NCBI GenBank assembly: GCA_023078555.1
Contig: CM041203.1
Location: 5,602,538-5,666,537, forward strand
Direction: 5' to 3'
DNA: 64,000 nt
Origin: Ulva prolifera
Taxonomy: Eukaryota > Chlorophyta > Ulvophyceae > Ulvales > Ulvaceae
Under the pieces are notes generated by a model. That model ran no database searches. It was given only the letters and a program-made list of their open reading frames with translations, and was not told where the DNA came from. Below, piece by piece: positions 1 to 64,000 of the stretch; within the stretch, counting starts at the first letter, position 1; each line of letters begins with the position of its first letter. The position numbers were made by a program, and so were the translations under genes.

Positions 1-47
1 GTGTCACCGTGTTGCAAGCCCGGTCTGGGTCGATCCAGTGGTGCCAC
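1..47 (-). CDS. Possible partial exon at left edge
   Basis: On the minus strand a GGCAG acceptor at about 48-52 is followed by an open stretch that runs off the window. If it joins the exon-like piece at 131-305 in phase 0 it would read on as a short Pro/Arg-containing segment. There is no family match and nothing independent to confirm it, so this is only a suggestion that a minus-strand gene may continue to the left. Confidence 0.15.
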   Translation of the reverse strand, partial: MAPLDRPRPGLQHGD

Positions 48-130
48 CTGCCTCTCCGGGTTTCAAAGTGAGTGGTCCTTGTTGCATGTGCAGCAGAGCA
101 TGCACACGGCGTGCTGTTGCAGGGACGCAC

Positions 131-305
131 CGCCGTTGAGCTAGCTTGGACGACTTTGATGACCAGGCGCCTCCGCATGAACGTTGACAGAGTGTCCTTC
201 ACGGCGCCGCACTCCGCCTCGATGGCTGCTAGGATGCGCAGCCCGGCCGGGGTCACCAGGGTCCTCTTCTGCTCCCCCAGCACCGCGGCCATGCACGTCA
301 GAAAC
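131..305 (-). CDS. Orphan exon-like segment, unknown product
   Basis: A minus-strand open segment of about 58 codons lies between a good acceptor (GATGCAG, ending at base 306) and a GTGCGT donor (129-130). It reads as an amphipathic, non-repetitive peptide that includes LVTPAGLRILAAIEAEC and FMRRRLVIKVVQ. Residue make-up is that of a normal protein and unlike the low-complexity frames around it. Nothing about the family is recognised. It could be an internal exon of a gene crossing the left edge or a relic. Overlapping frames on the plus strand are judged to be shadows. Confidence 0.3.
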
Positions 306-1120
306 CTGCATCCAGTTGGAATTCGCAGGCTTGCGGCACCATTCGTCATTCAGAAGATCGAGGCAAAACAGTCCATTGCACTGGAATGTATCAGCGGATG
401 GCAACCGGTTCGTGAGTGTGCATCGACGATACATCCACCACAGTGCTGTCCACCGGTCGACGCGGCAGGGTGTCACCTCAACTCGCAGATGTATCGGCTG
501 GCAGGCTAGCCTGAGATCGTGAGAGAATGCTGCCGATAGCACGTGTCATGGGATGCCGGAAGTGTGCAGAGGGGATGGATGACCGCGGAAAGTCGCGTAA
601 AACTACTCGACAGGGCAGTCCGTCACTTCATCAGTATGCATCTGTCTACGTGCATGTTCTGGAGGGTATCTGGATGTACCGAGCCGTATCCGATACATGA
701 GTCATGTACAGGGCATTGACAACTCTGAATGGATGGGAGCACATGCCGACGGGGTAAACCGTGTGCTTGCCTTCTGGCAATTGTTTAAACACACAGTCGG
801 CACAGTCGCTACACAGGCACTGAGCATGCTGAGGCCCGGGTGACAGCTGCGAAACTGCTGCTGTGATCGCCATGGGAACGGCAGGAACTTCGTGTAAAGC
901 TTAGCACTGGCAGTACTCAGGCTGCCCCACTGTACAAAACTGGCCATGGGGTAACCTAAATTTCTAGTGATGGAGGCTGTTGCGAGACACTTGCGGGGCT
1001 CGTGATTGCAGATCCACACCAAGCCAACGATCAGAGCTTTACGTTCGCATGCCAAAAGCATACACGCCCATAGCACACAGCCCTGCAGGGCGTTTGTGAC
1101 TGGTGCCCTCTGCGTTGCAG

Positions 1121-1227
1121 AGTTGGGTCGCCGGGCCCGATCACTTAGAATTATTACTCATGCGTAGTCGTACTCATGCGTACTCCTCATGGGAGCCCCA
1201 ACAATGCTGCATGGCGACCCAACACTG
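1121..1227. mobile_element. Short terminal-inverted-repeat element, copy A
   Basis: This 107-base unit begins AGTTGGGTCGCCGGGCCCGA and ends with the reverse of CAGTGTTGGGTCGCCATG. The ends match three other copies in the window (8343-8442, 32791-32887, 45562-45664). It has no coding capacity. It looks like a MITE-class or introner-like element. The target duplication could not be defined. Confidence 0.6.
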
Positions 1228-1773
1228 CTGCATTGACAGCAGAGAGCGTCAGGCGAGGCAATTGCAGCCAGTGCAGAGCTTCAACTCCTGCATCCGCTCA
1301 GGCAAACATGTCCTAAATTATATTGCTCTATATACAAGCAACATGCAGCCTGTGTACATGCAGTCTGCGTAACCACAAGTCGGTGGTTTCGAAGATGCCA
1401 ATGAATGTCGCGTAAATCGCCACGCTCTACCTGTCGAGCACACAACGAGTGCCATGATAATAGTTCAGCACACGTGCAGGCCATGCGCACGCACATATGT
1501 ACAGCGAAGTCGGGTGGGAGCCTCAAGCCTGGTACGGCTCGGAAGCGTGCGATCTACCTGGTATGAGGTATCTACTCTGGTATGCATGCCCTACACAAAA
1601 GCAGAAGCTCTGAATGTCACCATAAACGGACCTGCTTGATCTGCGGTACCCAGGTCACACGAAACACGGACAGCGGGCTCTGAGCGTCCCAGGATTCGTT
1701 GAGTTCTGCCAGTGATCGTGCCGTGCATGTCGGTCACTTGAGGCACGTCCGACGCTGTTGAATTGCTGCTACT

Positions 1774-2070
1774 CTAAGCGTTTGCATACTCATATCGAGG
1801 TTGTGATACGTGCTGCGACGCAAAAGGGGAAGCACACTGCATGAAATCGTCAGCAGCACGCAGGCTGGCCTTGTACAGCTGCCACGCCTCGAACAGCCTG
1901 TGAACGGCCTTGATCACTGCTAGCGTGGCCTCAATAGATCCAGTCACGGTGATGGGCTCCATTCTTCACGCCACTTGCGACGAGCCGTGCGCGGTCGCCA
2001 AGGTACGCTGCTGATGCCCCGCTGTAGCTAGTGAAAGGGATATCGATGTCCGTACGGCACGGCACCGCTG
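1774..2070 (-). pseudogene. Broken KH-domain-like segment
   Basis: Two adjacent minus-strand frames together look like a KH RNA-binding fold. Upstream (about 2070-1950) reads DIPFTSYSGASAAYLGDRAR and on to GVKNGAH. Downstream (1965-1774) reads ITVTGSIEATLAVIKAV then HRLFEAWQLY. The TGS...A...I pattern is the usual C-terminal strand and helix of KH. A single-base shift at about 1960-1965 and a stop separate the halves, and no small intron can explain it. The call rests on pattern memory, so the family is uncertain. A relic of a transduced or decayed gene is the simplest reading. Confidence 0.3.
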
Positions 2071-2504
2071 TTACGGCGCAATCATGAACAGGCCATGAAC
2101 ACAGAAATAGTGCGTCAAACGTGCCGCCTGCTCTACGGTCAGCCGCTGGTGGCCGCTTGGGCAGTCGACAGCTCCCAGCTGGCGGAGTGCTCGCTATCGA
2201 AACGTGCTCACGTGCGCAGACCGGCATCCTATTTCTGTGTACAGGCTGTTCCGCCGGCAGCTGCGCGTCACCAGCGATCCAGAATCTTGAGCACCGGTGG
2301 ATGTTGCCTCGGCGACCGAGTCATCAGTCGCTCAGCATGCATCTGCCGTATCGAGAGCTCGACCCAGTTCGTACGCGTGGGGGTACTGGGAAGGTGAGGC
2401 ACGCGGAGGTACGCGTACAACAGTCCCATGTCACCCTGTAGCCACTTCCGTGCAGCCCAACAGCTACACACCCAAGTGCCGAGGCGGGGTGCCATGTGCG
2501 GTTG

Positions 2505-2660
2505 CTTGTTGTGACTTGGCTCTGCGTTTGGGCGGATTGGAGGTGGCTGTCGCTTTCCTGGAGCGCGTGCTTTGGGTTGTTCATGTGCCTCCTCGTTGTC
2601 CTGGCGGTGCTAACGGCCGCGTCCCCTCCGGCTTTGTCCTTGCAACATACACCCAAGCGC
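2505..2660 (+). repeat. Retroelement 3'-end-like repeat
   Basis: A G/T-rich stretch ends in CCTCCGGCTTTGTCCTTGCAACA. It resembles the terminal motif CTTTGTCCTTGTAACA found at other retroelement ends in the window, for example about 12001 and 12262 on the plus strand and 4318 and 11169 on the minus. It is read as an isolated 5'-truncated 3' end. There is no coding sequence in it. Confidence 0.4.
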
Positions 2661-3297
2661 AGAAACACCACAACGTTGCGGTGATGGCACCCAGACACAG
2701 ATCTAGACACGGTGCACCGACGTCAGCTTCGGCCGTGGATGCGGTGCTTCCTTGCCCGCTGCTCGAGGCGAGAGGTCCGGTTAAGCTTGAAATCCATGAG
2801 GGAATGCATGAGTGGCTGCAGCGGCCGCACCAGGTACGGCAGCTGGAGCAGGGCTGTGGTGCGGGGCGGTGCAGGAGCGCTACTAAAGTATCAATTGCTT
2901 AATGCAGCCGCTCCGGAGAGACCCCTAGGCCTGGGCCGTGCATGAGGGGGGCGGTGGGAGCCGATACTGATCGAGCTTCTTCTGGGAGGGTTGCCAGTGG
3001 GCCAACCATACATCTGCCGCACACCTGAGTAGGTGTACATGTTCGTGTGCGTATTCTGTGGGCGTCTGCCGTGCTGCGCAAGGCACGCCGTGGTCGGATT
3101 CGACGTGGGTTGGCATATGCATATGCATCTGCTGGGCATGGCATATGCCATGCATGTCCTGCACGTGTTGGTAGCGTTGGCGTGCCTGTGCGTTAACGTT
3201 GCCCGGGCGGTGCTACCGTATTAGCAATAACAGCAATGTGCAAGGTCAGAATTGAGAGGCAGGTAGCACAGCAATGCTCGTGCGCATGTGAGCAGGT

Positions 3298-3340
3298 GTG
3301 TTACAAGGATAGATGCGGCATAGCGGGCAACACCACTAAA
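3298..3340 (-). repeat. Retroelement 3'-terminal motif (minus orientation)
   Basis: TGTTACAAGGATAGATGCGG is the reverse complement of the shared retroelement terminus (CTTTGTCCTTGTAACA class). It lies just outside a microsatellite and a reverse-transcriptase remnant, so the local DNA is a nest of partial insertions. Confidence 0.4.
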
Positions 3341-3448
3341 TGAAGCCAGCAGAGTAAGCACAAACCCAGACACCCACGCAACACACAGAACCCACCACGC
3401 GCCCACAAAAAATCGACGTCGCGCCCAGAACCTCAGACCGCTACACAC

Positions 3449-3529
3449 CCACACCCACACCCACACCCACACCCACAAACGCTACACACCCACACCCACA
3501 CCCACACCCACACCCACACCCACACCCTC
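3449..3529. repeat. CCCACA hexamer microsatellite
   Basis: Two arrays of the hexamer CCCACA (3449-3477 and 3488-3527) are split by a short ACAAACGCTACA spacer. The same unit forms a longer array at 5268-5354. The reverse-transcriptase remnant at 3530-3908 starts directly after this array. Confidence 0.9.
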
Positions 3530-3908
3530 GAATGTCCGCTCGGCGGCGACCTGTGACGGCGCCGCCGCGGCGCAAGCCGACCAGCGCAAGCGCGACAGAT
3601 ATGGCCGTGCGGGCTCTGGCGCATTCACCCTGGTGCCACTCTCTCACGAGACGTACGGGAGGATTGGCCCAGCCGCGTTCGCCTTCCTGAACCGGCTTGC
3701 CGACCTTGCTGCGGGTTCGGGCGCCGCCTCCCGGCGGCTGTTCTTGGAGAATGCGATGCGCGACCTGTCCACGACGCTGTGCCGCGCGGTGGCTCGGCAG
3801 GTGCATGCTGCTGCCCCGCTGATGGCGCGTCATGCGGGCAAGGCTGTTTTGACGGGGCTGTCGGTCCCGTCCGATGACCTCACGCCGCTCACGGGCCACC
3901 CGGCTTGA
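3530..3908 (+). pseudogene. Retroelement reverse-transcriptase C-terminal remnant, copy 1
   Basis: The open stretch ends at a TGA (3906-3908). It contains VPLSHETYGRIGPAAFAFL, LENAMRDLSTTLCRAV and GLSVPSDDLTPLTGHPA. The pattern 'plxxETYGRlG..A..fLn.L' followed by 'R..f...AmR.LS..LCR' is one I recall at the C-terminus of many algal retroelement reverse-transcriptase proteins, so this is the tail after the polymerase domain. The catalytic part is absent. The left border falls exactly at the CCCACA array. Copies 2 to 5 at complement(4882-5150), 5690-6152, complement(11747-11860) and 18690-19111 share this tail. It is a dead 5'-truncated copy. Confidence 0.75.
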
Positions 3909-4314
3909 GCGGCGCTGCGCACCCGCCCGGGCTGCGTGGTCGGCAGTTGCCGCTGCGTGTGCGCTCGCAGCCTTGTCCGCTTTATTGTGGTGACGGCTCG
4001 GGCGTGCCGCGTTTCGCTGGTGTCTTCCCCGTGCGCCTGTGTGTGGCCCGCCGTTGGGGCGCGGCCGGGTGGTTTGGGCGGGCTGGGCTGGCCTCTGGGG
4101 ATTGCGGGTGTGGGTTTGCGGGCGGGCGGGGTGGTGTGCGCGGGCTGGGGTTGGGGGGTTGTGCTGGGGGAGGCGGGGGCCTCCCCGGGCTGGGGGTTGT
4201 TGCGGTCTCGCTGTTTGTTTGCTGGGCGGCCTTGGCTGCTTGTGCTTCCGGGGCTCGTGCGCCTTGCTGTTGGGTGGGGTTCGGGTGGGGATGGGCGTGT
4301 GGGCATGGGCGTGT
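3909..4314 (+). mobile_element. GC-rich region, likely 3' UTR of copy 1
   Basis: About 400 bases with strong G over C bias follow the stop of the plus-strand remnant. They resemble, in opposite orientation, the C-rich 3' region of the minus-strand copies (the G-rich reverse of 4400-4800). Long overlapping frames here are produced by base bias and were not called. It meets the end of the minus-strand copy at about 4315, so two elements meet tail to tail. Confidence 0.5.
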
Positions 4315-4881
4315 GTGTGTTACAAAGGAAAAAGCCGGAGGGGCAGGTAGCACCGCCAGGACCAAAAGGGAGAGCACAAGAAACGCAATGCGCACGCAGC
4401 AGGAGAGCCACAGCCAACGCCAAGGCACAACAAGCACACACACACCCCCACGCTCCCACACACTACCACACGAACCACACACTGACACCCGACCCACGCA
4501 CCCACGCACCCGCACGCGGCCCAGACCCAACCCCCAACACACACACCCACACGCCAACACGTTACACGACCCCGCCGCCCGCGCGGCAGCAGCAGCCCCA
4601 TGCAGCGGCCTGGCCGGCGCCGGCCCCACACGGAAGCCGCCGGGGGCCCCCAGGACCCCCGCCCCAACGCCCCGATCAGGCCGGCCCCGGGCGCCGGAAC
4701 AACACACACGGAGGCGCCCCCATCCGCGGACCCACCCGGAACGGGGCACGCCCGAGGCGCGCCGTGTTCGGGGGCCGGGGCACACGGCCGCGGCAGCACA
4801 CGCCGCCTACCAGCGCGTCCGAGCCTCGGAAAGCGCCCGGCCCGCGAGAAAGCGACGAGGACGCCGCGGGCGGCTCGCCGC
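4315..4881 (-). mobile_element. Retroelement 3' UTR, copy 2
   Basis: In element orientation (minus) this is a 567-base G-rich untranslated region after the reverse-transcriptase stop at 4882, ending in the reverse of GTTACAAAGGAAAAAGCCGG. Nearly the same sequence recurs at 10708-11095 and 11168-11746. The shared blocks include GGCCGGCGCCGGCCCCACAC and CGCCCCGATCAGGCC. The ORFs across it are compositional. Confidence 0.7.
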
Positions 4882-5150
4882 TCAGGCCGGATGGCCAGTG
4901 AGCGGCGAGAGATCATCACATGGGACCGCAAGTCCCGTCAGTACCGCCTTGCCCGCGTGACGCGCCATCAGCGGGGCAGCGGCGTGAACCTGGCGTGCAA
5001 CGGCGCTGCAGAGCGTCGTGGAGATGTCGCGCATCGCATTCTCCAGGAAGCGCCGCCGAGAGACCGCGTCTGCCCCTGCAGCCACATCGGCGAGCCTGTT
5101 CAGGAATGCGAACGCCGCCGGGCCCACGCGCAAAGCAAGCGAGGCAGGTA
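4882..5150 (-). pseudogene. Retroelement reverse-transcriptase C-terminal remnant, copy 2
   Basis: The minus-strand frame reads GPAAFAFLNRLADVAAGADA, then FLENAMRDISTTLC and GLAVPCDDLSPLTGHPA, ending in TGA. It is closely similar to copy 1 and lacks everything upstream of the GPAA segment. About 110 bases further upstream in element orientation lies the CCCACA array at 5268. It is a 5'-truncated insertion with its 3' UTR at 4315-4881. Confidence 0.75.
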
Positions 5151-5267
5151 GCACCGCAAGCAAGAAGCAGGGGAAACGTACACCACGCAGCAAGCCACAC
5201 GAAGCGCACACCAAAACACCCACGCAACGGCAGCACCCGCGCCGGACACAGCGACACGGCAACACAA

Positions 5268-5354
5268 CCACACCCACACCCACACCCACACCCACACCCA
5301 CACCCACACCCACACCCACACCCACACCCACACCCACACCCACACCCACACCCA
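5268..5354. repeat. CCCACA hexamer microsatellite (about 14 units)
   Basis: An uninterrupted CCCACA array ends in one variant unit (CCCATA). Frames read through it as Pro-Thr or Gly-Cys-Gly-Val strings, which should not be taken for protein. It is the second array of the same unit next to a truncated reverse-transcriptase remnant. Confidence 0.9.
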
Positions 5355-5399
5355 TACCCAAACAGACACACACCGCCCCTCACACACCCACATAGCACC

Positions 5400-6152
5400 C
5401 CACACCACAACGCCTGTCCCCGCGTGACGAAGGCGCCGCCCGAGGCCACCTGTCCGAGCCGCGCATCTGAGGCACCGCGGCGGCTGCCGGCAGCCACCAT
5501 GGAATCCGGACGACGCTGAAGCCGCTGCGGCCGACGTGAACATCGAGGTGTGCACGCCAATGTACTTGGTATGTGAGGGTGTATCCCAAAGCCCCCAGGC
5601 AAGTGCACGCGACACGTGCCACAACGTACACTTTCGGCCCGGCCACTGCCCCGATCGAGTAGCCACCAAGTTGAAAATGAGTGAAAGGTTGGAGACAGCT
5701 GAGTGTGCGTTCTTCCCGGGCGCGCCGGTGATCGGCGACGTGTGCGTCACCCACCCGCTGGCTTCCTCGAACGTCAGCACCGCGGCGCTCCACGACGATG
5801 CCTCGGCAGAGGCCGCCGGCCGGGGCAAACGCGAAAAGTATGGCCGGGTCGGCGCGGGCACGTTCACACTGGTCCCGCTGTTGCATGACGTACGGACGGG
5901 TCGGCCCGGCTGCCTCCGCATTCCTCAACAGGCTTGCTGATGCGGCGGCACGGTCATGCACAGCCTCAAATCGGCTCTTCCACGAAAACCATGATTCGCA
6001 ATATTTGCATGACACTCTACCGTGCAGCTGCAGTCGCCCGACAGCTCCGCGCCACGCCTCCGCTTGTGACACGCCACGCCTGTAAGGCGGCTCTGGCAGG
6101 TCTGCCGATTCTGTCTGACGACCCCTCGCCCCTCGCACGCCGTCCAGCCTGA
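5400..6152 (+). pseudogene. Retroelement reverse-transcriptase remnant, copy 3 (frameshifted)
   Basis: Pieces of the same C-terminal reverse-transcriptase region appear in three plus-strand frames. VCVTHPLASSNVSTAALHDD and KREKYGRVGAGTFTLVPL read at about 5735-5880. YGRVGPAASAFLNRLADAA reads at about 5888-5950. RATPPLVTRHACKAALAGL and SDDPSPLARRPA end at a TGA at 6150-6152. At least two frame changes separate them, so it is dead. The stretch 5478-5530 is partly similar to 7769-7825, which suggests that the element extends left. This copy is more diverged than copies 1 and 2 and keeps a little more of the upstream protein. Confidence 0.65.
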
Positions 6153-6942
6153 GATGTGAGCGCTTGAACACCTCGTGATATCGATCGATCCCCCCCGGCA
6201 CAGCACGGTTGCACAGCGGCCTTTTCCTTTAAGAGCAGAGGGCAAATTTGCCCTCTGCTGCCCAGCGCTGGCTCGACCGGGCACACCTCACCCGGGGTGG
6301 TGGTGGTGGATGCCTGTTTGTCTTAAGCCAGGGAGATTGTGGCGCACTGCCGTCAAGTCACTTGTTCGGTCAAATTGGTACGGCTTTTGGCTGGAAAGGG
6401 CTGCGTGGAGGTCAATGAGGTAGCACTCTCCAGGCTGTACATGTCCGCATGCTGACGCATGTCTCCCTGCGCACGGGCGGCTCTGAGCATTCACTTGTTG
6501 CATCTAGAGTTTTGATACCGTAGTCCCGGGGACGGGCTGCACACTTCTTTGCGACCTATACAGTGGGTCTAGAAGTCTAGACCATGCCGTCTTCGTGCTG
6601 CAGCAGCGCATGAAGCATAGCGCTGGTTAGAACATAGGCATGAATACACGGTAGGCACATTGCAGGACCACTCATGAGTTGATCAACGTACAGCCATTGG
6701 CCTGTTTCAGTTGCTGCAGGCGCCCGCGGGTACCAAAACTCCCTGTGTCGACATGCAGCAGCATATGCATATGTGCCCTTGCAGAGCTTCTTTTGGATCA
6801 CCCAGCCAACAACTGCAGTTTGCTACGCATGATTCGGGCCGCTTCCCCGGCAACCCAGGACTTGCGTTGCTCCGACACTACGTGATAGCCTTTACAGCAG
6901 CTTTGCTATAGATTCACTCACACGCACCGGCGCAGCGCTCTG
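6153..6942. other. No gene recognised
   Basis: This 790-base stretch follows the stop of a retroelement remnant. It has short overlapping frames on both strands with no consistent splice structure. Nothing convincing is seen apart from a short palindromic run (GCATATGCATATG near 6760). Confidence 0.5.
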
Positions 6943-7446
6943 CTAGGACTCACGCCCAGACAACGAGGCATCTGCCCCTACCGGCGCGACTTCGGCAATG
7001 CAGGCGTTGATGTGCCCGGCAATGTACAGCTTGTCAAGAGTGGTCAAGGAGTGCGAGAGAAGCGGTGAGGGCGTGCTCTGCACTCCCGGGACAACGACAA
7101 CGGCTTCGTGCTCCTCCACGGAGGCAGTGTGCCCTGCATTGCTAGCAGTGATGCCAGTATATATAGTGTTCTCCAGCAGGAAGGCCTTCGTGACATCCCC
7201 ATTCTCGTCCACCCAGCGGGGGCGATCTGTAGCCTGGTTCGCTAGCAGAGCAGTGTCATCAGCTTCGAATTGTTCAGCATGTGATGGCTTCTGTTGAGAC
7301 TGAGCACTCGAGGTCCTCTTGCGAGAGTGCAGCTGGACAGACGTGGCCTGTCCGCCGTGCGCGCCCTCTTCCACTCTCACCTGCATCGTCGCTGCGCATG
7401 TATCTATATCATATGAGCAATGCACTGACTTGAAATCGATGGACAA
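6943..7446 (-). CDS. Hypothetical protein ORF (167 codons)
   Basis: An uninterrupted minus-strand frame of 167 residues has ordinary amino-acid make-up, unlike the biased frames nearby. It contains RPRWVDENGDVTKAFLLEN and LTTLDKLYIAGHINACIAEV. There is no family match, membrane segment or signal peptide. It could be one exon of a larger gene or a retroelement accessory protein. No clear acceptor or donor was fixed, and the ATG (7444-7446) may not be the true start. Antisense frames are treated as shadows. Confidence 0.35.
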   Translation of the reverse strand: MSIDFKSVHCSYDIDTCAATMQVRVEEGAHGGQATSVQLHSRKRTSSAQSQQKPSHAEQFEADDTALLANQATDRPRWVDENGDVTKAFLLENTIYTGITASNAGHTASVEEHEAVVVVPGVQSTPSPLLSHSLTTLDKLYIAGHINACIAEVAPVGADASLSGRES

Positions 7447-8342
7447 GGTTACTCAGCAGGCATGCATGACACCGTCACGGTGACCATAGGAACATATACT
7501 ATTGTATGCACAGTGCAATGTATGCACTCTGGTCGGCTCATCTCAAAGTGAGCGGTGCAGGTGTGCCACTTACTGCTGAGCACTGCAAAAAGAGAGCAAA
7601 ACAAATAGAAAGGTGTTGCTGATCATGAGCGCTTTTGCTGACTCTGTATGATGCATCGTCTGTGAAGCAGGACCTTGCTGGTGCTCGGATGCGCACCTCA
7701 GCCCCAAGCAGGTCATGTGTTTCGCCATGTGCCACACGCACCCCTGGCACCCAGCGCGCTGCCCACGACCATGCCGCCGGCAGCCACGGCGGCACACACA
7801 CAACGCTAAATCCAGCAACGCCCACCCTGATGTCCGCCATTGCCGGACGCCATGGCCACAGCATCAACGCCCGGCCGGCCACTACGCCCAACACAAACGC
7901 AACGGCGAAGTGAAGAGCGGCTGCCGCCCCCGCCCCCAGAGGCCTCGTCTCGTAAACTCGGAGTTGTCAATGTCCAATAGGATACGGCTAAGTAAGTTCA
8001 GATTTACTTTACAACAGGTGCATGAGCGATGTCACATTGCATGCATGTGCCAGTGGTTCTGGTGCTTCAGAGTTGTCCAAGTCAGGCCAAGGAGATGGCC
8101 AAGCACATCCGCTTGATGGGTGATGGGTGAGGTGAGTGTGTTGGGGCAAGTGATGATGGAGATGGGGTGCGCTGTTTTACAGCACGGTGCCTGTGTGCTA
8201 TCTACCTCTCCAGAATTTTCCTTGTAACACTGCGTACACGCCGCCACCCCCTACCGGCAGGGCCGCCTGCTTGACTTCCACGTCGCCAACACCTACTATC
8301 GCGCGCCCCGATCCGGCATCAGCCTAGCCAGGCAGCCACACC
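7447..8342. other. Mostly non-coding; retroelement-like fragment at 7635-7912
   Basis: The plus-strand frame at 7635-7913 shares AAGSHGGTHTTL with the left part of retroelement copy 3 (AAGSHHGIRTTL at about 5490). It is probably another internal fragment of the same element. The rest shows no coding sign. A CTTGTAACAC motif at 8220-8229 resembles the dispersed 3'-end motif. Confidence 0.35.
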
Positions 8343-8442
8343 AATGTTGGGTCGCCCGGCAGCAGTTCAGGGCTGCGGTCCAGAAAATAGACCTGAATAT
8401 GTGGATTTGTTCTATGTGATCGGGCCCGACAACCCAACACTG
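8343..8442. mobile_element. Short terminal-inverted-repeat element, copy B
   Basis: This 100-base unit starts AATGTTGGGTCGCCCGGC and ends GATCGGGCCCGACAACCCAA followed by CACTG. Its internal CAGGGCTGC segment is shared with copy D at 45562. It is non-coding and lies outside any recognised gene. Confidence 0.6.
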
Positions 8443-9339
8443 ACCCACACACCCTCATTCCTGTGGCGCTTGCTACACTTGCGCATGACGGCCAGAGCCG
8501 CCCACGCTGTGCTGACCCACGCACAGACCCCACCGGCAAGCCTGGGTATGCCGCCCATGCATGCAGGTGCGGGCCCGCCGCTCGACCGCCCCTGGCGGTT
8601 CGTGCTGGCCACCGCATGAACTCCACAAGTGCCTGTGCCAAGGGCGCCACTGGTCCGCACACCCTGAGTCGTGGCATCGTGGTGCCCATTGCGCAGGCAA
8701 TTTGTTCCTGTCGGTCGCGGTCAGATACCGGCGGGGGGCTGATCATCCTCGAGGCCTGCGACGGCCCACACGCGCAGCCCAAGGGTACTGGCCAAAAGCG
8801 CCCACAATGTTGTGGCAGTTTTCTTGAATACTTTTAGAGTTTCTGGTGCTGCACATGTGGCCGCCTGCACGCGACCCGAGCAGCCTGCACGATACTTGAG
8901 CTTGTGGCCATCGCAGTCGGTGATCGTGACATTGCAGTGACTTGCTCACTATGAATCCGGATTAAACGGACTTCGACATTTCTCTTCACGAGATGTGCAG
9001 CAGTCCCGGCCTGGGCACCAGCGAGGCTGGATGTTAGTGGGTTACGGGGCAGCATCTGTGGAAGGCATGGCGAGGCGAGGCCCTCAACTCGGAGTGGTGT
9101 TGCAACGTGCACATGGGTGGCGCAGGTAGCCACATGCTTGCTGCACCTGGTGCTACATCATGCTTGTACGAGGCAAACAGACATCGCCTTCACATATTCT
9201 GAATATGATAGGCAACAACATGCTGGTGAATGCACGTGAAGACATCCAAATGTATACTGGTAGATGTGATCATGACCCGAGCACCCGTGAGTTAGACTGC
9301 GCCACAGATTGATTGTCATGCGAGCTCTCGGAGCGTACC
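8443..9339. other. No gene recognised
   Basis: There are overlapping frames on both strands with no consistent exon signals. This may be the 3' flank of the minus-strand gene piece that ends at 9340. Confidence 0.4.
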
Positions 9340-9830
9340 TTACTGCACGAGCTCGATGTTGGCGGGCTTCAGTGCCTTCAGCCCGTGTGGTTCTGGAAGG
9401 TGCACCCCAACACGGTCTCTGGTGTAGTGGCTCCCCCCAGCCACTACACCGGTGACGCCGTTCAGCTCTGCTGCGTTTTGCAGCCCTTTGACCCGAACCT
9501 CCTTTCCCGCGGAAAACACAGTCTGAAACATTATGGGACAAGCATGAAAGGCGTGGGTATTCCATACCCCATATCTGGGACGGTAAGACGGACACCACCG
9601 AGTCCAGCTTTCTCTCGTCACGCTCCTTGGCCCGTCATCGAGCATCGCCATCTCGTCTAGCACCTCAAAGTCGTCTAGCACCTCAAAATCGACTGGTGTG
9701 AAGGGGACTCCATCCGTTCTGAACATCAGGACGGGAGGAGCAGGCCCTAGCATCCCTCCGTACTGCCACGAAGAGGGCGCAAGGCCCGACCGTGGATCAG
9801 ACATAATGCGAACAATTCGGTACCTATGGT
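9340..9830 (-). CDS. 3' end of an algal gene with a 'PELNG'-type C-terminal domain (partial or decayed)
   Basis: Two minus-strand exons fit together. The upstream piece (about 9830-9622) reads VRIMSDPRSGLAPSSWQ, VLMFRTDGVPFTPVDFEVL and LDEMAMLDDGPRS. A GTGACG donor at 9621 joins in phase to a TTTCAG acceptor at about 9525. The last exon reads SAGKEVRVKGLQNAAELNG, RVGVHLPEPHG and LKALKPANIELVQ, ending in TAA at 9340-9342. The 'DDPRSGLAP..WQ....VFR.DG.pft..D' block and the 'v.GL...pELNG..G.v......RvGV.l.....ALKPaNl' block are ones I recall from uncharacterised green-algal proteins, some with MYND fingers or ankyrin repeats. An 18-base tandem duplication (9660-9695) encodes the DDFEVLDE repeat. 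No 5' exons were found, so it may be a relic. Confidence 0.45.
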
Positions 9831-10460
9831 GTCTGAATCCTGTGGGCGTCTTCCTGCGTACGCACACAGGGATGCCGGCAGCTACCGCGATCCGGCACGG
9901 CTCATCCTTTGCTGCATTCCTCTTTCCCTTGCAGGTAAATGCCCTTCGCAACAAAAACTTGATCGCCCACTACCTCCACGCCATCTACTATAGATGCCTG
10001 GTCTGCCATTGAGTGCCTGGGCAGCAGCTGTTCTATTCACGATATGATGCAGTGCGCCGATCGACGGGCAGCGACGATAGAGCGACACATCTCTTCGAGG
10101 TGATTCTTGTACAGCAAGAGCACATTCAACCAATGCAGAAGGTTGAAGGTGGTATGGACAGGCCATCGGACACATGCAAGTGCAGATGATCGCAGTGCTC
10201 GTCGACTGATCTCGGAGACAAATATCTCGCGGTGCGAGATAAGCCATACTTGTGTCTACACGTCTCCCGCAATGCGCTCACGAACGCACTGAATAGCCAC
10301 CTTGAGAATAGTGGCTTCAACGGGCATTGACTGCACTAGTACAAGATTTGCTTCAGCAATTCATACCTCTGCGAGTTATGCACTTGTGGGTAACTTGGGC
10401 ATCTCCATGGTGCACGATTCCTTTCTACTTGCGTGCTCCAGGCACACAGGCATGGCTCCT
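9831..10460. other. No gene recognised (possible 5' part of the 9340 gene)
   Basis: If the gene piece at 9340-9830 is alive, its 5' exons should lie here on the minus strand. Short frames occur, but none joined in phase with clear signals. Confidence 0.3.
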
Positions 10461-10707
10461 AGGTGCGGTGCGGCGTGGGCCGGCGGGGCTGCGCGGCGGT
10501 GTGCCGGGCTGGCGTGGTATGCTGTGGCTTGGTGGGGTGGGGGTGGGTCTTGGGGCCAGGGAGGCCCCCGGCAATCGGGCGGCCATGATGGGCGGCCTCA
10601 GGCAGCAGTGTGTTGGGTTTGGCCCTGTCGTACGGCGGCGGGCGTTGTGGTGCTGGTGGTTGTGATGTTGTGTGTCGGCCGTGGGGTTTGTGCGTGCGCG
10701 TGTGTGT
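10461..10707 (+). repeat. G/T-rich repeat block, first of two
   Basis: Segment 10617-10705 (CTGTCGTACGGCGGCGGGCG and onwards) recurs almost unchanged at 12028-12112. In both places a retroelement-like end lies beside it. It is non-coding, and biased frames across it were rejected. Confidence 0.6.
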
Positions 10708-11095
10708 TACAAAGGAAAAAGCCGGAGGGGCAGGTAGCACCGCCAGGACCAAAAGGGAGAGCATAAGAAACGCAATGCGCACGCAGCAGGAGAGCCACAG
10801 CCAACGCCAAGGCACAACGAGCACACACACACCCCCACGCTCCCACACACTACCACACGAACCACTCACTGACACCCGACCCACGCACCCACGCACCCGC
10901 ACGCGGCCCAGACCCGACCCCCAACACACACACCCACACGCCAACACGCTACACGACCCCGCCGCCCGCGCGGCAGCAGCAGCCCCATGCAGCGGCCTGG
11001 CCGGCGCCGGCCCCACACGGAAGCCGCCGGGGGCCCCCAGGACCCCCGCCCCAACGCCCCGATCAGGCCAGCCCCGGGCGCCGGAACAACACACA
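10708..11095 (-). mobile_element. Retroelement 3' UTR, truncated copy 4a
   Basis: A near-identical partial copy of 4315-4700 begins at the GTTACAAAGGAAAAAGCCGG end. It stops after ACACACG where the next copy's flank begins, so it lacks any reverse-transcriptase sequence. It lies head to tail with the longer copy at 11168. Confidence 0.7.
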
Positions 11096-11167
11096 CGTTG
11101 TGCGTGCGCGTGTGTGGGTTTGGGTTTGTGGGTGTGTGGGTCTGTGCGTGTGTGTGCTGGTGTGTGT

Positions 11168-11746
11168 GTTACAAAGGAAAAAGCCGGAGGGGCCGGTAGC
11201 ACCGCCAGGACCAAAAGGGAGAGCACGAACAACGCAAAGCGCACGCAGCAGGAGAGCAACAGCCAACGCCAAGGCAGAACAAGCACCCACACACCCCCAC
11301 GCTCCCCCACACTACCACACGAACCACACACCGAAACCCGACCCACGCACCCACGCACCCGCACGCGGCCCAGACACACACCCAAACCCAAACACACACC
11401 CAAGCACCCACAAACCCCCACGCCAACACGCCACACGACCCCGCCGCCCGCGCGGCTGCGGCAGCCCATGCAGCGGCCCGGCCGGCGCCGGCCCCACACG
11501 GAAGCCGCCGGGGGTCCCCCGGACCCCCGCCCCAATGCCCCGATCAGGCCAGCCCCGGGTGCCGGGACAACACACATAGGGGCGCCCCCATCCGCGAAAC
11601 CCGGAACGGAGCACGGCCGAGGCGCGCCGTGTGCGGGGGCCGGGGCACGCGGGCGAGGCAGCACACGCCGCCTACCAGCGCGTCCGAGCCCCGGGCGGCG
11701 CCCGGCCCGCGAGAGAGCGACGAGGACGCCGCGGGCGGCTCGCCGC
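11168..11746 (-). mobile_element. Retroelement 3' UTR, copy 4b
   Basis: This is the third copy of the C-rich 3' region, with small indels relative to 4315-4881. It leads directly into the reverse-transcriptase tail at 11747-11860. The 445- and 487-codon frames across this block come from base composition and repeats and are not genes. Confidence 0.7.
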
Positions 11747-11860
11747 TCAGGCCGGATGGCCGGTGAGCGGCGAGAGATCATCACATGGGACCGCAAGTCC
11801 CGTCAGTACCGCCTTGCCCGCGTGACGCGCCATCAGCGGGGCAGCGGCGTGAACCTGGCG
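11747..11860 (-). pseudogene. Retroelement reverse-transcriptase extreme C-terminus, copy 4b
   Basis: Only the last 38 codons remain (ARQVHAAAPLMARHAGKAV to LTGHPA, stop at 11747-11749). They are very like complement(4882-5000). At 11861 the similarity stops abruptly and a G/T-rich unrelated sequence begins, which is the truncation junction. Confidence 0.7.
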
Positions 11861-12290
11861 GTGTGCTGGTGTGTGGGTGTGTGCTTGGCGGTCTGCGGAT
11901 CTGTGTCGCTTGCTACGCCGGTGATGGGTGAGATGTTCGTGGTTGTCTTGGTGTTTGCTTCGTCTCCTTGCTCCTTTCGCGGTGCTGCCCGACTTACTGC
12001 CTTTGTCCTTGTAACACAGGCATGGCATGGCCCTGTCGTACGGCGGCGGGCGTTGTGGTGTTGGTGGTTGTGATGTTGTGTGTCGGCCGTGGGGTCTGTG
12101 CGTGCGTGTGTGGGTGTGTGCTTGGCGGTCTGCGGATCTGTGTCTTTTGCTGCGCCGGTGATGGGTTTTTTTTTTTTGGGCGTGGTGGGTGTCGCGTGCG
12201 TGGGTGTCTGTGTGTTTGCTTCGTCTGTTTGCTTCGTTTGCGGTGCTGCCCGCCTTGCTGCCTTTGTCATTGTAACACAGGCATGGCATG
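11861..12290 (+). repeat. Two tandem G/T-rich units each ending in a retroelement-type tail
   Basis: GGTGTGTGCTTGGCGGTCTG and the following bases occur at about 11873 and again at about 12113. Each copy leads to CTTTGTCCTTGTAACACAGG (12001-12020) or CTTTGTCATTGTAACACAGG (12262-12281), followed by CATGGCATG. The unit is about 260 bases. It also contains the second copy of the 10617 block and a T run at about 12166. No coding is seen. Confidence 0.65.
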
Positions 12291-12335
12291 TCGTAGCATC
12301 ATAAATTTATTTTGCCGCTAATTTTTCTCTTGCAG

Positions 12336-13340
12336 GCCATCATCTGGGCACCATTGCACAGCAATTGCTGTGGTCAACCGTTACCATGATTCTTAACACA
12401 GCAGCAGCTGGCGTGGCACCACAATCAGCGGAGTACGACGGGAGTGATCAAGCATGGAATAAGTTGTCACATGCTATGTACAGATGCCCAAGAATCAACG
12501 ATGCTCCAACGCCAAATCTGGCCGACTTGCAGCCCATGGTGTGTACAGTTGGTACATGTTGTCCTGACACAGGCGCAGCTGGGGCACAGTGTGGACTTGA
12601 CTCGGACATGATGACAATTAATGCAGTTTCTCTATGCGACATTCCACTGGTACGAGGAGAGCACGGCCAGAAGAGGCTGCATCTCCTCGAACTCACATCG
12701 GCAGAGCCAAGGCGCATGTGTGGCATGTACATCCTTGCGCATTCTACAACTCTGCGACAGTGCTGCCATAGCGCACCTCTCTGAACAAGGTGAATTCCAG
12801 GTTCATGTGTGCGATGCGAACGTGGGCATGTCTGAGTCGCAGACCCGCGGATGCGATAACTATATCAAACTGGCAGCAACCTAGTGGTAGCATGGTGAAT
12901 AATGTGCTTCTGACTCCGCTGCAGCCGCTGATGATCACGGCTGTCCGTGGCTGTGCCAAAGCATCCACTTGTTGGCGCATTCCCGACCCACGCTAGACCG
13001 CTTACGATAACAGAGAGCGACCGGTAATTGTGAACGGCCATACCCGTGAACACGGAGTTGGCGTGTTCGCTGGCATACGCAGCTGAGCCCCCCGAAAAGC
13101 CCTGTTGCGTGGCAAGCTCGGCATGGCTATGGATCACACACGCATGCGGGATGTCAGTGGTGTCAGGGCACAAGGCGAACACAGGATCAATTCAGAAGAC
13201 AGCTAGGCCTGACAATTGCTGAGGCGCGCCAGGAGTACAAAGTGTTTCGCATGGTGTTCACGCAGCTCGAGCTCGCCAACGCACACGCCTCGGCGCCAGT
13301 CTCAAAATTTGGTGCAGAAGGCAGATTCCGGCGTACATAG
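12336..13340 (+). other. Coding-like islands, unresolved
   Basis: A strong pyrimidine tract and TCTTGCAG acceptor at about 12335 precede a 140-codon open frame ending at 12784 (with SAEYDGSDQAWNKLSHAMYR). Another open piece at about 13202-13340 reads LTIAEARQEYKVFRMVFTQL and ELANAHASAPVSKFGAEG. A minus-strand frame at 12865-13182 also has normal protein make-up. These do not join into one model. They may be relics, or exons of a gene I could not assemble. Confidence 0.25.
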
Positions 13341-13474
13341 CACATATACACACTTATGAGGAAGTCTGAGTGTTTCCTATTCAAATTGATGACCGTAATT
13401 GACGGCAACCCCGCTCTCCGTCGGTGGACCGCCTCGCATATGTGATCGCTAGCTCCAGACTAGACGTATATCAG

Positions 13475-16400
13475 ATGTCTGGACTACGAGGAGCTGTCAC
13501 GGGCTCTGATGCCTGCACGGCGGGGGGCGCTGGGCCGTCCAACGCGCTGGCAGGTCTGGCTGACACACTGCTGGGAACGTCTTCCAAGACCAGGTCTCGC
13601 TTGCAAGAGGTCCGCACAGCGCATCGAGCTCAGTGCCTAACATTCCAATCATGATCACTGAACCAATGGATCTGCTTTGTGCTTACGACCACTTGCGCGA
13701 CACGGTGGCCTGTTCAACCTTCGCAGCAAGCAACACAGGTAAAGAAGAGACGACATGCGTACCATCACAGTATACGCCCGACAACATCACTCCATAGAAT
13801 GTATTCGGAAGGAAGATGTGTCACCGGAAACGCTGCATCACATGCTGCTCGGGAAAGTACATGCAACCAGAACATGTCTCAGTGTGGTGCAGTTTGTGCC
13901 AGGTCAAGGCGAGCAAGGCCAAGTACTTCCGAGACAGCAGCCCTTGTCCATCGATCAGGCCGTGGAGAGACTCGCGGGGCCGGCTGCAGCGTCTTCTGCA
14001 TTTGTGCCACCACCTGCAACACAGGATGCAGTGCTGAATGCCTTTGAGCAAGCTTTCATCTCAGGCCAGGTACGTCGCGCAGCTTTCCAGCGAGCCTGAA
14101 AGCTCATTCAAATAGATTGAGGCACTAGGCACATGCGTACACCGATGTGCTCGCCAGCTCCAGCTCGGCCGCTGCAACTGTCCCCTCACCACAGCCTCAA
14201 TGTGATTCACCACAGCACAAGATGTCTGCGCCTTTGTCTACATCTGGCTGAGCCTGCTAATGTAGCGTTTGTCGCCTCCATGAAGCACCACCTGGTGCGA
14301 CAAGCCGCATAAATCCACATCTCCAGCATTGTATTGCATCGATTGCCCGCAGACAGGTGTGACTGCGATACAATGGCCACTGCAACCCAAAAGTGTACAA
14401 CTGAAGGTGGTGGATGTGCAGAGGGGGCGCCATCCCGGACATCAGCTGCCGGCAGGCCCCCACGGAGGCCCCCTTGCACCCCCAGCCGTGCCACCCCCGG
14501 CCGTGCCGCCGCAGGTGCATGACAACCTGCAGCACTTCCTGCAGAGCGGCATATCGCGCCGCGCCTTTACGCCGCTGCCGCTGCCGCACGCGCCGCTGCC
14601 GCTCCCCGACGCGCTGCGCATCCGTGACCGCGGCACGATCCTCTCGCGGCACCTGCATGCCGACGCCGGCGATGGCTTCGCGGACCTCCAGGTATGCCAA
14701 TCCCCTCAGCCCCATGGCCTTGTGCATATTTGATATGTAATACCCATATAGCGGATCATGCGGTGTACTCCGATGGCCTGCTGACCTCAGCCGTGTGCTC
14801 ACGAAAGCCCAAGGTATGCATGCATGCAGGTGGACGCCCTTCTCCGCGGCCTCGGCATCGAGCCGTCCACGCTGCCGGCTCGGGCGCACGACATGCATGG
14901 CGCGGCGCCAGCCTTCAACGCAGCATGGGCGAGCGCGCAGCAGCCACAGCAGCCCGGCGTAGCCGCGCACCACGCTGCGGCCGCCGCGGCCCACCACGCC
15001 GCGGCCTCCGCCGCTGCGCGCACCGCCGGCGGCACCTGGGCCACCGAGTTCAGCTCCGGCCAGGGCGACGCGTGGGCGCAGCAGTTCACGGCGCCGCTGC
15101 GCGACGCGCTGCCGGACGTCACGCGCCACCACGCGGCCCACGCGGCGCACGCTCCCGGCGCCACGTGGGCGCGGGAGTTTTCGGCGACCGCGCGGGCCCC
15201 CCCCGGCATCGCCTGGGCGGAACAGTTCCTTGGAACCGGCTCTAGTGGGGTGGAGGCGGCGACGGCCGCACAGGTAGACACCGCGAGCGCGTGGGCGGAC
15301 GAGTTTTCGGAGCGCGCGGCCGCTCGGCACGGAGAGTCCGCGCAGGATGCCAGCCGGAGGCTCGCCGGCGTGCTGCAGGACGACCCGGAGGGCAAGTTCC
15401 AGGGGTCCCAGTTCCTGCAGTTCTTATCTAAGATGAGTCATGGGGAGGCGGAGTACCAGGTGGGGGGCGGGACGCAGGAGGGGCCCGTCGCGGCGGGGGA
15501 TTGGGCTCAGGAGTTTTCAAGCGTTGACCCGGCAGTGCGGGAGGCTGGGATTGCGGCGAGGCGGAATCTCGCGGCGGGGCCGGGGACGGGCGCAGTCGCA
15601 GCGGGGGGGTTGCCGGGCATGCGTGGCGCGGGCGCCGCGATGGAGGAGAGCTGGGCGGAGGAGTTCACCGCGGCAGCGCGGGGGGAAGCCAACGAGAAGG
15701 CGACAGACGCCGCGTTTGCCGACGCGTGGGCGTCGCAGTTTGAGCGGGAGGGTGTTGATGAGTGGGTCAAGGACTTCCAGGGGATGCAGGCACGCATGGT
15801 GCTACCCGCTAGACAGCATGCATTGACGCCATGCATTGCGTGCTTGCTGTTGCGGCTCCCGCCCCCGTGGCCCGCGGTCTGCCGTGTCTGTGTGCAAGGC
15901 CTACCCACTGCCTCACCTGATGCACGGCTGCCGCTGCCGCCATTGTGTTTCCTCCACTGCCTCACCTGATGCCGCGGCGAGTCTAGCACCCGTTCCGCGT
16001 CCTGGGCTGCTCGCCATTGAGTTTCCTCCAGGCACGGCCAATGCCCGCCGGTCTTCTTGCATGAGCTCTGCGCAGAGCGGAGGCTGCTGTCCGCGTGCTG
16101 CGTGCTGTGTGCTGAGCATGATCTGGGGATGGCTGTGGCTTGCAGGCGGAGCAGGACATGTTTGACAACGCGTGGGCGGAGTACGGCGGCGCGGCGCCGC
16201 AGCCGGCGACGCGGGCAGAGTACGTGTTTGCCGAGGTCAACCCATTCGACGGCAACCCGGACGCTCTGGCGGCCGCGCAGGCGGCGTTCAAGGGCGGCAG
16301 CCTGGCAGACGCGTGCCTGGCTCTCGAAGCAGTGGTCAAGGCGAACCCAGGTGCGGCTGTGCTGCGCGGAATGCCTCTGTCTAGCGCTCACATGTGCTAC

Positions 16401-18092
16401 CTTGACCTCGATACACTGCGTTTCGTATGTCAACAATTGCGAGCCGCACGGGTGTCTTGCGCCGTCGCCGCTGCCTGGCCCGCCTGGCCTTCTCGAATGA
16501 TACCGTACTAAATGAAGTCCATCGACATGTAACGCGTAACGCTGGGTTTTCTAGGTACCCAGCTAGATATATGCAATCAGCAATTTTCGGGGTGACTTTG
16601 ACAACAAAAAATAGATTTATTAGACCTGGACCCCATGTAATGCTTCCCTTCTTGTCGATGGACTTAATTTAGTACGGTGTGCTTGCTGTGCTCCAATAAA
16701 GGAAACCAAATCTGAATGGCCGTCGATGAGCTATTTGGGCTTGAGCTGTGATGATTCATCGGTTTGCTCCCACATGCACGACTGTGGCTGAGAGTGCAGA
16801 GCGCAGGTGTACGGCACAGCGCTGGAGGAGTCATGCAATCCAATCCACATTGCGGCGCCCCACAGTCGTGTGCACCAGCAGATTCTGTGTTGGCTGTGAG
16901 GCGCAGGTCTCCAGGCAGTGGCAGCCCTGATCCTGAGGGGCACTACATTGTTCCCTGCCTGATTCTCACTGCAGCTGTGGGAGTGCAGGGGATGCTCAGG
17001 CGTGGCGGCTGCTGGGTGCCGCTCACGCCGAGAACGACGACGATCGGCAGGCGATCGCGGCCATGCTGCGTGCGCTGGGCGCTGCGCCCGGCAGCCCCGA
17101 CGTGCTGCTGGCGCTCGGCGTGAGCCACGTGAATGAGCTGCACGAGGGCGAGGCTGTTGATTACCTCATGCAGTGTGTTCCCCCAGCCACGCCTGTGTGG
17201 AGTGCTTACATCTCCAGCTTGCATCTGAAACGGGGTGTACACTCGCCCTCTAGGCTGCTTGCCCAATTGCTTGACGCAACACACAGCATGGCTGCCGAAA
17301 ACTTCGATCTACTACATCCCAGGCATCTGTGCCATTTCACAGATGTCCGACATTGTCATGCTCTTGCAAAGCGCTTTGTGAATCGCATGCGGTGGCTACA
17401 GGTGGCTATCAGCGCATCCGCAGCACTCCCACGCCGCCGTGGCCCCCGGCGCGAGCGAGGCCGGCGACGTGCTCTCTCGCGCCCGCGCCGCGTTCGCGCG
17501 TGCCGCCGGCGCCGCCCCCGGCGACGCGGACGTCCAGACAGCCGTCGGCGTGATCGCGCACCTCGCGGGCGACTACCCGGCCGCCGTGGCCGCGTTCGAT
17601 GCGGCCGTGCGGCTGCGCCCTGCCGACTACAGCCTGTGGAACAAGCTCGGCGCGACGCTCGCGAACAGCGGTCGGTCGGCGGACGCGAAGCGCGCGTACG
17701 GGGCCGCGCTGCGGCACAAGCCGAACTACATGCGTGCGTGGTCTAACGCGGGGATCAGCTACAGCAACCTCGGCGAGTACGGCGACGCCGCGCGCTTCTT
17801 CCTCAAGGCGCTGACGCTGAACGGCGCCGCGGACTCGGTGTGGAGCTACCTGCGCACCGCGCTGCTGATGCAGGGGGACCTTGACGCGCTCGGCATGGCC
17901 GACGCGAAGGACGTCGGTGCGCTTGTGCGGCGGCTCGGGGTGGCTGAGGGGCCACCAGACGTGACCATAAATGCACTCGACGTCGCGCCGGGAGAGAGCG
18001 CTGGTGTAGGGTTCAGCGGGGAGGATTTTGGAGTGGGTGAGGGTGTGGACTTTTTGGGTGCGGGGGCGGGCTCTTTGGGGGAGTCTGTGTGA
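13475..18092 (+). CDS. PEX5: PEX5, peroxisomal PTS1 import receptor
   Basis: PEX5 is the cytosolic receptor that binds C-terminal SKL-type signals and docks at PEX14 and PEX13. Exons are 13475-13609, 13893-14069, about 14422-14691 (or from 14515), 14830-15789, 16146-16350, 16989-17172 and 17402-18092, giving about 873 aa. The start MSGLRGAVTGSDACTAGG carries the conserved N-terminal Cys (residue 14) that is monoubiquitinated for recycling, followed by the usual SNALAGLAD. Nine WxxxF motifs follow: WATEF, WAQQF, WAREF, WAEQF, WADEF, WAQEF, WAEEF, WASQF and WVKDF. These are the PEX14/PEX13-binding and cargo-release repeats. From about residue 545 come TPR repeats, with YSLWNKLGATLANSGRS and MRAWSNAGISYSNLGEY being the most conserved PTS1-pocket helices. 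The C-terminus is Gly-rich. The fourth intron has a GC donor (15790) or an in-frame GT alternative at 15799. Exon 3's border is the least sure. Confidence 0.93.
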
Positions 18093-18417
18093 GAAGAGGC
18101 CGAGAGGCGGGGTAGAGGTGTGCGGGGCAGAGGGTTGCGAGAGCGCTGGAGGGCCCCGTGGCAGCGGCTGCCTGGAGCCGTTTGACTGGATGGACAGCCA
18201 CCATTCGCTGACATGCGCATACAGGCCCAGCAGCCTGCCGTGTGCTGTGAAGCATCCGTGTGCTGTGCGCTGTGACGCTCCCGCACGCACTCTGTATTGT
18301 CCGTCTGTCCCTTGACTTCTGCATGCTTGGGCTGCGTTGCTTAGATTCTTTAGTGTTTGGGGGCCGCTGCATGGTCTGGTGTAGAGCGGGACGGGCGTGG
18401 CCGATGCCTGGTCCGGA

Positions 18418-18422
18418 TGTAA
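18418..18422 (+). promoter_or_regulatory. Likely poly(A) signal TGTAA for PEX5
   Basis: TGTAA lies 326 bases after the PEX5 stop. TGTAA is the usual polyadenylation signal of chlorophyte green algae. The motif is short, so chance occurrence is possible. Confidence 0.4.
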
Positions 18423-18689
18423 TCGTTCATTCAGGCTCATGCTTACGTTTCTAGCACATCTTCTCGTGAATAAGCCGGCGCAGTGCCGGCGCAGTGCAGT
18501 AGCAATGTTTGCATGAGCAAGCACCACATGATAAAGCAGGCGTGGTGGGGCCGGAACAGCCCTGCAGTAAAGTGCCGAATCGAGCTGTTGTGCGATAATC
18601 ATGCATACATACATACCCCGTCACCTACGCCTGCTCCGGCCGCCGACGCCGATGCTGGACACAGCGGGAGAAACTGGGGGACATCATGT

Positions 18690-19180
18690 TTATGCCGCCG
18701 GGCGACCCTTTGTGCATAGGAGATGTGTCGGTTGTGAACCCCTGTGCTGGTTCCTATTGCGGCCGTGCGGCCCGCGAGGACGGGGGTGCTGCGGAGACGC
18801 GGGACGTGCAGAAACGCACTGCTTATCGTTTGTACGACCCTGATGCGTACAGTTTCGTGCCGTTGTCGCATGCGACGCATGGTCGCTTGGGGCGGCCTGC
18901 CGTGAATCACTTGAATCGGCTGGCGGAGGTTGCGTCTCGGTGTGGTAAGGTGAACCGTGCTTTGTTTGTGACGCATGCTCTGCGCCGGTTGAGTGTGGCG
19001 TGGTGCAAGGGGAATGCTCTTGTGCTCCGTGCGGGGCTTCAGTCTTTGGCTGGCATCACCGGCCGAGCTGTGGTGCGTGCTCGTGCCCGGCCTAGTGCCA
19101 TGACTGCGTGAGTGGGTTTGCGTGTGTATTCCTGGCAACGGCTCGCTTCCCGGCCTCTGTCCTTTGTCACTACATACCCC
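18690..19180 (+). pseudogene. Retroelement reverse-transcriptase C-terminal remnant with 3' end, copy 5
   Basis: The frame reads KRTAYRLYDPDAYSFVPL, SHATHGRLGRPAVNHLNRLA, FVTHALRRLSVAWCKGNAL and a TGA at 19109-19111. This is the 'ETYGRLG' tail in a more diverged form (ATHGRLG). The 3' UTR is only about 70 bases and ends CGGCCTCTGTCCTTTGTCAC then TACATACC. The reverse complement of that end is found at 54594. It is a second subfamily of the element, shorter and less GC-rich than copies 1, 2 and 4. It lies 600 bases after PEX5. Confidence 0.65.
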
Positions 19181-20435
19181 GTACCCCAACACCAGTCGCG
19201 CATCCCGCCACACCTGCCAGGGAATAGTGATGTGGAGACTGATTGATTCGTCAATTGATTTCTTCAAAGTCGGTCTAGGAGTACGTCGCAATCTCCAGCC
19301 CAGACGCCTCGGGTTCCTGCTCTTAGGTCACCCTCTACGTGATTTGTCCCATGCATCCATGCTTACATGGGCTGTGCCACTGTCTTGCAGCCAATGCGAA
19401 GCTTGTGAGACTCAGGTCTGACAAACTCGGCCAATAGCTGCCAGTGCGAGGCAGGTGGGACAATCTTGATTAGCGATACGATCCTATGAATGCCTCGAGC
19501 GCCGTACAAGCATGCAACACCAGACTTGCGGGTAGTACACGTGTGGTGGCGACAGGTACAGCTACCGGAAGATGCCGTGCGATGTACCCGCCACTGACAC
19601 AGCATCAAGTACCTGCACAAGTTTTCAATACTCTGTTATCGCATTCGCAGTAATTTAGTGCGGTCGTGTTAATACCGTGGCACCGCAAGCTCGAAGGTGG
19701 TGCCGGTACCGCAGGCGCTTCGACATTGCGTTCAGTGTAGGAAACGTGCTCCTCGAAAAGGCGTTCATAGCCGATCGTAGCATTGGTATCGTCGTTTTTG
19801 GACTGCAAAGTCTCCAGGCTTTTGAATTTTGACCTACATCTGCAGATCGAACGTGGAGGTGAGCGATTGACCGCCGATTGCGTCAGCGTCGCAATTATAG
19901 ACATGCAACTGACGTACTCGTGAAATTGATGCAGCTCGATTTATGGTGTAACTTCAGCCGCAGCTGTCATAGCCCAGTATATCTTCTGGAGTTGGGGACA
20001 GAGGCGTCGTGTCAAATGAGCAGGACACAGGAGCACGTACTGTGCACGGTACGCTCGCATGCGGTCGCCCTCGTGCATACTAAAAGTTTGCTGCGAATAT
20101 TTACGTATCCGTGAGGCTTCGCAGCCATGGCATGTCACTCAATCTGCACTTGTGGTTGGTGCTCGTCTTGCAATGCAGTCGCAGGCGTGGCGACGCTCCT
20201 GAATCTGCGTATGTTTCTATCAACTCTGTGCAATTTTATGCACTGCAATATGTGAGATACATACGTGCCACGTGCATGGCTTGTTGTCGGCGCGGCGACT
20301 CGTCGTTTATCGATGCAGAGTTGTGCCGAGTACGCGCTGTGCTTTTGACAAGGGCAGCACACCACACCGCAAGAGCTGACTAGCAACGCAAGGCAACAGC
20401 AAGACAAGCCATTTAGTCGTGTGCTGTTTGGTACC
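19181..20435. other. Intergenic; one weak minus-strand ORF
   Basis: No gene is recognised. A minus-strand frame at 19605-19904 (99 codons, with KNDDTNATIGYERLFEEHVS) has ordinary composition but no family match and no supporting splice sites. The promoter of the next plus-strand gene is expected in the right part. Confidence 0.4.
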
Positions 20436-22932
20436 ATGACTTCCGCGACCGGTCCGGCGAGCTCAAAGAAGGGGAGCCCGTTCGTCCCTACGGACGTTGA
20501 AAACTTCATAACAGCAAACGGGGTCAACCGGTTAGATGATCCTGTTCCCGTCGCAGCAACGGCAGCAAAAGAATGGATCATCGACTGTAAAAATCGGGGT
20601 CCAGCCCCAAGCCAGGATGAGGTATGATCATCTACTGGTCACATGATCTGCAATGCACAGCATGAAACACCTCTGTCCAATCCCAACGTCGTACATCTCG
20701 GTGAAGCGGCACATTCTACCGATATATGCATGCTTTTCATAATCACGCGTCCTTGCTGGCCTGAGAGGTCCCCCATGTAGTTGCTGCCTCTTGGCTATCA
20801 ACACATCGCCACGAATGCAGAGCAGCACAAGCCCGCTTCCTTCCACCATCACCATTGAGGGGTTTGCAGAGCCGATTGATTCAGCCTGCATTGCCACCTT
20901 CACCGATGCAACCTCACCCGGGACGCCACAGCTCACTTCTGGACAGATCAGCTTTCCACAATCTGTCTGCAGCCTCCAGACAGCCCAGTGCCTCGTTAAG
21001 CTCCTCCAAGGCAAGCCAGATGAATTTCTGCCGTATACGGACAGCAGCGGAGCGGACAGCGATGAGGAGATGGATCAACAGCTGGCGGCGGCCAGCCGCC
21101 AGAGGTCCGTGCCCCTGAAGACCGCAGTCGAGCTGTTCGCGGCTGCACAGCATCTCGGCGTGACGCCGCGGCTGTGGCAGGGCCTGCTGGTGTACCTGCA
21201 GCCGATGCTGACCGAGCTGGCAATGGAGGAGGTGCGCTGCCACATCAGCCGGCTGCCACATCAGCCTGCTGCCACATCAGCACCAGCTACCACCGTCAGT
21301 AACATCACCGGCGTCACCACGACATAGCTCACATACGCATCGCATAAGAGAGACGCAGCCACCCACGTCTGCATGCGTGCATGGCATGCAGTCACATGCA
21401 AACGCCCCAGTCCGGTGCCTGCCTTATCCCTCCCGTGAACGCACAATGCTGCAAGCTGCTGAACGCCATTGATCCCTATGGACACCTCACACACGCGCGC
21501 CGTCCTCTCCGCATCAAACCCAGCGGTGTGTGCACACCTGCAGGCTGCGTGGATGGCCGTGCACATGCTCGCCGTCGCCCCGCCCGCGCACTACCGCGCC
21601 GCGCTCGCCGCCCTCTTCAACCGCAACTCCATGTGTGTGCCCAGCGGCCCCGAGTCGGAGCAGTCCCGGCTCTTCCATGCCAACGAGCCCGCGCTCGGCG
21701 TCCTCGGTGGTGTGTTCTGGCGCATGGCGACCGCCGTCCTCTCCGAGGCGCCGGCACTACGCTGGGACGCGCTCGTGCCGGCAATCGCCGCAAACCCGCA
21801 CATACCCTCCCCAATCGCCTGCGGCCTGTTTGCCGCGGGGTGCCTCCTCTGCCCGGATGGCCCGGACGGGGCGGCTGCAGGGCGGTCCCTCGGGGAGACG
21901 CTGGATAGCTTCCTGTCGCACCTGCTGACCCGCGGGCCGGCGATGGGCAGCGTGTGTGCGATGTTCGCGGAGGCGACGGGGCACTACGAGTTCGGGCCAC
22001 ACGAGGGCGCGGCAGACGCGGTGGCGCCGCGGCTGCGCGCGCTCGGCGAGGTCGCGGGCCGCGCGACGGCTGCGACGGCGTCCGACGCGCGGTCCCGCGC
22101 GAGCGGCGAGGACGCCGGGGGGTCGCAGGACGGCGAGAGCGGCAGCCTGGACATGGGGCGGCAGGCCGGCGCGGTCGAACGCGTGCTGCGGCACGAGGCC
22201 GCGGCGAGGGGGCTCGCGGCCGCCGGCCGCGGGGACTGCTTCATGCTGCGCTGGGGCCTGCACACGTGCCCGGCATTCCGCATCGCGGTCGCGCGGCTGC
22301 AGATCCCGGCGACCGACGGCGAGGCCGCAAGCGCAGCCGCGGGCAACGTCGCGATGGCGGTGTCGTGCGTCGAGCCGCGCCTCGGCGGCTGCGGCGACGC
22401 GGCGGCGGCCGACTGCGCGCTCGGCGTGACGGTGCGCTACGCGTGCGAGTCGGAGGGCGCGGCCGCGATGCTGTTTGCGCAGGCGGCGGCCGAGGCGGAG
22501 CGGTCGACGACGGCGCAGTGGAGCCGCGCGCCGGGCGCGGCCGCGGCGGGGCGGGCCCCCTGGGGGGGGCCCGAGGTGTTTGTGCATGCCGTCGGCGTGC
22601 TCCCGACGCCGCGGTCGGCCTCCCAGAGCGGGCGCCTCGCGGACGCGCTGTGCGCTGTGCAGGAGGCGTGGGAGGGCGATTGGGGGGTGCGTGAAACGGA
22701 GCATGACTGGTATGCGCTGTCGTCCGACGGCACGCCGGTGCCGATGATCCACCGCGTGGTGGAGGGGGGCGGGATGGAGATGCAGCCGGGCTCGGCCGCG
22801 GGCGTGAACAACCTCTGGGGGGTCGCGGGCTTTGCGCAGGAGGCCTTCTGCTGGGGCGGCCAGGGCTCCGGGCTGCTCGGGAAGGAGGTGTTTGTGTATG
22901 CGTGCCTCGAAATGCAGTCACCTGGACTCTGA
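20436..22932 (+). CDS. Hypothetical protein, three exons, about 661 aa
   Basis: Exons are 20436-20621, 20821-21231 and 21544-22932, all joined in phase 0 with GTATGA and GTGCGC donors and TGCAG acceptors. The start ACCATGA is a fair initiation context. The N-terminal part (VENFITANGVNRLDDPVPV, then TITIEGFAEPIDSACIATF) and the exon-2 end (LKTAVELFAAAQHLGVTPR, LWQGLLVYLQ) loosely recall a BTB-like arrangement of a strand-rich region followed by helices, but I cannot claim the fold. An acidic stretch (SSGADSDEEMDQQ) sits between them. The last exon is Ala-rich and helical, then strand-rich near RGDCFMLRWGLHTCPAFRIA and TEHDWYALSSDGTPVPM, ending PGL. There is no signal peptide, membrane helix or targeting tail. 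A long antisense frame (complement 21757-22752) is a shadow. Confidence 0.75.
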
Positions 22933-24963
22933 GGCGGGCTGTTAAGGGCGCGAGCTCTTCGGTGGCGTTGCGGTGATGGCGTCGTTGCTGGTGCATGTCG
23001 AGCTCCGGGTTTTTTTTTGCGCACCCACAGCAGTGGGTGACAGAACGCTTCTGTGTTATGCGGACGGTGAGATAACGCAGTGGGTGCAGCAGGGGCCATG
23101 CCTGGTGCTGTGCAGTTGTAGTGCAGACTTGTAGATCTGCATGCATATAGGGGAGGGGGTCAAGCATGGTCGGCGTCAGAATCGCGTGTTTGCATGCGTT
23201 GCATGCATGTGGCGTAGAATGGATGGCTGTGCGCAGCTGTGCGTGTTCGTTGTTACGCATTGCTGCGCAGACTTTTTTACGCGAGGAATGATGCGGACTT
23301 GGATTAGGAAGGTTGGCCGATTCACGTGAGTCCAGCTTGCCTCTTATGGTTGGTGAATTTGATGCTGTTTTAGCATAGCCGCACACGCAGGCTATGCTAT
23401 GCAGCATGAAACTCCATGGGCTGTGTTCGTCGGTTTGTGTGTGTGTTTTACAGGGGCTGCTGGCGTGTACATATAGTTGTGGACAGGCTGTGGCGTCCTC
23501 ACACATGCATTTCGGTTGAATGGAGAGTGCCTCTCAGACACGCAAGCGGAGGCTTGGCTGTGGGCCACGCGGTAGATGCGTTGAGCTGGGTGTTGGGGTA
23601 AGCGGCAGTGTTAACATATTTTGCTATAAATTGCTTACAAGCCATAAAACTAATAATTCAAGTCCAACTCGAGCAGTATAAGCTAATTCTGACACCCCCG
23701 CTATGGCGAGCGAAACAAGCAAAAAAGCAATTCACGCACTGTCATATTGCTTGCTAAGCAATCGCAAATCTGATTCAATGGCCTGATCGTCGCCTAGAAT
23801 CTCATGCATTCATGTTCTGAGTGCAGCTGGTTGTTTGATAGCAATGGCCGCCCAAACCGGAGCAACAGCTGAGTAGGTTTGAGCGGAAGTGCTAAGCCAT
23901 TGTTATCCTCTGATGCAGGCCAACCCATGGCTGACCAAGCTATGAATTAAGTAGTGGTTACACCATCCTATGGCTTGCTAAGCTACATTGCCTCAAACAA
24001 AAAATCATGTTACTGGTAAGCGGCGCTTGGGGACCTCCACAAGGGCGGACACATCTGGACGTCGGCGGCATAGGCGACGGTGCATTTTGCTTTCGCGGGC
24101 GTGCAGCGTGATCGTTTCAGGCTTTGGGCTTGGCTGTGCGTGTGTATGTGGCAGCCGTGTGTGGAGGAGTGTGATGGAGAGGGGGTAGACACCTACTGTA
24201 GTCCACTATAGCGCGTCGGCGAGACGGGCTGCAGTGCCGTGTCCTTCGTTCGCGATGGAACTGGCGCATGCGTGTGGAGGGGGGTGGACATGTTTCCATC
24301 GGATGCGTGTGTTGCCGGCACTATCAATCGTTGGGCTGCGGTAACACGCTAACAGGGTGGCGACTGCTTGTAATGAACGGCTTGAGCAGCGCGATATCGT
24401 GATCGACATGCATGGCCGCCATTCGGTGAAACGGTATGCAGACCTGATGTTCTCGAAAAATGTGAAATGGTTCGACTAGCAGCATCATGTTTCTGGTCAT
24501 GTCTGGCCAATCATTTCGCCTCATCGGTGTAGGATCATAGCTCAATATGGGGCCACTGGCTGGCAGCCAAGCTTGAGGATCCTAGCCTCCGCATGCGGCA
24601 AAGATGCACAACAAAATGTGGTCCCAAATATCCGGACGTATCAATGTCGTCTCACCGACACGGCAATGGAAATCCAGGTTTACTTGTACCTGACGGCACG
24701 TTTGGCGTTATTTGTGGCGACAAGGGCTGCAGCAGTGCACGGCGAGCATGCAGCAGTGCACGGCGGGCACTGCCAGGACATGCTCCAGCGACGATCATTA
24801 CATGACAGGCTTGCAGCTACAGCATTGAATGTTGTGATTGTATACTGCGATAATTGCGACCGAAATCCACAATTGGTGCTCTGGCCTAACCGGTTTGCTG
24901 CTCTCCTGACGTCCGACAGTCGTGCGCCAGTTCCATACCTACCCGTAGTCTCCTTCGCAGGCA
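22933..24963. other. Intergenic, about 2 kb, no gene recognised
   Basis: The middle part (23600-24000) is AT-richer than the rest of the window. A 21-base near-tandem duplication (GCAGTGCACGGCGAGCA type) is at 24731-24767. Short frames on both strands lack splice structure. The right end should contain the promoter of the FAM136A-like gene. Confidence 0.5.
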
Positions 24964-26214
24964 ATGAGCGGTGATGAGAAGCTAAGGCAGCAGCAGGAGA
25001 GCCTGCAAAAGGTGTGCGCGAATGAAGTTGTGGGTGCTGTTTGTGCTCGGCATTCCGGCGCCAGGCGTGATCTGCCATGTCACTGGCAGCACCTCACGCA
25101 GCTGCGGCGTGCAGACTCTCTCCTCGAAATCAGATCAAATAGAGAAGGACTACCTGAGGTACAGCTCTCTCAACTGTGCGGCAGCGGATGCTCCGTCCAG
25201 TTGTGCTTCCGTCACACGATCCCACGCTCTTGCGGATCGGCACGGGCGTGCATACCAGCAATTGGCCACTCCTCTACATCCACGACTGACACCACTGTGT
25301 ATGCAGGCCCTTACAGAAGGAAGCATTCCAATGCTGCGCTCATTGCTGTGACAGCAGTGGCTCCCATCAGGACTTCAGCCGCTGGTATGCGATCATGTAC
25401 CCATCCAGAGCATTGTTCCTGCATCATATTGGACCGAGTTTTATTTCCTTCGGTAGCCTGAGAGTGTGTGTTGAGGCTGGTTCAGACGAGATTCTTGCGT
25501 CGTGTTTGCGTGCACCCATGTACTCTCCCGTCACTGAGTGTTGCTGCTAGCGACTGCTCTGGAGCATGTCAGCGATCCACAGCCAGCCTCCCTGGGGACT
25601 GGAATCAGCATTCAAGCTGCAGTGCTCTGCAGCGCAGAAGCTTGCCAAGCCAAGGTGATGCAAGCTGAGACAACGTTCAAGCAGGCGACGGAGAGCTTCT
25701 CCATGCGGCTGCACAGTTGCATGCAGAGATGCCAGCACCTGGCACAGGACTCGTTAGGTGGCTCAGAGGACGAGGCAAGAGTGAAAGTACGTTTACGCGG
25801 CTGTACATGTGCATATCTGATTCACCTCAGTACACACAATCTTCGCAAGTTATCTCAATTTGGACATGGCTGACACCAGTAGCCGTGACGGTTGTTGCTG
25901 GGCACATTGCCTCGGGCAACGTCGTGATTTCTGGTGTGCAACAATCTGGCTGGTGTTTCTGCGACTGTGTGCATCGATTGGCGCAGCATCGATCTTGCAG
26001 TGTGTGCGGCGACACCTGGACTCGTCAGGCTAAGGAACGGCAGTGCAGGGCATGCGTGACTAGTGCAGGCTGGCATCAAGGCTGCGGGTGCATGCAGGCT
26101 GTTCAAGGCCAGATGAACAAGTGCCTGAGCTCTTGTTTCTCAGAGTACGAAGGCAAGATCCCAAAGATGATGGATGATGTGATGGCGCAGCTGAAGAAGG
26201 CCCAGGGGCGGTAG
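24964..26214 (+). CDS. FAM136A-like: FAM136A-like (DUF842) CX3C protein
   Basis: Exons are 24964-25011, 25115-25158, 25307-25384, 25633-25786 and 26098-26214, giving 146 aa (human FAM136A is 138). The assembled protein reads IEKDYLRPLQKEAFQCCAHC, then the pairs CCAHC (C-X3-C), CAEAC, CMQRC and CLSSC, and ends KIPKMMDDVMAQLKKAQGR. Four C-X3-C pairs on helices and the 'IRPMQ..MF.CSA.CC' and 'M...C...' blocks identify the family. FAM136A proteins are small and mitochondrial. Twin CX3C pairs are typical of intermembrane-space proteins oxidised by Mia40, so that location is inferred. Two of the exons are only 44 and 48 bases and could easily be missed by gene finders. A TGTAA motif lies 71 bases downstream. 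It ends tail to tail with ECM29, leaving a gap of 461 bases. Confidence 0.88.
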
Positions 26215-26284
26215 GCCGTCCAGGTCTGGCAAGAGCACTGTGGTCTGCCGGCATTTCTGTGTGTTGTGAACCATGGACACATCC

Positions 26285-26289
26285 TGTAA
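26285..26289 (+). promoter_or_regulatory. Likely poly(A) signal TGTAA for the FAM136A-like gene
   Basis: TGTAA lies 71 bases after the stop codon in the sense strand, a usual distance for the chlorophyte poly(A) signal. Confidence 0.5.
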
Positions 26290-26675
26290 CAATGTGGCGA
26301 TGCCGCTGCATGAGTGTGTTGGCGCAGCGCAAGCTGCTGCTGAACAGCCAGCTGCCTGCGCCCATCGTGACACGAGGTCGATGCTGTGGGTTTGTCACAC
26401 AGCGGGGTCACGCCAACAGTGTCCACCCAGACATACGCCACATCTGCCATGGCATGACCAAATATGTGCCAAGATCATGTCACAGAGATGCTTACGCAGC
26501 AGCTGCAAATGTACGATTGCGTATGCTACAGATGCAATGGCTCGCTTCACTGACACTTCAGTCAGAAGCACTAGCGCATGGGATCCACAATTGACCACAC
26601 TGATCAGAGTGGTTTCAATGCTGACAGAAGAGATGTACACAGGAGAAGACCTCAGCAACAGGACAAGGACAGCTA

Positions 26676-29600
26676 TCAGTGCTCCATTGGCGCAGCATCG
26701 GCGGTGGAGAAGGGAGGCTGCTTCAGGAGCTTGGCGGCTGCTGTCTTGATGGCGGGGTCCTTGTCCACCGCCCCCATGTCGACCAACAACGCCTTCAGCG
26801 CAGCGATCAGGTCTGCATCAGAGCTCGAGTCCAGCAACGGCGCCGCAGCTTGCACGCATGAGATGCATGCTGCACGAACCTGCACACACGCACGCCGCAC
26901 GCTCCCGCTCCGGACAGCAAATGATGCGCCACCCCCGGACGCATCGCACAGTACAACAGCATGATGACGGCAACATGCATGCAGTAAAGTCACTCGTGAA
27001 CCGTGTGTATGCAACAGCCACGAGTCAGCTATGTGAAGGCTGTGTCAATCCGTGTCATGGGCTCCACATGCAGAAAAGTATGCTGGCACCGGTGCCTGGG
27101 CACTTGAGGCGCACCTGAGACACCTTCTCGGCCTTCAGCCCAATGCATGCCCGCAACGCCCCCGGCTCGTCCGCCGTCCCTCCCAGCAGCGCCCCCCGTA
27201 GCACCCCGACCCCCGGAGCCTCGCTCGCGGCGGCCCCGGCGGCGCCGGCCGCGGCCGCAAACGCCGCCAGCATCGCCTCGCACGCCTGCGCGGCCTGCAG
27301 CCGCAGCTTCCACGGCCGCACAGAGGACAAGCAGGACGTGCAGAGGGGGGCGAGGCGGGCGGTGAAGGCGAGCGTGGAGGCCGCGTCGACCGCGGCGGCG
27401 GCGGAGTGGTGCTTGAGGGCCGCGGCGGCGACGGCGAGGCAGGGCTGCATCGGCAGGGCCGCCGGGGTGTCATCCTCGTCCATCGCGCCTGCGCACATGC
27501 ATGAGGTGCAGACAAGGTGCATGCGTGTGTGCTGCGGGTGGTGCGCGGGCGATACGCTCACGTGGACACTGTTCGGAGGTTGCCGGGGCGGGGGCATGCA
27601 TGTTGTGGATCTAGGTAGATGCACGTGCGGGCCGTGCACTGAGACATGCAGAAGCCAGGGTACCTTGTGGTGACCATGCCACGACAAAAGCCGAGGTCGC
27701 AGGTAAGACAGACAGGTGCAGCGAGAGCTGCTGCGATGGAGAAGATAGTTCCGGGACCGCCATTGTCCGCTTCTGGAACAAGACAACAGGCAAGCAAAGA
27801 AGACCCCTGGACCCGGGCGCAAATGTGGCCTGCCGCGTCACGACCCAGCACGCTGTATATGCAAGGTGACATCACTTGGACGTTCAAACGCACCTTCCTC
27901 GGCCACCCGCTTGTCGCGTTGCAATTGGCTCTCAAGCGCCTGCAGCACCGGGTTTAACCGCGCAAGGTGGTCGCGGCCCTTGAACGCCTCGAGCACCTTC
28001 ACCAGTGACTCGGCCGCCGCCTCCGACATCTCCCGGCCGCCAGGCTTGACTGCGGCGGCCACCAGCGCGCCCACGACTGCGCCGTCATCCGGCGCCGTTG
28101 CGTCCGGAACTGGCGGGTCGAGGCGCGGGAGCGGGGACGCAGTGAACGCGGCAGGCACGGCGGCCGCGACGGCCGCGAGTGCGCTCGGCACGGCCTCCTT
28201 GCCGGCCCACACCCGCCCGGGGAGCGCCGCGACGAGCGCCGCCGCCAGCGACGCGGCCGTCGCCGGCGCGAGCGCCGCGCCGCCGTCGGTGGCAAAGCCG
28301 GCGGCGGCAGCTGCCGCCGCGACGCGCCGCGCGCGCGGCGCGGCCGCGTCGAGGTCGGCGATGACGGGCGTCGCGGCGGCGGCGCCGGAGGCACGCAGGA
28401 CGGCCGCGGCGCTAGCGCCGAGCTCAGTCATGATGTCGGCGGCGGCGGCGGCGACGGTGGCGTCGGGGTCGTAGCGGGCGCGCAGTGCGCGGGGGAGGAG
28501 CGCGGCGGTCGCGGCGGCGTCGAGGCGCTGCGCGGCGTAGCGGCAGATCTGCTGCAGGATGAGTCCGCCAGCCTTCCGGGCGTCATCGTCCTCTGCAGCA
28601 CGACACGTTTTGCTGTCACTCGAAAGCTGAGCAAAGCTTCGCCAAAACCAATCTGCGCTGTACGGACCACAAGCTCGCAATCCGATTGTCCAGCCAGACA
28701 AGCCGCAATGCCTTGTGGTATGGGATGGTGCTCTACAATGCAATCCTCTAACATGGGGGCCTGAATATATCCCCATGCACTCATGGCTGCACACAGATGT
28801 GGGGACCGGCTGTACCTGCGTTGCTGAACATGGTGGAGGCCTCCCCGAGGAGCCACTCGAGGCGCTTGCCGCTGGCGCACTTGGCGAGGGCACCGATCGC
28901 GCTCGCAAACGCACGCTGCGTCACCGCGGAGCGCTCCGCGCATGCTGCGGGCAGCAGCGCCTTGAGCAGCTCGCCGGCGGGCTTCTGCAGCGTCGCCGGC
29001 GGCAGGCGCATCGTCAGCGCGACGACGAAGCGGGCCGCACCTGTGCGCGTGTTCAGCCCGACTCCTGCAGCCATTCAGTACATGTCTCGACGAATGAGCA
29101 CGATGCTGAGCATGATCTGTTGCAGATGGTATGTGATCTGGTGCACTGGGGGGCACAACAGCGCACAGAGCCCAAATGAAGGCAGTGGAATTTGCATGCA
29201 TGCATCACACACACGCATGTGGTTTTCGGCACGGGTAGGGCACACGATGATTGTGGCACACCTTGGCGCACAAGGCGGGCGAGAGCCGCGGCGACGTTGC
29301 CGGCACTCTTCTCATCGACCAGACGCGCACACGTGTCGAGGGCGCCGTGGATTGGAGTCTTGCTAGCAGCCTGCACATGATCATCAGTTCATGAGTCATC
29401 ACGTTTCTGCAGCCGGCGCAGCCTCATGCACAGACCGCATGGTTCAGCACGGTCCCGTACACCCATCCGCACAGCGCATGCATGGAGCGGGCCTGGGGTT
29501 CACCAAAGCAGCTGCGGGTGTGCTCCCACAGTGGGGTCAACATGCATGGGGCGCATGCGACGATGGAAGAGCGGGACTCAGACATTGTAGCACCGCCTAC

Positions 29601-32600
29601 TGGCCTTGGCGCTATGGGGTGAGCGCCAAGGGAGTATTTTCAGTGCGGTTCTACGATGTCTCTGTCTCTCCCCGCGCCCATTCACGCAGCATGTGGAGCT
29701 GTCAATCGAGGTTGGAACAGTGGAGACCTGGGAGAAAAGGTTATTTCCTGGGCCTACTCTCGCATCAATCCTAGAGAAATTAGTGGGGTTAGAACCAGGG
29801 GTTTGAGGACAGCGCACCTGCACCCGCTTCTCCTCGAGGGTGTTGCGGTCGACCCCGAGGCGGTCCGCATGCATGTCGAGCACGTTGAACGCGTTGGCCT
29901 CCAGCGTCGACAGCGCCTCGAGGAGTGCGGCGATGAGCGGCGCCAGCTGCGCCGCGATCTCGTGCGGCGCCGCCACGGCCACGATCGACGCGAGGGTGCC
30001 GACCGCGGCGTCGCGCACGCTCGCGCTGCGGCACTGCAGGCCCTTGTCGATGAGCAGGGGCAGCGACAGCGCGAGCGCGGCCGACGCGTCCGCGGCCGCC
30101 GTCTGCTGCGTGTCTGCTAGCCTGCACCACATTGCATGCTCAGCATGCAAGCTCAGGCGCCAGCATTCCCGGCAAACGCGTTTACGCAAGTCAGATCCGA
30201 GACATTGCGTGGCGCAAATTAGCCCAGACTCTCTAGAATTGACTTTGGACCTGGAGCTTGAAGATAACGGCGTAAGGCACTGAGAACCCCCCCACCCCAA
30301 CTGATGGGCGCTAGCGAGCCTCTACTTCAGGGCATCTGTGCCATCTTACAAAACGCAGGCCAAAACGCCAGACATGATGTAGCGCCATCAACAGCAGTGC
30401 GGCACATTGTTAAGTCAGAAGCGGCTCTACGAGCGACACCCGCCAAGCTCACTCGATGCCACGCTGCCTGCTGAGCACGGTCGCTTGCATGTGACACGGC
30501 AGCGCCGGACACAGCCGCTTGCGCATGGCACATCGGTGTCGGGCACGGCCACTATCGTGGGCACCGCGTGCCGCACCTGCAGGTGAGGTTGCTGAGGGAG
30601 CGCAGCAGGCGCTCGCCGTTGACGCGCACGCTGTCCTTCAGGTCGTCCGCGACCCGCAGCGCGGCGTCCCACAGAGCGCCAAAGTGCGGTTGCAGGGCCG
30701 GCCAGCGGCGGCCGGGCAGGAGGTCGGCGGCGGCCAGGCAGGCCGCCTGACGCGCCCGCCACGACCGCGCACCCAGCGACGCCAGCAGCTCCTTCATGAC
30801 GGCGGCAAAGTGCTGAGTCAGCGCGGGCGCGCGCTGCGGGACGATGGTGGTGAGGAGGTGAGTCATCGCGTCTGAGACGCGCGTGTTGGGGTCGTATCTG
30901 CACAGTCGACGCCCCGGTGAAATTCCAAGAGGACGATACAGCCGCATCAGCCACGGACCGGGATTGTTTGTCTGTGTGGAAGGACCACGATGCATCATGG
31001 TCCTTCCACCAAGGCAAACACGCCCCGTCCGTGACTGATCATGATGGCGGGTCAATGGTGCACAGGAGACCGGTCTCTCAGGCTCCAGATGTGTTCGCTG
31101 TCGACGCTGGAGGCCAACGCGTTCGACGTGCTCGACATGCATGCGGACCGCCTCGGGGTCGACCGCAACACCCTCGAGGAGAAGCGGGCGCAGGTGCGCT
31201 GTCCCCCCCCTGGTTCTTACCCCACTAATTTCTCTAGGACTAATGCGAGAGTAGGCCCAGAAAATCCGTACATCCTGTGCACCGGTCTCCTGTGCACCGC
31301 CTGAGACCGGAAGTGATCCTTGCAGCTGTGGGGAGGCGGACAGCGGTGCTGGTGTACTGCGGGCCCCCGCAGGCAGACTTCACCATCGGATTTCAACGAC
31401 AGAGGCCTTCAATCCAATGTAAGGCACCCAAGTGCGCCACCCTCACTCGCTCCGTAGCGTTCAGAAAATGCGGCCAAACTCAGCTGGGAAAGGCGTGGAT
31501 GTGCACAGGAGAGTGCTCTCTGCCAACGCCCGCAGCATGCTCACATCGATAGTCGAATGCGGTGGCCGGCGATGAGGCAGCGTTCCCTGTGCCGCAACAG
31601 CAGTCCAGCACACGGCAGACGTGTAGCTGAGCGGACGAGGGGCGTACGAGGCGCGGTACAGCAGCGGCAGCAGCGCGGGGACGTGGGGCTGCAGCGCGGC
31701 GCGCGACGCGTCGGTGGACTCGGCGTGGAGGCCGAGGGCCGCGCCGCGGCGCGCCGCGCTCGGGGTCGCCTCGGCGGCGACGTCGATGAGCGCGTACAGC
31801 AGGCGCGGCTGCCCGAGGGAGGTGGCGAGGGTGCAGAGCTCCTTGTACGTGGCGAGGGAGCCCTGGCCGGTGGAGGGCGCCGCCGGCTTCGCGGCGCCGT
31901 CCTGTAGCGCAGCGCCTGTGGTCACGGAGCGTGTACACACGCAGGCATGGCGGCTGACCATGAGGGGCACAATGGCTTCTCCTTGCCTCAGGTTGTTGAT
32001 AGAGCGGTGCATGCATGAGACGTTTTGGAACGGCAGGAGCGCCGCAGCTGTCGTTGTGGAGCGTACGCCCGCTGACAGTGAGAGGCACAGCGGCTCGCCT
32101 CGGTTGTGGACAGCAACGGGTTGCTTCGGATGCGAATGTGTCTCACAGCTAACTAGGTGGATGACAGGCAGGCGGCTGTGGGGTGGGGTCACTGTCATTG
32201 CATACTGGCGAGTGTGGCGAGTGAAGAGAAAGGTCAGGCGTGTACACGCACACGTTGAAACCCGGAGCAGCGATTGCACGTAGGCGCCGTCAGGCAGCAT
32301 GACATTGAGGCCCACAGTACAACACAGGCACCGGGAACGGGGCGCTCGCCACACTCAAGACACGCGCGTCCAGTTTTTTCAGACCCGCCTCCGGCCGCCC
32401 TCACTGCACAATCTCGATATGCATGCAACTCTGGTCCCAACCGGACGAGTACACATGCATGACCACAGCCGCACGAACGATGAGAGCTGCACAGGGTTCC
32501 CAGAGAGTGAAAAGGAACACAGCACCAGAATGTCTCTCGAAGCGGCTCCCGAGGACACAGCCACATACGATTTGCTTTACTTTACACTGCGGCACCACAA

Positions 32601-35600
32601 AAGCGGCGAGGGAGGGGCAGGGGGAAATGCGGCACCTTGGAGGCAGCGTCGGTGCGGGCGGCCTGCAGTGCAGGCCCCGCCATCTGCAGCTTCTCCACAA
32701 GCGCATTGACCAGAAGCTCCTTCGTCTCGTCGTTGCCGGCGCTGTACGCGGCTGACAGCCCATGGCTCGCCATGTCCTGCACCCAGGCGGCAGTGTTGGG
32801 TCGTCGGGCCCGATCATATGGAACAATTCCGAATGTTCAGGTCTAATTTGTGGGTGGCAGCCATGGGAATGCTGCAAAGCGACCCAGTCCTGGTACAAAT
32901 GTACAGCACACTGCTCCGCGTGAACTTCGCAGGAGGCGATGCAGGTCAGAGGGCGGTGCATGCGCTGGCAACCTCCCTCGGGACACGGACCCCCAGACGC
33001 TGAGCTCATGTGACTTGTCGAAATAGAGTGGTGATTGCGGACGTGCTCGATGTTGAATCTCTGGTGTGGACATACGATTATGGCCCAGCATTGAGGTAAC
33101 AACAGCCTGAACGGCCACCTTACCCCCCGCAGTGCGATCACACTCTTGGCATATCACTACTGGAACCTAGACAAGTGGCGTGGGCCTCAAGATTAGCATG
33201 TAGGTCATCACGTGCTGTTATGATTTTGATGTGTTTGAGAAGAATGGTTATCATCATCGGCCCACACCACGCGCGCAGGCATCAGTCACACTGATGACAA
33301 AGAACAGAACAGGCCGACAGGCCAATGTCCATGATACGAGGAAGGTGCTGGGTGCAAGTGACGCCCCAACACAACATGTCACAGTGACGTGGCCTGTGGG
33401 CCAGGCCTTTTGTAGCACCCGTCACGCACGCACCGTCTGCGTACCACAGACAGCGGACTGTTGCGTAACCGTGAACATGATTACGTTGTGCACTGCAGGA
33501 ACTGATGAGATCGTTTGGACCTGTGTGACAGTGTGGAACTAGAGAGGGTACACGATTGACAGCAGGTGCGACCATCTGGAGCAAGCACCTGCACGAGGTC
33601 GCTGGTGTCTCCTGCCAGCAGCGCTACCAGCGCCGCCTGTAGCCGCGGCAGCCCGCCGGCCACCTTCCCGTCCCCACCGCACAGCGCCAGCAGCAGCACC
33701 AGCCACACAGCGGCGGCCGCACGCTCGTCCGCCGTCCCTGACGATGCCTTCTTTATCGCGCCGTCAAGAATGGTCTCCTTCAGCTCCTCCGACCCAGCTG
33801 TGACCACAGGCGCTGAGTCAGCGTCGGCAGGACCTCCCGGGAGGCCCCCGGCGAGCTCACGCTTGCGGCGCAGCTCCGCGAGGGTGGGGCTCGGAGAGAA
33901 GAGCAGCGCCTTGGCTACAGGGGCGCTGGCGCCGCTGAGCGCGAGGCACAGGGACTCCCCGACGGCAAAGTGGAACTCCTCGGCCGCGGAGGGGGGGGCC
34001 TGCGCGAGGAGCACGGTGGCGTAGGCGGCGCGGAGGGGCGGCGCGGAGGCGCCGGCGGCGAGGTGGCCGAGGGTGCGCACGACGGGCACGCGGGCCTTGG
34101 AGTCGCTGCCGAGGCGGGGGTCCTTCAGGAGGAGCGCGAGCTTCGTGAGGACATCTGCCATTGTGGCGGGGGGTGTGCCTGCGCACATCGGCGACCGCAT
34201 ACGAGGGCTGCACTGGTGGCGCTCAAGCAGAAGAGCGACAGATTGGCAGTCCCGATCCAGGGGCCAAGGGCAGTGTACAACGTGCTAAGCATGCGCGGTG
34301 ACTGGGGCAGAAGGAGAAGCGGCACATGTGAAGCGATCGGGACCTCCCACGACAACCCAGGTGTGGAAGCACTTCTAACGGCATATGCAGCAGCTGCTGA
34401 GGTCCTGTGGGGGTACCTGCCTCTCCCACGTTATTGTAACATAGAAACTGTCGTGACACAGGGTTTTGATGACGAATGAGCCAAACACATGCAGTCTATG
34501 CACGTTTAATTCTGGACGTGCAGATCATATGCGAAGCAATCCTGTGCACATGCAGGCAGGGATGACTTTGCATAAACCATTCAGAATCCGTCAGGTGGCG
34601 CACACTGCCGGCAGGCCAAGCATTCGATTGCACGACCCAGCGACACGCGGAAATGGGAAACACAAACACAAGCAGAATTAGGATGTGCCGCACCACCAGC
34701 CGCCGACTTTGCCGGCGCGGAAAGATCCGGAGCCTTCACGTCACCCGCAGGCAGCACATCCACGCCCGCCAGCGCCATGAACCCCAGCGCCCGCCCTGCG
34801 GCCAGCGCCACCTGCACGTCACCATTGCACAGCTCCGCCGCGACGGCCTTGGCCGCCGCAGGCGCCTCACATGCGGCGGCCTCGCCGCCGGCCCTCGCAC
34901 GCATGTGCGCCCCCGCCGCCACGAGCCCCGCAGCGAGCAGGCTCCCATGCGTCTCTGCAAACTTCACAGCGACCGTGGACTTCCCCGTGTCCGCAGACTT
35001 GCTCGAAGCAGCAGTGCCGGCCGTGGCGGAGTCCGCTGTGCCGCCGGGATCCCCCGGGAGGCGCTGGACGAGGTCAGAGAGGAGCTGCTGGGTGGTGGAG
35101 GGGGGGAGTGCGGCGGTGATGGACCCGAGGAGGCGCGCCGCGGCGAGGCGGACGTCGGCGTTGACGTGCGACAGGAAGGCGCGGAGCCAGGGGAGGCGGG
35201 TGGAGACGTGCGCGGCGGGTGCGGCAGGGTCGACGTGCGCGACCGCAAGGAGCTGAGTCAGCGCGATTAGCTGCAGCTCTGTCGGCGCCTCCCTGCATGC
35301 GAGGCCACCCTGGCCACCCTGGCACGGCCATGGCAATTCAAGACTATGCCTTACAGCAGTGATCCATCGTTTGCCCTCTGCGCCATGCCCCCCACACATA
35401 GAGCACGCCTTGAACATGACCACATGTTGAATTACATCAAGGAAACATGCCACTGCGGATGTGGGTGCCATCTGATGCCACTGTGTGCAGGCACACCGCC
35501 TGCCGGGTGACCCGCAGGTGCATCCTAAAGCACGGATACCAATGCAGCTTCACCGTTCACACGCACTGTATCAGCCAAACGGCCCCGTCATATGCCGATG

Positions 35601-38600
35601 ACATCAGAGCTGCAGCAGCTGTGGCTGCCGACAAAACGGTGCAGGCACAGGCTGTGCAACGGATGTGCAAATGCGCTGTCACAACAGATCTGCCCCACAC
35701 AGGCCAGGGGGGAGTGAAGAGAGAAAAGACGCTGCAAGTGCAAAAAAGCTGCACTGTAGGAGACCATCGGCAGAGCAGGCGCACCTGACGAGCGCATGCT
35801 CGAGAAGCACCAGGTGTTCAGGGCCCCCATATGCCAGCTTCCCCCCCACCGCAGACGTTCCGCCTGCATCCCGCGGCCCCCTAGCCCCAGCAAACTCCGG
35901 GGCGCCCGCATCACCCTCCCCGTCCACGTCCATCGCATCATCGCCATCCCCTTCGTCCCCGTCCCCCTCAGCACGGGGCCGCTTCGGCACCCCTTCCGCT
36001 TCGCCCGTGTCCGCCATGTCCGCGTCGGCCCCGGCCGCTGCGGCCGCCGCGGGCGCGGTCGCGGAGGCGGCCTCTCGGCGGTGGCAGGCCTCCAGGAACC
36101 GGAGGGCGGCGGTAAGGGTTTCGACGGGCGCGGAGAGCGTGCTGCGGGCGGGCGTGACGCGCAGCGCCTTGAACTGCCCCCGCACTGCGGTGAGCATCTG
36201 GGAAAATGTCGGGTGGGGGGTGGCGGCGGCCTTCGCGCTGGCGCCGCCGCGGCCTGGGGCGCTGTCGACGGCCATCTTGAGGCCCTTCTGAGCCGCAGCT
36301 CGGATCTGCATGCTGGCGATGTGTGGACACCGCCCCACCCACACAGAAACTCATCGATGTGTGAAAATCACAGCTCCAGTGTCATGTTCACGTGGACTGC
36401 TTGTTACGATTGCTTAGGCACGGTCATTCTCATGTGACTCCTCTTAGATGGAACGCGGAATGAGGCAGAGCACCCTAACGTGGCAGCGAGCACGAGACAG
36501 TACAGACACCATCAAAAACACGGCCGCGTCCTTCGGTGACGAGCGTATGATTGAATGGCGTGGCGACCATAGTACCTGCTCCTGTCCACAACTATTTCCT
36601 GTTGTCTACTGCAGCCACGCTACCCATCGGGAGAATTGCATCGATGGTATTGTACAGCATCGCTCTCTTAACTTAAGCTTTGACTCCAAAGGAGGGGGAC
36701 TTGCACTTGCCTGATTGGTGTGAGGCATAATCTCACATGCGTGAGTGAAGAGGCATTCATGAGCACACGAGGCAGGCGTGTCTGCAGCGCACCCCAGGTC
36801 GCGGGTCCGAAGCCAGGCGCATGCACAGCATGCGTGCGTATGCATCATCAAACGGAAACACCTCAATCGCCCAGTTGAGCGCGCACGCACGCACGCCTTC
36901 CACCTGGCTGCGCGACTGCGCCTCCAGCATCGCCCGCAGGGCACGCGACACCTCAGAGCCGTCCGGAACGTTCTTGTACGCAGCTGCGAGGCGGTTGATG
37001 GCCTCCTGGACGGTCGCGCGGATGCCGTCGGGCTCGGCCGCGAGGGCCTGGAAGAAGCTGCCCGCGATCTCGACGTTGCTGTGGAACACATCTGGGGCGC
37101 GCTGCATGGCCACCGTGCCTATCAGGTACCGGTGTCTGGTCAGAACTATCACCATTCTGAGCATGATGTTGACACCTTAGACAGAGAACCAAATGCAAGG
37201 TGTGCATGCATCCTCACCGCCACGGCAAGAGCTACAGCTGCGTGAGCAGCTACGCCCTGTTGCAGTACCTATTCTGTATGCAACCCCTGCCTCAGTGCAA
37301 GAGCTGGCAGCATTGTGACGGCCTGGAGCTTGCAAGCGGCTGTTGCAGTGCGGACACAGCCGCGAGAGTCTCTACAGCCTCACAGCACAGCGTCGCCAGG
37401 CACAAATGCAGCGCCCACAATGTGGCAGCCTCCTCCCCACATGAGATGATGAGTAGCACCAAACATTACATTGAACATGGCCACGGCAGATTTCGCGGCA
37501 GTACGAGGTTGAATGCTTCAGTCAGTCCCTGGTTCCGGCTGTCGCTATCCCAATGAATCCCCGGGTTCGGCTATGTTTACTCGAGTCACCACATAATCTC
37601 GGCTCGTGCACAAAGTGATCATGTTTCCGTGTCAAGATGCATACATAAACTGAGGCAGCAGCACCTGGGCGAGCTCCCCGACGGCTTGGTAGAGGAAGCC
37701 GCGGAGCTGCATCGCGGGGCCCGAGTCGGAGGGGTCCATCATGCTGAGGGAGCCAATGACGCGCTCGAACGCGGGCTTCGCCATCGCCGCCATCGCGCCA
37801 TCGTCGGCGTGCTTGAGGACCCATACCACAAACTCGCACGCCGCGAGCTTGATCGAGGCAACGCGGGTGCGCTCCAGCCCGGACACAATCACCTGCAGCC
37901 ACAGGACAAATTACGACTGTACTATGCCCGAGTTTGTGCGTCACAGAGAGGCTTGGGGACGTTCAACCATGCCCAGACCTGATCAGCTGCACCCGCGCAT
38001 GGCCGGTGTCCGGCTGGTGCCTGCTGCTGGTTCCATCTCTGTGCAAAGAGGCACAGCTTGTGGGCCTGGTGGAACATGGCAGATGTGTGTGAACCATTGC
38101 GCACTGCTGCCATCCACCCCCCCCCCCCCCCCCCCCCCCCCCCGGTCCTCAAAGGTGCATGCTTTGTGTAAGCAGTCAGCCCCAGATACCATGAGAGCAT
38201 CAATTTCCGCTGTTTCACAGGAGATGATGCCCCTGCAGAGGCGATACATTGCCCACACAGCTGTGAAATCGCAGCAATTGCACCAATCGCGGCACCCTGG
38301 CACACATGGCCATGGCAGCCTGGCCACAGCAGAAGCACTGGACCACAACATTCTGGGGATCTTGGGGTCAAGTGGAGCAGCACGGCATGACATCAAAGCT
38401 GTGTAGCCCAGTATTACTGGGGACAGCGACAGCAGCTGACTCAGCCACAATCAGTTGATGGTGTCCGTGCACAAGCGCGGGGGAAGAGGGCGAGGCATCG
38501 AGGGCAACACGGAACAGCTGTGGGGTTCGCAAGAGCTCCGGGCTTGCACGAGGACAGCACACAAAGCAGCACAGAGGCGCGGTGTCGCACCTCGAGCGTC

Positions 38601-41499
38601 TGCGGCATGAGGTTCGCCGCCCTGACGGACTTGCAGCAGAGGCGCAGCAGCCGCATGCGCAGCGCCGGCGACGCCGGCGGCCGCTTCTGCGGCGCCGGCG
38701 TGTCGGAGGCGGAGCCGGCGATGAGCTCGAAGAAGTGGCGCAGCAGGGCCTCGGCCTCGAGGTCGATGCTCGGCTTGATGCCGTCGAGGGTGCAGCGCTT
38801 CTGCAGCACGACGTCTGCCGCCCGAGACACCTGCACGCGCCCGCCACTGTAGTGCAAGTACACAGTTGGATGCGTTGGATGCACTGCCGGGACGACGTGC
38901 ACAAAAAGTGTCACCTGCGCCACAGGCATCAGTGGACGCAGGCACAGCAGGTCTAACAGGTCTACAGCTCTCGCGCACAGCAGCGCCGCTACACACCCCA
39001 TTCCCACGCACGCACACAGCCACCGATGCGCACCCCAAAACACGCATATGACACCTGCACGAGCCCGCCAGTGTATGGGTCTTTGGCACGGCCTGAGCTG
39101 CACAGGTGGGTAGTGATATAGGCTTCGCACACAAGCACCTCGCAGCCCCGATACATCAGCACTGCCCCCACAAACAAAACACTTTCAAGTCACCCCAGCG
39201 AGACACTCGGCAGGGGTGAGTCGGACAGAACCGCCGCGGGGTAAAGAGACGGGCACGGCAGGTCCACACCTGCTCATCTGGGCAGCAGCTGCCGGCCAGC
39301 GCCACCAGCGCCACCTCCTGCGGCTCAAAGCCTTCAGCGGCATTGATCAGCTTCAAGAAGCCGACCCGGCGCTTGTCCAGGCCGGCCGCATCGACCGTCA
39401 GCCCAGGTGGTGGCTGCACACACCTGCGCTGTTGCTGTGAGGGTTGCATGGCACACAATTGGCACCCACTCACTGCCATGCATTAGCGAAACACAACAAC
39501 AGCCGGATGTCACAGCCGTGCCGTCGTTATCTGGCACGGTAGAAGCCAGGGCGTCCAGAAACACCACAGCATCGACGGCAGGGCCACTATCTGTGTGGCT
39601 ACCCCAGTCAGGCTCTGCAGTGGCTGTCAGGGAACAGCTCCACAGCCAGTGCGATGTCCCACGGAGTTGATCATGACTGGATGCAAGGCCATGGATGCCC
39701 TTGCTGTGGGCCGTAGTCATCGCGATTGGAGGTAGCTGGTTTTGGAAATGTGCAATAAAATATGTGGTGGCTTCCACAATACCAAGCTGATGTTCCAGTG
39801 GTGCAGCTGGCATCAGACAAAGCTGACATGCCAATGGTACAGCTTCATCACAGGCTCGCCGTGTGTCTGAATGCTGAGACTTGATCAACACAGTGTGAGG
39901 GCTTCCAGGACAGGCACTGACCGGGCATACAGGATGCCCATACAGTACCTGCTTGCCAGGCAGAGATAACAAGGGTGAAGCTGGATGTTGCACTGGAAAC
40001 TACAGCATACCTTTGTCAGCGTCTCCATGTCTGTGCTGCTCAGGCCTGGTGCCACGGGCCCGACACCGTGGCTCTCCGCACCGAGCGATGCTATTGCGTC
40101 AAAGACATCGTCATCGTCTTCCCCGGCGTCGTCCATGGCTGCATCTCCCTGGCTAGCGGCTCCTAGGCCGCCAGGTGGCGGCATACCCCCAGCAGCAGCC
40201 AGAGCCCCGAGCTGACCACCCCGCGCCCCTTGTAGCGCTGGAGTCATGGGCACGGGAGTCGCGAGTGCACCAACCGAGGCGCCAGCGAGGCCCGGGGCTT
40301 GCGCTGTCAAGGGTCCGAGCCCTGTTCGTGCGAGGGAGGGGGGTAGGCGGCCCGCTTGCAGCGGGTTTGTTGGCTCTTGTTGTCGGACCGGGGGGTGCAG
40401 CATCAGCTTGAGGGCGAAGTCTAGGAGGATCTGCCTGTCAGCCTGTGCACAGAGCGCTTCTGGAAGTGCCAGCACAAACACGTGGCTGCATAACGGCGGG
40501 CAATGGCAGGTGCATGGTGGTGATCTGCAACGAGGAAAAGGATACCACCTGAATTGGGTAGGTACAAAGAAGACACGCCATACCTTGAGACTGTATGAGC
40601 ACGCAAGCTTGATGCAGAGGTGTGTGCGCACCGGAGAGGAGAGAAATGGGAGAGATTCCCGGATCTTCTCCTGTGTGGACAGTTCTCGCAAGCCTCCTTC
40701 AAAAGCTGTCATCGCGAAGAATGTCAAGTGCAACAGATCTCGCTGCTGTTTGCCATGAGTTTGCGATATTCCTGCTGATAAGAGTCCCACCTGTAGGCGC
40801 GGATTCTCGATGTGGCAGCACCGGCACAAGACTCGGTGTACACGTACAGCATGCTCGGCCTCCCGGCAGCTTGTCGCCATTTGTGCATACAACAATTGCA
40901 AATCGAATACCTAGAGCCACAGAGTGCATCAAGTGGTAGTGTCTGATCTACACTTCTCTGATCTGATTTAGTTGCTTTGGCGTGACTGTGTTGCGCACCA
41001 GCTCCCGGAGCTCCGTCGTTGATACACGCTGTATCGCTACAACAAGCTGCATCAGAGCCACGTTGGCGATCAGGGGGCTTTCATGGTGTTCTTTGTACAC
41101 TTGTAAGAGGTTCTTGGTCGGCAGCTTCAATTCGGGCGCGGCCTTGACTCGTTGGTTGATCACGCTGATCAATTGCGTGACTTTGGCCTTGACTTCGTTG
41201 TCATCAGTTCCCAGCTTCAAAATTACTGGGCATATGAGCTTTCCCATGAGCTGCACAATTCGGCTTGAGGGGTTCGTCCAGGCAGAATTGATGTCGCCTC
41301 AACATGAAGTGCAAGAATGCAAGCCCGATAGCGTGCTGTCCTCATGACATGCTTTGTTTCAAAACGTCCAAGAGTGCATGACCAATTCAATTATTACAAT
41401 TATGATGTGTCGTACCGCCTCCAATTCTTCCTCCTTGGTCAAGGCAACTCGCGTGGCAATGCGGTCAAGCGCAGCCACGTCCCCGGAGCTACCACTCAT
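26676..41499 (-). CDS. ECM29: ECM29, proteasome adaptor and scaffold (HEAT-repeat protein)
   Basis: ECM29 binds the 26S proteasome, holding or inspecting the core-regulatory particle contact and linking proteasomes to membranes. The 20 exons on the minus strand, 5' to 3', are 41499-41416, 41250-40954, 40790-40584, 40442-40011, 39413-39270, 38830-38591, 37892-37665, 37101-36793, 36305-35785, 35292-34697, 34178-33589, 32776-32636, 31901-31648, 30897-30577, 30121-29818, 29370-29262, 29040-28816, 28592-27894, 27488-27115 and 26879-26676. All phases agree, giving about 2092 aa. Diagnostic stretches are LMGKLICPVILKLGTDDNEV, INQRVKAAPELKLPTKNLL, QDMASHGLSAAYSAGNDE, LATYKELCTLATSLGQP, LLYRAS-YDPNTRVSDAM, LPGRVWAGKEAV and VRAACISCVQAAAPLL, in the same order as in animal and plant ECM29. 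It is longer than the roughly 1,850 aa human protein, partly from Pro/Gly-rich and acidic inserts in exons 4 and 9. Most donors are GTGCGC or GTGCGG. Confidence 0.95.
31057..31298. mobile_element. Foldback-like insertion carrying an inverted ECM29 exon copy
   Basis: The segment lies in the intron between ECM29 exons 13 and 14 (30898-31647). It starts with GGTGCACAGGAGACCGGT (31057-31074) and ends with the exact reverse complement (31281-31298). Between them, 31093-31263 is an inverted, about 90% identical copy of 29749-29926. That source covers the 3' end of ECM29 exon 15, its GTGCGC donor and about 70 bases of the next intron. The copy differs at two codons in the exon part (AAC to GAC, GTG to GCG). 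It is read as sequence captured by a small foldback element, or as the product of template switching. Confidence 0.7.
32791..32887. mobile_element. Short terminal-inverted-repeat element, copy C (ECM29 intron)
   Basis: The copy starts CAGTGTTGGGTCGTCGGGCC and ends GCTGCAAAGCGACCCAGTCC. It lies in the intron before ECM29 exon 12. Its CAGTG end is 12 bases from the AG of the 3' splice site in the sense of the gene, the same relation as copy D has to an NCA2 exon. Confidence 0.65.
34413..34445 (+). repeat. Retroelement-type 3' end motif in ECM29 intron
   Basis: GGTACCTGCCTCTCCCACG followed by TTATTGTAACATAG resembles the terminal motif of the GC-rich retroelement copies. It lies antisense to ECM29 in the intron between exons 10 and 11. 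The match is weaker than at other sites. Confidence 0.3.
38117..38143. repeat. Poly-C tract of 27 in ECM29 intron
   Basis: There is an uninterrupted run of 27 C (G on the coding strand) in the intron between exons 6 and 7. Similar runs are at 51738, 52371, 53499, 56733 and 61139. Confidence 0.9.
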
Positions 41500-42210
41500 G
41501 GCAATCTACCAACAGCCTACACACTTGCTGATGTAAAATTGGTGGTGTTCAAGAATTTTCGAGGACCTCGTGCCCACGCCAGACAGTAGCAGCACGCCTG
41601 TATATGGGAAGGCCTCGCAAACTGAGACAGCTTGGAGTGGCATCTAAGGTGCAGAGCGCCTGTGACAGGTGCAAGGCACGAATGAATAAGCTATTTGTCA
41701 CTGCACTGCGTGTGCCATGTGCTGTTGATGTGGCTCGTGTCCAACGCGCGCTGCGAATAGGTGTCCACGCTTGAAGCGGTGTCTGGCCAATGGCAGAGCC
41801 ATGCATTGCCAATGAAGCACACGTATGAACTCGCGCGATGTCGAGATCTTTCGAGCTGGAGCTGCACGGCCTTGTCTTATCAGCTCCTCTCAGCACGACT
41901 TCAGCAGCGATGCGGTAGTGCTGCAAGTGTGTTCCGCCGCGTTCTGTGATTCATGCACGTGTTGGTGTACCTTCTCTCGTCGCCAGCATGTCAACGTAGC
42001 TCATGTAGACGCCAGCTGCCATGCGGCCACTTTGCCGGTATCATACGTTTAGAGACACTGCTTCTGTGGGCTTGTAATGAGTTCCTGCATGATCCGAGCT
42101 CTGCGCACTCCAATTGTATCACCTTGCGCGGCTTGTCCGTGGTGCCTTGTTAGCTCGCTAATGAAGTGAAACGCTGCTTCTCGTCATCGAAATTCCGCTC
42201 TGACCTCGTC
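41500..42210. promoter_or_regulatory. Divergent promoter region of ECM29 and NCA2
   Basis: The start codons of ECM29 (minus, 41499) and NCA2 (plus, 42211) are 711 bases apart, so the promoters and 5' UTRs of both must lie here unless non-coding first exons exist elsewhere. No TATA box or clear motif was fixed. Frames in this interval have no family signal. Confidence 0.5.
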
Positions 42211-45200
42211 ATGTTTGTAACTGATTTGGTCGGCGCTGTGCTGTCTCCTCTCCATGCGGTTGGGCGAAGAATTTACGAAAGAATTGGAAGGGCGTTGTCT
42301 GTAAGGGCGGTGGGAAGACGACGATATAGACCAAAGCGAGGCTTCACGCTGCCTGTCATAGAGTACAGTCAACTGAGCTCCCTTTACTTCGCCATTCAGC
42401 AGGCCACATACGACGACAAGGTGCTGCTCCGTCTCTGGTTTTCGCTGGCACGGCGAAGCACCGTGTCGGTGGCCATTGCAGCGCATCCTTTGTGAATGTA
42501 TCCTGCGGGCTCCAGAACCAACGTCCACGCACAAATCTGGGCGTTGTGTGAGTGCAGCGCATTCGCTGGTCATCGCATTCTGTGATGTGGCCACAACAGG
42601 AACATCCATAAGGCTGTACTACCAACAATGACCAAGGTCTACCAGATTTGAAACAACACGCTTGTAGGGCTATGAAGGGCCTGAGAATGTCGTGGACGTG
42701 TGGCTGAGATGTGTTGTTGCGGGGCAGTACCTGAGCGACAGGCTGCTGATGGACATCAGAGCTGTGGAGGTGCACATGCACTTCTGGCAGAAACGAATGA
42801 AGGCAGGTGCGGACTCCGTAGGACACCGCTGCACACCTTCCCTGATGTGATAGTGCCACCTGAACAGAGATTTTGCTTAGCCTGGAATGTGTGCACCTTT
42901 CGAACGTCCTTGCACAGCTGCACGGCCATGTCCAAACAGACACTGGCATCGCTGCGCCAGCTGGCCCCGGGCCCACTACCGCGGCAACATGCATCATCTC
43001 TCGCATATCCGTGACTCACACCATTCCTACCACGCCGGCCTTGCGCTTTAAGGGACAGCATACCAATGTGTTTAGCTTTGCAGTCCGTGCTGGCGCCGTT
43101 GGCAAGTTGTTGTCTTTGGTGGTCCATGTTGAGTGCAAATGGCAGTGCAATCCTTTCACGCTGCTCCTGTTATACCCGAAGAGCCCCTCACCGAGCCGTT
43201 GACAGCCACGATCACCCAGATCAGACTGTATGTTGACCGTTTCATTATTTGACGCGGTGTGGGTCGGCATCAGTTCCATGTCTTGCTGTGAACTGGACAC
43301 CAGCAGAGCCAGGCAACAGTCATGCGGGGATCGCCATGGGTTCATACAGGCAACAATGCGGCATTCATGGCGTTCGGTCAAGGGCCGATCCGCTTTGCCC
43401 GGGCCATGGTGAGGGCTGCCAAGAAAGCAGCAGGCAAGTCGGACCCGGAGGTGCACCTGCAAGCCTCCCACCAGATCGAGCAACGAGTGCGCCTGCCACA
43501 CCAGCTTGGTGCCTGTGGTGGTTTCACAATGGAATCATGGATTTGTTCCGTTGCGGAGCAGCAGGCTGGCCTGTCGACAGCATGTACTTGGCAGCCGCAT
43601 GCATCATCAACATGTTGCCAATTGAAATGCTGTTTGGAAGCGCTGCAATGCTGTCACCTGGCAAATGCTGGGATGCGAAGTGTGTCGCCCCTCTGTCGCC
43701 CCACCCCAACCCTGTCTGATGGTGCAGCGCCAGCACTTCGCTTGATCTGCGCACCTGCACGGTCGACAGCCGCTGCCTGCCTCAGCACTGGTCACATGCA
43801 CCTTGTCGTTGGAGTGCTGGCGAATGCGACACAGTGCCTACGTCCATACATGCACATATTGCCCGACCTGGCGGCTGCTTCCTGCGACAGAAGTCATCCA
43901 CATGTTCCCCAGTGTGTGTTTGAACATCTGTATGCCCCACCCTTTCTCCAGTGTAAATGCATGAATGTGTGTGTGTGTGTGTGCGTGTGCGTGTGTGTAT
44001 ATGCATGATTTCCCACTGTACGCATGCACCCACCCTTAGATGCCAGAGGTGATCAAACGCCGGTCGCTGCAGATCGTGACGCTGCGGACGATGCACCACA
44101 TCCTGACCGCGGTCCTCGCCCGCGTCCACCGCGTCGCCGCGCGCCTGCGCATCACGCCCGAGATGGAGGCCGGAGCCGGCGCCTCGGGGGGCCCCGCGGA
44201 GCGCGTCGACGGCAGCACCGCCCGCGCCGTTGCCGCCGTCGCCGTCGCCTTCTCGGAGGAGCTCCTTGCCGCAGTGGCCGCCCTCGGCGACCTGCAGGGC
44301 CACCTCGATGCACAGCAGGAGGGGTGCGCCACCACCGCTCGCGTCCACACCTCCTCCTGTGACCTTTCCAGAGGCGAAACACTTCGCACCCGCTCGCGTC
44401 AGCAGCTCATCCTGTACAGACAACAAATTACAAGAGCTCGTGTGCTCATTGCATTGCGGTGCATCAAAGCAGGGCACAAAGCATTGCAACAAAGCATCAG
44501 CCCCCTGCCTACAGTCTCGAGGCGGATCTGCGGGCCGCGTTCCGTGAGTAGATCCCCCGTCATACCTTCTTCACTGTGGCGTCGGTAGGCCCAGCAGATC
44601 AATCGCTGCCGCGAGTGGCGAGCAGAAGGTGACTCCCATGTTCCCACTGTGAAGTGGTGTGCAGGAAGGTCCATGTCCGCGTCAGCGCGAAGCCGGTGCT
44701 CATGGCCCCGGACAACATCCCCGTCACCCCCCTCCCGCCCCTCGTCCTCGACTCCGTGCACGACGTCCCGGAGCACCTCGCCTACGCCGACTCGATCCTC
44801 ACCCGCGTCCTCCAGCGCCTCGCGGCGCCGGCCCTGCGCCTCAGCGGCACCGGCGACCCGGTCGCGGGGGTGCGGCACGCGACGGCCGCGGCCGACGCGG
44901 AGGCCCGCGGCGTCGTCCGCATGCCGCGGTTCGCGCGCTCGCCGAACCGCGTGCAGCGCCACTGGCTCGCGTACTCGCTCAACACCGCGGTCGCGCTCGC
45001 GGCCGTGCGGTTTTTGTATTTGAACTCGCCGCTGAACGGCAGCGACAACCTGCGGCGGTGGGTGTCGCGGGGATACATGGCGACACTGCGTGGCTTCAGG
45101 TGCGGCCCACTGCCACGTTTACTATCACACGTTCCTGAGTGGCATACAGCCGTCTCTAGTGTGGTCTTTCATAGTGCAAGCGCACGCGGACTTGTCTGAT

Positions 45201-47688
45201 TGCATTTTGAGTCAGCTGGCAGCAGTTGGTAGGGAAATGCTGTAGCCGGGCGTGGCCATGTCCATGTCTGTCCTGGAACACATCGTTCCCAGCCTGGTGG
45301 AGCGTAGCCCTGTGCTTGATTTGTGTTTTGCTGTGTAAGAGCTGTGATGCCAGAACAAAGGGTGTATGCGTTGGTGTTGGCTGCACGCGTTCCTACATGG
45401 TTCTGTTTGCGGACGACTGCAGGGGCCATGCTTGTTTCGTTTGGCTGCCAGCGGAGCCCCTGTGTGTGTGTGTGTGTCTGTGTCTGTGTGATGTATGTAG
45501 TGTATTGCCATGCTGTGCATGCGCTCTGCACCTGTGGCCCTCTTCAGCATCTACCTTGCAGCAGTATGGGGTCGCCATGCAGCATTTTCAGGGCTGCCCA
45601 GCCAGAAATTAATCCTGATTATTCGGCATTGTTGTACGTGATCGGGCCCGACGACCCAACACTGCCCCGCAGGGACAACGTGCTCCGGCCGCTGACAAAC
45701 GTGCGGGAGGAGTTTTTCGAGACGTTCACGGCGCGCGCGTCCTACACCGAAAGCTCCCGCGACGACTTCGAGGCCGGCAAGCGCTCCCTGCAGCGCATGC
45801 TCGCGGACTTCGAGGCCGACGTCGTGAAGGCCGGCTTCCGCGCCGACGGCGAGACGAGCCCGATGGGCGTGCTGCTGCGGCACTACGAGCAGGAGCTGAA
45901 GCACCCTGTGCGCAACGCTGTGACCGGCACGCTGCCGCGGTCGCTCCTGATTCAGGTGCGCCGCAGCTGCGGGCATTCGCTGTGCCTGAGCAGGCGTCGA
46001 TGGTAAGATCATAACAGGGCCCAGCTGTTCCGGGCAGGCCATGGCTACAGCCCGGTCACATCACTGGATTTCCGCAGTCGCGGTGGTGGTCCTCGCATGC
46101 CTGTGCCAGGAGGAGGGTCGGATACCTGGTCGATGTACATTGTGTGGCGACTGGTGCTCCAGGCGGGTGTGCCTGCCATCGTGATGCATGGCGGACCAGT
46201 CGGGGCGCACGGGAAACGCAGTGGGGTAGACACGCTGAGCAATCGTGTCAGACTCTGTGCATGCAGCGGCCGGGGTGAAGGGCACTGCTGTGCCACGCTC
46301 CTGAGCGCCGCAGCTGCCGAAGGCCATGGGCCGCGATCGCAGGCCCAACTCACGCCTCCTCCACGCTGAAAAAACGAAACGATGTCCTCGACCTCTAGTG
46401 GCTGCTCCATGCATGCCATGCATGCACTCACACGCGCTACAGGGCAACCACCACGACCACATTCGGCACGCCCACAACGCGCCGACACGCCCACGGCCCC
46501 CGTGATGCGTGCAGGTGCACAAGATGAAGACGGACACGGAGGCGGCGATGATCGAGCTGGACAAGATCATGAAGGCGAACGAGCTCACGCTCGCGGTGAC
46601 TGCGGCGCTGCCGGCCATGCTTGTGGCCGCGTCGCTCGGCTACGCCGGCTTCCGCCTGCTGTCGCCGCCGCCGCCGAACGTGCGCACGACGGCCGGCCCG
46701 ATCCGTGTCGCCATGGCGGAGCTCGAGCGGGTGCGCCCCTCATGCTGGGAGCGCAGCACGCCGGTGTACGCACATGCACTTCATCAGAATCGCTCCGCTG
46801 GTCGATCTGGGCCGCTACGAGTGAACTCAGAGGTATCGGCTCTATAGATGTAGGGGGGCGCGGGCGCACCTCAAGTTGGTGAAAGGACTCCTTCTTCTCT
46901 ACAACGCTGCTGGGCGTTGGTATGCACACGCGCCCAACATGCCACGCAAGAAAATCGCATGTCGCCTTCAGCAGCCCTCAGGGGGCCACTGCGATGGGGA
47001 CCCTGTGGTGTCGTCTGCTGTCCGGATCATGCAGCAAGCGCTGCCCTGCACGCTCCGCACCCAAGACGACCCGCACGCCTGAACGTGTGTTGGGAGAGCT
47101 GTCCCAGCCATATGCAGCAGCTAGGGGTCGGGGAAGGTGCACGGCCGCTGCGCAACACAATGCCATGGCAATCACCGGGGCATCACGACCGATCACGTAG
47201 ACCGAGTTTCATGTTCTTGCCTGAAATTATGGGGTGACAGCCGCAACAAATTAGGCCAGCGTCCCGACTGCGACGGGCCCCTCACCACTCTTCCCGACGC
47301 GCTGCCCATGCAGGCGATCGACGCAGCTGTTAGCCTCGAGGAGGACCCTGCCCTTGCCGACCTCGACACCGACGCCCGCCCCGCCCCCGCGCCGCCCGGC
47401 GCCGCCGCCGCCGCGGACCTCACCCCGGAGCAGTCCGCCGCGCTCCACCGCCTGCAGCACCACCGCGGCGTCATCCTGCTGAACGTCGCGAAGCTGCGCG
47501 CGACGGCGGCGCGGGTGTTCGCGCTCTCGACGCGCAGCCTCACCGGCGCGGGGGACACCGAGACGTGGGCGGCGGAGTGGAAGAACCTCGAGGCGGACCT
47601 GCTGGACATCGCGGCCGCGGAGAGCGCGGCGCGGCAGGCGCGCGTCGCCGCGCGCATGCACCGCACCTACCTCGTCTTCCGCGTGTAG
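42211..47688 (+). CDS. NCA2: NCA2/DGS1 family mitochondrial outer-membrane protein
   Basis: Yeast Nca2 is needed for normal expression of mitochondrial ATP6/8. Its plant relative DGS1 is a mitochondrial outer-membrane protein whose mutation alters galactolipid and mitochondrial lipid balance. Exons are 42211-42420, 42668-42806, 43350-43450, 44040-44323, 44665-45099, 45673-45955, 46515-46730 and 47314-47688, phases consistent, about 680 aa. Key stretches are AVEVHMHFWQKRMKAGNN (plant 'NIQKNLEFWQSRAEG'), FMAFGQGPIRFARAM, RDNVLRPLTNVREEFFETF, LLRHYEQELKHPVRNAV, SLLIQVHKMKTDTEAAMIEL and DKIMKANELTLAVTAALPAM. Two hydrophobic segments, HWLAYSLNTAVALAAVRFLY and LTLAVTAALPAMLVAASLGY, are the expected membrane helices. 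The ATG in MFVTDLVGAVLSPLH is the first usable one. Exon 1 is the least conserved part and its start is tentative. It is divergent from ECM29. Confidence 0.92.
43967..44002. repeat. GT microsatellite in NCA2 intron
   Basis: A (GT)n run with two GC steps lies 40-70 bases before the acceptor of NCA2 exon 4. It is on the sense strand, where a pyrimidine tract would normally sit. Confidence 0.85.
45562..45664. mobile_element. Short terminal-inverted-repeat element, copy D (NCA2 intron)
   Basis: The copy starts CAGTATGGGGTCGCCATGCA and ends TGATCGGGCCCGACGACCCA then ACACTG. It fills the 3' part of the intron before NCA2 exon 6. Its end is 8 bases upstream of the AG at 45671-45672 (sequence CCCCGCAG). 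It has the same termini as copies A to C and no coding capacity. Confidence 0.65.
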
Positions 47689-49146
47689 CGCAGCACACAG
47701 CATGGTGTGTGGTGGGCGGCGCGGCAGGCGGGTGGGCGCTGCTTGTCGTGTGACGTCACCGCACACAGGGCGGCACTGCAGGATGCTGTCAAGGCAGCAG
47801 GCGCGCAGGCACAGGTCTACTGTTCATGGCACAACGCATGGGGCGCGGCATGTGATGCAACTTGGGGGCAAGGGAGCGTGTGGCCGAATGGAACGGCACG
47901 CAGAGCAGCACTGAAGTGCGGGGTTTCCACGGCAGGCGCGACAGTGTGGGCGCAGCTGATGCTTGGGCAGGGGCCAGTTTGGCTGATCTGTGTTGCTTCA
48001 AGCAGCCTGCTTGGAAGGGGCGGCTGCCCCTTTATTTGCGTGGGCGCGTCGCGCAGACAGTTCGGTTTGTGTACCCGTCTCGTGGTTTTGGTGCAGTTTT
48101 GCACTTGGCTACAACATCAAATTCCCAGTTGATTTAGTCCTTGGGAGATGAGTGCGCCCGATAGGGAGCGCTCCGCACAATTAATGGCTTGCAACGCTTG
48201 CAGTCATGCTTACAGCACTTAGAAAGGCACAATGTGAAGAATTCCGCAGTTGTGTGGGATGGCTTGCGTTTAATCCCAGGTGTTGACGATTTTGAAACGT
48301 GTGTTGTGCGGTTGTCTGGTACGAAGGTAAGACATACCAACTTGGTATTCTGTATTCTTTCCTTCCTTCTGCGGGCCACAAAGTTGCCTTGATGTGTCCG
48401 GGATACGCATTGCGATGTCTGAGCTTCAAATCCGCCTATTAGACCTCACCTGTAGACATGTCTTGCGCACTGACAACCTCATGTTGCGGTAGGCACACGG
48501 GGGTACGTGGCGTTGCTCCTGTACAACATCAGTACGCCAGAACAGGGAGCCGTGGATGGAAGAATCATGGTAGTGGAGTGCATGCGCAGATCAACGCTGC
48601 CCACTTCTGTCTATCTGCCGGCAGCGCTGGTTGGCATTGCGTCGACAGGCATCTGAACAGCGAACATTTGAGCTGTTGTGCGATTCATCAGACGTGTGAT
48701 GCACTCACTATAGTCCGTTAATCTATTAGATGCAGCTGAGTAGCCAATCACTAGCGGGTGGGCGTCGCACAACGGTCTTGGCCTCCAGCGGGCGGCACTG
48801 TAGTCCACCATCCACAGCCCAGGCCGTGATCCTGCATCTGGTACGCTATTACGAGTTGTTACAATACCAAGGGTTGCGTACGTGCACGCAACAAGGCCTC
48901 GGCCCGGCTCACGCCTAGTGGCGTGCTCTTAAACTCTCCAGCTGTGGTGAGTTAGTGCTTTCCTGGAGTCCACGCTGACGTTCCGCTCGTGCGCAAGTCA
49001 TTAGTATAAGCTATCAATGCTATACTGAAGGATGTAAGCATACGCGACCACGACCGTGCGTGCAGGGATCAGGTCGGCACAACGGCTTACATGCTTGCTC
49101 TAGAGGAGCATCCCGTCGTCCGAATCTACATGGAGCACATGTCTGC
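47689..49146. other. NCA2 3' flank and ADE2 5' flank; no gene recognised
   Basis: This 1.46-kb gap lies between two plus-strand genes. Small frames on both strands have no family signal. An upstream non-coding or transit-peptide exon of the AIR carboxylase gene could be hidden here. No TGTAA was found near the NCA2 stop. Confidence 0.4.
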
Positions 49147-51736
49147 ATGGCTGCAGCTGATGAATCAAACAGCGTTTTTCCTACTCAGATTGCAGATGGT
49201 CGACCACGCGATGTAAACGTGGGAGTGCTAGGAGGGGGTCAGCTTGGACGTATGCTGGCCATAGCAGCGGTGCGACACGGATGAATCTTGCTCAGCGTCT
49301 GGGTCTACTTGATTTGTGTATGGGATTGCAGTGGCGGGCTTGCAAAGGCTGCTGGCACACGGATGAGACCTTGGATGCTGATTGCTGCACCACTCCTCAC
49401 CGAAACTAGAAGCTGAATGTATAATCATCGGCGATGACGCGATACTGGTTTTTGTTGCCTACATCTTCGTTGGATGCAGGCGAACATGGGTGTGCACATC
49501 AGCTCGCTGGACCCAGCTTCTCCAGCACCTGCTGCTGTTGCATCCTCTCACACTGTCGGCAGCTTTACTGATGCTGATGCCATCAAGTCCTTTGTAAAAG
49601 ATCGCAAGATCGACGTTCTCACGGTTGAGATTGAGCATATCAACGTCGATGCTCTGGAGGAGGTGTCCCAGGAGCTTGGAGTCGAAATCCAGCCCACACC
49701 ATCCACACTCAGAACCATTCAGGACAAGTTTGTTCAGAAGCAACACTTCCGAGCCAATGGGGTCGCCGTGACAGACTACATGGACGTCCCAGATCAGGTG
49801 TGCTAACAGCAATGCCACTTCACCGCTGTGCACCGAGCATCATTGCAGTGTGCTGTTTGCTCCGGCCAAATCACACAGTTAAGCCCTCACTTCCACCGCT
49901 CTGGCCAACCTACGTGTCATCACCCACACCAAGGTCACATAAAACACCTCGGTAAACATGTACACAGTACATATGATACAAGGGGAAAGCTGTGTCGTTC
50001 CTGCAGCCTTCCAGCTCACCCAGAATGAATGAGCAGCTGGTCAGTCAACCAGCAATGTGGCAATGACGATTGCGGCCTCCTGCCAACCTCCTGCATTCAT
50101 CCGCTGTGCAACGTACAGTGCAAGAGCTCACTCGTCCTCGGCTGTGTTCTAGCTAGGTTTTCGTAAGGCCTGTAGCTACCAGTCACCTTCTTTTCGCACC
50201 TGGCCTCGGGCCTACGCAACATGAGATGCACTCTTCCTGGCCCCTCAAAGAGTGCTGCAAATGCACTCTGTTACAAGGACAGATTCGGAGAGGCAAGTAG
50301 CGCCGCACTCAGTACCTAGCTCAGTTCCAAGGCTTCCACTACTACAGCATCTCGATGCCGCACTGCAGCTATTGCCCGCCACAGATCAACTCCAAGGCAA
50401 CCAAGCAACTCGACACCACCCCCAAGCAGCCAACCCCGCCCCACGCATGCACACACACCCACAACTGGCCACACTCGGTGGAAAAGTGTCCACGGATTCC
50501 CTCAGGCCTGTCGATGTACACGCTACAGCCACTGTGACCACCTCCACTCACAACGCTTTACATAGTGCTCAGTACGACAGACTACAGATCGCATCTTTCC
50601 AGTCATGCGTGCACCGGCCAGCCCGTGGCGTGGATTGGCCGCACAGGCATCCCACAGCATGCCATCAGCAGCGTTCTTGTCCACGCTGCACGCATAAACT
50701 GCACTGTAGGCCTCCACACAAGCTTGAGGCTGCCCTGATGCCCTCAATGCACAAGAGCTGAAGTTTGTTGCCCAGTGCAAAGAAGCATGCGCATTTCCAC
50801 ACCAACACACACCATGGACACGCACACCTCCCGCCACCCCCACCCCCCCCCTCACAGACAGCACAGGAATGCCTTTATACGCCGTGCATAGAAGCAGGCG
50901 CATTCCTGCGCACACCACGGACCCCCACACCCACCCTCAGGTGCACAAGAACAGCGCAACGGAACCGTACGAGGCCGCGTGCACAGAGGCGGGCACACAT
51001 GCAGGCTGCGGCGGACGAGGCCGGCGCAGCCTTCGGCTTCCCCTACATGCTCAAGAGCCGGCGGCTGGCGTACGACGGCCGCGGCAACGCCGTCGTCGCC
51101 TCGGCCGCAGACATCGCGGCGGCCGTGGACACCCTCGGGGGCTTTGAGCGGGGCCTGTACGCCGAGAAGTGGGCGCCGTTCGCGAAGGAGCTGTCCGTGA
51201 TGGTCGCGAGGTGTGGCGCTGCGTTGGCCGAGCTCCCCTGTCGAATTTACCAGGGTTCCTCCAGTTTGCCGCTCAAACCCTTTTCCGTTGTTATGTGGAT
51301 CGCTGAAAAGGCGGACATGTTTGGTGTCTCCGAAGACACGATGGGAGAGATCAAAAGCGAATTCTGGTGGCCGCTTTACGGAGCTACTGTATCGATCGAA
51401 TGGTGCTGGGATGGTGCAGGGTGCTCGTGACAGCCCACGCCAATGCAGCTCCCCCACTAGCCAGCGCGCAGCTCCCGTCTGGCTTGCGTGGCAATGGCAG
51501 CCCGTTCCATGAGGACTTTCACTGTATCCTGAAAACAAAGGGACACAGAGTGTGCTTGCAGGTCGGCGGGCGGTGAGATCGTGAGCTTCCCAGTCGTGCA
51601 GACCATCCACGAGGACAGCATCCTGCTCATCACGGAGTCGCCGGCGGACGTCGCGCCGGCGGTCGCGGACGCGGCGCGGGCGCTGGCGCGGCAGGCCGTC
51701 GCCACGCTCCCCGGCGCCGGCATCTTCGGGTGCGCC

Positions 51737-51771
<35 letters not shown>

Positions 51772-52364
51772 CCCATATTCTGTATGCCATTGTGAATCCG
51801 TGATGACATGTGTGTGGCCGTCTACGTGGTGATCCAATTCACGAGTGCAACCCCCCCGATCTTGTTGCTGCCATATCTTGATCGACATCGATGTGTGGTC
51901 CGCATGCATGGTTCGCATGCATGGTTCGCATTGGAGAGGATATCCGATGTCTGCCACGTCGGTGTCGCTTTGGAACAAATCAGGGGTGATCAATGCTTCA
52001 TTGAGTCGTCTCTCTCGGTCGCGTGTGATCTCCATAAGCTCTGCAGCGTTGCTGAGTTTGCGTACATGCATGCAGTCATGGCCAACAACACCGGCGGCCG
52101 ATTCAGCATGTCCTGAAGCATTGGCCGGTTCCGGCATTCCACGACGCGTGCCGTGCAGGGTGGAGATGTTTCTGCTGCCGGGCGGCGGCGTCGCGGTGAA
52201 CGAGGTCGCGCCGCGGCCGCACAACAGCGGCCACTACACGATGGACGCATGTGCGACGTCGCAGTTCGAGCAGGCGCTGCGCGCTGTCCTCGGCTGGCCG
52301 CTGGGTGAGACCGCGCAGCTGGCGGGGTCCGCCATCATGTACAACATTCTCGTACGCCCCCGCC

Positions 52365-52396
<32 letters not shown>

Positions 52397-54170
52397 TCCC
52401 CTTTCCGTTGCCGCTTTTATGCAAAACCCTTGTTTTCTCAGAACAATCCATTACGGTGACCCTTCTCTTCTGCTGTTGTCCAGGCGTCGTACCTTCCTGC
52501 CGCCCAGTTCCTGATCCTGACTCTGCATCTTCGCTGTAAAGGTCAGGTTTATGGTACAGCTGGCGTATACAGCAGCAGGAGGAGCACGCGCTATGCTGTG
52601 CCGTGCTTTGGGTGCTGTGGAGTATCTCATGTGCTCTGCTGCGCGTGCAGGGTTCGGCGGACGGCGACGCGGGGGTGGAGGCGGCGCACGCGCTGATGTC
52701 GCGCGCCTACGCCACACCCGGCGCCTCAGTGCACTGGTACGACAAGGCCGACATCGTTGCACAGCGCAAGATCGGGCACGTCAACATCTCGGCGCCGACG
52801 CGCGCCGAGGCGCGGCGGCGGCTCGACGCCGTCGTCGAGGGGGCCTCGGCGCGCCTCGGGGGGCCCAAGGGCGTCGCGCCCGAGGTCGGCATCATCATGG
52901 GCTCCGACTCGGACCTCCCGACGATGGCCCTTGCCGCACAGGTGCGTGCTGTGCGTGCTGTGCTTTGATTCCAGCGTTGTGCGGGGTGATGAGCCATGGC
53001 GCGGCAGGCGGCGCAGCCCCTCGCCGGCGGTGAGGCATTCGTGAAGGCCCGCAGCACACAGCACACAGCAGGGGGTGCGATATGGGGCCGTGTGGAGAGG
53101 GAGTGCACCATCGCTGCAGGATGGTGTGGTGTGTGTCGTGGGGGGGTTGGCGGGCGGGGTGTGACCGGGGTGCGTGCTGTGCAGGTGCTGGCGGACTTTG
53201 ACGTCGCGTGCGAGGTGACGGTGGTGAGCGCGCACCGCACGCCGGAGCGCATGTTTGAGTACGCGCGCACCGCGCACACCCGCGGCATCAAGGTGCGCCA
53301 CGCACCGCATTCGCGGGCCGCTTCTGTGCATTCAAACTACCCTGATGCGTGTCGTCCTGTGTGAGCGCGGGTGCGCGGACCTGTCGAGAGGTGGCAGGCG
53401 GGCAAAGGGAACGTTCAGCGGTGGCGGAAGATGTTCTGCAGCTGCGCTCTGTGTCATGTTAACGATATCAGAGCGCCTCGTGCGTCGCGCCCTCGTCTGG
53501 GGGGGGGGGGGGGGGCGGTGTTGCTCCGCCCTCTTCTCCCTGCTTCTCCCTGCGACTTGTCCCCTCGTCTGCCCACGTGGCCGCGCTGCCGGCAGCGTCG
53601 TCCAACCTGTGTATATATGCGCATCATCCCACAAGAACTGGCGGCCGCAGCTCTCATGATCAGCGCACCACCGGCCCGAGTCCTTCAAATTCTACGCGCT
53701 CCCGATTGTATTCGGGGAAAACTTCTAAAATGTGAAAGTAGACTCCATAACCGATTCTGGTTCTGCCTTTCAATCGCTGACGGGACCACACCTGAGTCGC
53801 CGGCCGTCTGCAGGTCATCATCGCCGGTGCCGGCGGCGCGGCGCACCTGCCCGGCATGGTCGCCGCGCTCACGCCGCTGCCCGTCGTCGGCGTGCCCGTG
53901 AAGCCCGCCGGCGCCCACCTCGACGGCCTCGACGCGCTGGCCTCGATCGTCCAGATGCCCCGCGGCGTGCCCGTCGCGACTGTCGCGATCGGCAGCTCAA
54001 CCAACGCGGGGCTGCTCGCGGTGCGCATGCTCGCGGTCTCGCGCCCCGGACTTCAGAAGTTCATGGTGAACTTCCAGGCGCACCAGCGCGAGGTCGTCGA
54101 GGCGAAGGCCGCGAAGCTCGAGGCCGAGGGCTGGCAGGCGTATGTGGAGCGCATGGAGAAGAAGAGCTGA
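49147..54170 (+). CDS. ADE2: Phosphoribosylaminoimidazole carboxylase, fused PurK-PurE (ADE2 type)
   Basis: It carboxylates AIR to CAIR in purine synthesis (EC 4.1.1.21 type). Exons are 49147-49269, 49480-49797, 51005-51210, 51562-51729, 52159-52351, 52651-52941, 53185-53292 and 53814-54170, all phases consistent, 587 aa. The PurK-like ATP-grasp half has [81 protein letters not shown] and [18 protein letters not shown]. The PurE half has [31 protein letters not shown] with the catalytic-loop His, [19 protein letters not shown] and [17 protein letters not shown]. The fusion order is the one in fungi and plants. Only 23 residues precede the first strand, so no chloroplast transit peptide is visible. 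An upstream exon could supply one. Introns 4, 5 and 7 carry long C or G runs. Confidence 0.96.
50271..50310 (-). repeat. Retroelement 3'-terminal motif in ADE2 intron 2
   Basis: TTACAAGGACAGATTCGGAG then AGGCAAGTAGCGCCGCAC is the reverse complement of the shared retroelement end. It sits antisense to ADE2 in its longest intron (49798-51004). No reverse-transcriptase sequence is seen beside it, so it is probably a heavily truncated insertion. Confidence 0.45.
51738..51769. repeat. Poly-C tract of about 32 in ADE2 intron 4
   Basis: It begins 8 bases after the GTGCGCCA donor. It is the longest homopolymer in the window and gives false Pro-rich or Gly-rich reading frames. Confidence 0.9.
52371..52396. 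repeat. Poly-C tract of 26 in ADE2 intron 5
   Basis: It starts 19 bases after the GTACGC donor of the intron following exon 5. Confidence 0.9.
53499..53515. repeat. Poly-G tract of 17 in ADE2 intron 7
   Basis: It lies in the middle of the intron between exons 7 and 8. It is the third homopolymer in this gene and the opposite base on the sense strand from the other two. Confidence 0.9.
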
Positions 54171-54490
54171 GCGCCGTGCTGCGCGCTGCGTGCTGTGCAC
54201 AGCACAGTGGACAGGCGTACGCGGAGCCCACGCGGAGAACAGCTGAGCGCTGTGCTGTGTGATGCGTGCTGTGCTCCGTAAGTGTACATGGGGCGCGTGC
54301 AGGGGAAGAGCTGAGCCCCGAGCTGTGTGCTGTGTGCTGTGCGCTGTGCTGCGCAGGCGCACATGGGGCGCATCGATGCGAAGGGCAGAGTGCTGTGCTG
54401 TGCGCTGGGTGCGTGCTGCAGGTGCCGCTACGGCGTGAGTCCATGCTGGGGACTACGTTGGGGGGCATGCTGTGCTGTGCTGTGCATGCA
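54171..54490. repeat. Degenerate repeats after the ADE2 stop
   Basis: Units rich in CTGTGCTGTGC and of the form 'GGGAAGAGCTGAGC..CGTGCTGTG' recur about every 70-90 bases, beginning at the last ADE2 codons (AAGAAGAGCTGAGCGCCGTG). Related AGAGCTGAGCC and AACAGCTGAGCGC copies are at about 54307 and 54240. It looks like diverged tandem duplication of the gene's own 3' end. Confidence 0.55.
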
Positions 54491-54593
54491 CGCGTGCTAG
54501 GGGTGACAGCAGATGCTGCAGACAGTGGTCGAAGGAATGTGATGTGTGGGGGCCGTGTCTGCGGGGGCGCACAGTGGTGGCGAATGTATGTAT

Positions 54594-54625
54594 GTACAAA
54601 GGACAGAGGCCGGGCACGATCGCAG
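54594..54625 (-). repeat. Retroelement 3' end, subfamily of copy 5
   Basis: GTACAAAGGACAGAGGCCGG is the reverse complement of the 3' end of the remnant at 18690-19180 (CCGGCCTCTGTCCTTTGT). It is probably a very short 5'-truncated insertion in minus orientation. Confidence 0.5.
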
Positions 54626-56732
54626 GCGCCACCGCCGCAGCTGTGCTAGGCTGTTCGTATGTATGTACGATCAGATAGCCCGATCCATTGTGACACTGTC
54701 AACTCCAGAATTCTGGACCAGCGCAGGGGCCTGTTTGCCTGAGTCGGGCCTGGCTGTCGGGATTGCTATGAGCACATGGTGCAAGCGCTTGTAGCGGTTC
54801 CAGCCCGAAACGAACGCATTAGAGGTGAACGTGACTTAACGCCACCGGGCCTGGTGTGATCTGTCAGGCATGTCTCAGGTCGGGCTGCAAACAACACACA
54901 CGCAGCATAATTGTCAGTTTTGCGGAGCACGGTCCAGCAGTGAGTTGCAACACATGCCTGTGTCAACCTGCAGGACATGGCAGGACATGGTGCCGACCGA
55001 CCTGCAGGAAATGGTGCCTGAGCGAGTGTTGCACTGTGCCCTGTATGGATCATTTCAGCTTCGGCCTTGCCGGGCCATTCATTGTTGGTGGGTGGGTGTG
55101 TGTGTGTGTTTTGAGTGGGTACGTGGCGCCAATCATGTGTGGACAGCATCGATGTCTCGTCACGACTTGCTTGCGATTCACCTGCCCAGTGCTGCTGGGA
55201 GCCACAGAAAGCAAAACCTACACTGACGCTGCTGAATTACAATTCAGCCAGATTGAAGCGGGATTGACGGTGATTCAACACGCCGTAATGCACCGTTAAT
55301 ACGAAAACCTGATATTGATCCAAGGTCAATCACAAATAACTCTGTGCTACAATTATATTTTACAACATCACTCTCTTATACAGAGAGCATCTCAATGTAA
55401 ATAGTCAATTCCCTCTCTCCGGACAGTAACCTGTCAATTATGACGTTTTTGGGACTAGCATCCCTCAGTGAACCATATACCACAAGACAAGTCTTCCATC
55501 ATGCCCAGAAATGGTGGTGCTGGTGATGATGCTGCTGCAAGTTCACATGTGGCGTAGTTTTGTGTCTCTCTCTTCAACAGCAGCCATGGCCACCAGCTGT
55601 GCACACCATGCTCTGCGCAGGCTGGGAAACGGTGGTGCTGGGTGTGGAGCCGCCTGATATAGCTCTGATGAAGTTTGTTCTTGCGCCATCAGGTCGTGGA
55701 TCTGTCCATGGCTAGGCTCAGCTGATAATACTTGCAGTACATTCAGCTCAAATGTAGCACCTCCTGTGTAGAGCTGGGAACTCGAAGTAGTTCTGTGAAC
55801 AGACCATTACGCCCCAGCTCAACAGAGGTGCTGCTGCCAAGCCAACAGCACGTCCTTCTCCGAAAGCTGTCGAGGCAGGAACACGACTTTATGCTTGAAA
55901 CTTCAGCGTGTTGGCCATTGATGGAGCAAGCTTGTGTTTGTGTATGGGTGGGTGTTTGTGTGTGTGGGGCTCATGTGTGATTCAACCCGTGCAACAGAGT
56001 CTGCAGTCGGCCGATAAGACATTGACCGAAATGCAGTTGCTATGACATGGTAGAATGTTGATGCTTACTCCAGAGCGAAACAAGGCGTCCTAGCTGGTAG
56101 GCAGAGGCCGAGACACGCAGCTGTGATGGGCATGTGGTCAAGGGCTGATTCAAGAAGTAGACCTGGTTGTGCACCACAATCACAAGATGAACAGCAACCT
56201 GTCGAATGGCGGACGAGGTTCACAGGACCGGACCACAGTAACGCAGTGCTCTCAAGAACATTTGTTGACCAGCTTCAGCGATGATGTGACCACTCGGTAT
56301 TCTGAGCAGGCCCAACACCTGGTCAGCCTGGGACTGACAAAACAGTCTTCTTTTTTTACCCTGCTGATTGGTATTGGCACCGAAACGGTATTGGTGCTGA
56401 ATGTGCAAATCAGCAAGGTTGTTGTCATCGAGTCCATCAGATTGCTTCAGACGCCAAGGCTGGAAAGTGTCGATCCCAGCTGTGTGGGGTCATGTGTAAG
56501 TCCTCATTTGGTGCAGTTCCAATTGCAACATAATGTCAATCACGGCAATATGGGTGATTTGTTTTACAGAGAATCGACGAGCCAAGTCTACTTTTCAGGT
56601 TTCATACATGTACATGCCTTCCAGCGTCTGCATCACACAAGGACAGACTGCGTTTGTGACTTTGTTCACGCAGCATAGGTCAAGCCAGCTCTATTGGAAC
56701 ATACAGCACAGATCTCTCCCGGGCAGGCACCT

Positions 56733-56751
56733 GGGGGGGGGGGGGGGGGGG
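56733..56751. repeat. Poly-G tract of 19
   Basis: This intergenic G run is followed directly by GTGCGCC, the same heptamer that serves as donor in many genes here. Confidence 0.9.
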
Positions 56752-57888
56752 TGCGCCACAGACACACACGTGTGGCATCCAAAGCTCTCTGCACCATGCA
56801 AGGTTACATATGGCACTCCTTGCACTGGGCCCAGCGACCAGGCAGACGGCGCCGGAAGTTGTCTCAGCACACGCTTCTAGCAGCGCCGCTTCGCCGCCTC
56901 ACATCACGAAGCCAAGACTACATCCAAAACGAAACACGCACACACAGCGGCCCTAAACACTGATTCATAAGCCGGCTGGGTCACAGGGGAGCAGCCAGCC
57001 GCACACAGGCAAGCCTGACTGCTACTTCACTGCGCCCCCGTGGGCCATGGGGCGGTTCAATCGAGCCCGCCCGGAAGCAAAAAACCCCGGTTTGATGGAT
57101 CACAAGTCCATTCGGACTAGCACGCAGATCAATGAAATTTCCCTCAACTCAACGGCGCATACGGCGAGGCGTCAGACATGCTGACACAAAGCTATGCACA
57201 AAGCCGTGCCCATTCGAGGGTGCAGGTTCCGCCACACCACTTTCTCATCACCCCCCTCCCCTACCCCGCGCGGCCGCCTCTGCAAAACCGCTGGGCGCCG
57301 CGACACCTCTGGACTGCACATGATTGACTGAATCCATGACTCAAAACATCGCGCATCGTGCTGGCGCACATCATTCATACGGTGCTGCGCACATGGCGCG
57401 CCTACAGCAAAACGCGTAGACAGCACCGATGGTGCTGGTGGGGAGGGTGGCACCCGCTCACATCGGCGGCCACTCAGGGTGCATCGCAGCATGCATACAC
57501 CCCCCTTCAGGCTGCAATGGCCTGGGCCTGAACAACTCCAGTGCCCACCTGTGCAATTGTACAGGGGCTGAAGCCATGATAGGCCGCAGCCCGGCGACGG
57601 ATGCAGAGTTCACAACTCGAGCGGAGACGCCTCCCGGCCGGCCAGAGTCCACGCGACGGCTGTGCGTCAGCAGCGCAAACACTCAACGTGACCGCCTGTG
57701 CAAATGTACAGAGGCCGCAGCCGCTGGCGGCCACGCGGGCGCGGACACAGGGGCCGCGCGTGCCCCGCCAGAGCCGCGTCTCCAGCAGCGCCGGCTCCCG
57801 CAGAGCTCCTCCCGGAGCCCCCGCAGCTCCGGCCATCACCTACCGGCCGTGCGTTGCTGGAGCGTGAGCCCCCCCCGCGGCCGCCGCG

Positions 57889-60800
57889 TCACTCCAGCAC
57901 GAGCTCCCCGGAGCCGTCACCCGAGCGCTGGGTGGCGACGGTGGCCCGGGTGCGGGTGCTCCGCCGCTCCACCGTGTTTGTTGTGCCCTCCTGCACTGGG
58001 GAGCCTCTCTCAGCCACCGCGCCCCCTGCACGGCTGCGGCGGCGGCCGCTCCACCGCCGACCCGCCGCACGCACGCGCAAGCATGAAGATGCATGTGCAC
58101 CACAGAGCAAGCCAGCGAGAGATTCCAGGCCTCCCCGAAGGCATGCTACACATCGGGGCCACCGCCACGCATCCACACCGGCACACTTGTCCTATGCAGC
58201 CGATGTCGTCAACAGCAACAATAACAGCATCTACAACGGCGGCACAGCAGTCAGAGGCTGAGAGGGACCAGATGCGTACAGACCACGAGCCCGCAGCGTT
58301 GCAAGCAGACAGAGCGCACGAGCCGGCCCGGACAAACACGCAAAGCGGCCGCGGCACGCGCAGTATGGGGGGGAGGGGGGAGGCAGCGGCGTACGGTGTC
58401 GTTGTTCGCGACGTGCTTGCGCAGCTCGATGCAGTGCTTGTCGATGAGCTCCTGCACGAGTGCGCGCACGGTGGCGGCGTCGAACGAGCGGAAGACGTAG
58501 CGCTCCGCGTCCTGCTTGTACTTGTTCCACAGCTGCGTGAAGCGGACGGCCTTGTACATCAGCTCCGGCAGGTCGTCGAGCAGGAAGTTGAGCTTGAGCT
58601 TCTGGGACTTCTTCTTGCCCGTCGGCGCGGAGCACGTCGGGACGTCGATCGACGTGAAGATGCAGCCCTCGACCGCGAGCACGACCTGCACGGAGCGTGA
58701 ACGGTGACCACAACCCGCACGAAGTTGCCGTGCGCGGGCACGAAATGCCGTGCGAACAGGAGGAGGCCATCACACATGGCAGTGCAGACGTGGACAGCAG
58801 GGTTCACTCGCTTGGTGAATATACAGCAATACCGACTGCAGGTGCAGGCGGCCATGCATGCCTGTCATGCATGTGTGCACGGCGGGGCAGACGCACCTTG
58901 TAGAAGTCGTGGTGGACGGCGGCGTTGATCGGCGTGTGGTACGTGCCCAGCCACACCTTCTCCTTCAGTACCGTCTTGATGCCGCCCGCCTGCTTGTCCA
59001 CGATCTCCGCGAGCCGCCATACGAGCTGCACCACACACCGCACACGCTCACGCACGGCCCAGCCCGCCAATGCGGCACACGGCGGCTGCTCAACTGTGCG
59101 GAACTCATTGTCAAACACGCTGTGCAATTGAGCAATGATCACACTCTCCCCATCCCACACCCTGGGACACATCAGTCTCGGGCGGTGTCATCGCTCAATG
59201 GAACGGCTGCTGGTGAGTTGGACATGCAGTTGGGTAGATGCAGGGCAGTGGGCGCACCTTCTCGTCGCCTTCCATGGCCTGCATGGCGGAGAACGAGCGG
59301 CCAGAGGCGCGCAGCGAGGGGTTGCGCATCGGCGCGGCCACGGTGCCGTTGCGGCCGCCGGAGCGCCACGGCGGCAGGTCGGACGGGCTGTCGAGCGCAT
59401 GCATGCTGAGCGAGTCGTCGAGGAACGCGGCCATACCACCGCCGCCGGCCGACTCCTGCCCCGATACACCAGACTCCTGCACCGCACCGCAACCCTCATG
59501 CATGCGACACACACAGCCTTTGCAGCGGCCACAGCGTCCGCTACACGGGCAGGGCGACAGCGGGCCCAGGGACTCGACATCACCAGAAATCTGCGCAGGT
59601 GGTTGGCTCAGCTGGAAACTGCCAGGCGGCTGCGACGGGCAGATGGGTTATGTTCCTCTGGGGGTCTCTGAGCCGGAGGTCTCCCAGTCTCAAGACATAC
59701 GCCAAGCAGGCTCTGCGCACGTGACCGTTCCTGCCTCCACAGAGAAGCCACTGCCACCACCAACGCGGCCAGTTTCCCCGAACGAGGCATGCAGTGCGTC
59801 CAAGGATTCAATGTTAGGACAGAGTTTACATGTGGGGGAATGTGCGGGCACAAGCCCTGAAGGGGAAAAGGACTCATCAACACGCCAAAGCGGCGGAGGG
59901 AGGAGGGGGACCCGGGCGCGCACCTGCCGGTCCTCCACGCCGGAGCCCTCGGTACCCCGCGGCGTCACCACCTTGCCGCCGCCTCCGCTGACGCCGAGCG
60001 GCCGTGCTGGCGACAGCACCGCGCGGCCGGCCTCGGACTCCACGACGTCCACAAACTTGCACACCATGCGGCCGAGCTGCGTCACGGGGCCGTCCGTGCG
60101 GGGCACGCTGCCGGTGAGCCGCATCTCGATGCCGACCTTGCCCCACTTGCGGCTGTTCGCGCCGCGCCACTTGCCGTTCGGGGCGCTCTTGCTGCGGGTC
60201 TCCCAGTCGAGGAACTCGGCTCGCAGCGCGGCCTCCGTCTCCTCGCAGCCGCCGCCCTCCTCGCGCGCGATGCGGCCCACCCAGTCGTCCAGCGTCCACT
60301 CGTCCTTCGCGTCGAGCCCCATCTACACGTCCGGCGGAGCATGAGGTCAACATCATCTCGGGTGTCCGACGCATGCCGCGGGGTGTCGTCGACACAACCA
60401 CACGGACGGAGGATGGCCACACAGTGAAAGGCACACCAAGGCACGCAACACAACAAACAACATGCGGCCGGGTCACGAGTGACAAATACCGTCATTTCGC
60501 CAAAGAGGAAAAGGCAGCTGTACAGTTCAAGGAACATATACACCGCATACACAGGGCACCCCCACGATCGCCCCACATGCGCCCGAAAGTGTACCGCATG
60601 GTCCGGGCTAGCAGGCAGGGAGGGAGGAGGAGGGATGCAGCGACGGAGCCGCACCCTGCTGCGGCGGCTGCGGCCGTGCGTGCTGCCGCCGCCGTCACCC
60701 ATGCCGAACGCCTCCATCACGCCGGTGAGGTTCGTGTGCATCGACGGGGACTGCCCCCCCGCGACGGACGGCGCGTCGGCGCCGGCGGTCGACATGTGGA

Positions 60801-63404
60801 GCGCCGTGCCGTTGGAGGTGCGGGTGCGCTTGCTGCTGCTGTGCAGGGACGTGTCGGTCGGCCGCGGGGCGTCGCCGGACGTGCCCGGCCCGGGGTCCGC
60901 CTTGGCCACCATCTCGGACAGCGTCATCGCGGAGCGCTTGGAGCGCGCGTCGAGGGACGCGGATCCTCCACCTGGATGCATGAGCGCATGCCGGGAGCGG
61001 CGATGGCGAGAGCGTGCTTGTCCCCGCGCCGGGCGCGAATCACACAGCACGCAAGACTTGTGCGCGGTCACACCATCCAGTTTGCATCTGAGCCACATAT
61101 ATGCGCACCGCACAACTATGGTATTCGGACGCCTCGGAGGGGGGGGGGGGGGGGGGGGTTGTTAACGCATTGCACACAGCACACCCGCTCAGCAGCAGCA
61201 GGGGCAGGGAGCACACCAGGTCTTCGCGGCGCAGTGCGGCCCATCGGAGTCGCACGCAGCATCACCGGCCGCGCCGCACCCTGCGGGACGTTCTGCAGCT
61301 TCCGCAGCGCCGTGCCGCCGCGCTGCGTGCCCTCGTGTACCTCCCGGCCCGCCATACCGGGGGCGGCCTCCGGCGGCCCCCGCATCTGGACCATGCGCTC
61401 CGGGCCGTACGGCGAGCCCCAGGGCTGCGAGCCGGAGGGCGCACCGCCGTGCTCATGGCCATAAGCTGGCTGCACGCCGATATACATCGCATTGAAGTTG
61501 CTGGCTGGCTGCTGCGGCACGCCGTACATCATCTGCGGCTGCGCCGGGCCGCTGTAGCCACTCGGCGCTGTGATCTGCTGCAGCATACGTGCGCTCTGTG
61601 AGGCGATGTAGCCGCCGGGGGCGCTCTGGCCGTGCGCCGCGGCGCCGCTGTGCTGCCACGCGGGGGGGCCCTCCCCGCCCCGGGAGTCACGTCGGCCGCC
61701 CATCGAGCCGTCGTATGAGCCGAGGAGGTTGAGGCTGCCGGACGGCTGGGAGGGGTGCGCGCAGCCGTAGCCGTTGGACGGCATGCCGTTTGGCTGCATC
61801 GGCACGCCCGGCGCCGGCCCCCGGCTCGGCGGGCGCGTGATGGGGACGCTGCGGCCGTGCGCCATGCTCTCTGCGTGCGGCTGCAAGCCCCACTGGCTGA
61901 ACGAGTTGAGGCTGACCGGCTGGAACGAAGTGCGGCCGTCTGCATGGCACCCGGTGCCGTCATGCATGGAGGGCATGACACGCAGGGTCGGACCGCGACG
62001 AACGCCGACGCCATTTCATGATTTGTTGCAGCTGATCTGCGATGCCTGCTGCTGGACGCTACGTTCCCCCGCATCATGTGCAATATCTCAGGCTGTAGAC
62101 GGTGTACTGGCGAATGCATGCGTGTGCGGAATTGTGGCAGCCGGGTCATAGCTTGCAACGTGACAGCAGATCAGCAGGGCGGCCAGGGGGAGGAACTCAG
62201 ACAACGCACTGGGGTCATTGGACTGAGAGGTGATGCTGCTGTGCAGGAGGCGGAGGGACTTCTCTCGAGACATCCCGGATACCTCTGCACGCGGCGGGTC
62301 GTGGGGGTGTATCGCGAAGTTCCCGCCGAACGTATCCTGCACATGCATGTCGCTCCCCCCGTCGACGCCGACGCGCGCTGGCATGCTGTGGACGTGCGCC
62401 AGCGACCGCTGCTCTGCGCTTGGGCCGGAGGATGTCCGCAGCAGCGCGCCCTCGCCAAACCCTGGCGCCTGCATGCCGGCGTCCGAGAGGGCGGGGGAGT
62501 GCGTCCGCCGCTGCAGTGCCGAGTCGTCGCGCACCCCAGACAGCGACATCGAGCCGCCGTTGGACGAGGCCCGTGGCAGGGACTGAGCTGTGCGGAACGG
62601 CTGTTGCTGCACGTGCGGGGCGCGCAGCTGCACCGGCTGCTGCTGCAGCGGCAGCATCTGCGCCGGCACCGCGTGCTGCGGGAACGTGAGGTCGTGGACG
62701 CTGTGCGTCGGCGCGTCGAGGTGCGGCAGGGGCTGCATGAGGGGGTCCTCTGGGTCCAGAAACGCGTTGGAGCGGGGGGTCCACGGGGGGGTGTTGTGCG
62801 TTGGGGAACCCCCCGGGATGTCGAGGAACGCCATGTCTAGAGGGGCTTCCATGCCAGATGTGTCGCTGTTCGTGCGCTGCGGACCGGCGCCGGCGAAGGG
62901 CTGCACAAGGTGTGAGAAGGGCGCGGGGGCGGTGTTGGGGTGGCCACCGGTGCTCATGCCGTGGGATGCGCCGATGCGGGAGGGCGACGTGCTGCGGCCG
63001 CTGTGCAGATTGACCGGGGAGGAGCCGCGCATGGCCGAGTGGTCCGGGGGGGACCGCTGGTGCATACTCGGCAGGCTGATGTCATCAGTGAACGGGAAGA
63101 GCTGATCATAGTGCGAGCTGGAGGTCTCCATAAGCCGGCGCATGTCGGAGGCGCCGCCGTGGATCGTGTGCGCGCGTCCGGTTGCGTGATTGCCGGTGTG
63201 AAGCTGGGGCTGAGAATGCAATGTGGAGCCGTGGTAGGGTTGCCGGGGCGGGTCGAGCAAGGACGTGGACGGACTGGAGGGCTTGGGGGAGGGGTCGGAG
63301 ATATGGTCCAGCGCCCATGGGTCATGATATGACGGCGAGAGGCAATAGGGGTTGGAGTACAAAGCTCCTGGAGGGTCCGACAGGTGCCGGTCTCCAAGCG
63401 TCAT
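57889..63404 (-). CDS. Hypothetical protein, 8 exons, about 1076 aa, long disordered N-terminus
   Basis: Minus-strand exons are 63404 to about 62291, 61939-61280, 60971-60655, 60322-59924, 59476-59258, 59025-58897, 58685-58395 and 57990-57889. Phases agree, and the exon 1 donor (C|GTGCAG) is the weakest. Residues 1 to about 690 are Pro/Ser/Gln/His-rich and probably disordered (for example PSPKPSSPSTSLLDPPRQP, LPLQQQPVQLRAPHVQQQ), with a basic KRSAMTLSEMVAKADPG patch. Residues about 700-1043 look folded: DAKDEWTLDDWVGRIAREEG, GANSRKWGKVGIEMRLTGSV, LVWRLAEIVDKQAGGIKTVL, KEKVWLGTYHTPINAAVHHD, LKLNFLLDDLPELMYKAVRF and YVFRSFDAATVRALVQELID. I do not recognise the family. The layout resembles a nuclear or scaffold regulator, but that is only an impression. 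No membrane or signal segments are seen. Confidence 0.75.
61139..61158. repeat. Poly-G tract of 20 in an intron
   Basis: It lies in the intron between exons 2 and 3 of the 57889-63404 gene (C on its coding strand). Confidence 0.9.
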
Positions 63405-63523
63405 GCTCCGTGGCTACGGGGAGCAACGTAGGTGACTGCAGATGCGCGCCAAGCCAATGCGAGAAGTATATAGTCCGCCTGCATGAAGTTGGTTGAAGTC
63501 ACATGCAGATTGTAGTTCTGCTG
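63405..63523. promoter_or_regulatory. Short divergent intergenic region
   Basis: Only 119 bases separate the ATG of the minus-strand gene (63404) from the first in-frame ATG of the plus-strand frame at 63524. If both starts are right, the promoters overlap or one start lies further in. No motif was recognised. Confidence 0.35.
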
Positions 63524-64000
63524 ATGGCGGCGTGGTGTTACTCTTCTCCGATACGCTGGGCAGAACACAGAGAGCGGGAGCTTGGAGCAAGGCAGAAGCT
63601 GCCACGATCGGGACAGGAAACACACGACCCAGATTGGTACAGCAAATCTAAGTTCGTAGATGGTGTTCATTCACTGAAAGGCTGTGGAACAGATTGTTTT
63701 TGCAAAAGCGTGCGCGGCCATCTCGCTATGCTCGGAGGAACGATGCTGCCTCGACGAGTAGAAGTAAATACCAATTTTGATATCGTGATGACTGAAACTG
63801 GAGCATACATCATTTCAGATGGCGGATGGCCAGTGGCTGTGCGCCATCTGGTTTTGCATCCCAGCATCGCTTGTCGCCGATTCACAAATCAGAGACGCCT
63901 ACAGCCAATACAACTTCTGGCAATTAGCGTGTCGCGTCAGCGAGTGGCAGGTCTGAGCAGCAAGGCGTGTACACGGAATTCCGCGGCCGTCCTCGCCGCT
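63524..64000 (+). CDS. Partial hypothetical protein running off the right edge (159 codons, no stop)
   Basis: A continuous plus-strand frame from an ATG (63524-63526) to the last base encodes 159 residues of normal composition. It starts MAAWCYSSPIRWAEHRERE and continues ETHDPDWYSKSKFVDGVHS, LKGCGTDCFCKSVRGHLAM, LGGTMLPRRVEVNTNFDIV and ETGAYIISDGGWPVAVRH. The C-X3-C-X-C cluster followed by GHLAMLGGTM suggests a compact domain, possibly metal-binding, but I cannot name a family. Frames on the opposite strand (for example 63667-63885) are shadows. The last 30 residues may already be intron, since no conserved pattern is visible there. Confidence 0.5.
   Translation, partial: MAAWCYSSPIRWAEHRERELGARQKLPRSGQETHDPDWYSKSKFVDGVHSLKGCGTDCFCKSVRGHLAMLGGTMLPRRVEVNTNFDIVMTETGAYIISDGGWPVAVRHLVLHPSIACRRFTNQRRLQPIQLLAISVSRQRVAGLSSKACTRNSAAVLAA

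Follow-up and report, generated by a model that had tools for sequence, protein, structure and literature searches.

An inverted copy of the end of one ECM29 exon lies inside another intron of the same gene, bordered by perfect 18-nt inverted repeats, and this arrangement raises the question of whether the insert is a mobile element, a regulatory hairpin or a scar left by DNA repair. The insert in intron 13 is probably a single-locus inverted templated insertion that arose by break repair or replication template switching and that is now slowly diverging; a one-off repair or template-switch scar, rather than a mobile element, is the most likely reading.

ECM29 is encoded on the minus strand of the 64-kb stretch of DNA that was analyzed (hereafter, the window), which comes from a GC-rich genome of 88.9 Mb in 44 contigs. 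Translation through the proposed junctions gives a single open frame, and the product matches the Pfam family PF24492 (HEAT_ECM29) with 139.7 bits and an E value of 1.2e-40. Introns 13 to 16 have GT...AG borders and are 750, 455, 447 and 197 nt long, respectively, where exons and introns carry the numbers of an earlier note on this DNA, which are not counted from the start codon. A PDB search with exon 15 returned one insignificant match (E 0.48), and an Rfam scan of the window found nothing at gathering scores. An inverted repeat, GCATGCTGAGCATGC, is located at 30134-30148, immediately upstream of the intron-14 acceptor on the minus strand. The features of the locus are collected in Table 1.

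Table 1. Features of the ECM29 insert and its surroundings (positions in the window)
Feature	Position	Strand	Basis or remark
ECM29 exon 15, parent exon	29818..30121	-	Translation across junctions, PF24492 match
Parent segment, made up of the final 98 nt of exon 15 (29818-29915) and the first 75 nt of intron 15 (29743-29817)	29743..29915	-	Alignment, gene model
ECM29 exon 14, between insert and parent	30577..30897	-	Translation across junctions, PF24492 match
ECM29 intron 13, host of the insert	30898..31647	-	750 nt; 508 nt without 31057-31298
Single-locus 94-nt palindrome with 47-nt arms, 83% complementary, no spacer	30946..31039	.	Self-comparison, genome search
Left 18-nt arm, GGTGCACAGGAGACCGGT	31057..31074	+	Inverted-repeat comparison, genome pattern search
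Inverted copy, reverse complement of 29743-29915	31096..31265	+	Alignment and genome search
Additional incomplete arm core in tandem, GGTGCACAGGA, which overlaps the right arm at its inner end	31273..31283	-	Sequence comparison
Right arm, exact reverse complement of the left arm	31281..31298	-	Inverted-repeat comparison, genome pattern search
Third copy of the arm core, GTGCACAGGAGA, same intron, outside the insert	31501..31512	+	Core count, gapped alignment with left-arm region

The inverted copy is real. The earlier note had placed it at 31093-31263 against 29749-29926 with about 90% identity, which is slightly off: when read from 31265 to 31096, the copy matches the parent at 94.2% identity over 173 columns, with a genome-wide E value of 1.8e-70. 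It sits two introns upstream of the parent segment, at a separation of 1.2 kb. On the plus strand, the copy reads the end of exon 15, the donor GTGCGC and the start of intron 15; the exon and intron parts are contiguous and the splice donor is intact, so the source must have been DNA or unspliced RNA, not mRNA. As in a templated insertion, the inserted segment copies, in inverted orientation, a template that lies nearby and is still in place. The event is also confined to a single locus and is not dispersed: with a DNA search that skips very common words, 31057-31298 has two matches in the 88.9-Mb genome, namely itself and its parent. The whole intron 13 region likewise has no further relative in the genome by the same kind of search, and the possibility of an introner-type intron was rejected on this ground.

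It is conceivable that a reverse-transcribed fragment of unspliced pre-mRNA was captured at a break. The copied sequence is transcribed and crosses the unspliced donor, as such a retro-insertion would have it. However, neither end of the copy has a poly(A) run, the arms that border it derive from the local intron, and a source that is 1.2 kb away is more simply explained by direct copying of DNA, which leaves retro-insertion improbable.

Inverted foldback reads occur in long-read libraries, and an artefact of assembly or sequencing could in principle produce a similar picture. However, copy and parent differ by two substitutions in 98 exon sites, five in 72 aligned intron sites, and one 3-nt gap that also lies in the intron part, and this divergence argues against an assembly artefact. 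The locus also sits within a 6.1-Mb contig, and an artefact is extremely unlikely. The earlier note had named two findings that would tell against its own reading, and of these the first, that no other copies carry the same ends, is what was found, whereas the seven site differences and the gap argue against the second, an assembly error.

Homologous proteins give some indication of where these differences arose. The nearest relative found, P0004, shares 93% identity with the exon-15 query across 79% of its length. At position 29886 the parent encodes N, whereas the copy would read D; because P0004 shares the N of the parent, the change likely arose in the copy, which suggests that at least one of the differences dates from after the duplication and belongs to the copy. 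The other homologue, P0005, has G at this position and gives no help on polarity. At 29822, the site of the other exon difference, the parent encodes V, P0004 has L and the copy would read A, and this difference is uninformative. When P0004 is read into its own intron 15, likeness ends after the first two residues, so the duplication would be younger than the split from P0004, to the extent that one 100-residue fragment can indicate.

The inverted repeats that border 31057-31298 are exact over 18 nt, as the earlier note had reported. In plus-strand order, intron 13 contains the palindrome, 17 nt, the left arm, 21 nt, the inverted copy, 15 nt, the right arm, 202 nt and the third copy of the arm core. 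Host sequence between perfect inverted ends is what a foldback or Pack-type DNA transposon would show, if it had captured the exon end between 18-nt terminal inverted repeats and had then inserted into intron 13. Moreover, the genome does hold a repeat with long inverted ends, the L038 pair of about 250 nt. The earlier note had proposed either such an element or a template switch, and had suggested a genome search for the 18-base ends around other captured sequence. When the final 17 nt of the arm are used as a pattern, matches without mismatch are found at two places in 88.9 Mb, which are the two arms described here. When up to two mismatches are allowed, this 17-nt pattern has 17 genome matches in total (2 exact and 15 with two mismatches), compared with 20 for a reversed control; family ends that have diverged further would escape a search of this sensitivity. 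The captured segment was found in the genome as parent and copy and at no further place, and no 2- to 10-nt direct repeat indicative of a target-site duplication was found at the arm ends, at symmetrical offsets of -4 to +4. Finally, the arm core is also present outside the supposed element, at 31501-31512. On these sequence grounds, the transposon reading appears largely refuted and retains a very small probability; the template-switch half of the proposal is better supported and stands.

The arm core also indicates where the arms may have come from. Within the 264 kb searched (200 kb of contig 8 and the 64-kb window, all one contig), the 12-nt core has exactly three copies, and all are inside intron 13. 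Its first 10 nt have four copies in intron 13 and two elsewhere in the 264 kb. A complex 10-mer is present four or more times in 7 of 669 stretches (750 nt, step 375), all of them in the loci L036, L038 and L042; the intron 13 case was missed by this test, since its four copies are spread over 453 nt and straddle a step. The left-arm region and the region of 31501 form a gapped alignment of about 45 nt that was equaled in 1 of 1000 shuffles, and for the left arm against the right the alignment spans 27 columns and was likewise equaled once in 1000. The likeness between the right arm and the region of 31501 is weaker (6 of 1000), and all of these counts are rough, as the shuffles were drawn with a simple rejection sampler. 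Because the third core copy lies outside the insert and no other was present in the 264 kb, the arms resemble duplicates of sequence from the intron itself, and the most fitting view is of a local unit that was copied in both orientations. Two further candidates were rejected: the flanks of the parent have no homology to the arms (206 and 496 of 1000 shuffles scored at or above the observed value), and extension of the arms past 18 nt is not significant (244 of 1000).

The palindrome that lies 17 nt from the left arm is a second inverted structure in the same intron. Its arms mismatch at 17% of sites, which is above the divergence of copy and parent, so it may represent a separate, older event. 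To survey such structures, a self-comparison was made of the window and of 20 further 10-kb stretches of its contig, and 16 rows were kept after leaving out those with less than 78% identity, less than 40 nt (50 for palindromes) or low trinucleotide entropy. In a further step of the survey, rows whose arms were shorter than 16 nt or low in entropy were excluded. Outside intron 13, three rows were searched genome-wide, and two of the three are dispersed repeats. One of these, at L038:1190-1437 and 4149-4396, is an inverted pair of about 250 nt with at least 41 genome matches, many of them in opposed pairs 2.4-4.6 kb apart, and resembles an element whose terminal inverted repeats are long. The other, at L042:3720-4077 and 4812-5169, is a very abundant dispersed repeat (at least 57 matches, 1330 first-look candidates) that has an inverted copy of 98% identity close by. 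The third, L040:8162-8249, is an 88-nt palindrome at 93% whose sole genome match is itself, and it is not clearly coding. Two of the four palindrome rows were searched genome-wide (30946-31039 and L040:8162-8249), and both are single-locus. Several further rows fall in repetitive stretches of the window (3297-12279) and in L033. Judging from this sample, local inverted repeats are not rare in the source genome.

The survey also returned some additional repeats. Palindromes at L040:1324-1414 and L042:4739-4867 have a common arm sequence and probably belong to one miniature inverted-repeat family. A repeat of about 96 nt has three copies in the window at 80-83% identity (8348-8442, 32789-32886 and 45569-45666). 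A CACACC-rich stretch at 3300-12290 contains a 98% direct duplication (4309-4710 and 10696-11097) and an 82% inverted pair (3666-3914 and 4876-5124).

Returning to the insert, break repair or template switching could have produced it in three steps. Foldback or template-switch copying inside the intron might first have generated small hairpins, represented by the palindrome and the inverted GTGCACAGGAGA pair. Repair of a break or stall inside the second hairpin, between its two arms, would then have copied in about 170 nt from exon 15 and its donor in inverted orientation, which gave the product now present. Because this product sits in an intron, the copy would have been tolerated, and copy and parent would have accumulated the observed differences, at least one of them likely in the copy. 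We infer the event, its order and the microhomology at its junctions from the present arrangement; any bases shared at a junction would fall within the ends of the copy. Without the captured segment, the arms are predicted to pair as a hairpin of 18 bp, and the junction falls in its 36-nt loop. Pairing beyond these 18 bp is at the level of chance: in 2000 shuffles of the loop, the observed energy was reached 397 times, and a small terminal loop that crosses the junction appeared 611 times. The arm hairpin and the adjoining single-locus palindrome suggest a hairpin-prone spot, where inverted filler from exon 15 was used to repair a break or a stalled fork.

Among break-repair and template-switch explanations, MMBIR has reportedly been published as a model. 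Exons of A-family polymerases were found at two loci in the genome. One of these loci, compared with PDB, matches polymerase I best (3.9e-18), followed by polymerase theta (1.2e-16) and polymerase nu (3e-15), so the genome possibly encodes polymerase theta, although the match does not distinguish it from polymerase I or nu. One Ku-domain exon was also found. Polymerase theta makes stem-loop extensions in vitro, according to the available part of one report (PMC11292364), and in yeast, foldback inversions proceed via single-stranded hairpins, as the accessible text of another states (PMC7467729).

The insert might also act on the transcript. The earlier note had anticipated a long hairpin between exon 15 and intron 13 in the pre-mRNA, and the minimum-energy fold of a 1,721-nt stretch of the transcript agrees, in that 167 pairs are predicted between insert and parent in a duplex over the exon-15 donor. 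In this predicted fold, every base from 29809 to 29822 around the donor pairs with the insert. A long double-stranded stem with its target is what a small-RNA hairpin would be expected to provide, and Piwi-domain exons are present at two loci in the genome, which makes small-RNA processing conceivable. The insert could therefore be a young cis-acting hairpin that folds onto exon 15 and either hides the donor or feeds Dicer and Argonaute, as is modelled for the birth of small-RNA genes from inverted duplications. However, in the fold predicted without the insert, 12 of the 14 bases around the donor are still paired, so the insert mainly changes the pairing partner. In addition, the exon part of the copy shows no significantly better conservation than its intron part (2/98 versus 5/72, P=0.14), and the fold ignores co-transcriptional splicing. 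A cis-acting role of this kind is thus quite unlikely. There is also only a slim chance that the repair scar has turned into a self-targeting switch, in which the intron-13 copy would fold onto exon 15 across exon 14 so that the donor is hidden or the RNA is diced; if so, exon skipping, circular RNA of exons 14 and 15, or dicing would control the gene for a proteasome adaptor. Most likely, the present effect of the insert on ECM29 would be small or none. A literature search found no paper on an intronic inverted exon copy with a hairpin and splicing, which is weak evidence on the published record.

The insert resembles several known systems in part. As the available text on Pack-TYPE transposons describes them (PMC8903248), these also carry a host gene fragment between inverted ends; in contrast, no family and no target-site duplication were found here, and the arm core is that of the local intron. 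The inverted-duplication model for the origin of plant microRNAs, in the portion at hand (PMC3237417), likewise involves an inverted gene-fragment copy that can form double-stranded RNA with its source, whereas the present copy lies in cis, within an intron of the gene that it came from.

A repair or template-switch scar finds its closest counterparts in yeast. In the available part of one study (PMC11724301), breaks acquired local foldback insertions of 10 to more than 150 bp where an imperfect inverted repeat of 10 bp folds into a hairpin, as well as complex insertions with inverted pieces of one locus, with a median of 150 bp in one mutant. The likeness consists in inverted copies at a break and in a hairpin-forming inverted repeat at the site. 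However, most local foldback copies in that text measure about 5-34 bp and derive from sequence next to the break, whereas here about 170 nt came from 1.2 kb away; and, unlike the yeast insertions, the intron-13 case is seen solely as a product of evolution. Hairpin-creating mutations by replication template switching, in the sections available (PMC8794818, PMC7954356), similarly yield a reverse-complement repeat from a nearby source in one step. In apes these are short and near their source, with a median of 12 and a maximum of 128 nt by the same partial account (PMC7954356), whereas the source here is two introns away. One search tool for such insertions, as described in the accessible text, seeks templates within 100 bp only (PMC8421209). 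Compared with these systems, the case is ordinary in kind but a neat single example. It illustrates cleanly that repair or template switching may put an antisense copy of an exon-donor junction into a different intron of its own gene, and that a single mutation can thereby create a long self-complementary pre-mRNA.
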